Assembly (NCBI GenBank): GCA_021792795.1
Contig: JAJYUB010000004.1
Location: 1 to 64,000 of the forward strand
Reading direction: 5' to 3'
From: Acidobacteriota bacterium
GTDB lineage: Bacteria; Acidobacteriota; Terriglobia; Terriglobales; Acidobacteriaceae
Length of the DNA stretch: 64,000 bases
Shown one piece after another: positions 1 to 64,000 of this stretch. Each line of letters begins with the position of its first letter. Position 1 is the first letter of the stretch. The position numbers and the translations under genes are program-made. A model generated the notes under the pieces. It saw nothing but the letters and a program-made list of their open reading frames with translations, ran no database searches and was not told where the DNA came from.

Positions 1-40
1 AAACGATCAGGCTGCCAAACAGCTTGGTGAACCTCTCCAT
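1..40 (-). CDS. 5' end of an unidentified minus-strand gene (partial)
   Basis: Only the first 13 codons are in the window. An ATG at position 40 (minus strand) is preceded at a good distance by a strong purine-rich ribosome binding site (AGGGAGGC on the minus strand), and the codons read MERFTKLFGSLIV, which could be the start of a signal or membrane segment. The rest lies left of the window, so the product cannot be named. Confidence 0.4.
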   Translation of the reverse strand, partial: MERFTKLFGSLIV

Positions 41-150
41 CGGTCGCCTCCCTTTGCTCTCGTCGGGATAACAAGATCATCGGACAGGCGACCGCTGGTT
101 TCAAAATTTCAAATATCTTTGGCTAGACTTTTTCTGGCAGGAAACTCCTC

Positions 151-1286
151 ATGGTGACCAAACGCGGAATCTTTGAATGTACCAAAGGCAGCGGAATCTG
201 GTGGGTCCGCTGGACGGATACGGAAGGGCGCAGGCGCCGCGAAAAAGCCGGGAACCGCAGCGCGGCGGAGAAACTGCTTGCGAAGCGGCACACGCAAAAA
301 CTGGAGCGCAGGAAGCTGCCGGAGAACCTCCGGTCGAAGACGGTGACGTTTCGGGAGCTATGTGAGGACGGTCTGGAGCACAGCCAGGCTGAGAACAGCG
401 AAAAGCAGACCTACGAACTCCGTCTTCGCATCGCCCAACTGCTGCCGGTCTTTGGTTCGCGTCCGGCGGAGTCCATCAAGAAGAATGAAATTGTCGCGTG
501 GCTGACGGAACAGGCAGCGGAGCGAAATTGGGCCGCCAGCAGTCGAAACCGCTGGCAGTCGACATTCTCGCTGATCTTTCGCGTGGGCATCGACAACGAA
601 AAAATTGAGCGCAACCCGGCTGCGGGCATCCGGCGCAAGAGCGAAGCCAATGGACGAGTTCGATTTCTCTCGGAAGCGGAAGAGACCCGCCTGCGCGCCG
701 CCATCGAGCGCCGATTTCCCGAATTCTTGCCCCACCTTTTACTCTCCATCCATACCGGGATGCGAATGGGGGAGCAGTACGCCTTCACTGGAACCAAGTA
801 AGCTTCGAGCGTCGTCAGATTTATCTTCCGAAAACCAAGAACGGGCATCCGCGCACGATCCCTCTGAATGCGGTCGCCTTGGCAGCGCTCGAACAAATGC
901 AAGGGGGACGCAAGCCGTCCGATGGGGTACCGGTCTTTTCCTCCATCTGGAGCGGAGGCGCGTTGCAGGGATCGCGTGGCTGGTTTCCGACCGCTCTCGA
1001 AGAGGCGAAGATCGAGGGCTATACGTGGCATTGCAACCGACATACCTTTGTCAGTAGACTCGTAATGGCGGGAGTAGACCTGCGCACCGTGGCAGAGCTG
1101 CTCGGGCACAGAACGCTCCAGATGGTCATGCGATACTCCCATCTCGCCCCCGAACACCAGGCCTCAGCCGTGGATCGTCTGGTGGTGCCCGGAAATGGAA
1201 GGGACACCAAAGCGGACACCAAAACAATTCAACCAAAACGAAGCCAGCAAGGCAAGACTGTAAATATAAGAAATAAAACAAGTTAA
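151..1286 (+). pseudogene. Tyrosine recombinase (phage/island integrase), frameshifted
   Basis: Site-specific recombinase of the lambda-integrase family, which would cut and join DNA at an attachment site. The first 212 residues (frame of 151) hold an N-terminal arm-binding region, a SAM-like core-binding domain and the first catalytic arginine (in HTGMRMGE). The frame is then lost near 784-790, where adding one base restores the reading YALHWNQVSF and continues in the frame of 879 to 1286. That second part carries the beta-hairpin lysine (PKTKNG), the H-x-x-R box (HCNRH), the LGHRT histidine and the tyrosine nucleophile (RYSH). All catalytic residues are therefore present but split by one apparent single-base deletion. 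The stop codon lies only 5 bases before tRNA-Ser, which suggests an old integrated element. A sequencing error is the alternative to a real pseudogene. Confidence 0.85.
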
Positions 1287-1291
1287 AATAC

Positions 1292-1383
1292 GGAGAGGTG
1301 GCAGAGCCCGGTTGAATGCACCTGACTCGAAATCAGACATGGTCGCAAGGCCATCGGGGGTTCGAATCCCTCCCTCTCCGCCA
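1292..1383 (+). tRNA. tRNA-Ser, anticodon CGA
   Basis: The 92-base gene folds as a class II tRNA. The 7-bp acceptor stem GGAGAGG pairs with CCTCTCC, followed by discriminator G and an encoded CCA. The anticodon loop is CTCGAAA (anticodon CGA, reads UCG codons), there is a long variable arm, and the T-loop is TTCGAAT. It sits 5 bases after the frameshifted integrase stop codon, so it is a plausible attachment site for a lost or decayed element. Confidence 0.95.
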
Positions 1384-1608
1384 TAAAATCATCCAGATGA
1401 CGGATTGTCTTTGATAAGCCGTGGGTGGGCGCAACTCAAGAAGGCTTCATTGGCGGTCTCTTCATCCTCCTTTTTCACAAGATTGTTCCAGAAGCCGCCA
1501 CCTACATTTGAAGGATCTTTATAAGGCTTGCAGGCTCGCGTCGGTCATGCTTCCAGTATTTCCAATCGGGCTTAGGCTGCGATAATTAGGCGGACAAGGA
1601 AGAACAAC

Positions 1609-2094
1609 ATGAGGATGGCAGTCGGCAGCGATAGCGGCTAGCGTTTTTTCACGACGATTTGCGCGTATCTCGAACAGAAAGGCGTGGAGTTGGTTCGCTG
1701 CGGCCAATGCTGCGGAGAACAGGCTGACGATGTCGATGCGGCACGGGCGGTTGCAGAAATGTGGCCGCCGGCCGATGCGATCAAGGTCTGCTTTTCTGTC
1801 ATACCGGAACAGGCGCGACCATCATTGCGAATAAAGTTCCTGGAGTTCGCGGCATTGTACGTGGACACATGTGCGGCTCGCATTGCGCGGCTGGCCAACA
1901 ATGGCAATGTCCTTGCCCTAAGCATGCGATACACGGGCGAGCCGCTGGGCAACGAAATTGTGGATGAGTGGCTGGCGACTGCACCCTCGATCGGGCCGCG
2001 TCGAGTTGAATTCCATTGCAAGACCGAGGGACTTGATCGGCCCTATCTGGGGCCATCCGCAGACAAAACAAACCCGGTCGAAAGTGCCCGCTAA
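1609..2094 (+). pseudogene. RpiB/LacAB-type sugar-phosphate isomerase, decayed
   Basis: Three reading-frame pieces line up with the RpiB family (ribose-5-phosphate isomerase B and LacA/LacB). The start MRMAVGSDSG (ATG at 1609 after an AAGGA site) matches the family N-terminus but hits TAG at 1639. The same frame goes on with AYLEQKGVELVRCG and DAARAVAEM. Another frame (1761-1850) then carries the family's best motif, HTGTGATIIANKVPGVRG. The first frame returns with NNGNVLALSMRYTGEP and EIVDEWLA. That makes one stop and two compensating frameshifts. It lies next to uxaA and exuT, so it may once have served sugar-acid or pentose catabolism. The family match is by motif only, and the frames were read by eye. 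Confidence 0.7.
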
Positions 2095-2114
2095 AAAAAT
2101 CACGCGCTCACGAA

Positions 2115-2149
2115 GAAATCTCACGCTTACAATGAAATCCCACGCTTCC
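2115..2149. repeat. Imperfect 19-bp tandem repeat over the uxaA stop
   Basis: Two near-identical units, GAAATCTCACGCTTAC at 2115-2130 and GAAATCCCACGCTTCC at 2134-2149, are spaced by 19 bases and flank the uxaA stop codon (minus strand, 2127-2129). It looks like a small duplication of the gene's 3' end, possibly moving the stop codon. No function is apparent. Confidence 0.6.
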
Positions 2150-3770
2150 AGGGGATGAAGTCGTACTGTCCGTTCAGCTCGGCCTTGGTGTGCCGGCGGC
2201 CGCTGGCAACGTCGATCACAGTTTCCAATATCTCGTTCGCAACTTGCTGGATGGTCGAGGCGCCGGTGATGATGCTGCCGGTATCAATATCGACGATGTC
2301 GGACATTCGCGTTGCCACCTGCGTATTGGTTGCCACTTTGACGACGGGCGCGATTGCATTGCCGGTTGGCGTACCCATCCCGGTCGTGAACAGGACAATG
2401 TTTGCCCCAGCGCCTACCTGGGCCGTAACGCATTCCACATCGTTGCCGGGCGTGCACAGCAGACTCAATCCAGGCGTGGTCGCATATTCAGGATAGTCGA
2501 GCACGTCCACCACCGGCGATGTGCCGCCCTTGCGCGCAGCTCCGGCGGACTTCATGGCATCCGTGATCAAGCCGTCGCGGATGTTTCCTGGCGAGGGGTT
2601 CATTTCAAATCCAGAATGGACGGCCTTGGCCCGCGCCGCATAGGTCGTCATCAATTCTACGAACCGGTCTGCGATGGCCTGGTTTGCGCAGCGATCGATC
2701 AGGCCCTGCTCGGCCCCGCACAACTCCGGAAACTCGGACAAAATCGACTTGCCGCCGAGGGCTGCCAGCATATCGGAAACCTGGCCCAAAGCTGGATTTG
2801 CAGAGATGCCGGAGAAGCCGTCGGAGCCGCCGCATTTTAGGCCGATGGTCAGCTTGGCAAGTGAAGCGGGGGCGCGATGAGCGCTGTTGGCCTGTTCCAG
2901 CGCGGCGAATGTCTGATCGATCGCGCGGCCCAGCATGTTCGATTCGAGGCCCAGCGCCTGTTGGTCGAAGATGAGGACGGGCTTGCTGGCTTGCGGGTCG
3001 CGTTTGCGGACCTCTTCCAGCAGCATGGATATTTCCGCGTTCTGACAGCCGAGACTCAGCACGGTCGCTCCCGCAACATTGGGATGCTGGATATATCCGG
3101 CGATCAGGCCGCAGAGAGAGCGCGCATCCTGCCGCGTTCCCCCGCAGCCGCCTTCGTGGAAAAGAAACCGGACGCCATCGACGTTGGGAAAAATTGGGTT
3201 CGACGTTGCGCCGATTGCCGAATCGGCAATTTTAGCTTGCGAAGCCGACTCGCTACGGCGAGCGATGAGGGCCCGGACCTGGCGACGGTATTCGTTTGGC
3301 TTGCGATATCCGAGTTCTTCCTCAAACGCTTCCCGCAGCAGCTCTACATTGCGGTTTTCGCAAAACACAAGCGGCAGCACCAGCCAGTAATTTCGCGTGC
3401 CGACCTGGCCGTTAGCGCGGTGATAGCCAAGAAACGTGCGTTGCCGCCATGAAGCAACATCGGGTGGTGTCCATGGATGAGGAGTGCGCGCGGTCGAATA
3501 CGAGCTGGCGTCGTGCTGCAGGTTTCTTGTCGTCACCACGCCGCCTGCCGGAATGGGTTCGCGGACCTTGCCAACGATAACGCCGTACATGATGACTTCC
3601 GCGCCCACCGGCATGTCGTGTTCTACGAACTTGAACTTTGCAGGCACGTCGGCAATGGGAACATACGTTTTGCCGGCATAGGACACCGGCTGGTTGGCCG
3701 CAAGCGGAGTCAGCGCCACCAGCACATTGTCGCGCGGATCGAGTTTCAAAACTTTGCGAATATCGGACAC
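2127..3770 (-). CDS. uxaA: Altronate dehydratase
   Basis: 547-residue UxaA/GarD-family dehydratase. It would convert D-altronate to 2-keto-3-deoxy-gluconate in hexuronate (galacturonate) breakdown, using a metal cofactor in the cytoplasm. Residues about 12-88 form the N-terminal SAF domain, and the long UxaA core follows from about residue 110 with the conserved GTRNYW block, HEGGCGGTRQD and several conserved cysteines (LSLGCQN, GLKCGGSD). The start is GTG (MSDIRKV), supported by an AAAGGAAAA site just upstream on the minus strand. It lies 100 bases downstream of the hexuronate transporter on the same strand, so the two are probably one operon. A close relative acting on galactarate or another sugar acid cannot be excluded. 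Confidence 0.85.
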   Translation of the reverse strand: MSDIRKVLKLDPRDNVLVALTPLAANQPVSYAGKTYVPIADVPAKFKFVEHDMPVGAEVIMYGVIVGKVREPIPAGGVVTTRNLQHDASSYSTARTPHPWTPPDVASWRQRTFLGYHRANGQVGTRNYWLVLPLVFCENRNVELLREAFEEELGYRKPNEYRRQVRALIARRSESASQAKIADSAIGATSNPIFPNVDGVRFLFHEGGCGGTRQDARSLCGLIAGYIQHPNVAGATVLSLGCQNAEISMLLEEVRKRDPQASKPVLIFDQQALGLESNMLGRAIDQTFAALEQANSAHRAPASLAKLTIGLKCGGSDGFSGISANPALGQVSDMLAALGGKSILSEFPELCGAEQGLIDRCANQAIADRFVELMTTYAARAKAVHSGFEMNPSPGNIRDGLITDAMKSAGAARKGGTSPVVDVLDYPEYATTPGLSLLCTPGNDVECVTAQVGAGANIVLFTTGMGTPTGNAIAPVVKVATNTQVATRMSDIVDIDTGSIITGASTIQQVANEILETVIDVASGRRHTKAELNGQYDFIPWKRGISL

Positions 3771-3870
3771 AAGTTTTCCTTTGAAATCCCGTCAAATTGC
3801 GGGGGCTTCCACTCTGTCAGAATATCGCGGATGACGAGAGGGCCGCAGCGCTCGGCGGACACCGCTCATT

Positions 3871-5214
3871 TTATGCATTCAATTCCGCGCGGCTGTCCTG
3901 ATGACTCAGGCGCGGTACCAACATCTGGAACACCAGCACCGCGACGAGGTAACTGCACCCGCAAACTGCAAACAGGATGGAGTAATTGTGGGTGCGGCTG
4001 AGCACATATCCGGCCACCGCTGCCAGGACCGTTCCGCCAAACGCCCCTGCGGTCCCACCGATTCCCACCACCGTGGCAACGGACCGCGTGCGGAACAGGT
4101 CTGAGGGCGTGGAGAAGAGGTTGCAGGAAAAACCCTGATGCGCGGCGGCGGCAAGAGAAATCAGCGCTACCGACATCCACAAAGTTGCAACATGGGCGGC
4201 CAACATGACCGGCAGGGCCGCCAACGCGAAAAGCGCCATCGTGGCCTTGCGACTGAAGTTGACCGACCGCCCACGCTTGATCCAGTACCCGGAGAGCCAG
4301 CCTCCGAAGATGCTCCCGATGCTGGCTGCAAAGTAAATGAAGACCAACGGCAGACCCATCTGGGCGATTGTGATGTGGAAGTGGCTGGTCAAAAACAGCG
4401 GACCCCAGAAGAGATAAAACCACCAGACGGGGTCGGTAAGGAATTTGGACGTGGCAAAGGCTATGGTGCCACGGTCCGCAAAAAGCGACCAGAGTGATCG
4501 CTTTTCCGCAAACTCCGCGGGCATCAGGCTGCTGTCGGTTGCCATCGACTCGGCGGGACGCAGGCGGTTGTAAGGGAACAGCAGCCAGACAATGAGCCAG
4601 AGCATGCTCATGCTGGCTGTGAAAATAAAGCCGTAGCGCCAACCAAATCGCAGCGCGATGAAAGGAATGATAACGGGAGCCAGCAGCGCGGCAAAGTTGG
4701 TGCCGGAATTGAAGATGCCCGTCGCCAGCGCGCGTTCTTCTTTGGGAAACCATTCCGCGACCGCCTTTAACGCGGCAGGGAAATTTCCCGACTCGCCGAT
4801 GCCCAGAAAGAACCGCGCTACGCCAAATCCAAAAGCGCTGCCGACGAAGGCATGGGCTGCGGAAGACACGCTCCAGATGGCGACGAAAATTCCGTATCCC
4901 TTGCGCGTCCCAAGGCGATCGATGACCCGCCCGGCGAGCAGGTATGCAAGCCCATAGGCGAAGGTAAAGCAGGCGATCATGTTGCCGTAGCTCTGTTCGG
5001 TCCAGTGCAGATCTTTTTGCAGCAGCGGGGCCAGAATGCCGAGCACCTGGCGGTCCATGTAATTGGTGGTCGTGGCGAAAAAAAGTAGAGCGCAGACAAA
5101 CCAGCGTATTCGACCAGAACGTTCCTCTGGTTTACGCACAAACCGCTTCTCAGGCTGCTGCAGTTGGTTCACTTGATTCAGCCTAATCCGTTTGGGGACT
5201 ATTTGGGGAAGCAA
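3871..5214 (-). CDS. exuT: MFS hexuronate transporter (ExuT type)
   Basis: 447-residue major facilitator superfamily protein with about 12 hydrophobic segments. It belongs to the anion:cation symporter branch that takes up glucuronate and galacturonate. Family marks are the N-terminal NYMDRQVLGILAP, the loop after TM2 (GRVIDRLGTRKGY), GIGESGNFPAALKAVAEWF and FNSGTNFAALLAP. The TTG start at 5214 has an AAGGAAA site 5 bases upstream; a GTG at 5172 is a possible alternative. It is paired with altronate dehydratase downstream, which supports uptake and use of galacturonate, a pectin sugar. The exact substrate is inferred from the neighbour. Confidence 0.85.
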   Translation of the reverse strand: MLPQIVPKRIRLNQVNQLQQPEKRFVRKPEERSGRIRWFVCALLFFATTTNYMDRQVLGILAPLLQKDLHWTEQSYGNMIACFTFAYGLAYLLAGRVIDRLGTRKGYGIFVAIWSVSSAAHAFVGSAFGFGVARFFLGIGESGNFPAALKAVAEWFPKEERALATGIFNSGTNFAALLAPVIIPFIALRFGWRYGFIFTASMSMLWLIVWLLFPYNRLRPAESMATDSSLMPAEFAEKRSLWSLFADRGTIAFATSKFLTDPVWWFYLFWGPLFLTSHFHITIAQMGLPLVFIYFAASIGSIFGGWLSGYWIKRGRSVNFSRKATMALFALAALPVMLAAHVATLWMSVALISLAAAAHQGFSCNLFSTPSDLFRTRSVATVVGIGGTAGAFGGTVLAAVAGYVLSRTHNYSILFAVCGCSYLVAVLVFQMLVPRLSHQDSRAELNA

Positions 5215-5795
5215 CTATTTCCTTGGAACTGGCCCCGTGGAGCTGCGAACGCGCAAGGTCGACATGAAGAGAATCTGCAGCGGTTTCAACTTCGCTTGTT
5301 CGTCAGTCGGCAAAATCGAACGCAGAGCAAGTCTACGACAGCCTTTCCCGTCCGATCGGCGGTTGCGCGATGGCTTGATCTTCAACGCCACGGAGGCCGC
5401 AAGAGCAGGTTGAGCATTACGTCGTCATCGCAGGGGCATGTTCGGCTGAATGGGACTTTTTGCGCCACAACAATCAACCTGCGCCCACCAGATCCGCATC
5501 TCCGGTTAATTGGGGAGCTTGGAACGCTTTGATCCGGTCTGGATGCGAAGCATTTTTCTATCGCTGCTGCATCGACACTGGATGGAGGGGTAAGTAGCGC
5601 CGAATCTGGATGAGGTTTGCGGATCGAGGCTGCGATGCGATTCTGGATGGAATTATGAGTGAAATGTCTGGGCCCATCAAGGCCGGAGCCAATCTGAATG
5701 ATTCCCCATTTCCGACAGCTTGCGGCAATATGAAAGGTGATGCAATTCGCGTGGCACCGGCGAGAAAGAGATGAGCTGCCGGGCGAAGGAGCACG
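5215..5795. other. Intergenic region between divergent exuT and the heptose operon
   Basis: 581 bases without a convincing gene. It must hold the promoters of the leftward exuT-uxaA operon and of the rightward heptose operon. A 54-codon reading frame at 5610-5774 on the plus strand resembles nothing I know and has no good start signal. I see no clear operator palindrome. Confidence 0.5.
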
Positions 5796-6296
5796 ATGCA
5801 AATTGACAACCCGAAGGCGATGACCGTTGAGGAAATGCGGGCCGAACGGGACAAGCTGGTTGCGCAGGGAACGAGGCAGGTGTTTACGAAAGGGCGCTTT
5901 GACATCCTGCATCGAGGGCATGCCGCTTATTTGACATTCGCCCGCAAGCGGGGCGGTGCGCTGGTCGTTGGTTTGGACGCCGACGTTTCGGTGAAGGCGA
6001 ATAAGGGCGAGGATCTGCCGATCAATTCCGAACAGGAATGCGCCTTCGTCCTGGGACCGCTGCGAGCCGTGGATTTCGTCGTTCTTTTTGGAGATAAGGA
6101 GCCCAGGGACATCATCGCGAAAATCCTTCCGAAAGTGCTGGTGAAGGGAAGCGACTGGGCCCATTATGTAAGTGGCTGCGAAGCGGTGGAGGCCAACGGC
6201 GGAAGGGTCGTTGTGGCCGACATGGTGGAGAGACTTTCCACCACCAATACGATTCAGCGCATATTGCAGGTCCACGCAAAGGATGAGACGGCATGA
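5796..6296 (+). CDS. D-glycero-beta-D-manno-heptose 1-phosphate adenylyltransferase
   Basis: 166-residue nucleotidyltransferase equal to the C-terminal half of HldE (RfaE2). It would transfer AMP from ATP to heptose 1-phosphate to make ADP-heptose for LPS. The N-terminal KGRFDILHRGH holds the HxGH nucleotide-binding motif, followed by the family's VVGLDADVSV, the PINSEQE block, KGSDW and the C-terminal STTNTI motif. An AAGGAG site lies 7 bases before the ATG. The next gene overlaps by 4 bases (ATGA), so translation is coupled with hldD. The kinase half (RfaE1/HldA) is not fused and is not next to it. Confidence 0.88.
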   Translation: MQIDNPKAMTVEEMRAERDKLVAQGTRQVFTKGRFDILHRGHAAYLTFARKRGGALVVGLDADVSVKANKGEDLPINSEQECAFVLGPLRAVDFVVLFGDKEPRDIIAKILPKVLVKGSDWAHYVSGCEAVEANGGRVVVADMVERLSTTNTIQRILQVHAKDETA

Positions 6297-7309
6297 AGAA
6301 AGCGATCGTAGTGACCGGCGCAGCAGGATTTATCGGGCGCAATGTGGTTGCGGAATTGAATGCCCGCGGGTACGACAATCTTCTGTTGGTCGACAACCTG
6401 GGGCACGACGAAAAATGGCGCAATTTGCTGGGGCTGGAATACGAAGACATTGTCGATTCCGACGAATTTTTGTCCAGCGTGGAGAAGGGAAGAATCGCTG
6501 AGTTCGAGGCGCTGATTCACCTGGGAGCTTGCAGTTCGACAACGGAACGCAATGCGGATTTTCTGCTGCAGAACAACTACCACTTTACTCGGGCTTTGTG
6601 CGACCATTGCCTGCGGGAAAATACCCGTTTTATCTATGCTTCGAGCGCGGCCACCTATGGCGATGGCAGCCAAGGCTACAGCGACGACGTGACGGAACTT
6701 GCAACGTTACGACCGCTGAACATGTATGGATACTCCAAGCACATGTTCGATTTGTGGGCGCGAAAGCACAAGCTGTTCGATCGGATCGTCGGCTTGAAAT
6801 ACTTTAATGTTTTTGGACCGTACGAAGACCACAAGGGCGACATGCGCTCGATGGTCGCGAAATCCTACGAGCAGATTCAAAAGAGCGGACGGGTCGAATT
6901 ATTCAAGTCCTATCGACCGGATTATGCGGACGGCGAGCAGAAACGGGACTTCATTTATGTCAAGGATGCTGTCGCGATGACGTTGCATTTTCTGGCGCAT
7001 CGCGACGTTGGGGGGTTGTTCAACTGCGGGACGGGGCAGGCGAGAAGCTGGAAGGACCTGGCGATGTCGGTGTTTGCCGCGATGAAGATGCCGTCGCAAA
7101 TCGACTTCATCGAGATGCCGGCGGTCCTGCAAGGAAAGTATCAGTATTTTACTGAGGCGCCGATGGAGAAAATGCGACAGGCTGGGTACGCAGCGCCATT
7201 CACTACTTTGGAAGCGGCCGTGGCCGATTACGTGACGAGCTATTTACAAATGCGTGAGCCCGCGAACACCAAGGACAACGCCATTGAGAAAGTCGGGAAA
7301 CACGCATGA
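6293..7309 (+). CDS. hldD: ADP-L-glycero-D-manno-heptose 6-epimerase
   Basis: 338-residue short-chain dehydrogenase-like epimerase. It converts ADP-D-glycero- to ADP-L-glycero-D-manno-heptose, the inner-core LPS precursor. It shows the Rossmann motif GAAGFIGRNV at residues 9-18, the YGYSK catalytic Y-x-x-x-K box and the HldD-specific LKYFNVFGPYEDHKG stretch. It overlaps the preceding adenylyltransferase and the following gmhA by 4 bases each, a tightly coupled heptose operon. Confidence 0.93.
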   Translation: MKKAIVVTGAAGFIGRNVVAELNARGYDNLLLVDNLGHDEKWRNLLGLEYEDIVDSDEFLSSVEKGRIAEFEALIHLGACSSTTERNADFLLQNNYHFTRALCDHCLRENTRFIYASSAATYGDGSQGYSDDVTELATLRPLNMYGYSKHMFDLWARKHKLFDRIVGLKYFNVFGPYEDHKGDMRSMVAKSYEQIQKSGRVELFKSYRPDYADGEQKRDFIYVKDAVAMTLHFLAHRDVGGLFNCGTGQARSWKDLAMSVFAAMKMPSQIDFIEMPAVLQGKYQYFTEAPMEKMRQAGYAAPFTTLEAAVADYVTSYLQMREPANTKDNAIEKVGKHA

Positions 7310-7878
7310 AACCAGTGATCGCAACCAATCTGCGCGACGCGAGGGCAACGCTGGAGCAAATCGCGGGGCTTGAGCCCCAAATAATCGCCGCCGCCGATGC
7401 GATCTCGGAGGCTTTGATCTCCGGAGAAAAACTGATGGCATGCGGCAACGGCGGCAGCGCCGCCGACGCATCGCATCTGACGACGGAATTCGTCTGCCGC
7501 TTCAACAAGGACCGCCGCCCCTATCCCGCAATTTCGTTGGCGGCGCATGGCGGGGACCTGACGGCGATCGGGAACGATTACGAATTTAACGAGATCTTTT
7601 CGCGACAAGTGGAAGCGTTCGGGAAGCCGGGAGATATCTTGATCGCATTTACCACCAGCGGTCGAAGCGCGAATGTCCGCCGGGCCCTGGTCGTTGCCAG
7701 GGACTTGAAAGTCAAGACGATTGCGTTTCTGGGCAAGGACGGTGGCACATGCGCCGGGATTGCGGACATCGAACTGCTCGTGACTGGCGGGGTCACGGCG
7801 AGGATTCAGGAAGGCCACCAATTCTTGTTTCATACGATTTGCGAAATGGTCGAAGAGAGATTGCAGCCTCGGGGCTGA
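7306..7878 (+). CDS. gmhA: Phosphoheptose isomerase
   Basis: 190-residue SIS-domain isomerase converting sedoheptulose 7-phosphate to D-glycero-D-manno-heptose 7-phosphate, the first step of ADP-heptose synthesis. Typical GmhA blocks are CGNGGSAADASHL, the AISLAAHGGDLTAIGNDY stretch, FTTSGRSANV and the C-terminal EGHQFLFHTICEMVE with the histidine and glutamate expected in the active site. It overlaps hldD by 4 bases. Steps 2 and 3 (heptose 7-phosphate kinase and GmhB phosphatase) are not encoded next to it. Confidence 0.93.
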   Translation: MKPVIATNLRDARATLEQIAGLEPQIIAAADAISEALISGEKLMACGNGGSAADASHLTTEFVCRFNKDRRPYPAISLAAHGGDLTAIGNDYEFNEIFSRQVEAFGKPGDILIAFTTSGRSANVRRALVVARDLKVKTIAFLGKDGGTCAGIADIELLVTGGVTARIQEGHQFLFHTICEMVEERLQPRG

Positions 7879-8012
7879 CATGTGGCGTCTGAAACGTTAC
7901 GTTCTGGCGTGGCGGTTGACCGCGGACCACATTGGCCAGCAATTCGCAATGGGCATTCCATCGCCTTGTTTTTCGTGGTTCAGGTTGATTCGATGGTGAG
8001 AAAAGCTACGTT

Positions 8013-9005
8013 ATGAATGAAGAACGGAAATCAGCGACGGAGGAGAACAAGATATGGATTGGCGTGGACATCGGAGGCACGAAAACCGCCGTTGTTCTTT
8101 GTTCCCGACCGCCCGCGATTGTCGATCGAGTTACATTTCCAACGTTGCCGAAACGGGGCCCGGGACGCGCTTTGCAATTGATTCAGCAGGCGATTCATCG
8201 GATGATCCAGACCCATGAGCTCCGCCCCGGACAAATAGGGGCCATCGGCATCAGTTGCGGCGGTCCACTCGACCGGAAACGCGGAGTGATCCAATCGCCC
8301 CCAAACTTGTCCACATGGAATAACGTTCCGATTGTCGATCTCTTGCACTGTGAGTTCAAGGTCGATTGTCGATTGGAAAACGATGCCAATGCCGGAGCGG
8401 TCGCCGAGCATCGATTCGGAGCTGGGCAGGGCGTACAAAATATGATTTTTCTCACCATGGGAACCGGTCTAGGCGCGGGCCTCATCCTGGGAGGACGTCT
8501 GTATCGCGGCCCGTCGGACATGGCCGGGGAGATCGGCCACGTGCGGCTGACCGCCTCGGGACCGGTTGGTTATCACAAAGCGGGATCGGTTGAAGGTTGG
8601 GCGAGCGGCGGTGGAATGGCGCAGGTCGCCACCAAACGAGTGGTGGCCGCCATGGAGAAGGGCGAGGTGACCTCGCTTGTTGCGCAGTTGTCGACGAACA
8701 GGAGGCTTACTGCGAAAGATGTGGCCGATGCTGCGCGGCAGGGCGATGAAATGGCGCGACAGATTGTTTGCAGTACTGGAACGCGCTTGGGAGAAGCCCT
8801 GGCCGTTCTCGTCGATCTGCTGAACCCGGAATTGATTGTGATTGGCGGAATTGCGATGCGCATAGGCGAAGCCCTCCTGGAGCCGGCGCGGGCGGCCATG
8901 AAGAGGGAAGCGCTGCCTGCGGCCGCCGAGGCTTGCAGGATTGTGCCGGCTGCGCTGGGAGAGCGTATTGGCGACATTGCAGCGGTTTGCGTCGCCATCG
9001 GCTAG
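8013..9005 (+). CDS. ROK-family sugar kinase
   Basis: 330-residue ROK protein, probably a glucokinase-type sugar kinase. The phosphate-binding motif GVDIGGTKTA is at residues 18-27, ENDANAGAVAEHRFGAG holds the catalytic aspartate, and TMGTGLGAGLIL, the GEIGHVRL block and the LNPELIVIGG C-terminal motif follow. It has no N-terminal helix-turn-helix, so it is an enzyme rather than a ROK repressor. The usual ROK zinc motif C-x-C-G-x-x-G-C-x-E is replaced by VGYHKAGSVE, so all three cysteines are absent, as in a known subgroup. It lies 134 bases after gmhA on the same strand. The substrate cannot be read from the sequence. Confidence 0.82.
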   Translation: MNEERKSATEENKIWIGVDIGGTKTAVVLCSRPPAIVDRVTFPTLPKRGPGRALQLIQQAIHRMIQTHELRPGQIGAIGISCGGPLDRKRGVIQSPPNLSTWNNVPIVDLLHCEFKVDCRLENDANAGAVAEHRFGAGQGVQNMIFLTMGTGLGAGLILGGRLYRGPSDMAGEIGHVRLTASGPVGYHKAGSVEGWASGGGMAQVATKRVVAAMEKGEVTSLVAQLSTNRRLTAKDVADAARQGDEMARQIVCSTGTRLGEALAVLVDLLNPELIVIGGIAMRIGEALLEPARAAMKREALPAAAEACRIVPAALGERIGDIAAVCVAIG

Positions 9006-9072
9006 GCTCAACAGGCCGGACCGCGTTGCTGTGCCACCCTGCCGTCACCGCCCGATGGTGCGGAACTGTGGA

Positions 9073-9374
9073 ACACTGACCGATGCGCAAAGAACTTTCA
9101 AATTTGGCACATCGCAACAGAATACTGAACGTGCCCCATGGTTTCGGCAGATCGACCTGTCGCTTTTCAAGGCATTTCGAACGTCGAACATTTGGATCGC
9201 AGGATTTCAAGTTACGCGTAGATGCCTTCAATGCGTTCAATATTTCCAGTTATTCAGGTCCGGGTAACTATATAGGATAGGCAGCATAGGATAGGCAGCA
9301 GCAGGTACGGCCTGATTAACGGAACTGCGTCTCCAGCGCGGCAGATCCAGATATCGGCCGTCTATCAGTTTTAG
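9073..9374 (+). pseudogene. Remnant of a TonB-dependent receptor C-terminus
   Basis: Three frames together give the C-terminal signature of the large carbohydrate TonB receptors of Acidobacteriota. FGTSQQNTERAPWFRQIDLS and LFKAFRTSN are in the frame of 8941, then FKLRVDAFNAFNISS and GPGNYIG in the frame of 9083, then INGTASPARQIQISAVYQF followed by TAG at 9372-9374, the aromatic-ended last strand. A 14-bp tandem duplication (9273-9286 and 9287-9300) sits at one frame break. The N-terminal 900 or so residues are missing, so this is a decayed end left by a deletion, next to the intact ROK kinase. Confidence 0.72.
9273..9300. repeat. 14-bp tandem duplication
   Basis: ATAGGATAGGCAGC occurs twice in direct succession (9273-9286, 9287-9300) inside the TonB receptor remnant. 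Fourteen is not a multiple of three, so it shifts the frame and may be one of the inactivating events. Confidence 0.85.
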
Positions 9375-9389
9375 TACCGTGATGGCTAA

Positions 9390-9584
9390 ATGAGTAATTC
9401 ATTTTCCGGCGCGCCGCAAAAGAAATGCGTGCCGCGCATTTCTCTGGATGGGTCCCAGACAAGGAACTGGCGGATCGACTGGGACTGGCTGTCGAAGGCG
9501 AACAAACTGGAGTTGACCTTGACGGCGATGCCAAACCCCGGAGCGGGCGAGATGCCGCCTTCCTATCCTCCTGCGTCGAAGTAG
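9390..9584 (+). pseudogene. Possible C-terminal remnant of a GH92-like glycosidase
   Basis: A short frame reads CVPRISLDGSQTRNW, then SKANKLELTLTAMPNPGAGE and MPPSYPPAS before TAG at 9582. This resembles the C-terminal beta domain of family 92 alpha-mannosidases, where a residue pair N/D-G, a strand ending LxLTL and a PN...W...PPS tail are usual. Nothing upstream extends it. The resemblance is from memory of the family pattern, and a chance reading frame is possible. The minus strand of the same stretch also reads protein-like, so the strand is not certain. Confidence 0.3.
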
Positions 9585-10090
9585 AGGGCGGAGAAGAGTG
9601 AGAGCGGCGCTTCCTCCACGCCACTGACGGCCCAAGACGGCGGATGGCATCGTGGAATTCGGCAGCAACCACCTTGCATTCAGCCGATTCAATCACTGAC
9701 GAAGATCCAGTTTGGGACCGCGTAATCGGTGGCTCAACCTACAGATTCGTCACCCCAACGGACTGACGCAGCAGTCAGCGGCCCCGCGCGGCCTCCGCTG
9801 ACAGCGGGGGCGAGCTTTCAAAGAGCGTGATGCCGCTCACAGACCGGCCGCAGGTTCTCCAGTACAAAGAAATCGACGACAATCGAAATTCACTTCGCAG
9901 CGCCTGTCAACGCCGAAATGGTCTCAGCGAGGCAGTAGAGCGAGCCGTAAAACTGTATTCCAACCTGGAGCACGCCGGGAGGAGTCATGGCCGTTTGTCA
10001 ATTGCCCCCCGCTGCCTTCGGACGACAAGCGTTGGCGGACCGTCAACGGAACCCGGATGGAAATCATCCGGATGAGAGGAGACGAAACGG
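9585..10090. other. Intergenic stretch without a recognisable gene
   Basis: About 500 bases after the decayed receptor region. I find no frame with family motifs on either strand. It ends in a good ribosome binding site (GAGGAGA) for the hydrogenase-type protease. Confidence 0.5.
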
Positions 10091-10609
10091 ATGACTTCCG
10101 CTTTAATTTTGGCATGTGGCAACCCCCTGCGCGGGGACGATGGTCTTGGCGGCTGGATGGCTGCAAAGGCGCAGAAACAATTTGCCAGTTCCCAGGTAGA
10201 GGTGGTGGCATCGCGCCAGTTCACACCGGAGATGGCGCAGCCCATCAGTACGGCTGACACGGTGATCTTTCTCGACTGCTCGGCGACATCGGCGCCGGGC
10301 CAGATTTCTCTGCGGATTGTTGAAGCAACCGCCAAGCCTGCGCGCATGATGACCCATCACATGAGCCCAGCCGCTTTGCTCTGGATGTCCCGGGACCTAT
10401 ACGGAAGAATTCCCCGGCGGGCTTATCTCATCACAGTGGGTGGAGAGTCGTTCAAGATGGAGGAGCGTCTCAGCGATACGGTCCGCGGGGCTGCGCCCGC
10501 AGTGCTCGCCATCGTCGAGGAAATCGTGCAAGCCGCGAACGGCCAGCGCTGGAATCTGCCTGGCTCGGAACTTGCCTTTGAGGACGCCGCTGAATTGGCG
10601 CACGTTTGA
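10091..10609 (+). CDS. Hydrogenase maturation protease (HyaD/HycI family)
   Basis: 172-residue peptidase of the family that clips the C-terminus of the large subunit of NiFe hydrogenases after nickel insertion. The N-terminal ACGNPLRGDDGLG is the family signature with the first metal-binding acidic residues. The second block (VIFLDCSAT) keeps the next acidic position, and THHMSPAALLW gives the conserved histidine. GAGGAGA lies about 10 bases before the ATG. No hydrogenase subunits are nearby, so the partner is elsewhere in the genome or the protease has another role. tRNA-Gly follows 16 bases after its stop. Confidence 0.8.
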   Translation: MTSALILACGNPLRGDDGLGGWMAAKAQKQFASSQVEVVASRQFTPEMAQPISTADTVIFLDCSATSAPGQISLRIVEATAKPARMMTHHMSPAALLWMSRDLYGRIPRRAYLITVGGESFKMEERLSDTVRGAAPAVLAIVEEIVQAANGQRWNLPGSELAFEDAAELAHV

Positions 10610-10625
10610 TAGACTGAGCAGGCGG

Positions 10626-10700
10626 GCGGGAGTAGCTCAATGGTAGAGTAGCGGCTTCCCAAGCCGTTGGTTGCGGGTTCGATCCCCGTCTCCCGCTCCA
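10626..10700 (+). tRNA. tRNA-Gly, anticodon CCC
   Basis: 75-base gene with encoded CCA. Acceptor stem GCGGGAG pairs with CTCCCGC, the D-arm is GCTC...GAGT, the anticodon arm GCGGC-TTCCCAA-GCCGT gives anticodon CCC, and the T-arm is GCGGG-TTCGATC-CCCGT. It reads GGG codons. Confidence 0.95.
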
Positions 10701-10796
10701 GGATGAGATCCAGCATCCGTCGTTCCTGCCACAACAAAATTCCAGGTCTGTCGGAAACGCGAGGCTCGCTTGAATGGCGGCACGATGCGGCCTGCG

Positions 10797-11756
10797 TCAT
10801 CCAATATGGGCCAGAGGTTTGACGGCAAAGGGGAGCATCGGCCTTGCGGTTGGAACTGGGGATTTCCGCGCCGCTTTCGATGGGGTCCCGCTTGGCACCA
10901 ATGGCGTGGGCTTCGCCGGTTTGTCTGGAGGGCCTGCTTGGGGACCTGTGCTATTCCGCAGTGTCCCGATGTTCGCCTCGCCAGGCGGCTTGGCGGCTGC
11001 CGCACTCGCTGCCGGGGACGATGCATCCAGCCATTGCACAATCAGCGAGACGCGCCGGTTGGATGGGTCGAGAGGGTTCGACGGCACCCGCAGCATCTGG
11101 TCTGCATATCCACGCACCTGCGAAATCTGGTTCGGCCCAACCCCACCCTGTTGCAGCAGCCGACGCGCGGAGTTCGCCCGGTCCGCCGACAGTTCCCAGT
11201 TGGTATAGCCGCCGCCGCCGCCGACATAGGGCTGCGCATCGGTGTGTCCCTCGATCAGCAATCGGTTCGGCAGCACCTTCAACTGGCCCGAGAGCAGGTT
11301 GAGCAGCTTCACGCCGCTCGGGCTCAGCCTCGCGCTCCCACTTTCAAAGAACGTGCCCCCTTTGTCCTCAATCAAGTCGATCCTGAGCCCTTCGCTTGTG
11401 ATCGTGATCTCAATCTGCTTGGAAAGTTTGCTCAGGTCGGTCTGCTTCAGGATCGCCTTTTCAATCTGGTCTTTTAGTTTTTCGACATTCTTCTGGTCGA
11501 TCGAGATGCTCTTATTGCTGCCCTGAATTGTGGTGCCCGTTTCTCGCCCACCGCTCTTCGGATCGTTAAAATACCCGGCGACGGCCTTCTTGATTTGAGG
11601 CGTGGAATTCATGAGCCAGAGGACGATGAACAGCGACATCATCGCGGTGACGAAGTCGGCATAGGCGACTTTCCATGCGCCCCCGTGGTGGCCGCCGTGC
11701 GAGACCTTCTTCTTGATGACGACGAACGGTCGAACGGTCTTTCGATCTGCTGCCAT
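10797..11756 (-). CDS. motB: Flagellar stator protein MotB (first set)
   Basis: 319-residue stator subunit. One transmembrane helix near residues 17-40 carries the proton-binding aspartate (YADFVTAMM), and a C-terminal OmpA-like domain anchors the stator to peptidoglycan (IEGHTDAQPY, then LSADRANSARRLL). The ATG at 11756 is chosen because the upstream in-frame codons read as the tail of motA in another frame, and MAADRK fits the family start. A proline/alanine-rich tail of about 60 residues follows the OmpA fold. It is the third gene of dgc-motA-motB, 11 bases after motA. Confidence 0.92.
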   Translation of the reverse strand: MAADRKTVRPFVVIKKKVSHGGHHGGAWKVAYADFVTAMMSLFIVLWLMNSTPQIKKAVAGYFNDPKSGGRETGTTIQGSNKSISIDQKNVEKLKDQIEKAILKQTDLSKLSKQIEITITSEGLRIDLIEDKGGTFFESGSARLSPSGVKLLNLLSGQLKVLPNRLLIEGHTDAQPYVGGGGGYTNWELSADRANSARRLLQQGGVGPNQISQVRGYADQMLRVPSNPLDPSNRRVSLIVQWLDASSPAASAAAAKPPGEANIGTLRNSTGPQAGPPDKPAKPTPLVPSGTPSKAARKSPVPTARPMLPFAVKPLAHIG

Positions 11757-11767
11757 GGTCAGGTTTC

Positions 11768-12676
11768 CTATGCTGCGTTGCCGCCCGCGGGTTTGGCCTC
11801 TGCCTCGGGGCCCGCCGCCGCTGCCGAGGGCTTCCTGCATCCCTTCTCCATCTCGTCGAAGGAGGGCCGGACGCGCTCTGGAATCGCGCGCCTGCCCATC
11901 TCAATGGCCAGGATCGGGGCCAATCCCTTCAGGAATGCAAGGATGATGACGCGCAGCACATGCAGGTAGGAGTTGTGCTCATCGGCCCCCTTGGCCATGC
12001 TGGAGGCCAACGGCCCGACCAGGCCATAGCACATCAAAATTCCCAAAAACGTGCCCACCAGGGCGGCGGCGACCTTTCTGCCAATTTCCTCCGGCGGGCC
12101 ACCCAGCGAGCCCATGGTGATGACCACGCCGAGGACCGCGGCGACGATTCCCAGCCCTGGCAACGCGTCGGCCACGGTGGTCAGCGCCTGGATCGGCTGC
12201 AGCGTCTCGTGGTGCGCCACCTCCATATCGAGTTCCATCATCTGGTCCATATCGAAGGGATCGACGCCGCCGGTAATTGCCGTGCGCAGCGTGTCGCACA
12301 CGAACGCCCGGGAGTGATGATCTTTCAGGAACTCCGGATACTTCTTGAAGATTTCGCTGGCGGCGGGCTTCTCGACGTCATCCTCGATCCCTGTCAGGCC
12401 GGTCTTGCGGACCTTATTGAACAGATCGAACATCATCTTCAGGGTCTCCAGGTATCGCGCCTTGCTGAACTTCGAGGGACCCAGCACGCCGAGAACGCCT
12501 GCGATCATGGCCTTGATAATGTAGACCGGATTGGCGATCAGGATCGTGCCCAAGGCGGCGCCCGCAATGGTCAACAGCTCCGCGGGTTGCAGAAGGACCA
12601 GAATATGCCCCTTCTCCATCAGAAACCCGCCAATCACAGCCCCGAAAACGACGACAATTCCTATGATCGGAAGCAT
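11768..12676 (-). CDS. motA: Flagellar stator protein MotA (first set)
   Basis: 302-residue inner-membrane stator subunit with four hydrophobic segments. It starts MLPIIGIVVVFGAVIGG and contains the conserved cytoplasmic loop and the TM3/TM4 pair (DALPGLGIVAAVLGVV, LVGTFLGILMCYGLVGPL), with the conserved prolines that couple proton flow to torque on FliG. The start ATG overlaps the stop of the upstream GGDEF-like gene (TAATG), so the two are translationally coupled. It differs clearly from the second MotA at 56762-57535. Confidence 0.93.
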   Translation of the reverse strand: MLPIIGIVVVFGAVIGGFLMEKGHILVLLQPAELLTIAGAALGTILIANPVYIIKAMIAGVLGVLGPSKFSKARYLETLKMMFDLFNKVRKTGLTGIEDDVEKPAASEIFKKYPEFLKDHHSRAFVCDTLRTAITGGVDPFDMDQMMELDMEVAHHETLQPIQALTTVADALPGLGIVAAVLGVVITMGSLGGPPEEIGRKVAAALVGTFLGILMCYGLVGPLASSMAKGADEHNSYLHVLRVIILAFLKGLAPILAIEMGRRAIPERVRPSFDEMEKGCRKPSAAAAGPEAEAKPAGGNAA

Positions 12677-13638
12677 TACTCTCCCCTCGCCTCGGTGACG
12701 TGGTTGCCGCCCGCATACTGGCTGGCCCGCATGGCCTGGCGCGCGCGCTCCAGCAGGCACTGCAACGTGTCCGCGTCAGTCGCATGGCTGGCCCCAATAC
12801 TCACGGTCAGGCCGATCCGGTCGCCCCACCAGCGAAAATCCACGGTGCGGGCAAGTCCGGCCAGCCGCCTGGCATGCTCACCCAAAAGCTTTGCCGTGCG
12901 CTCGTGCGCAATCACCAGAAACTCGTCATCGCCCCAACGTCCAATGGTCTCCGCGGGTTTCATCTGACGCAGCAGGGTCTCCTGCACCGATTGCAACATC
13001 GCTTCGCATGCTTCCCGGCCGTGGGTTTTGCGCAGCAATTTCGCCTGATCGACCGTGATCCACAGCAGGCCAAACGGCATGCCGCTGGTGCTCCACTGGT
13101 GATGCGCGGCGTCCAACCGCTCCTCCATGTCCGTCTGGCTGGCTTCGACACCCGCGCCATCGCCGCTCTCTCCACGAGGCAGGCAATCCACCTCTTCCAC
13201 CGGATAAAACAACAGGACGGCGCCCATTTGCAGACCTTGCGAATCCCCCAGCGCAACCTTGCGCAGCATTCCCGGCACCCGATGTCCCAATTTGTGGCGC
13301 ATGGAGACCAGGGTCGGCCGTTCCAGCAGCGGATCGTCCGCCGGCCCTGTTCGCTGCGCCGGCGGTCGAGTGGAAGAGATCGAGGTCGCACCGGCGCTGC
13401 CGGCCAACATACCGCTTCGGCCTGTCTCTGTGCGTGCAACCACTTGGCCCCTGTACTGCCGATCGACGCGAAACAAGTCCTCCGGGCACTTCATGCGGAC
13501 GACATCTTCCGCCGCGTATCCCGTCAGAACGGCCGCAGCCTTGTTCCAATGCAACACGTTCGATCGCTCATCGAGCACGGCGATCCCTTCTTCCATCAGA
13601 TCAAGGGTCGCCACGAGCATCGCCACACGATCATCCAT
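12676..13638 (-). CDS. PAS + degenerate GGDEF signalling protein
   Basis: 320-residue cytoplasmic protein. An N-terminal PAS-like domain (residues about 1-60, with GIAVLDERSNVLHWN and LTGYAAEDVV) is followed by a variable linker and a GGDEF-type domain at about 180-310. The signature reads RWGDDEF instead of RYGGDEF, so the second glycine is aspartate, and the inhibitory site RxxD is replaced by KPAE. Diguanylate cyclase activity is therefore doubtful; it may only bind nucleotide. Its stop overlaps the motA start. The start at 13638 is preferred over 13707 because a sigma-28 promoter lies at 13680-13706. Its place at the head of the stator operon suggests control of motor output (inference). 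Confidence 0.8.
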   Translation of the reverse strand: MDDRVAMLVATLDLMEEGIAVLDERSNVLHWNKAAAVLTGYAAEDVVRMKCPEDLFRVDRQYRGQVVARTETGRSGMLAGSAGATSISSTRPPAQRTGPADDPLLERPTLVSMRHKLGHRVPGMLRKVALGDSQGLQMGAVLLFYPVEEVDCLPRGESGDGAGVEASQTDMEERLDAAHHQWSTSGMPFGLLWITVDQAKLLRKTHGREACEAMLQSVQETLLRQMKPAETIGRWGDDEFLVIAHERTAKLLGEHARRLAGLARTVDFRWWGDRIGLTVSIGASHATDADTLQCLLERARQAMRASQYAGGNHVTEARGE

Positions 13639-13679
13639 ATCTGCCGAACCTTGGAGACTCTGGAACTCCCATAGACTGC

Positions 13680-13706
13680 TTATCGACCGACTTCGTGCCG
13701 ACTTCA
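13680..13706 (-). promoter_or_regulatory. Sigma-28 promoter for the dgc-motA-motB operon
   Basis: On the minus strand: TGAAGTCG-N11-GTCGATAA, against the FliA consensus TAAAGTTT-N11-GCCGATAA. The -10 box matches 7 of 8 and the -35 box 5 of 8, with exact spacing. The -10 box ends 41 bases before the ATG at 13638. Confidence 0.65.
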
Positions 13707-14293
13707 CGGCAAGGGGCGCACGGCTTTGGCCGGCAGCGCCCGTTTTTCGCTGCTGAGTGAGAATGTGCTATGGACAGCATCCTGGAGAAAGCGAGGACTG
13801 CCGTAGGACGCGGACATCGGCGACAGCAGATACTGTGGACTCGGACTCCAGGGCAAGCCGCCGCGCGGTGAAAGTTGCTCCGGTGAGCAACAGGGTCAGC
13901 CGCGTCGCCGCGATCGGCCCTGTCGGAATGACCGCGGGCCTCGACGGGAAGAATCTGTTGCATCTCCACGCGCAGATCTGCGCACAAATTGCGGGCGTTT
14001 CGAGGCACTCCGGCGGACCGCGGCCTTCCGCTAACGTTTCAATACAATCAGCCGATAGTCAGGACATACGCAGGTGAAATCCGCGGGTCGATGCCGATAT
14101 GGCCGTGTTCCATGCCGAACTTGCCGCGCCCTCCAGAGCGCCCGCGGAGACGGCGGGAAATGGCGGATGGAGAGCGGCAGGTTGCAGAGTTTGCAACGGC
14201 GACAGGTTTCCAGATCGTTTGGGCCCGCCGAGGTTGGACAACGAAGCATGAATCTCCGGCCTGAAGACCGAAGGAACGACGCGCAAGGGAGAC
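13707..14293. other. Intergenic region between divergent motility operons
   Basis: About 590 bases between the leftward stator operon and the rightward chemotaxis operon. It carries the two divergent sigma-28 promoters at its ends and a long leader (236 bases) before cheX. I find no protein-coding frame with family features here. Confidence 0.6.
14032..14058 (+). promoter_or_regulatory. Sigma-28 promoter for the cheX-to-cheR operon
   Basis: TAACGTTT-N11-GCCGATAG. Both boxes match the FliA consensus in 7 of 8 positions with exact 11-base spacing, the best such site in the window together with that of fliC. It lies 235 bases before the cheX ATG. Confidence 0.8.
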
Positions 14294-14827
14294 ATGATGG
14301 ACGGTCCGAAGCGGGAGGAGTTGTATGAGGCGGTATGTCGAGCCACCGAGCAGGTTTTTGCCACCATGCTGAATCTGGAGATCGAAGCGGGCCCGCTCGT
14401 ATTCGAGCATGGCTTTCCCGGGCATTTCGACGGAGTCATGTCGTTTGTCGGCATGGCGGGCGCGTGGCTGGGGACTGGCAGCCTTTTCTGCAGCGCGGCC
14501 TGCGCCCGCCGGATTGCCTCCAGTTTCCTGATGATGGAGTTTTCAACCGTCGATGCGGAGGTGTTGGACGCGATGGGCGAACTGACCAACATCATCATAG
14601 GCAACGTCAAAGGGGCCATCGAGCAATCTGTGGGCCCCATGGCATTGAGCACGCCGACATCGATCGTGGGCCGCGATCTGACCGCTCATTCGCTGGGCCG
14701 GTACAAATGGACGGTCGTCAGCTTCCAATGCGGGGACGAGCGGCTGGACGTCATGATGCATCTGGTCCCACGGTCTCAGCCGGACCCGGAGATGGAATTA
14801 CGGAGGAAAGCGCTCGCGCGATCGTGA
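14294..14827 (+). CDS. cheX: CheX-like chemotaxis phosphatase
   Basis: 177-residue CheC/CheX/FliY-family protein, expected to remove the phosphate from CheY-P. The active-site helix appears as MGELTNIIIGNVKG, with the E-x-x-N pattern of this phosphatase family; one such helix is seen, as in CheX. It is the first gene of the chemotaxis operon, directly before cheY, which fits a CheY-P phosphatase in an organism without a visible cheZ. The start could be this ATG or the next codon (MMD/MDG). Confidence 0.8.
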   Translation: MMDGPKREELYEAVCRATEQVFATMLNLEIEAGPLVFEHGFPGHFDGVMSFVGMAGAWLGTGSLFCSAACARRIASSFLMMEFSTVDAEVLDAMGELTNIIIGNVKGAIEQSVGPMALSTPTSIVGRDLTAHSLGRYKWTVVSFQCGDERLDVMMHLVPRSQPDPEMELRRKALARS

Positions 14828-14933
14828 CAGCGTTGGCCGGACAAGGGGCCGGCCGAGAGAAAGGATGTTCCTGTTTCAATTTTTAACAGGGCAAGTCTAG
14901 AAAATTCTGAAAGGACAACAGGGCGCGAATCGT

Positions 14934-15308
14934 ATGTCGAAGGCGATGGTAGTAGACGACTCACGCACAATTCGAATCATTCTGACGAAGATGTTGTCGG
15001 AGTTGGGCCTCGAGGTTTGCCCGGCGGGCGATGGAAAAGAGGCGCTGGAAGTGGCGGAGCGCGAAAAGGGGGCATTTTCCGTGATCATGGCGGATTGGAA
15101 CATGCCGGAAATGAATGGGCTGGAACTTGTCAAGCGGCTGCGGTCCGATCCGCGTCTGGCTTCCGTTCCCATCGTAATGATCACCACCGAAACCGAGACG
15201 CGCCAGGTGATGGCGGCGCTGGAGGCGGGGGCGAATGAATACGTGATGAAGCCCTTTAGCAGAGACATCATTGCCGATAAGTTGCGGCTGCTGGGGGTGA
15301 TCGCGTAG
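14934..15308 (+). CDS. cheY: Chemotaxis response regulator CheY
   Basis: 124-residue single receiver domain. It has the acidic pair D8-D9, phospho-acceptor D54 (MADWNMP), T84 and K106 (VMKPF), the full set for Mg-dependent phosphorylation by CheA. CheY-P would bind FliM at the motor switch. It sits between cheX and cheA, and AAAGGAC upstream is a reasonable ribosome binding site. Confidence 0.93.
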   Translation: MSKAMVVDDSRTIRIILTKMLSELGLEVCPAGDGKEALEVAEREKGAFSVIMADWNMPEMNGLELVKRLRSDPRLASVPIVMITTETETRQVMAALEAGANEYVMKPFSRDIIADKLRLLGVIA

Positions 15309-15616
15309 AACCGCGCGCCCTTCCCCCTCCGATTGCCTTGCCGGGACACGTTGCGACGCCGGGAACTCGTATTCCGCAAGGAAAACTAAAAGGCCCGCCG
15401 CATAAGCCGATGACCAGGATCCAGGCGCCTATGTGCGAGGACAGCAAACCGCTCTTTCCCAATCTGGGGGAGGGCTGCGGCGCCGGGTCCGCATGAAGTT
15501 TCGAGGATCGATCTCCGTCGAGGAATGCCGTGGCAACCGCGGTCACCATCCGATCGGAATGCCGATTCCGGCGGCCATTTTCCCGCGGCCGGAAGTCGGC
15601 AAAAGGAGAGGGTTTG

Positions 15617-18040
15617 ATGGGCAGCACGGATGGCATGGACGACATTGTGAAAGAGTTCATTGTCGAGAGCGCGGAAAACCTCGATCGACTGGACCGCGAC
15701 CTGGTAAGCCTGGAGAAAGAGCCCACCTCAAAAGATCTGCTGGGCTCCATCTTCCGTGCCATTCACACGGTGAAGGGGACGACCGGCTTTCTTGGATTTT
15801 CCAAGTTGGAATCGGTGGCCCACGCCGGCGAGAGTCTCCTGAGCCGTCTCCGCGACGGCGTGCTGGTGTTGTCTCCCTCCATTACAAGCGGCTTGCTGGC
15901 CATGGTGGACGCGGTGCGCACCATGCTCGCCGCCATCGAGACCACTGGCTCCGATGGAGACAAGGATTATGGCGCGTTGATTGAGGTCCTGACGGAACTG
16001 CAAAATCCAGAAACCGGCAAAGAAATGCCGTCTTCCCCCGGGGCCGTGGAGTCGCCCGCCCGCGCTGGCGAGCAGCGATCGGAAAGCGCGCGGGATACAC
16101 AATCCCTGCTACATGCAGCGGAGGCCGGCGTCGAGGAACAAGTACCCGTCGGCCAAATTCTGGTCCTGTCGGGGTATGTGAAGGAAGATGAACTGACCAG
16201 CGCTCTCGAGCAGCAGAGGAGCGGCGATCCGCGACATGTGGGAGAAATTCTGATTGCACAGGGAATCGTCCAGCCGGAGGAAGTGCTGGACGCGTTGCAA
16301 ACCCAGAAGAAAGGCCTGTCCGCGAATCTCTCCAGCAGCAACATCCGTGTCGATGTGGGCCAGTTGGACAAGCTGATGAACCTGGTGGGGGAACTGGTGC
16401 TGGCCCGCAATCAGATCCTTCAGTTCAGTAAGACGCAGCAGGACTCGACCTTTCTGAACACCACCCAGCGTTTGAGCCTGATCACGACGGAGTTGCAGGA
16501 AGGCGTCATGAAGACGCGAATGCAGCCCATTGAAAATGTCTGGGGAAAATTTCCCCGCGTGGTCCGCGACCTGGCCCTGGCCTGCGGCAAGCGGGTGCGG
16601 GTGGAAATGGAAGGCAAGGACACCGAACTCGACAAGACCATTCTGGAGGCCATCAAGGACCCGCTCACCCATTTGGTCCGCAATGCCGTGGACCACGGAT
16701 TTGAGCCGCCCGCGCAGCGCGAGGCGGCCGGCAAGTCCGCCGACGGACGCCTGTTTCTTCGCGCCTATCACGAAGGCGGCCAGGTGAATATCGAGATTTC
16801 CGACGACGGCGCGGGCATCGATCTGGCAGCCGTCAAGAGCAAGGCGATCGAGCGCGGATTGATCGCCCAGGAACAAGCTGCGCGGATGAGCGAGCGCGAG
16901 GCGCAGCACCTGATCTTTCTGCCGGGCTTCTCCACCGTCGAGAAGGTGACCAACGTCTCCGGACGCGGCGTGGGCATGGACGTGGTGAAGACCAACATCG
17001 AAAAGATTGGCGGCATGGTGGACCTGCAAAGCGCGCCCGGCTGCGGAACCACTGTGAAAATCAAGATTCCGCTGACACTGGCGATCATTCCGGCCTTGAT
17101 TGTGACCTGCGGAGGAGAACGCTATGCCATTCCCCAGGTCAGCCTGCTGGAGCTGGTGCGTTTGGAAGGCAATGGCACCCGGCAGGGCATCGAGAGCGTC
17201 CATGGCGCCCCCGTGTATCGGTTGCGCGGCAATCTTCTGTCTCTGGTGCACCTCAGCCGGGAACTTCATTTCGATTCCGCCGCTCCGCAGACCTCTGCGC
17301 AACAAGATGTGGTGAACATCGTGGTGCTGCAGGCGAACGATTGTCAGTTTGGGCTGATTGTGGATGAAGTCAACGACACGGAGGAGATCGTGGTGAAACC
17401 GCTGGGAGAACTCCTGAAGGGGCTGTCGGTCTATACCGGCGCGACCATCATGGGCGACGGCCGGGTCGCGTTGATCCTGGATGTGATGGGACTGGCACAG
17501 CATGCCGGCGTGATCGGCGAAGTGCGCCGACGCAAGCTGTCGGACGATGCGAGACCGACTGCGGAGCGGATACAGGAACGCAAAACCCTGCTGCTTTTTC
17601 AGGGCCCGGACGATGGCCGCATGGCAATTTCCCTTGCAGATGTGACCCGCCTGGAGACGTTTTCCCGGTCCTCCATCGAGTGGACAGGCCGGCAACAGGT
17701 GGTCCAGTACCGGGGAACCATCCTGCCGCTGGTGCATGTTTCCGGGCTGGTGGAGGAACGCCGCAGCCAGCCACGCGATAGGTCGTCGCAGGACGACGAG
17801 AAGATCCAGGTGATCGTGCATACGTTGGATCTTCGCAGCGTCGGTCTGGTGGTGGAGCGGATCCTGGACATCGTGGAGGACGACTTGTCCACGCGACGTC
17901 CGGCGAGCCGGAAAGGGGTGCTCGGCTCGATTGTGGTGCAGGGCAGGGTGACGGAAATCCTGGATGTGGACGGAACCATTCGCGCGCAGGACCCCACCTT
18001 CTTTGCCGAGGAACCGGTTTTGACAGGAGTTGCGTCATGA
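15617..18040 (+). CDS. cheA: Chemotaxis histidine kinase CheA with an MshEN-like insert and two CheW domains
   Basis: 807 residues. The N-terminal Hpt domain has phosphorylated H50 (AIHTVKGTTGF). Where a P2 domain would be expected, residues about 175-230 form a tandem repeat of the GspE/MshE N-terminal type (VGQILVLSGYVKEDELTSAL, then VGEILIAQGIVQPEEVLDAL). Then come the dimerisation helices (about 242-305), the HATPase domain (HLVRNAVDHGFE, DDGAGID, GRGVGMDVV), a first CheW-like domain (about 485-620) and a second CheW-like domain (about 655-790). The start at 15617 follows an AAGGAGAGGG site; upstream codons in frame have no such signal. It overlaps cheW by 4 bases. The repeat in the P2 place and the second CheW domain set it apart from the textbook CheA. 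Confidence 0.93.
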   Translation: MGSTDGMDDIVKEFIVESAENLDRLDRDLVSLEKEPTSKDLLGSIFRAIHTVKGTTGFLGFSKLESVAHAGESLLSRLRDGVLVLSPSITSGLLAMVDAVRTMLAAIETTGSDGDKDYGALIEVLTELQNPETGKEMPSSPGAVESPARAGEQRSESARDTQSLLHAAEAGVEEQVPVGQILVLSGYVKEDELTSALEQQRSGDPRHVGEILIAQGIVQPEEVLDALQTQKKGLSANLSSSNIRVDVGQLDKLMNLVGELVLARNQILQFSKTQQDSTFLNTTQRLSLITTELQEGVMKTRMQPIENVWGKFPRVVRDLALACGKRVRVEMEGKDTELDKTILEAIKDPLTHLVRNAVDHGFEPPAQREAAGKSADGRLFLRAYHEGGQVNIEISDDGAGIDLAAVKSKAIERGLIAQEQAARMSEREAQHLIFLPGFSTVEKVTNVSGRGVGMDVVKTNIEKIGGMVDLQSAPGCGTTVKIKIPLTLAIIPALIVTCGGERYAIPQVSLLELVRLEGNGTRQGIESVHGAPVYRLRGNLLSLVHLSRELHFDSAAPQTSAQQDVVNIVVLQANDCQFGLIVDEVNDTEEIVVKPLGELLKGLSVYTGATIMGDGRVALILDVMGLAQHAGVIGEVRRRKLSDDARPTAERIQERKTLLLFQGPDDGRMAISLADVTRLETFSRSSIEWTGRQQVVQYRGTILPLVHVSGLVEERRSQPRDRSSQDDEKIQVIVHTLDLRSVGLVVERILDIVEDDLSTRRPASRKGVLGSIVVQGRVTEILDVDGTIRAQDPTFFAEEPVLTGVAS

Positions 18041-18480
18041 GCGAGAAGCAACGGTTCGCCACGTTTTTTCTTGGGGGCGATTATTTTGGCGTGGAAGTGG
18101 AATGCGTGCAGGAAATCCTGTGCAGCCAGGAGATGACCCCGGTGCCGTTGTCTTCTCCCGTGGTCCGCGGGCTGATCAACCTGCGCGGCCAGATTGTGAC
18201 CGCCATCGACCTGCGCCGCCGTCTCGGATTGGGTGAACGCGCCGGCGGCCAACCGCAGATGAATGTAGTGGTGCGCATCTCCGGCGGCGGGGTCAGCCTG
18301 CTGGTGGATGACATTGGCGACGTAGTGGAAGCTGAGGAAGCGACCTTTGAGCGCCCTCCCGAGGCGCTTGACGGGGATGCACGGAAGATGATTCGCGGCG
18401 TGCATAAACTGAACGGCCAACTGATGCACGTACTGGACACGGAAGAAGTGCTGAACGGATTTTCCGAGGGACAGGGATAA
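18037..18480 (+). CDS. cheW: Chemotaxis coupling protein CheW
   Basis: 147-residue CheW fold linking receptors and CheA. Recognisable blocks are FFLGGDYFGVEVECVQEIL, the PLSSPVVRGLINLRGQIV stretch and LVDDIGDVVE. The ATG overlaps the cheA stop (ATGA). The MCP gene follows after 84 bases with a good AAAGGAG site. Confidence 0.92.
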   Translation: MSEKQRFATFFLGGDYFGVEVECVQEILCSQEMTPVPLSSPVVRGLINLRGQIVTAIDLRRRLGLGERAGGQPQMNVVVRISGGGVSLLVDDIGDVVEAEEATFERPPEALDGDARKMIRGVHKLNGQLMHVLDTEEVLNGFSEGQG

Positions 18481-18564
18481 GCCAGGTCCCTTCGGCAGGA
18501 CGGTGGGTCGCACAAGCGCCAAAGAACGGGACCGAACAAAATCGGCAGTGACAAAGGAGACGAT

Positions 18565-20271
18565 ATGGAAACGATAGTGGAGAAAAAAACGCGAAATGGC
18601 GCGCCAAAGAGAGTTTTGAGTCGTGCGAAGCGAGGAAAAACAAATTCGCATTCCATGTTGGAGTTGGTGGATGTGGCTGAAGTCTACGATCTGATCCCAG
18701 CGGCGGTCATCGTCATGGATACCAACCACACCATTCTGGATCTGAACCAGACCGCAGCCCAGACCGCAGGCAAGCGCAAGCAAGACTGCATCGGCGCCAA
18801 GTTCTGGGACCTGTTCGACAGTCCCGGCTGCCGGGCAGGCACCTGCGCGGCATCGGAGGCGGTGCGGACAGGCAAAGTATGCGAAGGCGAGGCCCTGCCC
18901 ATCGTCCAAGGCAAGGAGATGCCGGTGCTGGTCAGCGCGGCCCCGCGCCATGACAAAAAAGGAAGAATCGTAGGCGCGGTAGAGCTGGTGTTTCCGGCTT
19001 CGGGCGATATCAATTTGGCCCGCGAAACCGGACGATTGGCCGTGGCAGCCAAGCAAGGAAACCTCAGCGAGCGGATCGATGAAGGCAAGTTCCTGGGCCG
19101 TCATCTGGAACGGGCCAAGGCGCTCAATTCGATGCTGGATGCGATCATCGGACCGTTGAACGTGGCGGCCAGGTACGTGGATGAAATCTCCAAGGGAACA
19201 ATTCCTTCCAGGATCATGGAAGCCTACGACGGCGACTTCAATACCATCAAGAACAATATAAACGCCTGTATCGACGGCCTCGGCGGACTGGCCGAAGCCA
19301 ATGAAGTCTTGCAACGGATGGCTGATAACGACTACACAACCCGCGTCGGGGGCTTGTACCAAGGGATATTTGCGGAGGTAGCAAAAGCTACGAACAAGAC
19401 GGCCGACACGCTCACAGCCAGCATTCGGCAAATCGGTCAGAACTCTCATGCCCTGGCCAGCTCGTCGGAGGAACTCTCGGCGGTCAGCAACCAGATGAGC
19501 GCCAATGCCGAGGAGACGTCCACCCAGGCCAACGTGGTTTCCGCCGCCGCCGAACAGGTCACCAAGAACCTGCAAGCGGTCGCGACAGCCACCGAGGAGA
19601 TGACCGCCAGCATCAAGGAAATCGCCCGAAACGCCAATGATGCCGCCCGGGTGGCGACCTCCGCGGTGAAGACGGCGGAATCGACGAACGCCACCGTGGC
19701 CAAGCTGGGCCAATCAAGCGCGGAGATTGGCCAGGTGATCAAAGTCATCACGTCGATTGCCCAGCAGACCAAGCTGCTGGCGCTGAATGCCACCATCGAA
19801 GCAGCGCGAGCGGGTGAAGCCGGCAAGGGCTTTGCCGTAGTTGCGAACGAAGTGAAGGAACTGGCGAAGGAAACGGCGAGGGCCACCGAGGACATCACCC
19901 AGAAGATCGAGGAGATTCAGGGGAACACCAAGGGGGCTGTGAAGGCCATTGCGGAGATTAGCCAGATCATCACGCAGATCAACGATATTGCCAACAACAT
20001 CGCTGGCGCAGTCGAGGAACAGACGGCGACGACCAACGAAATTGCCATCAATGTGGCCGAGGCGGCCCAGGGAGGCAAACAAGTGGCGGAGAACATCAAC
20101 TCCGTCGCGGGTGCCGCGAATAGCACAACGGAAGGGGCCTCGAACACGCAGTCCGCAGCCACGGAGCTGTCCCTCATGGCGTCGGAGCTACAGCAACTGG
20201 TGGGGCAGTTCCGGTTCGACGAGGCACAAGCTGGCAACTCTGCGAAGAGGCGGCCAATGAAAGTGGCCTAA
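18565..20271 (+). CDS. Soluble methyl-accepting chemotaxis protein with an N-terminal PAS domain
   Basis: 568-residue receptor without any transmembrane segment, so it senses from inside the cell. Residues about 35-150 form a PAS-like domain ([20 protein letters not shown]) containing a cysteine-rich stretch (C in [14 protein letters not shown] and KVCEGE), which could hold a redox or metal cofactor. A HAMP-like region follows (two helices at about 200-270), then the signalling helices. The hairpin tip is [20 protein letters not shown], then [19 protein letters not shown], typical of MCPs. There is no C-terminal CheR-tethering pentapeptide (it ends RPMKVA). It is the only receptor in the window and is placed between cheW and cheB. 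Confidence 0.92.
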
Positions 20272-20310
20272 CCGTTGGGCGGGCACAACAGGCCGCCAGA
20301 CGCTGGCAGA

Positions 20311-20342
20311 CAGGGCCTTGACCTTGAAACATCAAGACCCTG
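20311..20342 (+). terminator. Hairpin between mcp and cheB
   Basis: CAGGGCCTTGA at 20311-20321 pairs with TCAAGACCCTG at 20332-20342 (11 bp with one mismatch, loop of 10). No T-run follows, so it may be a processing or attenuating hairpin rather than a full terminator. Confidence 0.35.
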
Positions 20343-20514
20343 TTCGCTGGCGCGCAACCTTCCATGGGCCGCACATCGGTTCACGGAGTGTCCATGTTTC
20401 GTTCGGCGGCGGATATCCAGGCTTGCCGGCTCGTGAGAGAGCTGGAGTCCGGCCTGGTATTCTCGCTTCCTCGTTGTGGCAATGGTTGATTTTCAGTCGA
20501 GGGTCGTGACCCCT

Positions 20515-21648
20515 ATGCCCAAGATCCGGGTCCTGGTTGTGGACGATTCGGTGGTGATCCGCAGGATGGTCAGCGACGTTCTTTCCGGCGAACCTGACAT
20601 GGAGGTCGCCGGTGCCGCGGCGGACGGGCGCATCGCGCTGCAAAAAATTGAGCAGGTCAATCCGGACATCATCACGCTGGATGTGGAAATGCCGGTGATG
20701 GACGGACTGGAAACATTGAAGGAGCTGCGTAAAACTCGTCGTCGCCTTCCGGTCATCATGTTCAGCACGCTCACCGAACGCGGCGCGTCCGCAACCATGG
20801 ATGCACTGGCGTTAGGGGCGGTCGACTATGTGACCAAGCCCGCCAATGTGGGAAGCGCTGCGGCCGCTCTGGAAAAGATACGCGCTGAACTGATCCCGAA
20901 GATCCGCGCGCATGTTCCACAGGTTGCGGGATTCGCTGCCCCTCCCGCGACGATGGCCTTGTCGCAAATGCCGCGGGCCCCATTTTCTCAGGCCGCGTCT
21001 CGTCCTGCCACTTCCCGCGTCGAGGTGGTCGCGATCGGAACTTCCACCGGAGGCCCAAACGCTCTAGGCGAGCTTCTGCCGTTGCTGCCGGAGAATTTTC
21101 CTGTTCCCATTGTGATCGTCCAGCACATGCCGCCGATCTTCACAAAGTTTCTTGCCGACCGGCTTTCCTCGAAGTCCCAAATCCACGTGACGGAAGCGGA
21201 AAACAGGCAGGAATTGCTGGTTGGCAATGCGTACATCGCACCCGGAGATTTTCATATGGCGGTGGAGCGGAACCAGGACGGGGTGCGCATCCGGACCCAG
21301 CAGGAACATCCCGAGAACTCCTGCCGTCCTGCGGTGGATGTGCTGTTTCGTTCCGTCGCGGAGGTTTATCAAGGCGATACTCTGGCGGTCATCATGACCG
21401 GGATGGGGCAGGATGGTCTGCGCGGATGCGAGCGAATTCGGGAAGCCGGCGGACAGATTCTCGCTCAGGATGCGGCCACCTCGGTCGTCTGGGGGATGCC
21501 TGGATTCGTGGTGAATGCCGGCCTGGCGGATGTAGTCCTCCCGCTGAGACTGCTCGCCGGGGAAATCGTCCGCAGAGTGGGAGTGGGGCGATTGCCTGAA
21601 ATTAATTCCAGGCCATTCCATGTTCTCAAAGGCCGGGGCCAGAGATGA
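20515..21648 (+). CDS. cheB: Protein-glutamate methylesterase CheB
   Basis: 377-residue two-domain enzyme. The receiver domain has the VVDDSVVIRR start, the phospho-aspartate in ITLDVEMPVMDGLE and the lysine in VTKPA. A linker follows, then the methylesterase domain with the catalytic serine in AIGTSTGGPNAL, histidine in VQHMPPIFTKF and aspartate in MTGMGQDGL. It removes methyl groups from receptors and closes the adaptation loop with CheR. The ATG at 20515 gives the usual MPKIRVLVVDD start; an in-frame GTG at 20476 is possible, and neither has a strong ribosome binding site. It overlaps cheR by 4 bases. Confidence 0.92.
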   Translation: MPKIRVLVVDDSVVIRRMVSDVLSGEPDMEVAGAAADGRIALQKIEQVNPDIITLDVEMPVMDGLETLKELRKTRRRLPVIMFSTLTERGASATMDALALGAVDYVTKPANVGSAAAALEKIRAELIPKIRAHVPQVAGFAAPPATMALSQMPRAPFSQAASRPATSRVEVVAIGTSTGGPNALGELLPLLPENFPVPIVIVQHMPPIFTKFLADRLSSKSQIHVTEAENRQELLVGNAYIAPGDFHMAVERNQDGVRIRTQQEHPENSCRPAVDVLFRSVAEVYQGDTLAVIMTGMGQDGLRGCERIREAGGQILAQDAATSVVWGMPGFVVNAGLADVVLPLRLLAGEIVRRVGVGRLPEINSRPFHVLKGRGQR

Positions 21649-22478
21649 GCGTCACGCGGACCGATTTCGAGTATGTGCGCAACCTGATTCATCAGCGTGC
21701 CGGCATTGTGTTGGAAGAAGGAAAGGAATATCTCATTGAATCGCGGCTCAGTCCGCTTGCGGAGAAGGAGGGCTTCGATTCCCTGGGGGAGTATCTGGGG
21801 CGGCTCCAGCGAGACACATTCAATGGGTCGCATCGAAAATTGATCCATGCGATGACCACGAATGAGACGTTGTTCTTTCGGGACATCCGGCCGTTCGAAT
21901 TGCTGCGCACGCGAATCATTCCCGACCTGCTTGCCGCGCGCGCGGCGGAAAGGCATATTACTTTCTGGAGCGCCGCATGTTCCACCGGACAGGAACCGTA
22001 TACAGTCGCCATGATGCTGCGCGAATACTTTCCCCAGTTGCAGGGATGGAATGTGCGTACGATCGCCAGCGACCTTTCCAGCGACGTGCTTGCGCGGGCC
22101 ATTCAGGGCCGCTACACGCAGTTGGAGGTGAACCGCGGCCTTCCCGTCAAGTTTCTGGTCAAGTATTTCACCCGCGATGGCGACAATTGGCAAATCCGCG
22201 AGGAGATACGGCGGATGATTGAGTTCCGTGAAATGAACCTCACCGAGACGTGGTCCTTTCTGCCGAAAATCGATGTCATTCTCATGCGCAATGTACTGAT
22301 CTACTTCAACCAGGAAACCAAGCGCAAAATCCTTCGCAAAGTTGCGCCGCTGCTGCCCGCCAATGGATATCTTTTCCTGGGAAGCGCCGAAACGACCCTG
22401 AATATCGCCGATGAATTTGAGCCGTTCCCCGAGGCTTCGGCTGCCTGTTACCGCCTGAAGCAGGCAAAAGTCCCGTAG
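21645..22478 (+). CDS. cheR: Chemotaxis protein methyltransferase CheR
   Basis: 277-residue SAM-dependent methyltransferase for MCP glutamates. The N-terminal helical domain is followed by the catalytic domain with NETLFFRD, the SAM-binding block WSAACSTGQEPYTVAMML, IASDLSSDVLARA and the VILMRNVLIYFN motif. Last gene of the chemotaxis operon, coupled to cheB by an ATGA overlap. Confidence 0.93.
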   Translation: MSVTRTDFEYVRNLIHQRAGIVLEEGKEYLIESRLSPLAEKEGFDSLGEYLGRLQRDTFNGSHRKLIHAMTTNETLFFRDIRPFELLRTRIIPDLLAARAAERHITFWSAACSTGQEPYTVAMMLREYFPQLQGWNVRTIASDLSSDVLARAIQGRYTQLEVNRGLPVKFLVKYFTRDGDNWQIREEIRRMIEFREMNLTETWSFLPKIDVILMRNVLIYFNQETKRKILRKVAPLLPANGYLFLGSAETTLNIADEFEPFPEASAACYRLKQAKVP

Positions 22479-22968
22479 TGACGGGGCGGATCTCTCATTA
22501 CTTTCGTCACTTGCGGGCCACCATGAGAGACAGCTTGTGGAAGGGCCGCGCGACGACCCCGGCTTGATCCATGCAGAAAATCCGGTCGAACCAGGACTGC
22601 CCTCAGCACGACAGGCCCCAGCAAAAAGCGGGGCATTGCCCCGCATCAGCCGCAAATCATCCCCACGGTCACTCGACATGCAATGCGGAAAATACTATCG
22701 GCGGTGTCACGCATCCCATCAGTTGAAATAAGTGTCTCTTCAGGAATTTTTCTTCAGTTGTCCCAAAATGGATTACCTCGGTGTATTCCCCCTCAGGTTT
22801 TCGATTGATTTCCCTGCCTGCTCAAGCGAAGTTAGTAGCACCTTAACGGGAAGAATTCACTTGTACGCTGGAGCATTCCAGAGGAAACGTGTTTCTTCCA
22901 CCGAGAGATGCACAACAATTTTTTGGAATTGCACGATCTTTTCTTTTCCCCGAAAGGGTTTTTTGCCG
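22479..22968. other. Long, AT-richer leader before the OmpR-type regulator
   Basis: 490 bases without a gene that I can support. It contains a minus-strand terminator-like hairpin (22621-22644) and, just before the regulator start, a CCC-GAAA-GGG mini-hairpin followed by six T (about 22950-22964). The lower GC content of 22730-22960 compared with the flanks suggests promoters or a small RNA. Confidence 0.5.
22621..22644 (-). terminator. Rho-independent terminator on the minus strand with no known gene
   Basis: On the minus strand GCGGGGC-AAT-GCCCCGC (22644 down to 22628) is followed at once by TTTTT (22627-22623). This is a textbook terminator for a leftward transcript, yet no minus-strand gene lies to its right before 22969. 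It may end a small RNA or an antisense transcript. Confidence 0.55.
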
Positions 22969-23652
22969 ATGCGAGTATTGATAGCTGAAGACGATCATGC
23001 GCTGGGAAGTCTGCTGCAGCGCACTTTGGAAAGCGAGGGCCACATGGCGGCCTGGGTGCGGGATGGCGATTCCGCATTGGCGGCATGGCAGAAAGCGCAG
23101 TATCGGCTTTTACTGCTCGATCTGAACCTGCCTCGCAAGGATGGGCTGGAAGTCTTACAGGCCATACGCCAGACCAGCGACGCGGCCGTGCTGGTCCTGA
23201 CGGCGCGGAATTCTCTGGAAGAACGCCTGCGTTGCCTGGAACTTGGCGCCGACGACTTCATGTCCAAACCGTTCGTGCTGCGCGAACTGCAGATGCATTG
23301 TCGCGCGCTGGCGCGCCGGCTCCAGTCCAGCATCGGTTCCCAACTGAGATGCGGCGATCTGGTGCTCGATCGCGGAAGTCGCGCCGTCCAGCGCGGCGGG
23401 CGCTCGATCGAGCTGACGTTGAAAGAATTCTCTCTGCTGGAATACCTGCTGGAACATCGTGGAGAATGCGTTTCGCGGACGGGGCTGCTCGAACATGTCT
23501 GGAAAATGCATCCCGATGTCACCACGAATGTTGTCGACGTCTACATCAACTATCTCCGCCGCAAAGTGGATGAAGGTTCAGAAAACAAGTTGATCCACAC
23601 GGTGCGCGGCAACGGATACGTTCTGCGCAACCCGTCCCCCGAAGCAGCCTGA
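22969..23652 (+). CDS. OmpR/PhoB-family response regulator (orphan)
   Basis: 227 residues: a receiver domain (acidic pair in LIAEDDHALG, phospho-aspartate in LLLDLNLPRKDGLE, lysine in FMSKPF) and a winged-helix DNA-binding domain (LTLKEFSLLEYLLEHRGE, VDVYINYLRRKVD, the TVRGNGYVL wing). The ATG at 22969 gives the standard MRVLIAEDD start; the longer frame from 22732 runs through noncoding leader. No histidine kinase is adjacent. Its place between the chemotaxis operon and the sigma-54 activator suggests it controls flagellar genes (inference). Confidence 0.9.
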   Translation: MRVLIAEDDHALGSLLQRTLESEGHMAAWVRDGDSALAAWQKAQYRLLLLDLNLPRKDGLEVLQAIRQTSDAAVLVLTARNSLEERLRCLELGADDFMSKPFVLRELQMHCRALARRLQSSIGSQLRCGDLVLDRGSRAVQRGGRSIELTLKEFSLLEYLLEHRGECVSRTGLLEHVWKMHPDVTTNVVDVYINYLRRKVDEGSENKLIHTVRGNGYVLRNPSPEAA

Positions 23653-23717
23653 CGCCGTTTGGCGTCGGGCCATTTGTCGTTCTTTTGTCTGCTGTGCCTT
23701 GTGTGAGGAATCGCGAA

Positions 23718-25130
23718 ATGCAAATTCGAAAAACTGTTCAGGCCGGCGCGGTCGTTTCTCGCACCGCGGTACTGGTAAGTGCGGATGCTTCTTTTCGTCG
23801 ACGACTGGCTGAAATCCTGACGGGAATGCGATGGAAAGTGCGGGAGGCATCCGGAGGCGCGGAGGCGCTGTGTCATTTGGAGGAGACCCCGAGCGAAGCT
23901 CTTCTGCTCGACTTTTGGTTGCCGGACCTGGAAGCTGGCGATTTTGCCGAGCAACTTCGGCTCCAATATCCAGAGTTGGACCTGATCTGCGTTAACGAGA
24001 CCGAAGAGATGCTCGGCAAACCCCGTTCCGCGCGACGGCCGGAACTGCTGCATGCGCTTCGACGGGCGCAGGAAGCCGGAAATTCAGTTCGCGCAATGCC
24101 GGAGGACATTTTCCCCAGGGCCCTTCAGCCCATGGCGCCACATGGAATTCGTTCGCCGCAGGCACACGGAATCAATCCAGCCGGAAGTTTCCTGTACACC
24201 AAACCGGTACGGATTTTACCGGCCGCCTCGGAAAGCCTCGCCGTGTGCGATGCCCCGGAAGAGATCGCCGGCGAGGCGGGGAATTTGCCCGACAGCGCGC
24301 TTCCATTTCGAAGCGTGGCGCCGTTGGCAGCATCCATCCCGAACATTGCGGCCCTGCCCGGCTTGCTCGGGCGCAGTGCCGAAATGCAGAAACTTGCCCA
24401 CTCCATTCGCCTGGTGGCGCCCCGCAAGACGACCGTCCTGATCGAAGGGCCCACCGGCAGCGGAAAAGAACTTGTCGCGCAGGCCATCCATAAGTTGAGC
24501 CCCCGGGCCAATCGGCCTTTCATCGTCCTGAATTGCGCCGCCATTCCGGAGTCGCTTTTGGAAGCGGAGTTGTTTGGCCACACGCGCGGGGCCTTTACCG
24601 GAGCGGTGCAGGCACGCACGGGTCGCATGGAGGCGGCCCATGGCGGAACACTTTTTCTGGACGAGATTGGAGAGATGCCACTGGCGGTACAGGCCAAGGT
24701 GCTGCGTTTTCTCGAAGCCGGAGAACTCCAGCGCATTGGCGAAAATGAGTCCATGAGGGTGGATGTCCGCGTGCTGGCGGCGACGCATCAACCATTGCTG
24801 CAGCGCGTGGACGAGGGAAAATTTCGCGGCGACCTCTACTTTAGGCTGGCCGTTTTTCCGATACAGACGCCTTCGCTGGCGGAGCGCCCGGCAGACATTC
24901 CAGAGCTGGCCATGCACTTTCTGGAGCAGTTGGGGCAAAGCGGCCCCTCAAAAACATTTGAGCCGGCGGCCATCGAAAAATTGTGCGGTCACGGATGGCC
25001 GGGAAATGTGCGTGAGCTGGCGCATGTCGTCGAACGCGCGTACATCCTGGCCGAAGATCGTCCCTACGTTACGGCCGCGGAAATCCGCGTGAGGTCCAGA
25101 GAACGATCGACGACCGAAAAGACAGTATGA
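23718..25130 (+). CDS. Sigma-54-dependent activator without a DNA-binding domain (flagellar, FlgR/FlrC-like)
   Basis: 470 residues. Residues about 14-110 form a receiver-like domain with the acceptor aspartate D65 (LLLDFWLPD), but the usual N-terminal acidic pair is weak (VSADASF). A long linker rich in A and P leads to the AAA+ domain at about 213-450. Walker A is GPTGSGKE (244-251), the sigma-54 contact loop GAFTGA is at 291-296, Walker B is TLFLDEIGE, and the ERPADIP region and GWPGNVREL follow. The protein ends about 40 residues after GWPGNVREL, so the C-terminal Fis-type helix-turn-helix is missing. FlgR of Helicobacter is a known flagellar activator built this way. ATG at 23718 follows TGAGGAA; the track from TTG at 23685 is less likely. 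It would activate the sigma-54 promoters downstream. Confidence 0.88.
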   Translation: MQIRKTVQAGAVVSRTAVLVSADASFRRRLAEILTGMRWKVREASGGAEALCHLEETPSEALLLDFWLPDLEAGDFAEQLRLQYPELDLICVNETEEMLGKPRSARRPELLHALRRAQEAGNSVRAMPEDIFPRALQPMAPHGIRSPQAHGINPAGSFLYTKPVRILPAASESLAVCDAPEEIAGEAGNLPDSALPFRSVAPLAASIPNIAALPGLLGRSAEMQKLAHSIRLVAPRKTTVLIEGPTGSGKELVAQAIHKLSPRANRPFIVLNCAAIPESLLEAELFGHTRGAFTGAVQARTGRMEAAHGGTLFLDEIGEMPLAVQAKVLRFLEAGELQRIGENESMRVDVRVLAATHQPLLQRVDEGKFRGDLYFRLAVFPIQTPSLAERPADIPELAMHFLEQLGQSGPSKTFEPAAIEKLCGHGWPGNVRELAHVVERAYILAEDRPYVTAAEIRVRSRERSTTEKTV

Positions 25131-25146
25131 GAATTCTCTTATCCGC

Positions 25147-25166
25147 AGGGCCCGAATTTAGGCCCT
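25147..25166 (+). terminator. Hairpin after the sigma-54 activator gene
   Basis: AGGGCC at 25147-25152 and GGCCCT at 25161-25166 form a perfect 6-bp stem with an 8-base loop, 17 bases after the stop codon. No T-run follows, so termination would be weak. Confidence 0.4.
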
Positions 25167-25307
25167 CTATTGCATATCGGCCATGTAGAGAAAACCTTGA
25201 GGGCGAGCCGGACAAAAACTCACGGCAAATTCGCCCAAGGTTTCCTGGCTGTGAATTCTGTTGGAAGGCAGTCCTTGCCAGGAGGAGTTGCTAAAGGAGG
25301 AGGATCG

Positions 25308-25712
25308 ATGGAGATCACGACGCCGCTGATCGATGTCCTGGGAAAGTTCCTGGACCTGACGAGTACCCAATTCAAGCTGACGAGCAGCAATGTTGCGAAC
25401 CTGGATACGCCGAACTATCGCACGGCCGGCATCGATTTTGCATCGGAGTTCTCCGCGGCGGCCTCTCAGGTCCTGGCGGCGCGCCGGGATGGAAGCAACG
25501 GGGAACCGGCGGGAACTACGGCCTCGGCCCTCTCCGACGGCGCTCCAGTCGTTCAGCGGGTCGATGGGCTGCTGGAGCGCCCCGATGGCAACAACGTTTC
25601 GATGGACCGTGAAGGCCTCAATTTGGCCAAGGAACAACTGGATTACAAAACCGGCATTGGGCTGCTGCAGGAACAACTGTCGGTGATTCGCAGCGCGATC
25701 CAGGCGCAGTAG
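25308..25712 (+). CDS. flgB: Flagellar proximal rod protein FlgB
   Basis: 134-residue rod protein. It shows the rod signature SSNVANLDTPNYR near the N-terminus and a C-terminal helix (LDYKTGIGLLQEQLSVIRSAI). The ATG at 25308 follows an AAAGGAGG site, so the longer frame from 25170 is not used. First gene of the rod and MS-ring block flgB-flgC-fliE-fliF-fliG-fliH-fliI-fliJ. I could not find a clear sigma-54 promoter before it. Confidence 0.9.
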   Translation: MEITTPLIDVLGKFLDLTSTQFKLTSSNVANLDTPNYRTAGIDFASEFSAAASQVLAARRDGSNGEPAGTTASALSDGAPVVQRVDGLLERPDGNNVSMDREGLNLAKEQLDYKTGIGLLQEQLSVIRSAIQAQ

Positions 25713-25747
25713 TCGCGGTCGTGGGCCAGCGCAAGCGAGGGACGGAA

Positions 25748-26209
25748 ATGAACCTGTTTGGAGTGATGGACATTAGCGGATCGGGACTGGAGGCGGAGCG
25801 TGTCCGCGCCGAAGTAGTGTCGGCGAACATGGCGAACGCCAACACGACGCGGACAGAGAGCGGGCAACCGTATCAGCGCCAGCATGTCGTGTTTCAGAAC
25901 TCCGCAGTCGACCAGCCGCAGGATTTTGCGACGGCATTGCTTTCAGGGAATATGCTGCCGGCGCAACAGCCGCAGGCGGGCGAGGGTGTAAAAGTCGCCG
26001 CTGTGGTCAGCGACACGGCAGCTCCGTTGCGACGGTACGACCCCGGCCATCCGGACGCGGACGCCAAAGGCTACGTGACGTATCCGAACATTAACCCATT
26101 GACTGAGATGGTCGATTTGATGGGGGCGGAACGCGCCTATGGGATGAATGTTTCCGCGGTCACCGCGGCCAAGGCCATGATTACGTCCACGCTCAACCTT
26201 TTGAAATAG
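25748..26209 (+). CDS. flgC: Flagellar proximal rod protein FlgC
   Basis: 153-residue rod protein with MDISGSGLEAERVRAEVVSA, then NMANANTTRTESGQPYQR, and the C-terminal block YVTYPNINPLTEMVDLMGAE typical of FlgC. The ATG at 25748 follows GAGGGACGG. It lies 35 bases after flgB. Confidence 0.93.
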   Translation: MNLFGVMDISGSGLEAERVRAEVVSANMANANTTRTESGQPYQRQHVVFQNSAVDQPQDFATALLSGNMLPAQQPQAGEGVKVAAVVSDTAAPLRRYDPGHPDADAKGYVTYPNINPLTEMVDLMGAERAYGMNVSAVTAAKAMITSTLNLLK

Positions 26210-26275
26210 ACCGTGAAGAGGTTTTCGTGAAGCAAGGGTCCAAGTCGAGCGAAGGAAGGATGCGGTAGAAGCGAG

Positions 26276-26608
26276 ATGACGGCGATCCCAAATATTCACG
26301 CCGCCGCGCAGCAGGCGATGGCCAATGCCGCATCCACGAACGCCGCGTCCAGCGTTCAGGGCGGCAGCGAGGCTTCGCTCTCCTACTCCACGCCCTTTGC
26401 GGGTCTACTGCAAGAGGCGATCGGGAAGACGCAGCAACTGGAAACGAACGCGGCGAATGCGGTCACCGGCCTGCTTTCAGGGCAGGGCGTCGACGTTCAC
26501 ACGGCCATGATTGCCACCGAGAAGGCCAACCTGGGATTTGAGATGATGCTGGCCTTCCGTAACAAGGCGGTGGCCGCATATCAGCAGTTGATGGGCCTGC
26601 AATTTTAG
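26276..26608 (+). CDS. fliE: Flagellar hook-basal body protein FliE
   Basis: 110-residue protein joining MS-ring and rod. The C-terminal half shows the family pattern FAGLLQEAIGKTQQLETNAA, then DVHTAMIATEKANLGFEMML and AFRNKAVAAYQQLM. The N-terminal 35 residues are rich in Ala, Asn and Ser. Confidence 0.92.
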   Translation: MTAIPNIHAAAQQAMANAASTNAASSVQGGSEASLSYSTPFAGLLQEAIGKTQQLETNAANAVTGLLSGQGVDVHTAMIATEKANLGFEMMLAFRNKAVAAYQQLMGLQF

Positions 26609-26639
26609 ATTTGCGATCGCTCGATAGACGAGATACCCG

Positions 26640-28289
26640 ATGCCCGAGAAGTCCACAACCCCGCCGACGCCATCCGCCCTTGCCAAGACTGGCATCGAGG
26701 AGCGGCTAACCGCGAACACGCAAGCATTGCGCGCCCGCTTCGGGAGCATGTCTTCCCGCCAGCGCTGGGGGCTGCTGGCTTCTCTGGGAGTGTTGCTGGC
26801 CGCAGGCGGCGGAATGATATGGCTTGCCGTGCGGCCGGACATGCGCGTGCTGATGAGCGGACTGGAAGCGCGCGACGCGCAGCAGGTGGAACAGGAACTG
26901 ATGGAGGCCAACATTCCCTACGACCTTACGCCGGATGGCGGAACGGTCCGCGTTCCCGCCGCCGCTTTGGATAAGGCGAGGCTGAGCATTGCCGGCAAGG
27001 GGCTGCCGTCCAGCGGACGGATGGGATTTGAAATCTTCGACAAGCCCAACTGGGTGGGTTCGGAGTTCGACGAGCGCGTGAACTATCAACGGGCGCTGGA
27101 AGGGGAACTGGACCATACCATCGAATCCCTGAATGCAGTGGCGCAGGCGCGGGTCAACCTTGTCTTGCCGCATGACTCGCTGTTCACGGACGATCAGCGA
27201 AACGCCAAGGCCAGCGTGGTGTTGAAACTGCGCCGCACCTTGAGTGAGGAAGAGGCCGAATCGGTCCGTAGCCTGGTGGCGGGTGCGATCGACACCCTGA
27301 AGGCCAGTCAAGTGACGCTGGTGGATGCCGACGGCCGCCAGCAATTCGGCCCGAAAACGGCCGGGGCCGAAGAGGCCCAATACGAACAGTTGCTCACGAA
27401 TAAATTGCTGGCAACCTTGATGCCGGTGGCAGGCGAGGACAATGTGCGGGCCTCCGTCACCGCCGATTTCGATTCCGGCACTGAAGACGATGTGGATGAG
27501 GTGTACGATCCGAGCAAAGTGGCGACGCTTTCGGCCGATCATACCGAGGCCAGCTCCAGCGGCCAGCCCGCAGCGGGCGGCGTTCCGGGGACGGCCAGCA
27601 ATGCCCCCAATGTCAAGCCCCCGGTCTATCCCCAGCAGACGACGCCCATGCAAAATTCGAAGCGGGAACAGGACAGCTACGCCGTGAGCAAGATGGTCCA
27701 CCACCGTATGCAGGGGCCGGGCCGTCTGCGCCGCGTCACCGCGGCGATTCTGATCAATGATCGTATGGCGCCCTCCGCGGACGGCAAGCATGTCGCCTGG
27801 GTGCCGCGCACGCCCGCGGAAATGCATGAGATTCAACAACTGGCCCAGGCCGCGGTGGGCATGGACGCGTCGCGGGGCGACCAGGTGACGGTGCAGAACA
27901 TGAGTTTCGCGGCCAACGGGACCGCTGCCAGTCCAGGCCTGGCGACGCGCCTGATCGACCATGCCGGCGACGCGATGGGTTTTGTCCGCTACGGGGTCCT
28001 GCTCGCGGTGTTTCTCTTGGTTTTGGTCTTTATCGTACGGCCGGTCCTGGCCCAGATCAAGCAGTTGAGTTCTTCGGTGCAAACCTTGCCGGCGGCCGGT
28101 GGTCAAGCGCCGCAACTGAAGTCCGCAGCTGGAGGTGCGCACCTGGACCAGACCGAGGAGTTGAGTTTCGAGAGACAGCAGGCGCGCGCGCAGGTCCTGT
28201 TCGACCACGTTTCGGAGTATGTAAAGAAAGAGCCGCAGCAAGGCACTCGGCTGTTGCAGAGTTGGGTCCGCTCGGCGCATAAATCGTAG
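26640..28289 (+). CDS. fliF: Flagellar MS-ring protein FliF
   Basis: 549-residue inner-membrane ring protein. One transmembrane segment lies at about 41-60 (LLASLGVLLAAGGGMIWLAV) and a second near 450 (VLLAVFLLVLVFIVRP). Between them are ring-building motifs (GMIWLAV...MSGLEARDAQ, LPSSGRMGFEIFDKPNW, YQRALEGELDHTIESL, ARVNLVLP) and a central variable part. The C-terminal tail that binds FliG follows the second segment. It houses the export gate encoded downstream. Confidence 0.94.
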   Translation: MPEKSTTPPTPSALAKTGIEERLTANTQALRARFGSMSSRQRWGLLASLGVLLAAGGGMIWLAVRPDMRVLMSGLEARDAQQVEQELMEANIPYDLTPDGGTVRVPAAALDKARLSIAGKGLPSSGRMGFEIFDKPNWVGSEFDERVNYQRALEGELDHTIESLNAVAQARVNLVLPHDSLFTDDQRNAKASVVLKLRRTLSEEEAESVRSLVAGAIDTLKASQVTLVDADGRQQFGPKTAGAEEAQYEQLLTNKLLATLMPVAGEDNVRASVTADFDSGTEDDVDEVYDPSKVATLSADHTEASSSGQPAAGGVPGTASNAPNVKPPVYPQQTTPMQNSKREQDSYAVSKMVHHRMQGPGRLRRVTAAILINDRMAPSADGKHVAWVPRTPAEMHEIQQLAQAAVGMDASRGDQVTVQNMSFAANGTAASPGLATRLIDHAGDAMGFVRYGVLLAVFLLVLVFIVRPVLAQIKQLSSSVQTLPAAGGQAPQLKSAAGGAHLDQTEELSFERQQARAQVLFDHVSEYVKKEPQQGTRLLQSWVRSAHKS

Positions 28290-28370
28290 GCCGGCGACGG
28301 AAAAGCGGCCGCGCGATGCGGGCGGCGCGGTTCGGGTTTCGCTGGAATTGAAAGCAAGGAGACAGGAAAT

Positions 28371-29465
28371 ATGTCGACAGCGGCCTCCGTTCCGCAGGCC
28401 CCGGCCCAGGACGCGCCTCCGCCCCAGCTTTCCGCGGAGAGCAAGGACAAGTCTCCGCACATGAACTTGACGCCTTTGCGGAAGGCCGCCGTGCTGATGA
28501 TCACGATCGGCGATGAACTCGCGCGATCGATGTATCAGAACCTCTCCGAGCGAGAACTGCAATTGCTGACCGAAGAGATCGCCTCCGTGCGCGATGTCAC
28601 TCCGGAGGTGGCCAGCGGGGTGCTGGAAGAGTTTTATCAACTGATTGAGACCCAGCAGTACATGGTGCATGGCGGCCTGGAGTACGCCACCAAGCTGCTG
28701 GTGGACGCGTTCGGAAAGCAGCGGGCCGGAGATCTTCTGAGCCAGGTAAAGAATGCGCAGGAGGCGCAGCACAGCGATCTGGCCATGTTGCAGGAGGTCG
28801 ATCCCCATCAATTGAGCAAATTTCTTGAAGGGGAGCATCCGCAAACCGTTGCGCTTGTGCTCGCGCATCTCGATCCCAAGCGGGCGTCGCAAGTATTGCA
28901 GCAGTTGGCGGACGGGCAGAGGGTGGACTCGATCCGGCGGTTGGCGGAGATGCAGCAATTTTCGCCGGAAATGGCGCAGAAGGTGGCGCTGGTCCTGCAC
29001 AAACGGCTGCTGTCGCTGGGCGACACGCACCGCAAATCCTATTCCGGGTTCAAGGGGGTCGCCGACGTCCTGAATCGTTTGGACGCCTTGGCGGCCCGCT
29101 CCATCCTGGAACAGATCGAGAAAGAAGATCCCCAGTTGGCCATCAATATCCGCAACCTGATGTTCACGTTTGAGGACCTGGTGACAGTCCCGGCGGCCAG
29201 TATTCGCGAGCTGATTTCGCAGGTCGATAAAAAACAACTGGCGCTGGCGCTGAAGGGGACGAATGCCGAACTGAAGGCCCATCTTTTCAAAGCGCTCAGT
29301 TCGCGAGCCATTGAGATGCTGCAGGAGGACATGGAGGTCCTGGGGCCGGTGCGCACCCGCGAGGTCATGCAGGCGCAGCAGGAGATCCTGGCCCTGGCTA
29401 GGAAGCTGGAGGCGGAAGGGAAGCTGATACTCGCCGCAGAAAAAGAAGACGGCCTGATGGTTTGA
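28371..29465 (+). CDS. fliG: Flagellar motor switch protein FliG
   Basis: 364-residue rotor protein on the cytoplasmic face of FliF, where torque is produced against MotA. The N-terminal domain has LRKAAVLMITIGDELARSMY, the middle domain the EHPQTVALVLAHLDP (EHPQ) motif contacting FliM, and the C-terminal domain the charged torque helix region (FTFEDLVTVPAASIRELISQ, then VDKKQLALALKGT). About 25 extra N-terminal residues rich in P and A precede the fold. Confidence 0.94.
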   Translation: MSTAASVPQAPAQDAPPPQLSAESKDKSPHMNLTPLRKAAVLMITIGDELARSMYQNLSERELQLLTEEIASVRDVTPEVASGVLEEFYQLIETQQYMVHGGLEYATKLLVDAFGKQRAGDLLSQVKNAQEAQHSDLAMLQEVDPHQLSKFLEGEHPQTVALVLAHLDPKRASQVLQQLADGQRVDSIRRLAEMQQFSPEMAQKVALVLHKRLLSLGDTHRKSYSGFKGVADVLNRLDALAARSILEQIEKEDPQLAINIRNLMFTFEDLVTVPAASIRELISQVDKKQLALALKGTNAELKAHLFKALSSRAIEMLQEDMEVLGPVRTREVMQAQQEILALARKLEAEGKLILAAEKEDGLMV

Positions 29466-29487
29466 GCGATGCGATGGGAATTTTCAG

Positions 29488-30420
29488 ATGCCGGCGTTTC
29501 GCAATCGAAATGCAGGCAAAGTTGGTCCGCGGAAGTTGTTGCGGCATGAAAGAGGGAAAACTGTGGCAGCGACAAGAGCAATTCCAACAGACATGAAGGC
29601 GGCAGACACTGCCGGCGTTTCTGTTCTGGAGCGCCTGCAATATCGGACGGCGCAATCGAGCAAGGCCCCGGAGACAGCGTCTCTGAGAGATTCCCCGACA
29701 GCCCCGGTGTCCACGCGTCCACCGGTTGCGCTGTTCCCCCCCCGCGCCGCCGACGACCTCTCCGGCGTTGAAGAAGGGCAAGAGGCGGACCGCCGGTCCG
29801 AGCTGGAGACCGATTGGCAGCGGAGGGTGGCGGAACTGGAGAAGCGTTTGGCGGAGGAGAAATTTGCGGCCGGGCAGGCAATTGCCATGGCCCGGGAACA
29901 GGGCCGCCGCGAAGGACGACAGGCCATCGAGCAACAAGCGACCGCCGAACAGCAGCGGGCACAGGCGCAAACTCTGCAGACGCTCGATGAGTTCCGGCTG
30001 GAACGGCAGAATTATTTTCACCATGTGGAAGGAGAAGTGGTGCGGTTGGCCCTGGCGATCGCCGCGCGGGTGCTGCATCGGGAAGCGCACATGGATCCGC
30101 TGCTTCTGGCGGGCGCGGTGCGGGTGGCGCTGGACAAGCTGGGAGATTCCAGCAATGTCGTCATGCGCGTCTCTCCTCGGGAGATCGGCCAGTGGAAGGA
30201 GTTTTTTCGCGCGGCGGGGAACTCGCGGATCCAGCCGGGAGTTCTCGAAGACCCCTCTCTTTCCCCGGGTGAGTGTGTGCTGGCGACGGAACTTGGCACC
30301 ATTGAATTGGGAGTGAGGGCGCAACTGGAGGAAATCGAGAAGGGTTTTTTCGACCTGCTCGATCGTCGGCCCGCTGGGGCCAGCGCGAATCCAGCGTCGG
30401 TCAGCCGGAGTTCAACCTAG
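29488..30420 (+). CDS. fliH: Flagellar export stator protein FliH
   Basis: 310 residues. The N-terminal 100 residues are low in conserved features. A coiled-coil, glutamate/glutamine-rich middle (about 105-170, ELEKRLAEEKFAAGQAIAMA) follows, then the FliH/VATPase-E-like C-terminal domain (LALAIAARVLHREAH, VRVALDKLGD, ELGTIELGVRAQLEEI). It would hold FliI dimers and dock them at the export gate. It is longer than usual, so a later start (for example GTG 29563) is possible. It is followed directly by fliI. Confidence 0.85.
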   Translation: MPAFRNRNAGKVGPRKLLRHERGKTVAATRAIPTDMKAADTAGVSVLERLQYRTAQSSKAPETASLRDSPTAPVSTRPPVALFPPRAADDLSGVEEGQEADRRSELETDWQRRVAELEKRLAEEKFAAGQAIAMAREQGRREGRQAIEQQATAEQQRAQAQTLQTLDEFRLERQNYFHHVEGEVVRLALAIAARVLHREAHMDPLLLAGAVRVALDKLGDSSNVVMRVSPREIGQWKEFFRAAGNSRIQPGVLEDPSLSPGECVLATELGTIELGVRAQLEEIEKGFFDLLDRRPAGASANPASVSRSST

Positions 30421-30471
30421 CTGGGGCAGCAGCGCCAGGGGTTTCGCGTATCGCAAGGGAGGGAGGAAACG

Positions 30472-32064
30472 ATGTCCGACCCTATGTTGTCGAATGGATT
30501 GGGAGTGGATGCGATTTCTCTGTTCCAACCGGCCATCCACCCGCTGCACGACCGAGAGGAACAGCAAAACAAGGAGGCATCGGGGCCCGCATCCGCATCC
30601 GAGGGACTTCCTTCCCCGCCGCAGCCTGCCATCTTGGCGGAAGATTCCTGGGAGCCAAATACGATGCAGGAGGATGCGGAGGGCTATTCGCGGGGATGGA
30701 AGCAACCCCTGCCGCGGACCGGAGGGGAGTGTTCTGTCGATGAAGGCGCTTCCGATTCCGGACGCATGCTTCGTGCCTACTTTCGCCGGCTGGAAAAACG
30801 TCCGGCATGGCGCTGGCATGGACGCGTCATGGAAGCCACAGGCCAGACGATCGAGTCGGAAGGCCCTTTTTGTTCGGTGGGAGAATGTTGCGAGATTTTC
30901 GATCGCGAAGGGAACAGCCATCCCGGAGAGGTGATTGGCTTTCGCGGACCGCATGTCCTCTCGATGACCCTTGACGCGCCCGACGGGATTCGTTTCGGCG
31001 ACCGCGTGGCCGCCCTGGGAGACACGCCATCGATCGATGTGGGAGACGATCTGCTGGGCCGGGTGTTGAACGCTCAGGGCTGTCCGCTCGACGGCGGGCC
31101 CAGACTGCGGGTCAAGGAAAGCTGGCCTCTGGAGCGTTCGATCCCTCAGCCTATGGACCGTGTCCCCATTCAGACGCGGCTCGGTACCGGGCTGCGCGCC
31201 ATCGACGGGCTTCTTACGGTGGGCCGGGGACAAAGGGTAGGCATTTTCGGCGGTTCCGGCGTCGGCAAGAGCACGCTCATCGGCATGATGACACGAAATA
31301 CGGCAGCCGACCTGACCGTCGTAGGGCTGGTGGGGGAACGTGGCCGAGAGGTCCGGGAATTCCTGGAAGACAGCTTGGGGGAGCAAGGCCGGAAGCGTTC
31401 CGTGGTGCTGGTTTCGACCAGCGACCAGTCCCCGCTGCTGCGAATGCGCGCGGCGATGGCGGCCACCTCGATCGCCGAATTTTACGCCGCTCAAGGCAAA
31501 CATGTTCTGCTGGTGCTCGATTCCCTGACTCGATATGCGATGGCTGCGCGGGAGATCGGTCTGGCGGCGGGCGAGCCGCCCACGGCGCGCGGCTACACTC
31601 CGTCGGTCTTTCGCCGCATGGCCCGGCTGATCGAACGCGCCGGCCAATATGCTGCCGGGAGCATCACGGCGTTCTATACCGTATTGATGGAGGGAGACGA
31701 TCTGCAGGATCCTCTGGTCGATGCAGCCCGCTCGTTCCTCGACGGACATATTGTGCTTTCCCGCGCGATGGCTTCGGAGGGATGGTATCCGCCGGTCGAG
31801 GTGCTCGAATCCATCAGCCGTCTGATGCCGGCCGTCACCACGCCCGAGCATCGGGAACGGGCGGCGTTGATCCGGCAACTGCTTTCCGCCTATGCGCGGT
31901 CGGAAGACCTGGTGCGCATTGGAGCGTACAAGGCGGGATCGGACCCGGACCTGGACCGGGCACTTGCAGCCCGCCAAAAACTCCGCGCATTTCTGGAGCA
32001 GAAGCCGGAGGAGCGGTCGTCGTTCGAGGAAACATTCAGCCAGATGCTGACGCTGAAAATCTAA
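30472..32064 (+). CDS. fliI: Flagellar export ATPase FliI
   Basis: 530-residue F1-beta-like ATPase powering export with FliH and FliJ. Walker A is GGSGVGKST, Walker B is VLLVLDSLTRYA, followed by GEPPTARGYTPSVF, GSITAFYTVLMEGDD and DGHIVLSRAMASEGWYP. The ATPase fold begins about residue 100, after an N-terminal extension of roughly 95 low-complexity residues not usual in FliI (about 440 residues is common). GGAGGAAACG precedes the ATG at 30472, so the extension seems real, though a later start cannot be excluded. Confidence 0.93.
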   Translation: MSDPMLSNGLGVDAISLFQPAIHPLHDREEQQNKEASGPASASEGLPSPPQPAILAEDSWEPNTMQEDAEGYSRGWKQPLPRTGGECSVDEGASDSGRMLRAYFRRLEKRPAWRWHGRVMEATGQTIESEGPFCSVGECCEIFDREGNSHPGEVIGFRGPHVLSMTLDAPDGIRFGDRVAALGDTPSIDVGDDLLGRVLNAQGCPLDGGPRLRVKESWPLERSIPQPMDRVPIQTRLGTGLRAIDGLLTVGRGQRVGIFGGSGVGKSTLIGMMTRNTAADLTVVGLVGERGREVREFLEDSLGEQGRKRSVVLVSTSDQSPLLRMRAAMAATSIAEFYAAQGKHVLLVLDSLTRYAMAAREIGLAAGEPPTARGYTPSVFRRMARLIERAGQYAAGSITAFYTVLMEGDDLQDPLVDAARSFLDGHIVLSRAMASEGWYPPVEVLESISRLMPAVTTPEHRERAALIRQLLSAYARSEDLVRIGAYKAGSDPDLDRALAARQKLRAFLEQKPEERSSFEETFSQMLTLKI

Positions 32065-32086
32065 TTTGAAAGCTGACCCCACTTCC

Positions 32087-32659
32087 ATGTCCAAAGCCTT
32101 GCGGCGCATTTTGAGGTTCCGTCAAATGGCGGAGGAGCAGGCCCGGCTGGAAGTCGAACAGGCGGCCCAACTGGTGCGCCAGGCGGCCGCTGCCTGCGAG
32201 CGGCAGATTGCCCTTGAGCATGAGCAGCGATCCACGCTGGCTGAAAGCTGGATTTCTCGGCGAAACGAGGGCCCGGCGAGCGACGGCAAAGTCGATGGCG
32301 ATTCGAGTACGGTCCGCGGAGAAGCCGCGGAAGAGAAAGGCTGGCTGATGGAAGAGGCCGTGCTGGAATTCTTCGGCTGGAAGCGGGTGCGACTGGAACA
32401 ACTCCGCGAAGCCGAGCTGCGTCGTATGGAACCGATGATCGAGAACTACACGGAGCGTCGCCGCGAACTTCGCCAAACCGAGCAGCTTGTGGAACAGCAG
32501 GCCATGATCGAGGCGATGGAGCAGGACCGCCGGGCGCAAGCGCAGACGGATGAGTGGTTTTTGCAACGCAGCTCAATCCAGCAACGCCGAGAGCTACAGC
32601 GGGCGCAGAACAAGGAAAAGCCGGAAACCCCCGTGGAAGGAGCGCCTTCAGGAGTCTAA
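32087..32659 (+). CDS. fliJ: Flagellar export chaperone FliJ
   Basis: 190-residue, highly charged, all-helical coiled-coil protein (many E, Q, R), as expected for the central stalk of the FliI ATPase ring. Motifs are weak, so the call rests on composition, length and its place directly after fliI. The ATG at 32087 (MSKALRRILRF) is preferred; a TTG at 32066 directly after the fliI stop is possible, and neither has a strong ribosome binding site. Confidence 0.75.
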   Translation: MSKALRRILRFRQMAEEQARLEVEQAAQLVRQAAAACERQIALEHEQRSTLAESWISRRNEGPASDGKVDGDSSTVRGEAAEEKGWLMEEAVLEFFGWKRVRLEQLREAELRRMEPMIENYTERRRELRQTEQLVEQQAMIEAMEQDRRAQAQTDEWFLQRSSIQQRRELQRAQNKEKPETPVEGAPSGV

Positions 32660-32723
32660 GAAGACTGCTTATCGGCAATTCTGAGCCAATCCTTATCGAT
32701 CTCTTATCTCTCGGAATGACCTT

Positions 32724-32739
32724 TGGCACGCCATCTGCA
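32724..32739 (+). promoter_or_regulatory. Sigma-54 promoter for fliK-flgD-flgE
   Basis: TGGCACG-CCAT-CTGCA: the -24 element is a perfect match and the -12 element has 4 of 5, with GG (32725-32726) and GC (32737-32738) separated by exactly 10 bases. It lies 31 bases before the fliK ATG. Confidence 0.75.
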
Positions 32740-32770
32740 TTCATCTCCTTCAACAGGAGAAAGTGCCTGC

Positions 32771-34723
32771 ATGAATTCAATCCCAGCCATCGATGTTGCT
32801 CCATCCAGGCTTGCGGTGCCGGCATCCGCCATCGCCAACCCTGGCGCGGCTGCCGGGGACAGCGTATTTGCCGATGCGATGCGCTCGGCCTTCTCGCCCG
32901 CCCATGCATCCCAGGCCGCTTCGAATAGTTCGGCCACATCGATTTCTTCCCGATCGCAGTCCAGTTCCGGGAGACATGCGAACAGTGCTGGCGACCCGGT
33001 GTCCCAAGACAACAGTCGGGGTGCGACGCAAGCGGGCCAGGTCCCGAACGGCAATCCTTTCGCGCAGGCGGCAAATGGCGCGGTGGAGAACGCGACCCCA
33101 TCCTCCGGAATGTCCTCGCAAGGCTCGATCCCTGGTGGAGACGGTCCGGCGCCGACGACGGGGCAGGCCATGGCGCTGGCGCAGACAGAAAAAGCCGCCA
33201 TCCAATCCGGCGCGGGCCCGGCAAAAGGGGACTCCGGCAGCGCAACTCAGTCCGCGGGCTTGCCCGCGGTCCCAGCCCGGAAGGAAACGCCGTCCGCAAA
33301 GGGTACGAATTCGGGCAGGATTGGCGGCGTTTCGGTTTCCCCTGCCACAGCGGCAATTGTGCCTGTCGTTGTGCCTAATACTCCGGCCGCTGGGACGAAT
33401 GTTCCGGTAACGAAAGCATTGGGATCCGCCTCACCCGGAGCGAACATGGCGAGCGATCCTACCGGTGTGTCGAAACCGATCGGCGGCGACGCTACGTCCA
33501 AAACTTCCGTTCCCGGGCCTTCGGCAACGGCTTCAGCGTTGCCGGCCCGCGCTCCGCAAGAGGGTGCAAGCGGCGGTACTGACGCGATCCTGCCGCTGCT
33601 GGTGGGGGTGGGCGTGAAAGCGGCCGCGATGATGCCGGAGCAGGTTGCTGTCCCTAGCCGAGGGCCAGCCGGCGGTCCCGCGCCAGTACCGTCTCAAGGG
33701 GCACGAGGCGCGCAAGCGGAACAAGGGAACAACGAAAGACCGGCAGCGGCATGGAACTCCGCCGGCGCAACCGGCACGACATCGTCATCGCCCACCGATC
33801 AGAATGTTGGCCCTGCTGGAAATGCGGGAGGAAGCCAGGCGGCTGGAAAAGTGGAAGAAGGTCCGGCCAATGCCTCCACGACTGGGTCTCTCAATGCAGG
33901 AGCCGACACCAATCTATCCGGTGCCTCCACAACAGGCACGCCGGATACCTCCGGCAATAGCAGTCCAGCCTTCAAGAGTGGAAGCGGGCCCTCCGCTCAC
34001 GACGGCAACAGCACAGGCGCAAGCAACGTCACGCCCGCGGCGCTGCCGCCAAATTCGACGACAGTCAGCGGAAGCGCGGGCGCGTTTGCGTCCTCTCTGT
34101 CTCCAGGACCTGGGATTCTGCATGGAAATGCCGCGGACCCAGGCACAGGCATCCTGGGCAACTCCAGTATTTTTTCCGCCCCCGGTCATTCCCGCGCCGC
34201 CCAAAATCCAGGGCCCTCGGATGCCGGATTGGCGGCCGGACAGGGAACATCTTCCGATGCTTTTGCGGCGTTGGACAGTGCGGCTGCCGGAGAGCGTGGA
34301 GTGCTGCTCCATGCCGCGCCGCATCAGGTTGCGGTCGGCATCGCCGACCCATCGCTGGGATGGGTAGAGGTGCGGGCGGAACGGATTGCGGGACAGGTCG
34401 CGGCTGCGCTGACCGCCGATTCGGCCGCGAGCCATGCGGCGCTTACTTCCGTCCTGCCGTCGATGGCAACGTATCTTCAGGAACAACGCGCCGGGGTCCA
34501 GCAGATTCACGTGGAAGCGGGCCTGGCCGGCGGTCAGCCGGGAACGGGATCGCAAGGACAGCCCTCCTCCCAAGGCGACGCCCGAACCAGTCCGGACAAG
34601 GCGGCAATGGCAAGCCCAGGAGACACCGGCTGGGCAGTTGCACCCCCCGGCGGCGGACCGATCCCCGCTTCCCTGGGAACAAATTCCATGTTCGAAGGGC
34701 GCCATTTCAGTATTCGCGCTTGA
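32771..34723 (+). CDS. fliK: Flagellar hook-length control protein FliK
   Basis: 650 residues. The first 530 are low-complexity, rich in Ala, Gly, Ser, Pro and Thr, fitting an exported molecular ruler. The conserved hook-length domain is at about 535-600 (SLGWVEVRAERIAGQVAAAL, LTSVLPSMATYLQEQ, VQQIHVEAG). The ATG at 32771 follows AGGAGA and lies downstream of the sigma-54 promoter, which rules out the earlier frame start at 32723. Hook genes flgD and flgE follow. Confidence 0.8.
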   Translation: MNSIPAIDVAPSRLAVPASAIANPGAAAGDSVFADAMRSAFSPAHASQAASNSSATSISSRSQSSSGRHANSAGDPVSQDNSRGATQAGQVPNGNPFAQAANGAVENATPSSGMSSQGSIPGGDGPAPTTGQAMALAQTEKAAIQSGAGPAKGDSGSATQSAGLPAVPARKETPSAKGTNSGRIGGVSVSPATAAIVPVVVPNTPAAGTNVPVTKALGSASPGANMASDPTGVSKPIGGDATSKTSVPGPSATASALPARAPQEGASGGTDAILPLLVGVGVKAAAMMPEQVAVPSRGPAGGPAPVPSQGARGAQAEQGNNERPAAAWNSAGATGTTSSSPTDQNVGPAGNAGGSQAAGKVEEGPANASTTGSLNAGADTNLSGASTTGTPDTSGNSSPAFKSGSGPSAHDGNSTGASNVTPAALPPNSTTVSGSAGAFASSLSPGPGILHGNAADPGTGILGNSSIFSAPGHSRAAQNPGPSDAGLAAGQGTSSDAFAALDSAAAGERGVLLHAAPHQVAVGIADPSLGWVEVRAERIAGQVAAALTADSAASHAALTSVLPSMATYLQEQRAGVQQIHVEAGLAGGQPGTGSQGQPSSQGDARTSPDKAAMASPGDTGWAVAPPGGGPIPASLGTNSMFEGRHFSIRA

Positions 34724-34762
34724 AAATCGCACGAGGTTGTCTACGAGGAAGGAAACGCGATT

Positions 34763-35422
34763 ATGAGTCTGCTGAGTATTTTGGACCACGTGAAACAGGC
34801 CGTCGCTTCGCCGTTCGAATCGAAGCCGCAGGCGCAGGCAGCGGGAGCGAAGGCGCAGGCTGCCTCCTCCAGCGCGGGCAGCGCCGACGCTACGAGCGGT
34901 CCCCCTAACCAAGCGACGATCACGGCCAACGATTTTCTGACGCTGCTGGTCACCGAGATCCAGAACCAGGACCCGACGACACAGACCGATCCCATGCAGT
35001 ACATTACGCAGTTGGTCGGGGTCAATAGTCTGGAACAACTGGTCCAGATCAACCAGACGTTGAGCGCGGGGACAGGGACCGGCACGACACCCACCACCGG
35101 CGCAGCGGCCAGCCCCAGTCCCGCTACGCCAGCCGCAGCCGCGGCCAGGAGCGTTTCATCGCTGCCATCGACAACTCCGGCCGCCGGACATCTCTTGCCG
35201 CTCGGCAGCCAGGCGCAACTGCCGGCATCCGCCGATACGGCAGTGGCGCGGGCGTTCACGCATGCATCCACCCTGCCGACTCAGGCCCTGCCGCCGACCC
35301 AGGTTCCGCTCAGTCCGGAGGTCATGCGGGCGCTGCAACATTCCATTCCCGGGGCGACCTTTACCGGGCCTTCCTCCCTGCCGGCCGCAACCACAGCCGG
35401 AGCGGGTGGCGCAACACGCTAG
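34763..35422 (+). CDS. flgD: Hook capping protein FlgD
   Basis: 219-residue scaffold for hook assembly. The conserved N-terminal block is ITANDFLTLLVTEIQNQDPT, then MQYITQLVGVNSLEQLVQIN. The Ig-like and Tudor-like C-terminal domains of classical FlgD are not seen; the remaining 110 residues are Ala/Thr/Pro-rich. Such short FlgD forms are known in several phyla. Confidence 0.87.
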   Translation: MSLLSILDHVKQAVASPFESKPQAQAAGAKAQAASSSAGSADATSGPPNQATITANDFLTLLVTEIQNQDPTTQTDPMQYITQLVGVNSLEQLVQINQTLSAGTGTGTTPTTGAAASPSPATPAAAAARSVSSLPSTTPAAGHLLPLGSQAQLPASADTAVARAFTHASTLPTQALPPTQVPLSPEVMRALQHSIPGATFTGPSSLPAATTAGAGGATR

Positions 35423-35493
35423 TCGAAGCAGTAGCGGTTCGCATGAGATTCGGGCAGCATTCACCAAAATTCTGTTTTTCCAGGAGAAAACGC

Positions 35494-36729
35494 ATGGCTT
35501 CCTTTTCCATTCCACTGACAGGGTTGAACGCCGATCAAACGGAGCTCAACACCATTGCAAATAACATTTCCAACCTGAACACGACCGGATTCAAATCGCA
35601 ATCCACCTCGTTTGAGGACCTGTTCTACCAACAGGTCGGCTCTTCCGGTTCCGGAGATCCGGTGGTGCAGGGCCAAGGGGTCAAGGTGGCGACCAATTCA
35701 ACGGACTTTACGCCGGGCAGCATCAATACCACCGCGGGCAGCGCGAGCGACGTCGCCTTGACCGGAAACGGTTTCTTTGTGCTCAACAACGGCGGGGTCC
35801 CGGCATATACTCGCGCGGGAAATTTTCAAACGGACCAGAACGGCAATCTGACGAGCGTCGACGGTCTTGCGGTGATGGGCTATCCTGCCAGCCATGGGGT
35901 GGTCAATACGAATGCGCCGCTGGCGGCGATCCAGATTCCACTGGGCGCCACCCAACAGCCGCAGGCCACCACGCAGTTTTCCTTGAATGCGACGAACCTG
36001 AATGCCAGTGCGGCCGTCGGTACGGTCGTTCCCGCGCAAGTGACCGTGTACGATTCGCTGGGGCAAAGCCATGTGGCCACGGTGAACTTTACCAATGCAG
36101 GCGCCAATACGTGGAACTATGCCATCTCGCTGCCGGCGGGCGATTATACCGGAGCGACCGCCAACACCACTGGAACGCTGACTTTCAATAGCAGCGGCCA
36201 GTTGACGTCGCCCGCCGCAAACGTGACCGGCATCAGCTTTGCAGGCTTGACGGACGGGGCCAGCAATCTGAGCTTCAGTTGGGGCCTGTACGACGCGAAC
36301 AACAACCCAACCTTGACCCAGGCGGCCTCGGCCTCGACGGTTGGCAGCACCACGCAGAATGGATATTCGAGCGGAAGCTATAGCGGTTTCTCGATCGGTT
36401 CCGATGGCACCATTTCGGTGCAGTTCTCCAATGGGCAGACGCAGGCTGTGGGCCAGTTGGCGGTGGCGATGGTCAATAATGAGCAGGGCCTTGCGCGCGT
36501 CGGCGGCAATAATTTCTCCGCCACCCTCGCCTCCGGCCCGGCCACCGTTGGCGTGGCGGGCACGGGTGGACGCGGCACCATGGAGGGTGGAGCGCTGGAG
36601 AACTCGAACGTCGATATCTCCAGCGAATTCTCCAACCTGATTGTGGCGCAAAGCGCCTATGAAGCCAACGCGAAATCGGTGACAACGTTCGATACGGTGA
36701 CCCAGGCCACCATCAATATGATTCAATGA
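35494..36729 (+). CDS. flgE: Flagellar hook protein FlgE
   Basis: 411-residue hook subunit. The N-terminal rod/hook signature is FSIPLTGLNADQTELNTIAN and NISNLNTTGFKSQ, followed by the FlgE D2 region and the C-terminal helix (LENSNVDISSEFSNLIVAQ, then YEANAKSVTTFD). The ATG at 35494 follows AGGAGAAA. A strong hairpin follows the gene. Confidence 0.94.
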   Translation: MASFSIPLTGLNADQTELNTIANNISNLNTTGFKSQSTSFEDLFYQQVGSSGSGDPVVQGQGVKVATNSTDFTPGSINTTAGSASDVALTGNGFFVLNNGGVPAYTRAGNFQTDQNGNLTSVDGLAVMGYPASHGVVNTNAPLAAIQIPLGATQQPQATTQFSLNATNLNASAAVGTVVPAQVTVYDSLGQSHVATVNFTNAGANTWNYAISLPAGDYTGATANTTGTLTFNSSGQLTSPAANVTGISFAGLTDGASNLSFSWGLYDANNNPTLTQAASASTVGSTTQNGYSSGSYSGFSIGSDGTISVQFSNGQTQAVGQLAVAMVNNEQGLARVGGNNFSATLASGPATVGVAGTGGRGTMEGGALENSNVDISSEFSNLIVAQSAYEANAKSVTTFDTVTQATINMIQ

Positions 36730-36754
36730 TCCAGGGGTGACGGCTGCGGTCTAC

Positions 36755-36789
36755 CCAGGCGAAGCGGGCCCCCGAGCTGCTTCGCCTGG
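36755..36789 (+). terminator. Hairpin terminator after flgE
   Basis: CCAGGCGAAGC (36755-36765) and GCTTCGCCTGG (36779-36789) form a perfect 11-bp stem with a 13-base loop, 26 bases after the flgE stop. There is no T-run, but the stem is strong, and a new sigma-54 promoter follows. Confidence 0.6.
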
Positions 36790-36867
36790 CAACAAGCCGG
36801 CCCACTCGGCAGGACAAGAAGGAACATTGCGGATCTAAGAGCTTTCTCACCTTGCCGCCCTCGATTT

Positions 36868-36883
36868 TGGCCCCATTCCTGCA
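36868..36883 (+). promoter_or_regulatory. Sigma-54 promoter for the fliN-fliO-fliP export gate operon
   Basis: TGGCCCC-CATT-CCTGCA: GG at 36869-36870 and GC at 36881-36882 are separated by exactly 10 bases. The -24 element matches 5 of 7 and the -12 core TGCA is present. The leader to the fliN ATG is about 185 bases. Confidence 0.6.
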
Positions 36884-37044
36884 CTTCTTCATGGCGTCAT
36901 GGGAAACACATCCACGCCCACTCTTCTAAGACCCCTGCGACAGGACCCGCAGATCGCCCGGCACACTGGTGGGCCGCGGCAGACGCTCCCCGGTCCTCAC
37001 AAAAAGGCGTCAGGGTGTGAAGCCAGCAGGGACCCCATCGTGCA

Positions 37045-37064
37045 ACAGAGGTAGACAGAGGTAG
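37045..37064 (+). repeat. Duplicated 10-bp unit carrying the fliN ribosome binding site
   Basis: ACAGAGGTAG occurs twice in tandem (37045-37054 and 37055-37064), directly before the fliN ATG at 37069. Each copy has a GAGGT core; the second is correctly spaced. Confidence 0.8.
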
Positions 37065-37068
37065 ACAG

Positions 37069-37416
37069 ATGGAAGCGTTGCAGGAAACGAGTGCGCCGGA
37101 GAGCGATCGAGCGGCAGGAGGGTCCTTTGCGCACGGCAATTCTCCGAAGCCTGAGACCGCCCAGATGTCTCTCTCGATGCCCCAGCGCAACGCATGGCCC
37201 GCGATCGAATGGGTGCCGATTCAACTCGGCGTGGCCCTGCCGGTGCTGCGATTTTGCGTGCGCGATTTACTGGCGCTCAATCCCGGTCAAATAATCGCCA
37301 CGGCCTGGTCGAGCGGCGACGATCTTCCGCTTTCGATTGAAGACGTGCAGTTGGCCTGGGTGGAGATGGAAGCTGTTGACCAGGAGATGGCGATCCGCAT
37401 TACGCGGCTGTTATGA
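37069..37416 (+). CDS. fliN: FliN-type SpoA-domain motor switch protein
   Basis: 115 residues with a C-terminal SpoA (FliN/FliM C) domain at about 48-115: WVPIQLGVALPVLRFCVRDL, ALNPGQIIATAWSSGDDLPL, and VDQEMAIRITRLL. The N-terminal part is variable. It could form the C-ring base with FliM or help dock FliH. A second FliN-like protein is encoded at 45301-46371, so the division of labour is unclear. The stop overlaps an out-of-frame ATG, and fliO starts 51 bases later. Confidence 0.78.
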   Translation: MEALQETSAPESDRAAGGSFAHGNSPKPETAQMSLSMPQRNAWPAIEWVPIQLGVALPVLRFCVRDLLALNPGQIIATAWSSGDDLPLSIEDVQLAWVEMEAVDQEMAIRITRLL

Positions 37417-37467
37417 CAATGGCCGTGCGGCACAACGAAAGACGGGATCGCAAGAGGAAGGATCGCG

Positions 37468-37905
37468 ATGGACGGGGAAATGGTTGCAATGTGGAGAACA
37501 GCGAACGGGTTGGTGGGCGTGCCGGGACAGATGTCGCATCCGGCTTCGGATGCAACGTGGAATCCATCCGACGCAAGAGCGCGGGAATCTTCCCGACCCA
37601 TCTCCGCCTGGCGGAGATGGGTCCCGTCTTTGGAGCGGACGCCGCCGCTGCTGCAGTTCATCGTGCGCGTTATGCAGTGGTTCAAGGTGAAATGCCATCC
37701 GACCGCGACGCCGGCTCCGCAATTACGCCTGGTGGGGCAATTGGCGTTAGGAGCGAAACGTCATCTATCGCTCGTGGAAGTGGGTGGCGCGCAATTTCTG
37801 GTCGGGGGCGGCGTTGACCATGTCACGGTGATTGTTCCTATTCCAACCGCCGATCCACTCCCGACAGAGAAACCGCACAATACGGGGCGGCCGCATTCGC
37901 TATGA
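37468..37905 (+). CDS. fliO: FliO-like export gate accessory protein
   Basis: 145 residues. The C-terminal half matches FliO (LRLVGQLALGAKRHLSLVEV, then GGAQFLVGGG and VTVIVPI). FliO normally has a single transmembrane helix before this domain; here the best candidate (LLQFIVRVMQWF, about 70-81) is short and amphipathic, so membrane insertion is uncertain. GAGGAAGG precedes the ATG. It overlaps fliP by 4 bases, the usual order. Confidence 0.7.
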   Translation: MDGEMVAMWRTANGLVGVPGQMSHPASDATWNPSDARARESSRPISAWRRWVPSLERTPPLLQFIVRVMQWFKVKCHPTATPAPQLRLVGQLALGAKRHLSLVEVGGAQFLVGGGVDHVTVIVPIPTADPLPTEKPHNTGRPHSL

Positions 37906-38603
37906 ATCTACCCGGGCTACTTCTGCTGGCGCCCGCTCCGCTGGTCGAGCCGACAACGAATGGGCTGCGCATCGCCGGCAACGGCACCGTGCCGTGGACG
38001 ATCGTTTTCGTTCTCACGTTTCTCACGTTGATCCCAGCGCTGCTGCTTTCCATGACGCCGATGGTCCGCCTGCTGGTGGTGTTTCACTTTCTGCGCCAGG
38101 CGTTGGGCACGCAGACCGCGCCCAGCAACCAGGTCTTGATGGGTCTCGGTTTGATGATGACCTGGTTCCTGATGCACCCGGTATTGGTGCAGGTCGACCA
38201 GCAAGCGGTCGAGCCCTTTCGCAATGGCCAGATCACTGGCGCGCAGGCCATGGAGCGTGGCAGCAGGCCGCCGGAACTCTACATGCTGCATTACGCGCGG
38301 GAAAAAGATCTGGCCTTGTTTGCCTCCGCCACCATGGACAAGCGGCCGGCCAAGCCGGAAGACTTGCCCTTGCGTGTGGTGGTCCCAGCTTACATGCTTT
38401 CCGAACTCAAGGCCGGCTTTCAGATTGGAGCGGTCCTCTTTCTTCCGTTTTTACTGGTGGACCTGGTCGTTGCCTCGATCACGACGGCCATTGGAATGCT
38501 GCAACTGCCTCCGGTGGTGATCTCCACTCCGCTGAAAATCCTGCTGTTCGTCATGGTGGATGGATGGAACCTGCTGGCCGGATCGCTTTTAAAAAGCTTT
38601 TAA
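37902..38603 (+). CDS. fliP: Flagellar export gate protein FliP
   Basis: 233-residue gate subunit with four hydrophobic segments. Family blocks are FVLTFLTLIPALLLSMTPMV, FHFLRQALGTQTAPSNQVL, VPAYMLSELKAGFQIG and PLKILLFVMVDGW. Forms the FliP5-FliQ4-FliR1 gate inside the MS-ring. Confidence 0.94.
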   Translation: MNLPGLLLLAPAPLVEPTTNGLRIAGNGTVPWTIVFVLTFLTLIPALLLSMTPMVRLLVVFHFLRQALGTQTAPSNQVLMGLGLMMTWFLMHPVLVQVDQQAVEPFRNGQITGAQAMERGSRPPELYMLHYAREKDLALFASATMDKRPAKPEDLPLRVVVPAYMLSELKAGFQIGAVLFLPFLLVDLVVASITTAIGMLQLPPVVISTPLKILLFVMVDGWNLLAGSLLKSF

Positions 38604-38655
38604 GACGAGGGCGGAAACGATGGGCAACCGCAACGCGGAAGAAAGGAAATCCTGA

Positions 38656-38925
38656 ATGGGCCCGGACCAGGTGGCGGAACTCGCGCGGCATTTATTGACG
38701 GAAGCCATGCTTCTGTGCGCGCCCCTGCTGCTGGCGGCTGCGATCGTCAGCATTGGACTCAGCGTGCTGCAGACCTTGACTTCCATTCAGGAACAGACCA
38801 TCACGACGATTCCGCGCCTGGCGACCGTGGCGGTCATGTCGATTGTTGGAATGCCGTGGCTGTTGCGTCAATTGGTTGGATACACCATCTCGCTGTTTCA
38901 GGATTTTCATCGCTACCTGGGTTGA
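38656..38925 (+). CDS. fliQ: Flagellar export gate protein FliQ
   Basis: 89 residues with two transmembrane helices and the family pattern LLAAAIVSIGLSVLQTLTSI, QEQTITTIPRL. It lies between fliP and fliR as usual. Confidence 0.93.
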   Translation: MGPDQVAELARHLLTEAMLLCAPLLLAAAIVSIGLSVLQTLTSIQEQTITTIPRLATVAVMSIVGMPWLLRQLVGYTISLFQDFHRYLG

Positions 38926-38990
38926 ACCGATGTCCGCGGGCGCGGGAGCGAGAAAACCGTCCGCGCGAAGAGATAAGAGCTGGGAAGTTT

Positions 38991-39758
38991 ATGACGGGCT
39001 GGAGCGGATTTGTGGTCTCGGGCATCCTGGTGCTGATTCGTGTCAGCGGCCTGATGCTGTTCGCTCCTTTTTTCTCGTCGGCGGCCCTTCCGCGCACGGT
39101 GAAGGCAGTGTTTACGGTTGTGCTGGCGGGGCTGCTGACCCCGATTGCCGCCAGCCATCCGGGTGCCGTTCCCGCACTGGGGTTGATTTCGATGCTGGGG
39201 GAACTGAGCACTGGATTGTTGTTCGGCCTTTCACTGACGCTGCTGATGGAGATGCTGAGTTTCTCGGGCCAACTTCTGGGATTGCAGTTCAGTTTTTCGC
39301 TGGTCAATGTGCTCGATCCCAACTCCACCATCGAGACCCCGCTGTTGAGCCAGTTGCTGAACACGGTCGGCTTGCTGGTGCTGCTTGGCGCCGGGCTCGA
39401 TCGAACGTTGCTATCCGCGCTGATGCATACGTTTGCCGTTGTGCCGGTGGGCACGGCATGGCTGGCGACCCGCACCAGCCTGGCGCTGCTTCAGATGACC
39501 GGCGGAGTGTTTCTGGCCGCCGTCCAGTTGTCGGCGCCGGTCATGGCAGCGACGCTGCTGGTGGAAGTGGTGGTGGCGCTGGTGGGCCGAATGTCGCCGC
39601 AGTTGCCGGTGCTGTTCGTGGGCATTCCGCTCAAGACCCTTATCGGCTACGTCGTTCTGATCGGTTCGCTTGGAGTATGGCCGCGCTTCATTGAGGCCCG
39701 CTTCGACGGATTGCTGGATCAAGGCATGCAACTGGTTCTCGCGGCACATCGAGCGTAG
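38991..39758 (+). CDS. fliR: Flagellar export gate protein FliR
   Basis: 255-residue polytopic membrane protein. Family marks are LIRVSGLMLFAPFFSS, ALPRTVKAVFTVVL, the FSGQLLGLQFSFSLVNVLDP block and FVGIPLKTLIGYVV. The ATG at 38991 is chosen because the longer frame overlaps fliQ entirely and the first helix begins right after it. flhB follows after 6 bases. Confidence 0.92.
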   Translation: MTGWSGFVVSGILVLIRVSGLMLFAPFFSSAALPRTVKAVFTVVLAGLLTPIAASHPGAVPALGLISMLGELSTGLLFGLSLTLLMEMLSFSGQLLGLQFSFSLVNVLDPNSTIETPLLSQLLNTVGLLVLLGAGLDRTLLSALMHTFAVVPVGTAWLATRTSLALLQMTGGVFLAAVQLSAPVMAATLLVEVVVALVGRMSPQLPVLFVGIPLKTLIGYVVLIGSLGVWPRFIEARFDGLLDQGMQLVLAAHRA

Positions 39759-39764
39759 AGGCAT

Positions 39765-41078
39765 ATGGCAGGCGACAACGGCGACAGGACAGAAAAAGCG
39801 TCTCCGCGGCAAAAGCAGAAGGCGCGCGAGCGCGGCGACATGGTCCACAGCCGCGAGCTGACAAGCGCGATCGGAATGGGCGCGGGCGTGCTCGCGATCG
39901 GGATGATGGCGGAGCGTTTCGCCGTGGGCTGGCGGACGGCGTACGCGCAGGCGATCGATCTCGGCATTCACCGGGACATGAGTTTGCACGATGGCGCCGT
40001 GGTGAACGATATTGTGCGCGCGAGTTTGCTCCAGGCAGCAGTTCCTGTCGCGATCGTATTGGCGGCCATCCTGGCGGTCGGGCTTATCGTCGGCATGGCG
40101 CAGTCGGGAGGGTTGCAGTTCCATGGCGAGTCCATGCAACTGAACTTTGAGCGACTGTCTCCGGCATCGAACCTGAAGAACGCATTTTCGCTGCGCGCTT
40201 CCGCGCGCATGTTGAAGTCCCTGGTCCCGGCAATGCTTGTCATGGTGCTGGGCTGGGACATTTTGCAGCACACTGTCCTTGCAATGCCAGTGCTGTCATT
40301 GGCGCAACTGCCGCTGTTGTTTGAAAGCCAGTATCGCCTGCTGCTGGCAACCAGCGGCATTCTGCTCTGCTGGTCGGCGCTGGATTACGTAGTGGAGTGG
40401 CGCAGCTGGGAGCAGCGCCTGCGCATGAGCAAAGAGGACATGCGCAAGGAATACAAGGAGATGGAAGGCAATCCGCAGGTCCGCAGCCGCATTCGCTCCA
40501 TCCAGCGGCAGATGCGCCGCCGCAAACTGCAGGCCGACGTCTCCCGGGCCAGCGTCGTCATCACCAATCCGACCCATTACGCCATTGCGCTGGAATTCAA
40601 CTTCGAGACTCTGCAGGCCCCCAAGGTGCTGGCCAAGGGAAGAAACCTGATGGCGGAGCGGATCAAGGACGAGGCGCGCTGGGCGGGCGTGCCGATCGTC
40701 GAAAATCCTCCGCTGGCGCGGTCGCTCTATCGCTCGGTGGAGCCGGGACAGTCCATCCCGCACGACCTGTATGCGGCGGTCGCCTCCATCCTCGCATTCC
40801 TCTATCGCCAACGGGTGGAAGAAAAGATGCGCGCCAACTCTCGCGAACAGAAAAAATCGCGGGAGCAGGCCCCATCCCGCCGCGCATACCTCGCCCCGCC
40901 GTTGCGGCTTGGGCCAGGAATAGAAAATTCCATGGAAAGCAACGCCGACTTTGGCACGACGGATGCACCAGCCTCATCGACAGACACAACCATGACAGAT
41001 TCACCCGCGCAAGGTCCGTCCAACGAAGCTCCCTCGACAGAAGGTCCGGCGGGTGAAGGTCCAGGAGCAGGCGTGTGA
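39765..41078 (+). CDS. flhB: Flagellar export switch protein FlhB
   Basis: 437 residues. N-terminal DRTEKASPRQKQKARERG, four transmembrane helices, then the cytoplasmic domain with the autocleavage motif NPTH (VITNPTHYAIALEF) that switches export from hook to filament proteins after hook completion. A low-complexity C-terminal tail of about 75 residues goes beyond the usual end. It overlaps flhA by 4 bases. Confidence 0.94.
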   Translation: MAGDNGDRTEKASPRQKQKARERGDMVHSRELTSAIGMGAGVLAIGMMAERFAVGWRTAYAQAIDLGIHRDMSLHDGAVVNDIVRASLLQAAVPVAIVLAAILAVGLIVGMAQSGGLQFHGESMQLNFERLSPASNLKNAFSLRASARMLKSLVPAMLVMVLGWDILQHTVLAMPVLSLAQLPLLFESQYRLLLATSGILLCWSALDYVVEWRSWEQRLRMSKEDMRKEYKEMEGNPQVRSRIRSIQRQMRRRKLQADVSRASVVITNPTHYAIALEFNFETLQAPKVLAKGRNLMAERIKDEARWAGVPIVENPPLARSLYRSVEPGQSIPHDLYAAVASILAFLYRQRVEEKMRANSREQKKSREQAPSRRAYLAPPLRLGPGIENSMESNADFGTTDAPASSTDTTMTDSPAQGPSNEAPSTEGPAGEGPGAGV

Positions 41079-43228
41079 GCACGCAAGTCGTCGTTCAGAA
41101 CCCGCTAGAGTCCCCGCAGCAGGGCAGCAGTCTGCTGCGCTGGCTGACGCCGGAAGTCGCGCGCCGCGCGCACGAAATGCTGCTGCCGGCAACGGCGATC
41201 AGCATGGTGCTGGTCATGCTGGTTCCGTTGCCGGCCTTCGCGCTCGATCTGCTCTTGACGCTTTCGATTACGGCGTCCTTCCTGGTCTTTCTCTCCGCCG
41301 TGCAACTGCGCCGCGCCGTCGAGTTCTCCGTCTTTCCGACCCTGTTGTTGCTGCTGACGCTGTTTCGCCTGTCGCTGAACCTGGCCTCCAGCCGCCGCAT
41401 TCTTCTGCATGGGTTCGAGGGGACCGGCGCCGCCGGGCAGGTGATCGAGGCCTTTGGGCAGTTTGTGGTGGGCGGCAATTACATCGTTGGATTTGTCGTC
41501 TTCCTGGCGTTGATCGCCATTCAGTTTCTGGTGGTGAGCCATGGGGCGGTGCGCACCGCTGAGGTGACGGCGCGGTTCACTCTCGACGCGCTGCCGGGCA
41601 AGCAGATGGCCATCGATGCGGACTTGAACGCCGGAGTCATCAATGAGGCGACGGCCCGCAAGCGGCGCGAGGCGATCGCGCGCGAAGCCGAGTTTTATGG
41701 CGCCATGGACGGCGCGGCGCGCTTCAACCAACGAGACTCGATGGCGACCATATTAATCACCGCGATCAATATTATTGCCGGGCTGCTGATCGGGGTCTTT
41801 CAGCAGAACATCGCTGTCGGCGAAGCGCTGAAGACCTATACCGTGCTTACCGTCGGCGACGGCCTGGTCACGACGATCCCATCCCTGCTGGTTTCCGTGG
41901 CGGGCGGCATCGTCTTGACGCGCGCCGCGTCCTCCTCCAACTCCCTGGGCACAGAGATCGGGGCCCAGATCTTTGGGCGTCCCAATACCTTATGGATTGC
42001 AGCCGGCCTATTGACCATCATGGCCCTGATCCCCGGTCTGCCCAAGCTGCCCTTTCTGCTGATGGCGGCGGGCCTGGGCTACATGGCATACCGGATGCCC
42101 GCACCCGCGGCGGCGGTGGAAAACGAAGCGGCCGCGCCCGGGAAAGACGGCAAAGCGGCCGCCGGCGCGCCGGCGGACAACCTGGCCGCGCTGTTGCCGA
42201 TCGACGACTTGAGCCTCGAAATCGGCTTTCAGTTGATTCCGCTGGTCGATGAAAAGCAGGGTGGCCAGATGCTGGCGCGGGTCCGCGCGCTGCGCAAACA
42301 TCTCGCCAAGGAACTGGGCTTCATCATTCCGCCGGTGCATATTACGGACAACCTGCGCCTGAAACCGCGCGAGTACATCATCTCCTTGCGCAACACGGAG
42401 ATTGCGCGCTGGCAAACGGAAGGCCACCAACTGCTGGCCGTCAACGCCGATCCCAAGGCGCGCGCCTTGCCGGGAACGGAAACGCGAGAGCCGGCCTTCG
42501 GGGTGCCGGCGCGGTGGATCCAGCCGTCGCTGGCGGAACAAGCCATGGCCGCCGGATATTCCGTGGTCGATCCCACCACGGTGATCGCCACCCATCTTGG
42601 AGAGGTGATTCGCCGCGAAGCGCATCGCCTGCTGGGACGCGCGGAAACCAAGCGGCTGCTCGACAGTCTGCAAGAGACCCATCCCAAGCTGATCGAGGAA
42701 CTGGCACCGAAACTGATGACGCTGGGAGAAGTGCAGCGGGTCTTGCAGCAACTGTTGCGGGAACAGGTCTCGATTCGCGACCTTGGATCGTTGCTGGAAG
42801 TCATGGTGGAAGCCGCCGCGACCAACAAGAACACGGTCCATCTTGTGGAAACGATCCGGCAATCGATGGGCCGCACTCTGATGCAGCCGATGCTCGATGC
42901 CGAGGGGCAAATGCGCGTCTTTGTGCTCGACCCATCGCTGGAAGAGGAAGTGCTGGCCACGGTGGAGGGAGAGAGCGCGCAACGCCTGCTGGGCGATGGA
43001 AGCCAGCCGTCGCGCAACGCCACCACCTTTTTGCGGCGGATCGTTGAGTCCTGGAAACAATTGACCGGGGGAGCGTCAGTTTCGGGGAGTCCGGTGCTCC
43101 TATGCTCCAGTCCGGCCCGTTATTACCTGCGGCGCTGGCTGGAGCCGTTTATGCCGCGGGTGGCCGTGATCGCGCCCGCCGAGCTGCCGGCGGACATGCG
43201 GGTGCGCTCGTTAGGGACATTGAGTTAG
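41075..43228 (+). CDS. flhA: Flagellar export gate protein FlhA
   Basis: 717 residues: about eight transmembrane segments in the first 330 residues with the conserved FHIPEP-family loop (GAVRTAEVTARFTLDALPGK, QMAIDADLNAG) and the C-terminal cytoplasmic nonameric-ring domain that receives chaperone-substrate complexes. The start overlaps the flhB stop (GTGA). Confidence 0.94.
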   Translation: MSTQVVVQNPLESPQQGSSLLRWLTPEVARRAHEMLLPATAISMVLVMLVPLPAFALDLLLTLSITASFLVFLSAVQLRRAVEFSVFPTLLLLLTLFRLSLNLASSRRILLHGFEGTGAAGQVIEAFGQFVVGGNYIVGFVVFLALIAIQFLVVSHGAVRTAEVTARFTLDALPGKQMAIDADLNAGVINEATARKRREAIAREAEFYGAMDGAARFNQRDSMATILITAINIIAGLLIGVFQQNIAVGEALKTYTVLTVGDGLVTTIPSLLVSVAGGIVLTRAASSSNSLGTEIGAQIFGRPNTLWIAAGLLTIMALIPGLPKLPFLLMAAGLGYMAYRMPAPAAAVENEAAAPGKDGKAAAGAPADNLAALLPIDDLSLEIGFQLIPLVDEKQGGQMLARVRALRKHLAKELGFIIPPVHITDNLRLKPREYIISLRNTEIARWQTEGHQLLAVNADPKARALPGTETREPAFGVPARWIQPSLAEQAMAAGYSVVDPTTVIATHLGEVIRREAHRLLGRAETKRLLDSLQETHPKLIEELAPKLMTLGEVQRVLQQLLREQVSIRDLGSLLEVMVEAAATNKNTVHLVETIRQSMGRTLMQPMLDAEGQMRVFVLDPSLEEEVLATVEGESAQRLLGDGSQPSRNATTFLRRIVESWKQLTGGASVSGSPVLLCSSPARYYLRRWLEPFMPRVAVIAPAELPADMRVRSLGTLS

Positions 43229-43278
43229 CTGAAAGGCGCCGGAAGATGGCCCGCCGGCATGCAGAAGGAGAGAGCAGA

Positions 43279-44277
43279 ATGCCTGTACCGAAGTTTCCAT
43301 GCACGGCAGACCGTGAACCCAAGGCCCCCATTCCGCTGCTGACCGGTCAACTTCAGCCGGAGGCTGAAGCGAGCGCAGCATCCTTGCCGGACGCGCCTTT
43401 CCAGCAGATGGACGCAGCCGAGCGCGAACAAATCCTGATCGAGCATCTGCCGGTGGTGCGCTTTATCGCGCGCCGCATTCATGAACACCTGCCCGCGCAT
43501 GTGGAGATGGACGACCTGGTGAGCGCGGGCATGGTCGGATTGGCGGACGCATTCAACAAATTCGATGCGGGCAAAAAGGTACAGTTCCGCAGCTATGCCC
43601 AATTTCGCATTCGCGGGGCCATTCTCGACAGCCTTCGCACCTTGGACTGGAGCCCGCGCGATCTGCGCCGCAAGGGGCGGGCCATCGAAGCCGCCATGCA
43701 TCGTTTGACCGGACGTCTGGGCAGGACGCCCTTGGAGAACGAAATCGCCGCCGAGATGGACATGTCTTTGCAGGAATATCAACACCTGTTGACGGACCTG
43801 CGAGGCCTGGAAATCGGCAGTCTCGATGTGGGCCATACGGAGGATTCATCCGAGGATGAAGTGGCGTATATGCCCAGTTCGCCGGAAGAGGGGCCGTTGT
43901 TCCACTGCCTGAAGGGAGAGATGCGGGCCAGACTGGCGGATGCGATCGCCGCATTGCCGGAGCGGGAACGGCTGGTACTGACCCTTTACTACTACGAGGA
44001 AATGACGATGAAAGAAATCGGACTCACGCTGGATGTGGTGGAGTCGCGCGTTTCCCAGATCCACACCTCCGCGGTGTTGCATCTGCGGTCCTTGCTGGCG
44101 AATCCTCCCGCGTCCGCCGCCAAAGAGCGTACCGGCAAACGGAATGCGGGCCGTCTCCGGATGCAGCGGCCAGCACATGCGGGACCGGGCGCAGTCCCTC
44201 CCGGCAAACGCACTGGAGAAGGGCGTCCACTGGCGCCGCGGGCTGAGGAGGGAGAGAACAAATGGATAAGCCGCTAG
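43279..44277 (+). CDS. fliA: Flagellar sigma factor FliA (sigma-28)
   Basis: 332 residues. Sigma region 2 (LVSAGMVGLADAFNKFDAGK, then QFRSYAQFRIRGAILDSLR and DWSPRDLRRKG), region 3 and region 4 (LPERERLVLTLYYYEEMTMK, EIGLTLDVVESRVSQIHTSA) are clear. It has about 50 extra N-terminal and 60 extra C-terminal residues compared with the common 240-residue form. The ATG at 43279 follows AAGGAGAGAG. It would read the sigma-28 promoters found before cheX, both stator operons, flgM and fliC, and is held by FlgM until the hook is done. flhF and flhG, often placed between flhA and fliA, are absent. Confidence 0.93.
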   Translation: MPVPKFPCTADREPKAPIPLLTGQLQPEAEASAASLPDAPFQQMDAAEREQILIEHLPVVRFIARRIHEHLPAHVEMDDLVSAGMVGLADAFNKFDAGKKVQFRSYAQFRIRGAILDSLRTLDWSPRDLRRKGRAIEAAMHRLTGRLGRTPLENEIAAEMDMSLQEYQHLLTDLRGLEIGSLDVGHTEDSSEDEVAYMPSSPEEGPLFHCLKGEMRARLADAIAALPERERLVLTLYYYEEMTMKEIGLTLDVVESRVSQIHTSAVLHLRSLLANPPASAAKERTGKRNAGRLRMQRPAHAGPGAVPPGKRTGEGRPLAPRAEEGENKWISR

Positions 44278-45239
44278 CGCAGGAAGAAATCGATGCCCTG
44301 TTTGCCGCAGCCCGCACTCGTGTCAGAAGCGTCAAGGAGCCGCCGGCCAACGCGCGGATGCAGCTTTTCACCTTCTCCCGCGTCGGCCAGATCAATAACG
44401 AGCAGATGCGCGCCATAAGCCTGCTCAACGACAATTTCGCCCGCAACCTGACGCATAACCTGGGCGCGTTTCTGCGCAGCCGGTTTCAGGTGGCTTTGGC
44501 CTCGGCGGAACAGTTGCCATATTCGGAGTTTGTCGAGCGCGTTCCGGACATCTGCTATGTCGCCTCCGTCCGGCTGGAGCCGCTAGGGGCCGTCTGCGGC
44601 CTGGAACTGGACCTGGCGCTGGCGCTTCCCATGATCGACCTGTTGCTGGGCGGAGAGGGCAAAGCGGCCGCGGTACGCGAGTTGACCGACATTGAGGAGT
44701 CGATCCTGGCCAGCGTGGTGGAGGTAAGCTGCCGCGAGTTGACATCGGCCTGGCAGCCGGTGGGGTTGACGTTCAATTTTGAAAAGCGGCAACAGCAGAC
44801 GCAGATTGCGCGCCTGATGTCTCTCACGGAAAAGACGCTTTCCATCAGTTTTGAAATTCGTATGCCGCATGTGCAGGGAAACCTGAACCTGGTCTTCCCG
44901 GCCGTTGTTTCCAACACCATTCTGCGTCGGCTGATTACCGATTGGGGACGGCAAAACCGGCGCCGTTCTCCGGAGGTCCTGGCCCGCATGGGAGAACGGC
45001 TGCAGCACATTCGGCTGCGGGGCGCTCTCCAATTGCCCTCCGTGCGGGTCCCTGCCACCGAGGTAGACGCGTTGCAGCCGGGTTCGATCGTGCGTTTGAA
45101 CCTGCCGGCAACTTCGCCTTCCGAACTGCGCATCGGCGGGATCCCTCTGTTCCACGCCATTCCGGTGCGCGCCGACCAACATCGTGGAGCGCAGATTACC
45201 GCGAGAAACAACCCTTTGTTGAACCGGGCCGTGGAGTGA
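44262..45239 (+). CDS. fliM: Flagellar motor switch protein FliM
   Basis: 325 residues. The N-terminal LAQEEIDALF contains the EIDALF peptide (residues 9-14) that binds CheY-P. The middle CheC-like domain and the C-terminal SpoA domain (VRVPATEVDALQPGSIVRLN) follow. Overlaps the end of fliA by 16 bases. fliL, often just before fliM, is absent. Confidence 0.93.
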   Translation: MDKPLAQEEIDALFAAARTRVRSVKEPPANARMQLFTFSRVGQINNEQMRAISLLNDNFARNLTHNLGAFLRSRFQVALASAEQLPYSEFVERVPDICYVASVRLEPLGAVCGLELDLALALPMIDLLLGGEGKAAAVRELTDIEESILASVVEVSCRELTSAWQPVGLTFNFEKRQQQTQIARLMSLTEKTLSISFEIRMPHVQGNLNLVFPAVVSNTILRRLITDWGRQNRRRSPEVLARMGERLQHIRLRGALQLPSVRVPATEVDALQPGSIVRLNLPATSPSELRIGGIPLFHAIPVRADQHRGAQITARNNPLLNRAVE

Positions 45240-45300
45240 TGCCGGCCAGGCAAACGAAAGCGTAATGCGCGACGGGAAACCCCGTTCCGCCGTATGAAAA

Positions 45301-46371
45301 ATGAGGTTGTCCATGATGGCAAGCAATCGAAGAGTTTTGGATTTGTGGATCGAGGTCGCATGCGCGCAACTGGAAGAACTGCTGCGCGTTCCGGTGGGGG
45401 CCCAAGCCACCGAGGACATTCCGCAGGCGGCCAGCGCCTATCGCAGCCAGTTGCTGTTCGAAGGCCCCGTGCATGGAGTGATGTATGTGACCGCCTCGGC
45501 GGCCAGCATGGTGCAATTGGCGCAAATGGTTGTCGGGGAGCCGGTCGACCCGCATGCTGCCTGGACAGAAGAAGGGCTGGAGGCGTGGCAGATCTGGCTG
45601 ACTGCGGCCAGCGGCAAGCTAGCGGCGCGTCTGTCGGAAGAATTCCCAGAAGCTTCTCAGGGCCCCTGTGGCATTCTGTTGCGCGAAACCACGGCGGTCG
45701 AGGGAGTGCATCTGGCCTCCGGACCCGAGACGGCCGCCTCCGGCGCCGCCGTCCAGGAATGGCTGCTGCGGGCGGGGGAGGGGGAAATTGCGCTTTCCGT
45801 CAGTTTGCAGGTGAAATTTCCCGGCGAAGAGTTTCCGGTTTCCGAGGCGGATGCATCCCCGGCGGCGAGCGCCCCAGCGGGGCAAGAAAGCGAAGAGAAG
45901 ATGGAAGACCCTGCCCAGGAAATCGAGGCCGACATTTCGTTGCCGGCGGTCGCGCCGAATCCTCCCGCAGACGGCCCGGTCTTCCAGCCTGCGCAGGAGG
46001 ACAAAAAAGAGTTGCAGGATGGGGAGCGTCAGCCGGCCCCGCAGCAGACCGAGGACCCTCGCGCGCCGGAGTCGAACCCTCCGTCTTCAAAGCCCGGCAA
46101 TGGGCAGCGGCTCGACCTGCTGCTCGATATCGAACTGGAGGCGACGCTTCGTTTCGGCGCACTGGAGTTGCCGCTGCGAGAGGTGTTGGAACTGGGTCCC
46201 GGCGATGTTTTGCCGTTGGATCGGCACGTGCGGGAGCCGGTCGATCTGGTGGTCGGCGACCGTATTGTCGCCCGCGGCGAAGTGGTCCTGGTCGAAGGAA
46301 ATTTTGCCCTGCACGTTACCGAGGTGGCGGAGCCGCGCCGCCGGTTGGAGACCATTCGATGCTTGTTCTAG
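45301..46371 (+). CDS. FliN/FliY-like switch protein with an N-terminal domain
   Basis: 356 residues. The C-terminal SpoA domain (about 275-345: DLLLDIELEATLRFGALELP, LREVLELGPGDVLPLD, VARGEVVLVEGNFALHVTEV) is a clear FliN domain. The N-terminal 160 residues resemble a CheC/FliM-middle fold (GVMYVTASAASMVQLAQMVV) without a clear phosphatase E-x-x-N motif, and an acidic, Pro/Glu-rich linker joins them. It is FliY-like in layout. It follows fliM, as expected for the C-ring pair. The start could be at 45301 or a few codons later (MMAS). Confidence 0.82.
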   Translation: MRLSMMASNRRVLDLWIEVACAQLEELLRVPVGAQATEDIPQAASAYRSQLLFEGPVHGVMYVTASAASMVQLAQMVVGEPVDPHAAWTEEGLEAWQIWLTAASGKLAARLSEEFPEASQGPCGILLRETTAVEGVHLASGPETAASGAAVQEWLLRAGEGEIALSVSLQVKFPGEEFPVSEADASPAASAPAGQESEEKMEDPAQEIEADISLPAVAPNPPADGPVFQPAQEDKKELQDGERQPAPQQTEDPRAPESNPPSSKPGNGQRLDLLLDIELEATLRFGALELPLREVLELGPGDVLPLDRHVREPVDLVVGDRIVARGEVVLVEGNFALHVTEVAEPRRRLETIRCLF

Positions 46372-46474
46372 ACATTTTTACAGCCGGGACACGCTGCGGA
46401 ACGGTCCACGCAACCGGACGCCTGGAAACAGCGTTCCCGGCAACGGAAATCGAAGACGACGAAGGCGGAGGTAA

Positions 46475-47473
46475 ATGACGATGTGGATGGAGCAGCTACA
46501 GACAGGCAGAAAGGCGGCGCTTATGGAGCTTACCCCGACTTGGGCGGAAGCTGCCCGGAGTCCCGATGCGTGGCCATTGCCCTGGGGCAGGACAGCCCAG
46601 CACCCCTCTCTTTTAAATACCTGCATGAATGCCTCCTGCAAAACCAGCTGGCTGCGGTTGTGGAGGCGGCGGAATGTTCCTCGCTTTGAGGGGCAATGGG
46701 CATGCAGCCAGGAATGCATGCGCGTGCTGATCGAGCAGGCGGTGGAACGGGAGCTGGGCGACGGAACGCCGCTGGAACCCAAAAAACACAAACACCGCAT
46801 TCCGCTCGGGCTGTTGATGTTGTCTCAGGGATGGATCACCCAGGAACAATTGCGCAAGGCGCTCGAAGCGCAGCGCGAGGCTGGGGGGAAGGCGCGCATC
46901 GGCGCGTGGCTCATGCGGCAGGCGGGCCTTTCCGAGGAGCAGGTCACTCGCGCGCTCAGCATGCAATGGGGGTGCCCGGTGCTGTCTCTTACCGGTCATC
47001 AGCCGGAGGCGGTCTCGACGCTGATTCCGCGAATCCTGTTGGACACCTATGGAATGGTGCCGCTGCGCAATGGCTCCAGCCGGTTGGCGTACCTTGCCTT
47101 TGAAGACCGGATGGATTCCACGGTGGCCCTCGCGGTGGAACGGATGAGCGGAATCCATATCGAGTCGGGCGTGGTAACGGCATCGCAATTTATGCGTGTG
47201 CATGAGCGGATGATGGGGGCCGCCTTTCCAAAAACGCAACTGATGGAAGTGAAATCGTCAAGCATGGTGGCAAGAGAAATAGCTGCGGTGATCGAGCGGG
47301 TCCGCCCGCACCAGACAAAGCTGGTGCGGATGCACCGGTACTTCTGGTTACGCCTGTGGCGCACTCCCGCGCCTGCCTTGTCCGTGTCTGGATCGCAGGC
47401 GGGCCCCCGCGGCCTTGTGCCCAGGATCCACCAGGTGGAAGATGTCCTCATTCGCTTGCAGCCCGAAGACTAA
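46475..47473 (+). CDS. Zinc-finger protein with an MshEN/GspE-N-like domain (unknown function)
   Basis: 332 residues, not a known flagellar part. Residues 50-81 have two C-x(3-4)-C pairs (C50, C55, C77, C81; CMNASC and CSQEC) around a Trp/Arg-rich stretch, a likely zinc site. Residues about 109-170 form the tandem repeat of GspE/MshE N-terminal domains: PLGLLMLSQGWITQEQLRKA then RIGAWLMRQAGLSEEQVTRA, followed by LSMQWGCPVLSL and the rest of the GspE-N fold to about 230. This fold binds cyclic-di-GMP in MshE-type ATPases. No ATPase domain follows. It lies after the fliM-fliN/Y genes and just before flgF, so a c-di-GMP-linked role at the motor or in export is an inference. Confidence 0.75.
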   Translation: MTMWMEQLQTGRKAALMELTPTWAEAARSPDAWPLPWGRTAQHPSLLNTCMNASCKTSWLRLWRRRNVPRFEGQWACSQECMRVLIEQAVERELGDGTPLEPKKHKHRIPLGLLMLSQGWITQEQLRKALEAQREAGGKARIGAWLMRQAGLSEEQVTRALSMQWGCPVLSLTGHQPEAVSTLIPRILLDTYGMVPLRNGSSRLAYLAFEDRMDSTVALAVERMSGIHIESGVVTASQFMRVHERMMGAAFPKTQLMEVKSSSMVAREIAAVIERVRPHQTKLVRMHRYFWLRLWRTPAPALSVSGSQAGPRGLVPRIHQVEDVLIRLQPED

Positions 47474-47641
47474 ATGCGGTGGGTCCCATGCCCGGGCCTC
47501 CATGCGGGCGGCATCGCAGTCGGCGTGCGAGCGGGACCGCCCGCAACGGCTGGGAGAGGACACTGCAAGGAGCGCTTTCATCCGGCCCGGGCGATGCGGG
47601 CCGCCGAGATGAGCCTTTTCTAATCTCTCAACCGCCCACTC

Positions 47642-47657
47642 CGGCACGCACAGTGCA
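47642..47657 (+). promoter_or_regulatory. Sigma-54 promoter for flgF-flgG-flgA-flgH-flgI-flgJ
   Basis: CGGCACG-CACA-GTGCA: the -24 element matches 6 of 7, the -12 element 4 of 5, and GG (47643-47644) and GC (47655-47656) are separated by exactly 10 bases. The flgF start is 33 bases further on. Confidence 0.72.
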
Positions 47658-47689
47658 TATAGACCCAGCATTGGAGAAATCAGGCAAAC

Positions 47690-48427
47690 GTGGACAGCGG
47701 ATATTATGCGGCATTTACCGGATTATTGGCGCGCCAGCAGGCGATGGACGCTGTTGCCAACAATCTTGCCAATACGAACACCACCGGCTTTCGCGCCGAG
47801 CGAGAGTTTTTCAGCGATGCGCTGACCGGCCCGAACGCCTTCGGCTCGCAGTTGAACGCGGCGGTGAACGACTATGGCGTTTTGGGCGGCAACCAGATCG
47901 ACCTTTCGCAGGGGCAGATGGTGAGCACCGGAAATCCTCTGGATCTCGCTCTTGAAGGGCAGGGCTTTTTTGCTGTCGAGGACCAGCAGGGCAACATCCA
48001 ATACACGCGCGATGGATCGTTTACCCGTTCCACCAAAGGCGTGCTGACGACCCGTCAAGGCGAGCCAGTCCTGGATGTAAAGGGAAAGCCCATCACCATT
48101 CCGACGGGTGCCGTGACGATAGCGGGCGATGGCACGGTTTCGGTGAATGGGGGCGTGGCGGGGAAGGTTGGCGTGTTTACCTTTGCGGCCGGAACGCCAC
48201 TGGTCCCGGAAGGAGTCAGTCGCTATCAGGCGCCGCCGAAGTCGGCGAAGCTGACAACGGCGGCCGTGGTGCATCAGGGAAAATTGGAAAGTTCCAACCA
48301 GAATGTCGTCGAGGGAACGCTGCAGTTAATTCTGGTGCAGCGGCAGGCGGAAATGATGATGAAGGCCCTGTCGGTTTTCAGTAACGAGCTGGACCTACAG
48401 GCGAGCCAGGATCTGCCGCGGGCGTGA
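47690..48427 (+). CDS. flgF: Flagellar rod protein FlgF
   Basis: 245-residue proximal rod protein. N-terminal GLLARQQAMDAVANNLANTN, then TTGFRAEREFF; middle GNPLDLALEGQGFFAVE; C-terminal SSNQNVVEGTLQLILVQRQA. The start is GTG with a distant GGAGA site. flgG follows after 87 bases. Confidence 0.9.
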   Translation: MDSGYYAAFTGLLARQQAMDAVANNLANTNTTGFRAEREFFSDALTGPNAFGSQLNAAVNDYGVLGGNQIDLSQGQMVSTGNPLDLALEGQGFFAVEDQQGNIQYTRDGSFTRSTKGVLTTRQGEPVLDVKGKPITIPTGAVTIAGDGTVSVNGGVAGKVGVFTFAAGTPLVPEGVSRYQAPPKSAKLTTAAVVHQGKLESSNQNVVEGTLQLILVQRQAEMMMKALSVFSNELDLQASQDLPRA

Positions 48428-48514
48428 TTCGACCAAGTTCCGTGGCGACCGGTTGCATGTTCCGCGAAACGCAGTAGCGGAGGAACGAAGCCGGGCAAAT
48501 AAGGAGAAGCAGCC

Positions 48515-49303
48515 ATGATTCGCGCTTTATACACAGCCGCCAGCGGGATGAGCGCCGAGCAGCTCAACCTCGATACGATCGCCAACAATCTGTCCAACTC
48601 CGGCACCGTCGGATTTCGCAGCAAGCGGCTTCAGTTTCAGGACATGATCTATCAAAACCTGATTACTCCAGGAGCGGCGCAAAGCGCGCAGACAGTCTCC
48701 GCCGGCCTGCAGGTAGGTCTGGGAACGCGCTCGACCGAGAGCGAGACGATCCTGACCCAGGGAGGATTCAACCAGACCAATAACCCGCTCGACCTGGCGA
48801 TCCAGGGAAACGGATTTTTTCAGGTCCAGCTTCCCGACGGGACGATTGACTACTCGCGCGCCGGCAATTTCCAGCTCAACAATCAAGGCCAAATGGTGGA
48901 TGTCAACGGCAACCTGCTGTTGCCGGCAGTGACCGTGCCATCCAATGCCACCTCGGTGACGATCACGCAGTATGGCGTGGTGAACGCGAGCCTTCCCGGT
49001 CAGGCCAATCCTTCGCAGCTCGGTCAGATTCAGCTCGCCACATTTTCCAACCCCGGGGGATTGAACAATGTCGGCTCCAACCTGTTTCAGGCGACGCTTT
49101 CATCCGGACAGGCGGTGCTGGGCAATCCGGGAGACGCCACCGGCGTGGGGACCTTGCAGCAGGGATATCTGGAAAACTCGAACGTCGATGTGGTGCAGGA
49201 ATTTGTCGCGATGATCATGGCGCAGCGCGCCTATGAGAGTAACGCGAAGGTGGCCACGGCCGCCGACAACATGTACCAGCAGGTGAACAGCCTGGTGAAG
49301 TGA
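48515..49303 (+). CDS. flgG: Flagellar distal rod protein FlgG
   Basis: 262 residues, the standard length. MIRALYTAASGMSAEQLNLD, TIANNLSNSGTVGFRSKR, NPLDLAIQGNGFFQVQLPDG and the C-terminal LENSNVDVVQEFVAMIMAQR are hallmark FlgG sequence. AAGGAGAAG precedes the ATG. Overlaps flgA by 4 bases. Confidence 0.95.
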   Translation: MIRALYTAASGMSAEQLNLDTIANNLSNSGTVGFRSKRLQFQDMIYQNLITPGAAQSAQTVSAGLQVGLGTRSTESETILTQGGFNQTNNPLDLAIQGNGFFQVQLPDGTIDYSRAGNFQLNNQGQMVDVNGNLLLPAVTVPSNATSVTITQYGVVNASLPGQANPSQLGQIQLATFSNPGGLNNVGSNLFQATLSSGQAVLGNPGDATGVGTLQQGYLENSNVDVVQEFVAMIMAQRAYESNAKVATAADNMYQQVNSLVK

Positions 49304-49995
49304 GGGCCGTGAAATTGTTGCATCGCACACGCGTTTGCAGCGGAAGCTTGAGAAGTCCAATGATGCTGAGAAGGACCATCCTCGGAGTATTGGTCACGCT
49401 GATCGGCAGCTGCGCCTTGGGCCAGACGGCCTGTACGGCGCGCACGCCGCAGCAGGCGCTTCCGCCGGGATGGAAGGTCCAGTTTCAGGATGTGAAATCG
49501 GAGGCGGCCTCCAGCCGGTACCGGCTGGTTCGTGTCGTGCTGGATCCCGCGTTACAGCGCCGCTGGGCGTTCATCGGAAACTGTGCCCATCCGGAATGGC
49601 CGCTCCAGGCGGTGGCGGTTGCTGCAGCGCCGGCGGCGCTTCCCGCTCCAGATGCATCTTCCGCGGCGCAGGCCGCGCTTGTTCCAGCCGGACGCGTTCC
49701 ACATCGGACCGTCGCCGTCCGTGCAGCCGTTCTCCCCCAGCCCTCCCCCCCATTCCCGGCTGTGCGCATGTCCCCGGGGTTGTCCGCGCCTGTTTCCTCC
49801 GCGGTGACGCCGTTGGTCCGCGCCGGAGACCGGGTGCATCTCTGGAGTTCCGAGACCAATGTCCGTCTGGAGATTGAAGTGGTCGCCCTGGAGTATGGGC
49901 GTGCCGGCCAGGTCATCCGTCTGCGGCGTGTCGGCCAGGGAACGTTGTTGGCCGGAGTGGTCGTCGGCAAGGATTCCGCGGAGTTGATGCCATGA
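49300..49995 (+). CDS. flgA: P-ring assembly chaperone FlgA
   Basis: 231 residues as read from GTG 49300 (overlapping the flgG stop). A signal peptide begins at MMLRRTILGVLVTLIGS, so the ATG at 49360 is a likely alternative start. The C-terminal SAF-like FlgA domain is clear: VRAGDRVHLWSSETNVRLEI, GRAGQVIRLRRVGQGTLLAG. The middle is Pro/Ala-rich. It would work in the periplasm to help FlgI form the P-ring around the rod. Confidence 0.8.
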   Translation: MRAVKLLHRTRVCSGSLRSPMMLRRTILGVLVTLIGSCALGQTACTARTPQQALPPGWKVQFQDVKSEAASSRYRLVRVVLDPALQRRWAFIGNCAHPEWPLQAVAVAAAPAALPAPDASSAAQAALVPAGRVPHRTVAVRAAVLPQPSPPFPAVRMSPGLSAPVSSAVTPLVRAGDRVHLWSSETNVRLEIEVVALEYGRAGQVIRLRRVGQGTLLAGVVVGKDSAELMP

Positions 49996-50723
49996 ATCGA
50001 GGGTCGTTTTCCCGCAGGACCGCGGGCGCGGCGGCCTTGCTGCTGGCGTCGCTGTTTCCTTCTCCTCTGGCATGGGGGAAAAAGAAGGACCTCTCTCAGA
50101 TCAAACCGAACCCGGCCAGCGAAGACCTGGCGCAGTACATTGCGCGGGTGCGCAAGATGTATCCGGGACAGATGAGCGATGGTTCCACCTGGAGCGCAAC
50201 GGGAAGACTCACTTCGTTGTCGACCGATGTCAAGGCGCTGAATCCGCACGATCTGATTTCCATCGTGATCTCGGAAAATCTGTCGGCCTCGACGGGCGGG
50301 ACGGTGAAAAACTCCCGAGCCTCCACGGCCAACTCGCAATTGAGCGCATTGTTCGGACTTTTCTCCAACTCCAGCGCCGCAAACAACGCCGTCAATCAAA
50401 ATGCTTCTTCCAGCCTGAATGCCCAGGGCCAAAGCGTGACCGACTCCAGCTTGAATACGACCATCGGCGGAGAGGTCGTCGATGTTTTGCCGAATGGCAT
50501 TCTGGTGATCGAAGCCGCCCGGCAATTGGAGTTCAGCCAGCAAACGGAGACGATCGTGATGCGCGGGCTGGTGCGTCCGGAAGATGTCAGCCCGAGCAAT
50601 CAGGTGCTTTCGACCGCCATCTCCGGCCTGCAGGTCCAAGTGGTGGGCAAGGGCATCGTCAACGACTCCACCTACCGGGCCAACCCAATTGTACGCATCT
50701 TGCAGCGCATTCTGATTCCCTGA
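49992..50723 (+). CDS. flgH: L-ring protein FlgH without a lipobox
   Basis: 243 residues. FlgH blocks are clear: LNPHDLISIVISENLSASTG, NTTIGGEVVDVLPNGILVIE, GLVRPEDVSPSNQVLSTAIS and the C-terminal RANPIVRILQRILIP. It has a cleavable signal peptide (AGAAALLLASLFPSPLAWG), but the protein contains no cysteine at all, so it cannot be a lipoprotein as in enteric bacteria. It overlaps flgA by 4 bases and precedes flgI. Confidence 0.92.
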   Translation: MNRGSFSRRTAGAAALLLASLFPSPLAWGKKKDLSQIKPNPASEDLAQYIARVRKMYPGQMSDGSTWSATGRLTSLSTDVKALNPHDLISIVISENLSASTGGTVKNSRASTANSQLSALFGLFSNSSAANNAVNQNASSSLNAQGQSVTDSSLNTTIGGEVVDVLPNGILVIEAARQLEFSQQTETIVMRGLVRPEDVSPSNQVLSTAISGLQVQVVGKGIVNDSTYRANPIVRILQRILIP

Positions 50724-50741
50724 CATTGAGAGTAGCGGACC

Positions 50742-52019
50742 GTGAAAAAGATGAGGGGCCCAGAGAAAAACCGAGAGGGACGCCGCCGCCGGTACGGTGC
50801 GGTTTCGCTGTGTCTGCTGCTGTCGATGACAATGGATTGCGCCCTGGCGCAAATCCCCGCGACGATTCCGGCCAGCGCCGCCCGTCCCCAGGCGGGGCCC
50901 TCCCCGACGCCTGCGGTCCTGGACAAAGCAAAACCGGCAACCATCTTTCCCGCAGCCCTTCCGGCGACTGCGCCCACAGCGCAGGAGGCATTGATCAAGG
51001 ATGTCAGCTCGGTCCAGGGCATTCGCGACAACCAGTTGATTGGCTACGGGATTGTCGTTGGGCTGCAAAATACCGGCGACAGCCAGATGACGTATTTCCC
51101 TTTGCAGACGTTGCTGTCCACCTTGCAGCGTCTTGGCATCGTGGTGCCGTATCCCCTGACGACCATCATGGTGAAAAACATGGCCGGGGTGTTTGTGGAG
51201 GCGACGCTGCCGCCCTTTGCCCAGCCGGGTTCCAAGATCGATGTCACCGTATCGTCTACCGGAGATGCCCGCAGCCTGACCGGCGGCATGTTGCTGATGT
51301 CTCCTCTCTACGGACCGGACGGACAGATTTATGCGGAAGCGCAAGGGCCCCTGGTCGTGGGCGGGTATTCGATCGCGGAAAATGGCAACGCGAAGCAGAT
51401 GAATTTTCCCACCACCGCGCGCGTGCCGAATGGAGGGATTGTCGAACGGGCCGTGCCCTTCGACCTGGCGCATCGGCATACCCTTACGCTGATGTTGAAT
51501 GACGCGGATTTTGAGACCGCGACACAGATGGCAGGGACCATCAACCGGTCTCTCGGCGCTACCCTGGCCCGCGCCATCGATAGCCGCCGCGTCGATCTCA
51601 CGGTCGCCGCCGGACAGGATGTTCCCCAGTTGCTGGCGCAGGTGCAATCGCTGCCCATCCATATGTTCCCCAGCGCCCGCGTGGTGGTGAATGAACGTAC
51701 CGGCACGGTGGTGATCGGAGGCAATGTCCGGCTACAGCCTGTTTCCATCCTGCACGGCGGATTGCAGATCGATGTCGAGACGGAGTTCCAAGTCTCTCAG
51801 CCGAACGAGTTCGGCACTGGCACGACAGAAGTGGTGCCGCAGACGCAAATCCAGGCCAATAATCTTCCTGTCAATCGGATTGAGTTGAAACGAGGTTCGA
51901 CGGTCGACGATCTGGTGCGCAGCCTGCAATCGATCGGCGCAACCGCAACCGATGTGATTTCGATTTTGCAGGCCATGAAGCAGGCGGGATCGCTCGAAGG
52001 CGAACTGGAGGTGATCTAG
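50742..52019 (+). CDS. flgI: P-ring protein FlgI
   Basis: 425 residues with an N-terminal signal peptide (YGAVSLCLLLSMTMDCALA) after a charged start, then a Pro/Ala-rich stretch before the conserved body: VSSVQGIRDNQLIGYGIVVG, LQNTGDS, IDVTVSSTGDARSLTGGMLL, and the C-terminal GSTVDDLVRSLQSIGATATD. The start is GTG 50742 or ATG 50751. Confidence 0.93.
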   Translation: MKKMRGPEKNREGRRRRYGAVSLCLLLSMTMDCALAQIPATIPASAARPQAGPSPTPAVLDKAKPATIFPAALPATAPTAQEALIKDVSSVQGIRDNQLIGYGIVVGLQNTGDSQMTYFPLQTLLSTLQRLGIVVPYPLTTIMVKNMAGVFVEATLPPFAQPGSKIDVTVSSTGDARSLTGGMLLMSPLYGPDGQIYAEAQGPLVVGGYSIAENGNAKQMNFPTTARVPNGGIVERAVPFDLAHRHTLTLMLNDADFETATQMAGTINRSLGATLARAIDSRRVDLTVAAGQDVPQLLAQVQSLPIHMFPSARVVVNERTGTVVIGGNVRLQPVSILHGGLQIDVETEFQVSQPNEFGTGTTEVVPQTQIQANNLPVNRIELKRGSTVDDLVRSLQSIGATATDVISILQAMKQAGSLEGELEVI

Positions 52020-52021
52020 TC

Positions 52022-52603
52022 ATGCGGATTGCAAATCCTGCCTTGCCGCCCACTCTGGAGGGCGGCGCGCGCGCGACCCCGAGTCCGCAACTGGTGAAGG
52101 CGGCCAACGCGTTTGAAGCCAATTTTTTAGGAGAACTATTGAAACCTATGCGTGAAGACCCGCTGTTCGGCAACGGCAGCGGTCTCGGCGGAGATGGCCT
52201 GGGCAGCGATGGCCCGAGCAGCGGCAGCATGGGAACGATCGCCAGTCTGGCATCGGAGGCGCTCGCCCAGGCAATCGCCAAGCAGGGCGGGCTGGGGATT
52301 GCAAAGATGGTGCTGGCCCAGCTTGCTCCAGTGGAAGAGTCCTCATCGCAGACCGCCGCGGCACTGGCCGGACCCAAATGCGGCGATTGCGCCAGGCAGT
52401 TGACGATAGGGCAGGAGGCTGCAACCGCGCTGGATTCCGGCAGCGTTGCGATGCTGGGGCAGGGAAATTTGCCTGCGGCGGCAGCCAACGGCGCCCCAAG
52501 AAATGCAGGCGATAAACTGGCGCGTGGAGCGGCTTCCGAGCAGCATGACGGCGGCCCTCGGTCGATGCAAGTCGTCCGTGCCGCAGGGTCTGTGAAGAAA
52601 TAA
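52022..52603 (+). CDS. flgJ: Rod-capping protein FlgJ (rod domain only)
   Basis: 193 residues. The FlgJ N-terminal rod-binding domain is at about 20-105 (LVKAANAFEANFLGELLKPM, IASLASEALAQAIAKQGGLG, IAKMVL). The C-terminal peptidoglycan hydrolase domain found in enteric FlgJ is absent; the remaining 85 residues have no known fold. A separate murein hydrolase would be needed to pass the rod through the wall. It starts 2 bases after the flgI stop. Confidence 0.85.
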   Translation: MRIANPALPPTLEGGARATPSPQLVKAANAFEANFLGELLKPMREDPLFGNGSGLGGDGLGSDGPSSGSMGTIASLASEALAQAIAKQGGLGIAKMVLAQLAPVEESSSQTAAALAGPKCGDCARQLTIGQEAATALDSGSVAMLGQGNLPAAAANGAPRNAGDKLARGAASEQHDGGPRSMQVVRAAGSVKK

Positions 52604-52689
52604 TCGGTCGGCGTATGGAGAACGTCCTTCAGGAGGTTGCAGCGAAATGTCGGTCCGGGTCATCTCTCCGTCTTTCCGGTTTTTTCGCT

Positions 52690-52717
52690 AAAGTCTTTCT
52701 CCGGTTTTGCCGATTTG
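52690..52717 (+). promoter_or_regulatory. Sigma-28 promoter for flgM
   Basis: TAAAGTCT-N12-GCCGATTT: the -35 box matches 7 of 8 and the -10 box 6 of 8, with spacing one base longer than the optimum. The flgM ATG is 23 bases downstream. A sigma-28 promoter on its own anti-sigma gene is a known feedback design. Confidence 0.65.
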
Positions 52718-52739
52718 TTGAATTGTGGAGGAACATGCA

Positions 52740-53036
52740 ATGAACTTGCCAGGAATTTTAAATAGCCTTCCCGATCTTCTGCGTTCGCAGCAGACGGGCA
52801 AATCGGCGCCTGCAACTTCGGATGCGACCGCTTCGGGACCGCCGCTGGCGGTCCCGAATGGCGGCAAGACGGACCAGGCGAACCTGAGCAGCAGCGGACT
52901 GGCGGCGGCGCAGGCCGCATCTTCCGATGTGCGCATGGAAAAAGTGCAAAGCGTGCGCACCGCCATCGATGGCGGCACCTATCAGGTCTCCGCCCAGAAT
53001 GTCGCGGACAAGGTGATGCAGAGCCTTCTTGGGTGA
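52740..53036 (+). CDS. flgM: Anti-sigma-28 factor FlgM
   Basis: 98 residues. The C-terminal half shows FlgM features: LSSSGLAAAQAASSDVRMEK, VQSVRTAIDGGTYQV, SAQNVADKVMQSLL. It binds FliA and is exported once the hook is complete. The ATG at 52740 follows GGAGGA, 6 bases away; the GTG at 52725 overlaps that site and is not used. Confidence 0.88.
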   Translation: MNLPGILNSLPDLLRSQQTGKSAPATSDATASGPPLAVPNGGKTDQANLSSSGLAAAQAASSDVRMEKVQSVRTAIDGGTYQVSAQNVADKVMQSLLG

Positions 53037-53373
53037 AGATCGCCATGGGCGATACCGCTCAACGGCAGACATCCGCAAGCCCATCAGGGAGAGAGGGAAA
53101 GAAGAATTGGCCCGATTGCAGCAATTGATCGAGGAAACGGTGGCCGCGCTGACGGTGCTGGACGCGCCGGCGCTGGAACGCATACGCTCCGAGGTCCAGG
53201 GATTGACAGCCGTCCCGCTCGCTTCGGCGGAGCTGGCAGCGGCCGTATCCTCCCATCGTGTTTTGGGCGCTTTGTTGCGGGAGACAGAGCGGAACTTAAG
53301 GTTGTTTCGGGTGGGTCCGGTTTCCGCGCTGCAGGTTTCAGAGACTGGATGTTACGCGTTTCCGCCGAGCTAA
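53029..53373 (+). CDS. FlgN-like export chaperone (probable)
   Basis: Small helical protein of 114 residues as read from TTG 53029, which overlaps the flgM end. A TTG at 53107 preceded by a strong GGGAGAGAGG site would give an 88-residue protein that starts at the conserved-looking helix (LARLQQLIEETVAALTVLDA). Sequence motifs are weak. The call rests on its size, its predicted helical nature and its place between flgM and flgK, where the FlgK/FlgL chaperone FlgN is usual. Confidence 0.55.
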   Translation: MGEDRHGRYRSTADIRKPIRERGKEELARLQQLIEETVAALTVLDAPALERIRSEVQGLTAVPLASAELAAAVSSHRVLGALLRETERNLRLFRVGPVSALQVSETGCYAFPPS

Positions 53374-53470
53374 TGGATGGTCTTGCCCGCACGTTTCGGA
53401 GATGGCTTCGTGGGTTTTTGGGTTGCGGGGAAGCCAGTTGTGAAGCGGCACTGCGGGAAGGGTAGGGAAG

Positions 53471-54889
53471 ATGGCAACACTGAACTCCGCATTGCAGATT
53501 ATGGCGGGCGCTCTTACTGCCGATCAGGCAGCGCTGGACGTTACATCGAACAATGTGGCGAACGCGAACACCCCCGGTTATACGCTCGAAACCCCGGTGT
53601 TCCAGTCCAGCGATTCCGTGACCATCAACGGCATCTCGTATGGCCAGGGCGTGCAGATGACCGCCGCCCAATCCCAGCGCAGCCTGGTGCTGGATGCCTC
53701 CGTCCAGCAACAGACGCAGACGCAGCAGGCCACCAACAGCCAGTGGACGGCGCTGACCCAGGTGGAAAATATTTTCAACCAGGTGACGACGTCCACCAGC
53801 AGCAGTACGGGCGTGAACAGTCTGGGAGACCTGGTGACCAATTTCTTCAATTCGCTGAGTCAGCTTGCCGCCACGCCTTCCAGCGTTTCCCTGCGGGAAA
53901 GTGTGCTGACAGCGGCCGGGCAGATGACCTCGGCGTTCAACAGCGCGGCCACCCAACTGAATCAGCAGACCGCTTCCTTGAACACTCAGGTGCAGGGTGT
54001 CGTGAGCCAGATCAATCCGCTGCTGACATCGATCGCACAGTTGAACCAGCAAATCTCCGCCTCCAGTCCCAGCGCCGGCGCGGGCCAGTTGGAAGATCAA
54101 CGTCAGTACGACCTGCAGCAGCTTTCTCAATACATCGGCATCAATGTTGTCCGGAATGAAGACAACAGCATGACCGTTACGACGACCGGCGGAGCGTTGC
54201 TGCTGTCGAAAAGCCAGGCGTTCCAGTTGACCACCAGCAATGTCGGAGGCAATGTGGATGTATTTACCAGCGCTCCCGGAGGGGCCGCCGACATCACCGC
54301 GGCCCAGACCAGCGGCGGGGGACAGCTTGCCGGACTGCTCACCACCCGGAACCAGGACATTCCATCCATCCTAGGCCAGATCAACACCCTGGCCTCCGGG
54401 GTAGCGACGCAGATCAACTCCGTGCAGGCTGGCGGCACAGACCTGAATGGAAACGCCGGACAACCGCTGTTCACCATTTCCGCGACCGATCCGGCGGCGA
54501 GTCTCTCTGTTGCGCTCACGAACCCATCGCTGATTGCCGCGTCCGCCCCGGGAAATGGCCCCGGAGACAACACCAACCTGGAAAGCATGATCAACGTTCA
54601 GAATCTCGCTACGGTGAGCGGCCAGACCCCAGCCAATTTCTACGCATCCTTTATTTCCACGCTTGGAAGCGAAGTGTCCGGGCTCAACACGCAGAACCAG
54701 GCCCAGCAGGCCTCGCTGACCCAGGTGCAGTCGCAAGTCAATGCGCTTTCAGGTGTTTCTCTCAATGAGGAAGCGGCCAACTTGCAGACCTATGAGCGGG
54801 CATACCAGTCCGCGTCCCAGGTCTTCAACATCATCGATACGCTCGTCATGAGTGCCTTGAATCTCGGGATGCAAACCCCGGTCAGTTAG
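53471..54889 (+). CDS. flgK: Hook-filament junction protein FlgK
   Basis: 472-residue first junction protein (HAP1). N-terminal NSALQIMAGALTADQAALDV, then TSNNVANANTPGYTLE, and C-terminal SGVSLNEEAANLQTYERAYQ, then SASQVFNIIDTLV, are typical. Only a weak sigma-54-like match (GG-N10-GC at 53413-53426, TTGC) precedes it, so it may be read from the flgM promoter. flgL follows after 11 bases. Confidence 0.93.
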   Translation: MATLNSALQIMAGALTADQAALDVTSNNVANANTPGYTLETPVFQSSDSVTINGISYGQGVQMTAAQSQRSLVLDASVQQQTQTQQATNSQWTALTQVENIFNQVTTSTSSSTGVNSLGDLVTNFFNSLSQLAATPSSVSLRESVLTAAGQMTSAFNSAATQLNQQTASLNTQVQGVVSQINPLLTSIAQLNQQISASSPSAGAGQLEDQRQYDLQQLSQYIGINVVRNEDNSMTVTTTGGALLLSKSQAFQLTTSNVGGNVDVFTSAPGGAADITAAQTSGGGQLAGLLTTRNQDIPSILGQINTLASGVATQINSVQAGGTDLNGNAGQPLFTISATDPAASLSVALTNPSLIAASAPGNGPGDNTNLESMINVQNLATVSGQTPANFYASFISTLGSEVSGLNTQNQAQQASLTQVQSQVNALSGVSLNEEAANLQTYERAYQSASQVFNIIDTLVMSALNLGMQTPVS

Positions 54890-54900
54890 TCGGAGAAAGT

Positions 54901-55794
54901 ATGAGAATCGATCCACACTACGTTCAAAACCTGGTTGCGGCGGCCAACCAAAACACGGCCAACCTGCAGCAGTACAGCACGGAGCTTGCGACCGGGGTCA
55001 GCGTGAACAGCCTGTCGGACAATCCTTCCGCTGCCTCGCAGGATTTCCTGCTGCGTTCCGAACAAAGCGCCAACGACAACTTTGTGCAGACAGCCAGCGG
55101 CGTTTCGGGCGCGTTGCAAGTTACGGATACGGCCCTGGGCAGCGTCGTCGCACAGATTACCCAGGCCATTTCCCTGGCGACGCAAGGGAACAATGGCACG
55201 CTGAACGCCGGCGACCTCAGCTCGATTGCGAACCAGTTGACTGGAGTGCGGTCGGAAATCCTCTCGCTGGCCAACACCAGCTATCAAGGACAGTTCGTCT
55301 TCTCCGGCAGCCAGACCTCCACGCAGCCGTTTTCGCTGAACACGAGTACGACTCCCGCCACGGTGGTCTATTCCGGGGACACGGTGAAGAATGCGATTCA
55401 GAGTCCATCCGGCCAGAGTTTTCCCTTGAATGTGCCGGGCAACCAGGTTTTCGGCTCGGGCAGCACCGGAATCCTGGCGACGCTGAGCAACCTGATTGCC
55501 AGTTTCTCTTCCGGTAAATCCGACGTTGCCAATACCACTGCGTTGACTACCGATCTGCAAGGCATCTCGCAACAGCGGGTGATTATCGACAACTCGATCT
55601 CCGCGCTACAATCCTCCAGCACCTATACGCAAAACCAGACCACCCAACTGCAGGCGGTGCAGGACACGCTGGTCCAGGCCAATACCACGCAGGTAGCCGC
55701 CGAATTGAGCGCGTCGGAAACCCAGGGGACAGCACTGATCGACACCATTGCGGCGCTGGACCAACAACCCACCTTGTTCACTGTCCTGAAGTAA
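54901..55794 (+). CDS. flgL: Hook-filament junction protein FlgL
   Basis: 297-residue second junction protein (HAP3), flagellin-like at both ends: MRIDPHYVQNLVAAANQNTA, NLQQYSTELATGVSVNSLSD at the N-terminus and ELSASETQGTALIDTIAALD at the C-terminus. Converges with motB of the second stator operon, 77 bases away. Confidence 0.92.
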   Translation: MRIDPHYVQNLVAAANQNTANLQQYSTELATGVSVNSLSDNPSAASQDFLLRSEQSANDNFVQTASGVSGALQVTDTALGSVVAQITQAISLATQGNNGTLNAGDLSSIANQLTGVRSEILSLANTSYQGQFVFSGSQTSTQPFSLNTSTTPATVVYSGDTVKNAIQSPSGQSFPLNVPGNQVFGSGSTGILATLSNLIASFSSGKSDVANTTALTTDLQGISQQRVIIDNSISALQSSSTYTQNQTTQLQAVQDTLVQANTTQVAAELSASETQGTALIDTIAALDQQPTLFTVLK

Positions 55795-55871
55795 TCGAAG
55801 CCCATCTGCGTCCCGCGCCGATGGATTTCCAATGCATGTTTCGCCGCCGCAAAAGACGACATGCCGTTCTC

Positions 55872-56765
55872 TCAACGAAATGGACTGGCTTTGGCCATCG
55901 CCGACGCGGGAAAGCCGTGGCGGGAGGTCCGCAACAGAGACCCATGCAATTGTTGCCGGTCCGGCCCCGCTGTGGGGGACGTAGCGACAGGGTTGTGTCC
56001 GGCAGACAAATGTTCCATCGCCGGGTCTTGTTGTCGAGTGGGCAGCACAATGATATCGACACGCCGATTTCTGCTGCGGCCCGCAGATGTCAGATTGCTG
56101 GCGACGGGGTGATATTGCGCATATCCGGCTGCTGAAAGTCGCTGGGGGACGATGCGATCGTCTTCAATGAACAAGCGGGTCAGCACGGTGGCCCGTGCCG
56201 TCGAAAGCTCCCAATTGTCGGCATATTGAGCATTGTGGATCGGCACGTTGTCGGTATGGCCCTCAATGCGGACATCGTAAGGGGTAGTGGCGATGGCCCT
56301 GCCAATCGCGTTCAGCGCGGGCAAGGAGGACGCTATCGGAATCGCAGATCCGCTGTGAAAGAATCCGGCGTCACTTAAGGAGATGAGCAGACCTGCCCGA
56401 CCCAAGGCCACCGTGACGGTACCATTTTCGATCTGAGGCGCCAGGGTCCGTTCCATCCTTCGCTTTAAATTGCGCAGGTCGATCATGACCATTGCCATCG
56501 AAGCAACATCGCCTTCCATTGCGACCGACTGGGGAACGACCGCGACGACCCCGCTCAAGTCCGGTTTCCTTGTAACGGGGGGAAAAATGCCCATGGTTTG
56601 GAAAGCGGTGCGGATGGAATATTCGGCTTGCTGGGTTTTCTTGTGGTCCTGCTGCGAGCTGGCAAACATCACGACGAAGAAGGCAAACAGGAGCGTAACA
56701 AAGTCGGCGTAGGAGACCATCCAGCGTTCATGATTGACATGATGCTGTTTTTTTGTCCGGCTCAT
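55872..56765 (-). CDS. motB: Flagellar stator protein MotB (second set)
   Basis: 297 residues. One transmembrane helix with the proton-binding aspartate (VSYADFVTLLFAFFVVMFAS), then an OmpA-like peptidoglycan-binding domain (IEGHTDNVPIHNAQYADNWE, LSTARATVLTR, GRSRNRRVDI). The ATG at 56765 (MSRTKKQHH) overlaps the motA stop; the longer frame would lie inside motA. It differs from the first MotB in linker and tail. It resembles MotD of pseudomonads in layout. Confidence 0.92.
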   Translation of the reverse strand: MSRTKKQHHVNHERWMVSYADFVTLLFAFFVVMFASSQQDHKKTQQAEYSIRTAFQTMGIFPPVTRKPDLSGVVAVVPQSVAMEGDVASMAMVMIDLRNLKRRMERTLAPQIENGTVTVALGRAGLLISLSDAGFFHSGSAIPIASSLPALNAIGRAIATTPYDVRIEGHTDNVPIHNAQYADNWELSTARATVLTRLFIEDDRIVPQRLSAAGYAQYHPVASNLTSAGRSRNRRVDIIVLPTRQQDPAMEHLSAGHNPVATSPTAGPDRQQLHGSLLRTSRHGFPASAMAKASPFR

Positions 56766-57535
56766 GCCTTCACGCCTTTCGATCGGACCCTTTGCTCCTT
56801 CAGAAACGTCTTCAATTTCAATTCCACCATGCGGGGATTCATGCCCTCCAGAATGGCGATGACGCCTTCCAGCATCAGTTCCTTTTGGCGGTGCTCCTCG
56901 CGGTAGCGGATCTTGAGTTTTCCGGCGACGGGCAGACAAACGATGTTGGCCATGGCAAGACCATAGATGGTGGCCACAAACGCCACCGCAATGCCCCGTC
57001 CCACTTCAGTGATATTGTCCAAGTGTTGCATGACCTGGATAAGGCCGAGAATGGCGCCAATGATGCCAATGGTGGGTGAAAATCCGCCGGCAGACTCAAA
57101 CACCAGCGGAATTCGCTCCTCCAGTTCGCTTCGGTTGTCCAGGGAAAGTTGCATGATCTTCCTCAATTCGGCCGGGTCCGTGCCGTCGACGGCAAGCATC
57201 AGGGCCTGTTTCAGGAATGGGTCCTTGACCGCGCCGAGATCTTGATCGAGCGAAACGATGCCGCTGCGCCGCGCTTTGTTGGCAAACGTCACCAACTGCC
57301 GGACCACTGCCTCGCCCTCCGGCTCCTTACTGAAGAAGACCCGGACCATGTTCCTGGCTGCCAACAGCACGGTGGCCAGCGGAAACTGCAGCATGACCGC
57401 GCCGAGCGTACCGCCCAGCACGATCATGGCGGCGGTTGGCTGCAGGAGCTGGCCAATCCTGCCGCCTTCCACCATCATGCCCGCCAGAATGCCGCCCACC
57501 GCGATCAGGACGCCGCTGAAACTACTCTTGTCCAT
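56762..57535 (-). CDS. motA: Flagellar stator protein MotA (second set)
   Basis: 257 residues with four transmembrane helices: LIAVGGILAGMMVEGG at the start, then AAMIVLGGTLGAVMLQFPL, and the TM3/TM4 block FSPTIGIIGAILGLIQVMQH, AVAFVATIYGLAMANIVCLP with conserved prolines. Of the MotC/PomA-type length. It overlaps motB by 4 bases and follows flbD. Confidence 0.93.
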   Translation of the reverse strand: MDKSSFSGVLIAVGGILAGMMVEGGRIGQLLQPTAAMIVLGGTLGAVMLQFPLATVLLAARNMVRVFFSKEPEGEAVVRQLVTFANKARRSGIVSLDQDLGAVKDPFLKQALMLAVDGTDPAELRKIMQLSLDNRSELEERIPLVFESAGGFSPTIGIIGAILGLIQVMQHLDNITEVGRGIAVAFVATIYGLAMANIVCLPVAGKLKIRYREEHRQKELMLEGVIAILEGMNPRMVELKLKTFLKEQRVRSKGVKA

Positions 57536-57574
57536 GGTCTTGCTCCACTTTGGCTGAAAGAATGTCGATCGGAC

Positions 57575-57907
57575 CTAGTCCGTTTCGCGCCCCCGTCGCC
57601 GCCAACTTTCATCCTGATCAATGCGAGGGTTCTCCAAAGGAAGAACTGTGGCCTGTGCTGCCGAGGCCGCCATTGCGGCGATGGGTTGGGCGGGGTCGAC
57701 TGCGGCCATTCCGCCCGGGAATGCACGTTGCAAAAGCCGAGAGCGAAACGCGATGACGCGTTCAATCAGTTCCCGGGTGGATTCGGTGACGACGATTTTA
57801 TCGCCTGTCACCAGCGTGATGACCGTGTCCGGACTTGCTTCCGCATAACGAATCAGGTCGCTGTTGACGACCATGTGTTCTCCGTTGAGCCGTGTCAGTT
57901 CAATCAT
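57575..57907 (-). CDS. flbD: FlbD/SwrD-family flagellar protein
   Basis: 110 residues. The N-terminal 60 form the FlbD domain (MIELTRLNGEHMVVNSDLIR, TVITLVTGDKIVVTES, ELIERVIAFR). In Bacillus the family member SwrD raises stator power, and it is often placed before motA as here. A C-terminal 50-residue Ala-rich tail is unusual for this short family. It starts the second stator operon. Confidence 0.87.
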   Translation of the reverse strand: MIELTRLNGEHMVVNSDLIRYAEASPDTVITLVTGDKIVVTESTRELIERVIAFRSRLLQRAFPGGMAAVDPAQPIAAMAASAAQATVLPLENPRIDQDESWRRRGRETD

Positions 57908-57945
57908 GATCGGTGCTTCCCTTCAGCGGTGCCCCATCAATAGGT

Positions 57946-57972
57946 CTATCGGCGCGGAGCGGAAAAAGATGA
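57946..57972 (-). promoter_or_regulatory. Sigma-28 promoter for flbD-motA-motB
   Basis: On the minus strand: TCATCTTT-N11-GCCGATAG. The -10 box matches 7 of 8, the -35 box 5 of 8, spacing exact. The -10 box ends 38 bases before the flbD ATG. Divergent from the fliC promoter. Confidence 0.68.
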
Positions 57973-58053
57973 TCCATGAGAGGCGAACTCGAGCATCTGT
58001 CTCCTGCGAATTGCGGTGGGCAAGAAAAATCAGATATTTTTCGCGAGAAAACA

Positions 58054-58080
58054 TAAAGTGCGGGTACGCCGGGTCGATGA
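58054..58080 (+). promoter_or_regulatory. Sigma-28 promoter for the flagellin gene
   Basis: TAAAGTGC-N11-GTCGATGA: 6 of 8 matches in each box with exact spacing. It leaves a leader of about 125 bases before the fliC ATG, long enough for translational control. Confidence 0.75.
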
Positions 58081-58210
58081 AAGGGGTGAGCACGAGGTTC
58101 CTGACCATGGAAGCCCTCGAAGCCGCCTCACTCGAATCGGAGTTGAGCCGGCAGACCGGGCAGGGGGCGGGAGGCTCGCAAGTAAAACCATCTCAACAGG
58201 AGCCAATCGT

Positions 58211-59734
58211 ATGTCATTAGGTGTCTTAAATAATATCTCCGCAATCTATGCGGAAAATAACCTGAACCAGACCAACGCCAGCTTGCAGAACACGCTGACG
58301 CAGCTTTCGTCTGGCTCGCGCATCAACTCCGGCGCCGACGACGCTGCTGGCCTTTCGCTGGCCAACGGTCTCGGTGCGAATTCCGCGGCCCTCACCCAGT
58401 CCGCAACCAACGCAAGCAGCGGCGTTGGACTGCTGCAGGTGGCGGATGGCGCTCTCTCACAGGTCACCAACCTGCTCAACCGCGCCGTCACACTGGCGAC
58501 GGAAGCATCCAACGGGACGCTCAACAGCTCCCAGGACGCGGCAGCCAATCAGGAGTATCAGTCGATCCTGGCTGAAGTGAACAATATCGGTTCCACCTCC
58601 AGCTTCAACGGTGTGGCCGTTTTTGGCTCGACCACGGCGATCTTCACCGGAGACGCCTCGGCGATCGGTTCCAGTGTCGACACGCTGAGCATCAAAGCAT
58701 TGACCTCCGCCAGCGTCGGCGACGTTGGAGGAACCATCGGTTCGGCGACCACAGCCAATATCTACACCGGCGCTGGCGTGTTGTCGACGGCAACAACTGC
58801 GGCGACAACCAGTATGACATTCCAGACAGCACCCACCTACGGGAATATCGCGGGTACGGTTGCTGGAAATACGGAAACATTTACGGCATCCTCGGCTGCC
58901 GATACCTTTACCCTGGGCGCAAATGCCTTTAGCGGCACGGCAACCAACACCGCCATCACAACGCCTACAACTTTGGCAGGGATTGCTGCCGCCTTGAATG
59001 CTCAAGCTACATTCGATCACAGCGCCAATACAGTTTCGTTTGTGGCATCGGTGAACAGTGCTGGGACAGCACTCACGATCACATCGAATGGTACGACACC
59101 TACAGCACCTACAGCAGCTACGCTGACGGCAGCCACCACTGGCGCGACTGTAAGCATAGGGGCTGGATCGACGGTAGCAAACGTGGCCAGCGCTATCAAC
59201 AGCGCCAATCTCACCGGCATTTCTGCCACTGTAACGACGGCTGGCGGATATTCCAGCCTGGTGGTAACGGATAATGGCGGAGCACTGCAAAGCTTCACCG
59301 GCAACGGTGCGGCAGATAACGGACTGAGCAGCGCCAATGGCTTTGGCGCTACTTCTGCCGCTTTCACGGCCAGCGGCGGCGCGGCCACCAACGGTATCTC
59401 ATATACCGAAGGCACCGGCACGAACCTGAGCTCCACGGACCTCAGCAATTCGACCGATGCGCAAGCGGCGCTGACGGCCGTCAGTTCAGCCATATCCGAT
59501 GTGGCCGCCCAGCGCGGTTATCTGGGATCGCAGATCAACACGTTGAATGCCGCGGCGAACGTCGCGAGCACGGAGCAGACCAACGTCATTTCGGCGCAGA
59601 ACAATATCATGGCGACCGACTACGGCCAGGCTACCTCCGACCTGTCCAAGTACCAGATTCTGAGCCAGACCGGCATCAGCGCCCTGGCCCAGGCCAACAC
59701 GGTGCAGCAGGAAGTGTTGAAGCTGCTGCAATAG
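58211..59734 (+). CDS. fliC: Flagellin FliC
   Basis: 507-residue filament subunit. Conserved N-terminal D0/D1 (ISAIYAENNLNQTNASLQNT, LTQLSSGSRINSGADDAAGL, LQVADGALSQVTNLLNRAV) and C-terminal D1/D0 (VAAQRGYLGSQINTLNAAAN, VISAQNNIMATDYGQATSDL, ALAQANTVQQEVLKLLQ). The central part (about 180-420) is Thr/Ala/Ser-rich, surface-exposed, and includes a module at about 221-307 that is also seen in FliD. The ATG follows AGGAG. The sigma-28 promoter lies 130 bases upstream and a hairpin follows the stop. Confidence 0.95.
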   Translation: MSLGVLNNISAIYAENNLNQTNASLQNTLTQLSSGSRINSGADDAAGLSLANGLGANSAALTQSATNASSGVGLLQVADGALSQVTNLLNRAVTLATEASNGTLNSSQDAAANQEYQSILAEVNNIGSTSSFNGVAVFGSTTAIFTGDASAIGSSVDTLSIKALTSASVGDVGGTIGSATTANIYTGAGVLSTATTAATTSMTFQTAPTYGNIAGTVAGNTETFTASSAADTFTLGANAFSGTATNTAITTPTTLAGIAAALNAQATFDHSANTVSFVASVNSAGTALTITSNGTTPTAPTAATLTAATTGATVSIGAGSTVANVASAINSANLTGISATVTTAGGYSSLVVTDNGGALQSFTGNGAADNGLSSANGFGATSAAFTASGGAATNGISYTEGTGTNLSSTDLSNSTDAQAALTAVSSAISDVAAQRGYLGSQINTLNAAANVASTEQTNVISAQNNIMATDYGQATSDLSKYQILSQTGISALAQANTVQQEVLKLLQ

Positions 59735-59752
59735 TCCCTCCTCCACCGGGTC

Positions 59753-59776
59753 GGAGGCAGTTCCCCACCTGCCTCC
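59753..59776 (+). terminator. Hairpin terminator after fliC
   Basis: GGAGGCAG (59753-59760) and CTGCCTCC (59769-59776) form a perfect 8-bp stem with an 8-base loop, 18 bases after the flagellin stop. The T-run is poor, but the position suits a filter that lets flagellin be made in excess of FliD. Confidence 0.6.
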
Positions 59777-59793
59777 GGCACCGCATTTCTCAG

Positions 59794-59819
59794 CAAAGTC
59801 TTAGGGGCCGCGACGAAAA
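59794..59819 (+). promoter_or_regulatory. Candidate sigma-28 promoter for fliD-fliS
   Basis: CAAAGTCT-N10-GACGAAAA: 6 of 8 in each box, spacing one base short. The fliD ATG is 57 bases downstream. Weaker than the other sigma-28 sites. Confidence 0.4.
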
Positions 59820-59875
59820 TGGCCTGTTGCTTGCTTTTCTTACGGGGCAAGCAGAAATATCTGGCGAGGGTTACG

Positions 59876-61561
59876 ATGGGCACTCCGGTTGGAATTTCCT
59901 TTGGATCGCCGACCAGCGGTCAGGGCTTCAATGTCGCGAGTACCGTGAGTCAAATCACGGCCAGCATGCAGGCCGTCGAAACTCCATGGAACAACCAGTT
60001 GACGCAGTTGAAGAGCGAAGATACGGTCTACACCCAGTTGGGTACGGACTTGTCGAATCTGACCACGAGTCTGCAGACGCTGACAAATTTTCAAGGCATT
60101 CTGGAGTCCAAGCAGGGATCCAGTTCCAACACCAATGTCTTGCAACTGCTGTCCGCCAGCAACACGGCCCTCGCTGGCAGCCATACCGTAACGGTTAATA
60201 GTTTGGCGCAAACAGCCTCGTATTATTCCGAAAACTTTTCCAATCCCAACGATCTGGTCAATGGCAGTCTGACGCTGACCGTGAACGGCGGGTCGCCTGT
60301 TACCATCAACACGGCCTCTGGTGGAGAAACCATCGCGCAAATTGCCTCGGATGTAAACAATGCGAACGCGGGCGTGACGGCCAACATCATTACAGATTCC
60401 GGTGGGTCAAGATTGTCCCTGGTCAGCAATGCCAGCGGCACGACAGGAAATTTTACCGTCGGCACCACGCTGACGGATGCGACGAACACCTCGAACATTA
60501 TTTCCTTCACCCAGGCGCAAGCTGGGTCGAATGCTTCCTTTGTCGTGGACGGTATTAGCGAGACCAGCGCCTCGAATACGGTGACGAATGCGATCCCTGG
60601 CGTCAGCTTTCAGTTGCTCTCCGCCGCGTCCAGCAGTCCGGTACAGGTGGAAATTGCCAATAACAATACGGCGGTGGAAGCGGCAGTGCAGAGCTTTGTT
60701 TCTGCCTACAATACCGCGCTAACGGATCTAAATGCCCAGGAAGGCAATACCAGTACGGGTGCGCCAGAACCGCTTTTCGGCAACCCGACGGTCGCTCTTT
60801 TGCAGTCCCAATTGCAATCGGCGATGACGTACATCGTTCCTTCTGGCCTAACGGCCACGGGGAGTCAGAGCACGGGCTATACCTTCACGGCGCCTTCCGC
60901 AACGGACACATACACGGCGGCAGCGGGAACCTTTGGGACGGGAGCCAGTGGCACAGGATCAAGCGCTGCGATCACGACACCTTCGACCTTAACGCAGATT
61001 GCCGCAGATCTGAATGCATCCGGCACGGGCTACTCCGCTACGTTGAATTCAACGAATACCGCCATGACAGTGACGGCATCTTCCTCAACGCCTGCCACGT
61101 TGGCGTCCACGGCCCCGACACTGTCAGCCGGCGGAAGCGGCAGCATCTCCTCCATGACGCAGCTTGGTATCACGGTCAACAACGATGGAACGCTCACGCT
61201 CAATGTATCCGCATTGGACGCTACGTTGAACAGTAACTATCAAGACGTGGTGAACTTTTTGCAGCCCAGCCCGACCTACACGTCCTTTGGCGGCAACTTT
61301 ACAGCGGTGTTGAATAACCTGGGAACCCAGGCCCCCAACGGCTCTATCTATCTGGCTCTGCAATCCAATCAGTCGACAGAATCCACGCTCAACACGGACA
61401 TCACCAATGAGAACGCCCTGATCGCCCAGCAAACGCAGACGCTGACGACAGAGCTGAACCAGGCAAATTTCACGCTCACGGAAATTCCGCAGCAACTGAG
61501 CTATGTCAACGAACTCTATAGTTCCTACAGCGGCTACAATATCAATCCGAATTTTGGATGA
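59876..61561 (+). CDS. fliD: Filament cap protein FliD
   Basis: 561-residue HAP2. N-terminal FliD domain (VSQITASMQAVETPWNNQLT, QLKSEDTVYTQLGTDLSNL), a flagellin-hook-IN motif at about 150-200 (GETIAQIASDVNNANAGVTA), the C-terminal FliD domain (about 430-555), and between them a Thr/Ser-rich insert (about 336-418) like the one in flagellin. The ATG at 59876 follows GCGAGGG; the frame from 59819 begins upstream of it without signals. Confidence 0.92.
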   Translation: MGTPVGISFGSPTSGQGFNVASTVSQITASMQAVETPWNNQLTQLKSEDTVYTQLGTDLSNLTTSLQTLTNFQGILESKQGSSSNTNVLQLLSASNTALAGSHTVTVNSLAQTASYYSENFSNPNDLVNGSLTLTVNGGSPVTINTASGGETIAQIASDVNNANAGVTANIITDSGGSRLSLVSNASGTTGNFTVGTTLTDATNTSNIISFTQAQAGSNASFVVDGISETSASNTVTNAIPGVSFQLLSAASSSPVQVEIANNNTAVEAAVQSFVSAYNTALTDLNAQEGNTSTGAPEPLFGNPTVALLQSQLQSAMTYIVPSGLTATGSQSTGYTFTAPSATDTYTAAAGTFGTGASGTGSSAAITTPSTLTQIAADLNASGTGYSATLNSTNTAMTVTASSSTPATLASTAPTLSAGGSGSISSMTQLGITVNNDGTLTLNVSALDATLNSNYQDVVNFLQPSPTYTSFGGNFTAVLNNLGTQAPNGSIYLALQSNQSTESTLNTDITNENALIAQQTQTLTTELNQANFTLTEIPQQLSYVNELYSSYSGYNINPNFG

Positions 61562-61584
61562 CGCGACAAAGGGAAGGCAGTGCA

Positions 61585-62079
61585 ATGAATTATCAGGAGC
61601 AAACCCTGGCGGTGATGAACAGCGTGGACCTGGTGGTGGCGCTGTACGACGGGATGGTCCGCTTTTTGTATCGAGCGATCGCGAGAGTCGAAGCCGGGGA
61701 TGTCGCAGGACGCCGCGAATCGATCCGCTACGTGCTGGAGATTCTGACCTATCTGCAGGCCCGTCTTCGCCCCGACATTGGCGGCCAGCCGGCGGTAGCG
61801 CTGGCGGAATTCTACGCGGCCATGTATGCCCAGTGCGTGCGCGGCTCCAGGGATGCCTCCATACCTCTGCTGGAACAATCGATCCGCGACATCATGAACG
61901 TTCGCGAGGCATGGAATCAGCTTTCCCTGAACGATCCTCATGAGGATGCGAAACCGAGAAGACACGAGCGAGTCGAGTCTACCTCCTCGACCTTTCAGTC
62001 GGCAGGTCGATCCGAAACCGATGCGGCTGTTCTTGCGTCGCCATGGATGGAAACGGAATCTCGCCGCTGGTCGGCTTAG
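61585..62079 (+). CDS. fliS: Flagellin export chaperone FliS
   Basis: 164 residues. The helical bundle (about 1-110) shows the family start MNYQEQTLAVMNSVDLVVAL, then YDGMVRFLYRAIARVEAGDV and a helix LTYLQARLRPDIGGQPA. It binds the flagellin C-terminus before export. A basic, Ser/Thr-rich C-terminal tail of about 45 residues is extra. It lies 23 bases after fliD. fliT is not seen. Confidence 0.87.
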   Translation: MNYQEQTLAVMNSVDLVVALYDGMVRFLYRAIARVEAGDVAGRRESIRYVLEILTYLQARLRPDIGGQPAVALAEFYAAMYAQCVRGSRDASIPLLEQSIRDIMNVREAWNQLSLNDPHEDAKPRRHERVESTSSTFQSAGRSETDAAVLASPWMETESRRWSA

Positions 62080-62139
62080 AAGGGCATTATGCTGCGGCCA
62101 CAACGAAAGAGGCTCCGTCACAATCCTAGGACCGGAGTT

Positions 62140-62967
62140 TCAATTTGTAGAAAGCCACCAATCGGAACCGGCGCACCAGCAACTGGCGTCCGGCGCATTG
62201 TCTCGATGGAGAGACTTTACTTCGCTCCATTTGCCGTTACGGAACGCTTGCGCAAGTCTCTCCTCCATTGCCGGATCGCGCGCGCCAATACAGGGAACAA
62301 ATTGTGCCTGCAAAAGAAAACGAGCCGGGAAAATTCCACCCTCGCGCCTGGTGACAAGCAGCGTGGCCCCGCCCCCGACAGCAGCCGTGAGAGGAAAGAG
62401 CAGTCGTCCGTCGATTTGCAACGCGTCCAGCCAGACGCCCATTGGCTCCGTAGCGCCGGCGTTCACATACAGTACATCGCACGGCGGAATCGGCCCTTCC
62501 GCGCCGGAGCGAGAATGGACCGAAACGTTGGGAAACTCTGCCAGGTTGCATTTTGCCCGTTGCGCGAGGTGCGGTTCAATTTCATACGCGTCCACCGTTC
62601 CCGTCTCTCCCACCAACTTTGCCAGCAGCGTCGTATAGTAGCCGGTGCCCGCGCCAATGTGGACGACGCGTTCACCTTTCTTCGGCGCCAGCGCGGCCAG
62701 GCAGAAGGCGTGCAATGTCGGCTGGCCATTGTTGAGCGGCGCCTGGGCGCCGAGGGACACCACCACGTCCTGATACAGAAATGCAGGGTCGTCGGAAGGC
62801 GAATCGACATAGCCGGAGCGGGTAAAAATTTTCCAGGGCGGGTCTCCGACAAACTTCTCCCGTGGCGTCGACGCCAAAGCGTCCTGAAGTTCACTTCCCG
62901 GAGGTATGCCGGCGTTGGCCGTTATCATGTCCGCGTAGAACAATCTGAACGCTTGCAAGCGGTCCAT
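62140..62967 (-). CDS. Protein-L-isoaspartate O-methyltransferase-like protein
   Basis: 275-residue SAM-dependent methyltransferase of the PIMT (Pcm) family, which repairs isoaspartyl residues in aged proteins. LASTPREKFVG, the QPTLHAFCLAAL stretch (PIMT-type motif), the SAM-binding glycine loop VVHIGAGTGYYTTLLAKLVG and YEIEPHLAQRA are visible. The usual PIMT site residues near the first motif are altered, and the C-terminus is longer, so it may be a divergent homologue with another substrate. The ATG at 62967 follows GGAGAAGGAAG on the minus strand. It converges with fliS. Confidence 0.75.
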   Translation of the reverse strand: MDRLQAFRLFYADMITANAGIPPGSELQDALASTPREKFVGDPPWKIFTRSGYVDSPSDDPAFLYQDVVVSLGAQAPLNNGQPTLHAFCLAALAPKKGERVVHIGAGTGYYTTLLAKLVGETGTVDAYEIEPHLAQRAKCNLAEFPNVSVHSRSGAEGPIPPCDVLYVNAGATEPMGVWLDALQIDGRLLFPLTAAVGGGATLLVTRREGGIFPARFLLQAQFVPCIGARDPAMEERLAQAFRNGKWSEVKSLHRDNAPDASCWCAGSDWWLSTN

Positions 62968-63021
62968 CTTCCTTCTCCAAATGCGCAATCATCGAGTGTA
63001 ACATCCCATTTCGCGTCTTAG

Positions 63022-63035
63022 GGGACCACGGTCCC
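63022..63035. promoter_or_regulatory. Palindrome in the leader of the EAL-HDOD gene
   Basis: GGGACC-AC-GGTCCC is a near-perfect 14-base inverted repeat 12 bases before the ATG at 63048. It could be a regulator-binding site or a leader hairpin; there is no further evidence. Confidence 0.35.
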
Positions 63036-63047
63036 AAGAAGGGTTCC

Positions 63048-64000
63048 ATGCAGCCGACACATTCATCCGCGAACGCGAATCTTTCGGACCGCCCCAAACC
63101 CGCGCCCGCGCGGCACTTTGCGCGGCAGCCGATTTTCGACCGGCAGCAACAGGTCTTTGGGTACGAATTTCTGTATCGTTCCGGCGGGCAAAACCACTTC
63201 TGTGCCGCATCTGCCTGCGAGTCGGACTCCGCCACTCGGATGATGGTGGACAACTCCGTCCTCTACGACTTTGAGTCGCTGGCAACCCGCGGGAAGGCTT
63301 TTCTCAACTGCACGCGGGAGTCGCTACTCTCTGGCCTTGTCACGCTTTTACCGGCCCGCTCTACGGTACTCGAGATTGTCGAGGACATCGAGCCCGACAG
63401 CGAGGTCCTGGAAGCCTGTCTCGGACTCCGCAATCTGGGGTATCGATTCTCACTGGACGATTTTGCGCCTCGCCCTGGGCTGGAGCGGTTCCTTCCCTTC
63501 GCCGACTACATCAAGATCGATTTCCGCCTGAGCAATGCCTCGCACAGGGCGGAAATACGCCGCTTCCTCGAAGGTTGCAATGCCCGCCTGATCGCCGAAA
63601 AGGTGGAAGAGCACGAGGAGTTTTCTGTTGCCGTCGAAGAGGGGTTCGACCTGTTCCAGGGCTACTTCTTCTGCCGGCCGGACGTCCTTGCGCGGAACCG
63701 CATTCCAGCGAACCATCTGTCGTATATTCAAATACTCGCAGCCGTAAGCCAGCCATTGTTCGATTGGCACAAGATTGAGAAACTGGTCCGCCAGGAGCCC
63801 TCTCTTTGTTATCGCCTGCTGCGGCTGGTCAACAGCGCAAACTATGCGCTGCGTTACGAGATTTCTTCCATTGAAAGGGCCCTCATCGTTGTTGGAGAGG
63901 AGCATTTCCGTAAGTTGGTGGCGGTTGCCATCACCGGCGAATTCGGCAAAGGCCACCCTTCGGAACTGGTCCGCCAGGCATTGCAACGGGCCAGCTTTTG
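63048..64000 (+). CDS. EAL-HDOD signalling protein (3' end outside the window)
   Basis: An open frame of 317 codons runs off the right edge. Residues about 20-215 form an EAL-like domain of the YuxH/CdgJ kind. The EAL motif is changed to EFL (YEFLYR), but several catalytic-type residues remain (FLNCTRES, LEIVEDIEPD, SLDDFAP, YIKIDF, AEKVEEHEEF, LFQGYFF). From about 225 an HDOD domain begins (LVRQEPSLCYRLLRLVNSAN, SIERALIVVGEEHFRKLV). In Vibrio the homologue CdgJ affects motility. Whether this EAL domain cleaves c-di-GMP cannot be told from sequence. Confidence 0.82.
   Translation, partial: MQPTHSSANANLSDRPKPAPARHFARQPIFDRQQQVFGYEFLYRSGGQNHFCAASACESDSATRMMVDNSVLYDFESLATRGKAFLNCTRESLLSGLVTLLPARSTVLEIVEDIEPDSEVLEACLGLRNLGYRFSLDDFAPRPGLERFLPFADYIKIDFRLSNASHRAEIRRFLEGCNARLIAEKVEEHEEFSVAVEEGFDLFQGYFFCRPDVLARNRIPANHLSYIQILAAVSQPLFDWHKIEKLVRQEPSLCYRLLRLVNSANYALRYEISSIERALIVVGEEHFRKLVAVAITGEFGKGHPSELVRQALQRASF

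Follow-up and report, generated by a model that had tools for sequence, protein, structure and literature searches.

In the window (the whole stretch of 64,000 nucleotides of acidobacterial DNA that was analysed) the gene at 46475–47473 on the forward strand encodes a 332 amino acid protein in which a four-cysteine, zinc-finger-like site is followed by a MshEN domain and an N2-like half-domain, with no ATPase domain behind them. We read the product as a c-di-GMP-responsive accessory adaptor of the flagellum, one that is related to the front half of PilB-type ATPases and whose probable target is FliN with the C-ring, and give this reading a probability of about 0.5.

An open reading frame check of the window returned the gene exactly at the coordinates given in the initial annotation, and Pfam domains confirmed the neighbours named there, fliM and fliN on one side and flgF on the other. 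The ATG start codon is preceded by GGAGG. The homolog in another genome of the same genus (G004) is 77% identical across residues 1–331, and dN/dS between the two genes is 0.13, which indicates purifying selection. This conservation, together with the presence of relatives across the phylum, rules out a chance ORF, so that 46475–47473 can be taken as a genuine, selectively maintained gene.

The gene is part of a chemotaxis and flagellar island that is almost continuous from 15530 to 61561 and includes a sigma-54 activator (23685–25130). Pfam domains within the island point to cheA, cheB, cheR, fliF, fliG, fliH, fliI, flgE, fliR, flhB and flhA, as well as to fliA, fliM, fliN, flgF, flgG, flgA, flgH, flagellin and fliD. 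The immediate neighbours, all on the forward strand, are fliM (44262–45239), fliN with its FliMN_C domain (45301–46371) and flgF (47690–48427). When the nearest upstream flagellar gene was judged among the 14 flagellar kinds for which models were at hand, it proved to be fliN in 38 out of 39 aligned loci; the one exception, L054, begins at a contig end. The gene lies downstream of fliN in all 16 near loci; its start overlaps the fliN stop codon in 12 of them and falls within 16 bases of it in two, while the gap amounts to 103 bases in the window (G000) and 198 in G004. The 23 further loci of the alignment, L054 apart, likewise have fliN as their closest flagellar gene upstream, with one or two genes intervening in some. 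In some families (L056, 6314–7729; L060, 8654–10255) the space between fliN and the gene is occupied by two genes recognised by eye, one HDOD-like and the other a DUF2802-like gene for a small membrane protein. Downstream, flgF comes next in many loci, though not in every one: in G037 and G258 no flagellar gene was recognised at that place. In several FliM-positive genomes which lack the gene, fliN and flgF are adjacent.

A 39-codon leader ORF (46359–46478, forward strand) opens inside the end of fliN and overlaps the start of the gene in an ATGA. Its start corresponds to the site at which relatives such as G021 and G017 begin the gene itself; the G004 version has 62 codons and ends 22 bases before its gene.

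The initial annotation had proposed synteny and co-occurrence with fliM as a check on a flagellar role. Both were analysed, and the physical linkage turned out to be tighter to fliN than to fliM. In five of the loci (G019, G030, G258, G296 and G336) the gene has kept its place beside fliN, with fliM on a different contig or at a distance of tens of kb, so that fliM is ruled out as the tightest neighbour. Since the gene remains with fliN where fliM moves, gene order favours FliN over FliM as the candidate partner.

For co-occurrence, 396 genomes of the phylum were searched with a profile (A2) of 39 sequences, FliM being called by cut-off. The gene was found in 55 of the 396, all 55 with FliM over the cut-off; as a rule the best five or six candidates per genome were scored, and absences may include misses. 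None of the 293 genomes below the FliM cut-off carried it (ten of these have a weaker FliM match, and a few of the 103 FliM-positive genomes are just over the cut-off). The outcome named in the initial annotation as refuting a flagellar role, homologs just as frequent where flagella are lacking and unlinked to fliM, did not occur. Fisher's test of the association, which ignores kinship, gives p = 5e-39. The counts are separated by a gap in score: the 55 genomes reach at least 183 bits and are followed by G303 at 128.9 bits, which was not counted among them, and by others at 126.9 bits or less, mostly long PilB-like frames. Matches below 128 bits were assigned to the PilB type on account of their long frames, a few of them being short (e.g. 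G116, 326 aa; G318, 375 aa). The G303 sequence (L069) and the partial L059 were left out of the A2 alignment.

The same distribution is seen within families. In f1 the gene and FliM occur together in 35 genomes, FliM without the gene in two, the gene without FliM in none, and neither in seven; the corresponding counts are 4, 0, 0 and at least 8 in f33, 7, 4, 0 and at least 4 in f37, 1, 0, 0 and at least 4 in f55, and 1, 0, 0 and at least 1 in f71. Of the ten genomes of the window's own genus only G000 and G004 have FliM, and the same two alone have the gene, the other eight being drafts of 72–94% completeness. A search of 61 genomes gave 16 with a match reaching into the cysteine region, all of them among the 21 with FliM; the five FliM genomes without the gene were G039, G045, G047, G052 and G054, and the remaining matches begin at residue 96 or later and are mostly long PilB-like frames. 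One scan of a wider collection returned a contig from the same genus and a PilB-type ATPase from the Bacillota, and a plasmid collection gave no match to the gene. Correlations of evolutionary distance between the gene and six flagellar proteins range from 0.32 to 0.84, compared with 0.17 to 0.92 among those proteins themselves; they fit shared descent and are not decisive.

The gene was not found in 48 of the 103 FliM-positive genomes, about half of them, although a few of these may be misses, and it therefore appears to be an accessory rather than a required part of the flagellum. These absences, and the occurrence of the G303 relative outside flagellar loci, would suit a passenger gene, carried in the flagellar operon but serving something other than motility. 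We regard that as extremely improbable, given that homologs are not equally common in genomes without flagella (0 of 293 without FliM as against 55 of 103 with it), that the gene sits beside fliN in several families, and that it is under purifying selection.

The N-terminal part of the protein contains four cysteines (C50-x4-C55 ... C77-x3-C81; 46622–46717, forward strand), which had been recognised at the outset as a putative zinc site and prove to be near-invariant: C50, C55, C77 and C81 are kept in 38 of 38, 37 of 38, 39 of 39 and 39 of 39 of the aligned rows with a residue at the position. In the predicted model two short strands forming a β-hairpin are followed by a helix which starts at residue 79, at the second cysteine pair. 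On the basis of cysteine conservation and of the secondary structure of the model we predict a treble-clef-like arrangement and a putative zinc finger. No named zinc finger was listed as a match for this part, which was modelled within the whole protein. AlphaFold2 run on the A2 alignment gave a mean pLDDT of 90.1 (80.7 with 16 sequences); residues 1–46 are variable among relatives and were of low confidence in the 16-sequence model.

A zinc finger might instead bind nucleic acid or a regulatory protein, FliA or FlgM for example, rather than the C-ring, in which case the protein would regulate flagellar gene expression, or the order of assembly, in a c-di-GMP-linked way. Few features of the family are as well conserved as the cysteine site, fliA is found upstream in the operons and the sigma-54 activator in the window, and in some genomes FliM moves off while the gene remains in the operon. 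We nevertheless think a regulator of this kind fairly unlikely: the gene is coupled to fliN and not to a regulator gene, and searches whose filters drop weak matches gave the window protein no DNA-binding family among their listed hits at E ≤ 10.

Residues 108–249 (46796–47221, forward strand) make up the MshEN domain. The window protein scores 48.3 bits with NF053729, the curated NCBIfam model of the c-di-GMP motif (cut-off 38), and this model is listed for 39 of 39 family members when they are judged by E value (E ≤ 0.001). The Pfam MshEN model gives 16 bits, below its cut-off of 23.1, and is listed for 27 of the 39 at E ≤ 0.01. With Foldseek and VIA the predicted fold aligns to c-di-GMP-bound wild-type PilF GSPII-B (VIA Z 11.6, 2.7 Å, 134 residues) and to MshE (Z 11.3, 2.8 Å, 134 residues). 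Weaker matches were also obtained with two domains that do not bind the nucleotide, GSPII-A (Z 8.8) and XpsE (Z 8.9), and the fold match is accordingly no proof of c-di-GMP binding.

By the published definition and our alignment, c-di-GMP motif I comprises residues 110–133 (46802–46873, forward strand) and begins with PLG in place of RLG, while motif II comprises residues 141–164 (46895–46966, forward strand) and begins with RIG; seven residues link the two, compared with five in MshE. The initial annotation had described a second MshEN-like repeat bearing the RIG. That triplet is indeed present, at residues 141–143, and opens motif II, whereas motif I had been overlooked and the domain is complete; with both motifs present in the NF053729 match and in the alignment, the idea of a second repeat by itself is ruled out.

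As set out by Wang et al. 2016 (PMC5013675), the contacts with c-di-GMP in each MshEN motif are made by Arg1, Leu2, Gly3, two further Leu residues and Gln24, and in MshE the Arg at position 1 of motif I takes part in binding. Across the 39 rows of A2 the glycine at position 3 is invariant in both motifs (Gly112 and Gly143, 39 of 39 each), the glutamine at position 24 is kept in 36 (Gln133) and 39 (Gln164), Arg141 of motif II is Arg in 35 and Lys in two more, and the Leu contact positions of both motifs are occupied by Leu, Ile or Val in nearly all. Position 1 of motif I is Pro in 20 rows, Arg in 9, Lys in 7, Leu in 2 and Thr in 1, and the window protein, with Pro there, does not have the (R/K/L)LG start. 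The mean entropy of the 12 ligand-contact columns, Pro110 included, is 0.71 bits (0.61 bits in a first test in which Pro110 was left out), whereas the remaining 128 columns of the MshEN domain average 2.35 bits; not one of 100,000 random samples taken within residues 108–169 was as low as 0.71.

The Pro start of motif I in the window lineage leaves room for the MshEN fold to have been kept as a scaffold for docking proteins, as in XpsE or PilF GSPII-A. Domains of this fold that do not bind the nucleotide do exist. As PMC12002112 describes GSPII-A, good binding needed both Gln residues, the motif II Arg and Gly3 to be restored, yet the restored consensus alone was insufficient, binding being obtained once a helix cap and subdomain contacts had also been removed. 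All of the residues restored in that work are kept in the window family, and Gly3 and Gln24, which are among the kinds of position altered in the non-binding GSPII-A, are near-invariant here. Nor is a missing Arg fatal to binding: PMC11731258 reports 6 nM for PilF GSPII-B, which has none, and about 460 nM for GSPII-C, which has Pro at position 1 of its motif II. A pure scaffold thus seems to us unlikely. With the ligand residues mostly kept and Arg-less or Pro-start binders known, binding of c-di-GMP by the window protein is likely, as judged from sequence and model, although the insufficiency of the consensus in GSPII-A tempers this.

Behind the MshEN domain lies a C-terminal half-domain (47231–47458, forward strand) with W291-x-R293 invariant in 39 rows. 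When A2 was compared by hhalign with 14 PilB-type sequences from relatives the probability was 99.6 (E 7e-25, 197 columns), the alignment spanning residues 103–300; it covers MshEN first, continues into the beginning of N2 and then ends. We read the half-domain as N2-like from this sequence profile. Structure comparison gave it weak matches, none above VIA Z 4.4 and most of them glyoxalase-like, and GspE N2 was absent from those listed. Family-model searches listed no ATPase family, and hence no Walker A/B domain, over the C-terminal part, and the weak matches to the PilB, NfrB and EpsG models are confined to the MshEN part. The absence of an ATPase domain claimed in the initial annotation is thereby borne out, and a plain relative of PilB or GspE is ruled out. 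In terms of sequence the window protein is related to the front half of PilB-type pilus ATPases and stops ahead of the motor domain, and it was probably derived from such an enzyme. Like the PilB/GspE traffic ATPases it has MshEN and the beginning of N2 in one stretch; unlike them it stops before the ATPase domain and is encoded in a flagellar operon. NfrB, a c-di-GMP-activated glycosyltransferase, is a different case, for its model matches the MshEN part at 45.8 bits, where the curated cut-off is 1170, and the window protein is without the glycosyltransferase part.

Kinship to the N-terminal domains of PilB, and the long-frame PilB-like matches present in gene-carrying genomes (e.g. G030, G040 and G051), could also be taken to mean that the protein links type IV pili with flagella, as a cross-talk factor whose PilB-like domains act on PilB or on the platform of the pilus. 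The gene is restricted to FliM-positive sampled genomes, whereas PilB-like matches occur in many without FliM as well, and we consider such a factor improbable.

The flagellar c-di-GMP adaptor that we favour would work as follows. It would be made together with FliN from one operon. On binding c-di-GMP its two MshEN subdomains would reorient as in PilF GSPII-B, where the ligand is described as unwinding a helical turn and reorienting the subdomains (PMC11731258). Contacts with FliN, the C-ring or its export apparatus, made by the zinc finger or by the C-terminal half-domain, may change as a result, and motor output or export would be lowered or biased; slowing, biasing and a block of export are all compatible with the proposal. 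Of the original suggestion of a c-di-GMP sensing adaptor for motor or export, membership of the flagellar system is well supported (55 of 55, 0 of 293), while for sensing the case is made by sequence and predicted fold.

The known brakes on flagella that respond to c-di-GMP mostly use PilZ domains. The YcgR-type brakes and the stand-alone PilZ brakes such as MotL share with the window protein only the proposed role, that of a c-di-GMP effector at the flagellar motor. The PilZ domain is theirs; none was matched in the window protein at E ≤ 10, nor in the 39 family members at E ≤ 0.01. GGDEF domains were present in 43 of 43 genomes tested and PilZ domains in 39 of the 43. The gene-carrying, FliM-positive G037, G042 and G080 have GGDEF and no PilZ match at E ≤ 0.001. 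Since 21 of 24 gene-carrying genomes have PilZ, a protein of the window type will rarely be the sole candidate c-di-GMP effector, and a general replacement of PilZ is unsupported.

The MshEN domain and its ligand chemistry are already known. With the receptors MshE and PilF GSPII-B the window protein has in common the predicted fold, the two 24-residue motifs and the conserved Gly and Gln contacts; it differs from them in the Pro start of motif I in its lineage, in the zinc-finger-like site in front, and in having neither ATPase nor glycosyltransferase. The titles and opening lines of abstracts in the open-licence literature searched yielded no MshEN protein of a flagellar operon that lacks an ATPase and has a zinc-finger-like site. 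Tentatively, and at slightly less than even odds, we propose an Acidobacteriota class of flagellar c-di-GMP effector in which a type IV pilus assembly ATPase, minus its motor, is combined with a FliN-docking zinc-finger adaptor for PilZ-independent control of rotation or export. If this is true, a sensor module of the pilus has been put to use in flagella, the MshEN-based, pilus-derived effector tied to fliN is a different solution from the PilZ brakes, and the Acidobacteriota would gain a testable motility switch.

Three further observations were made along the way. The G303 relative (L069, 7246–8070), which is zinc-finger-like with MshEN and without an ATPase, lies outside any flagellar locus, near secDF- and tatD-like genes as identified by eye, with fliM elsewhere in that genome. 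Lower-scoring FliM proteins (58–97 bits, most in f1 exceeding 100) were encountered in G187, G304, G258, G296 and G336 and as a second copy in G413; their genes lie away from the cluster that carries the gene, or in clusters that lack it, and they possibly represent a second C-ring lineage in family f1. Lastly, a 208-aa ORF is present on the opposite strand at 46613–47239. Antisense open frames differ in extent between relatives, the longest stretch being 214 aa in the window versus 173 aa in G004, with a different extent again in G021; the ORF may still be coding.
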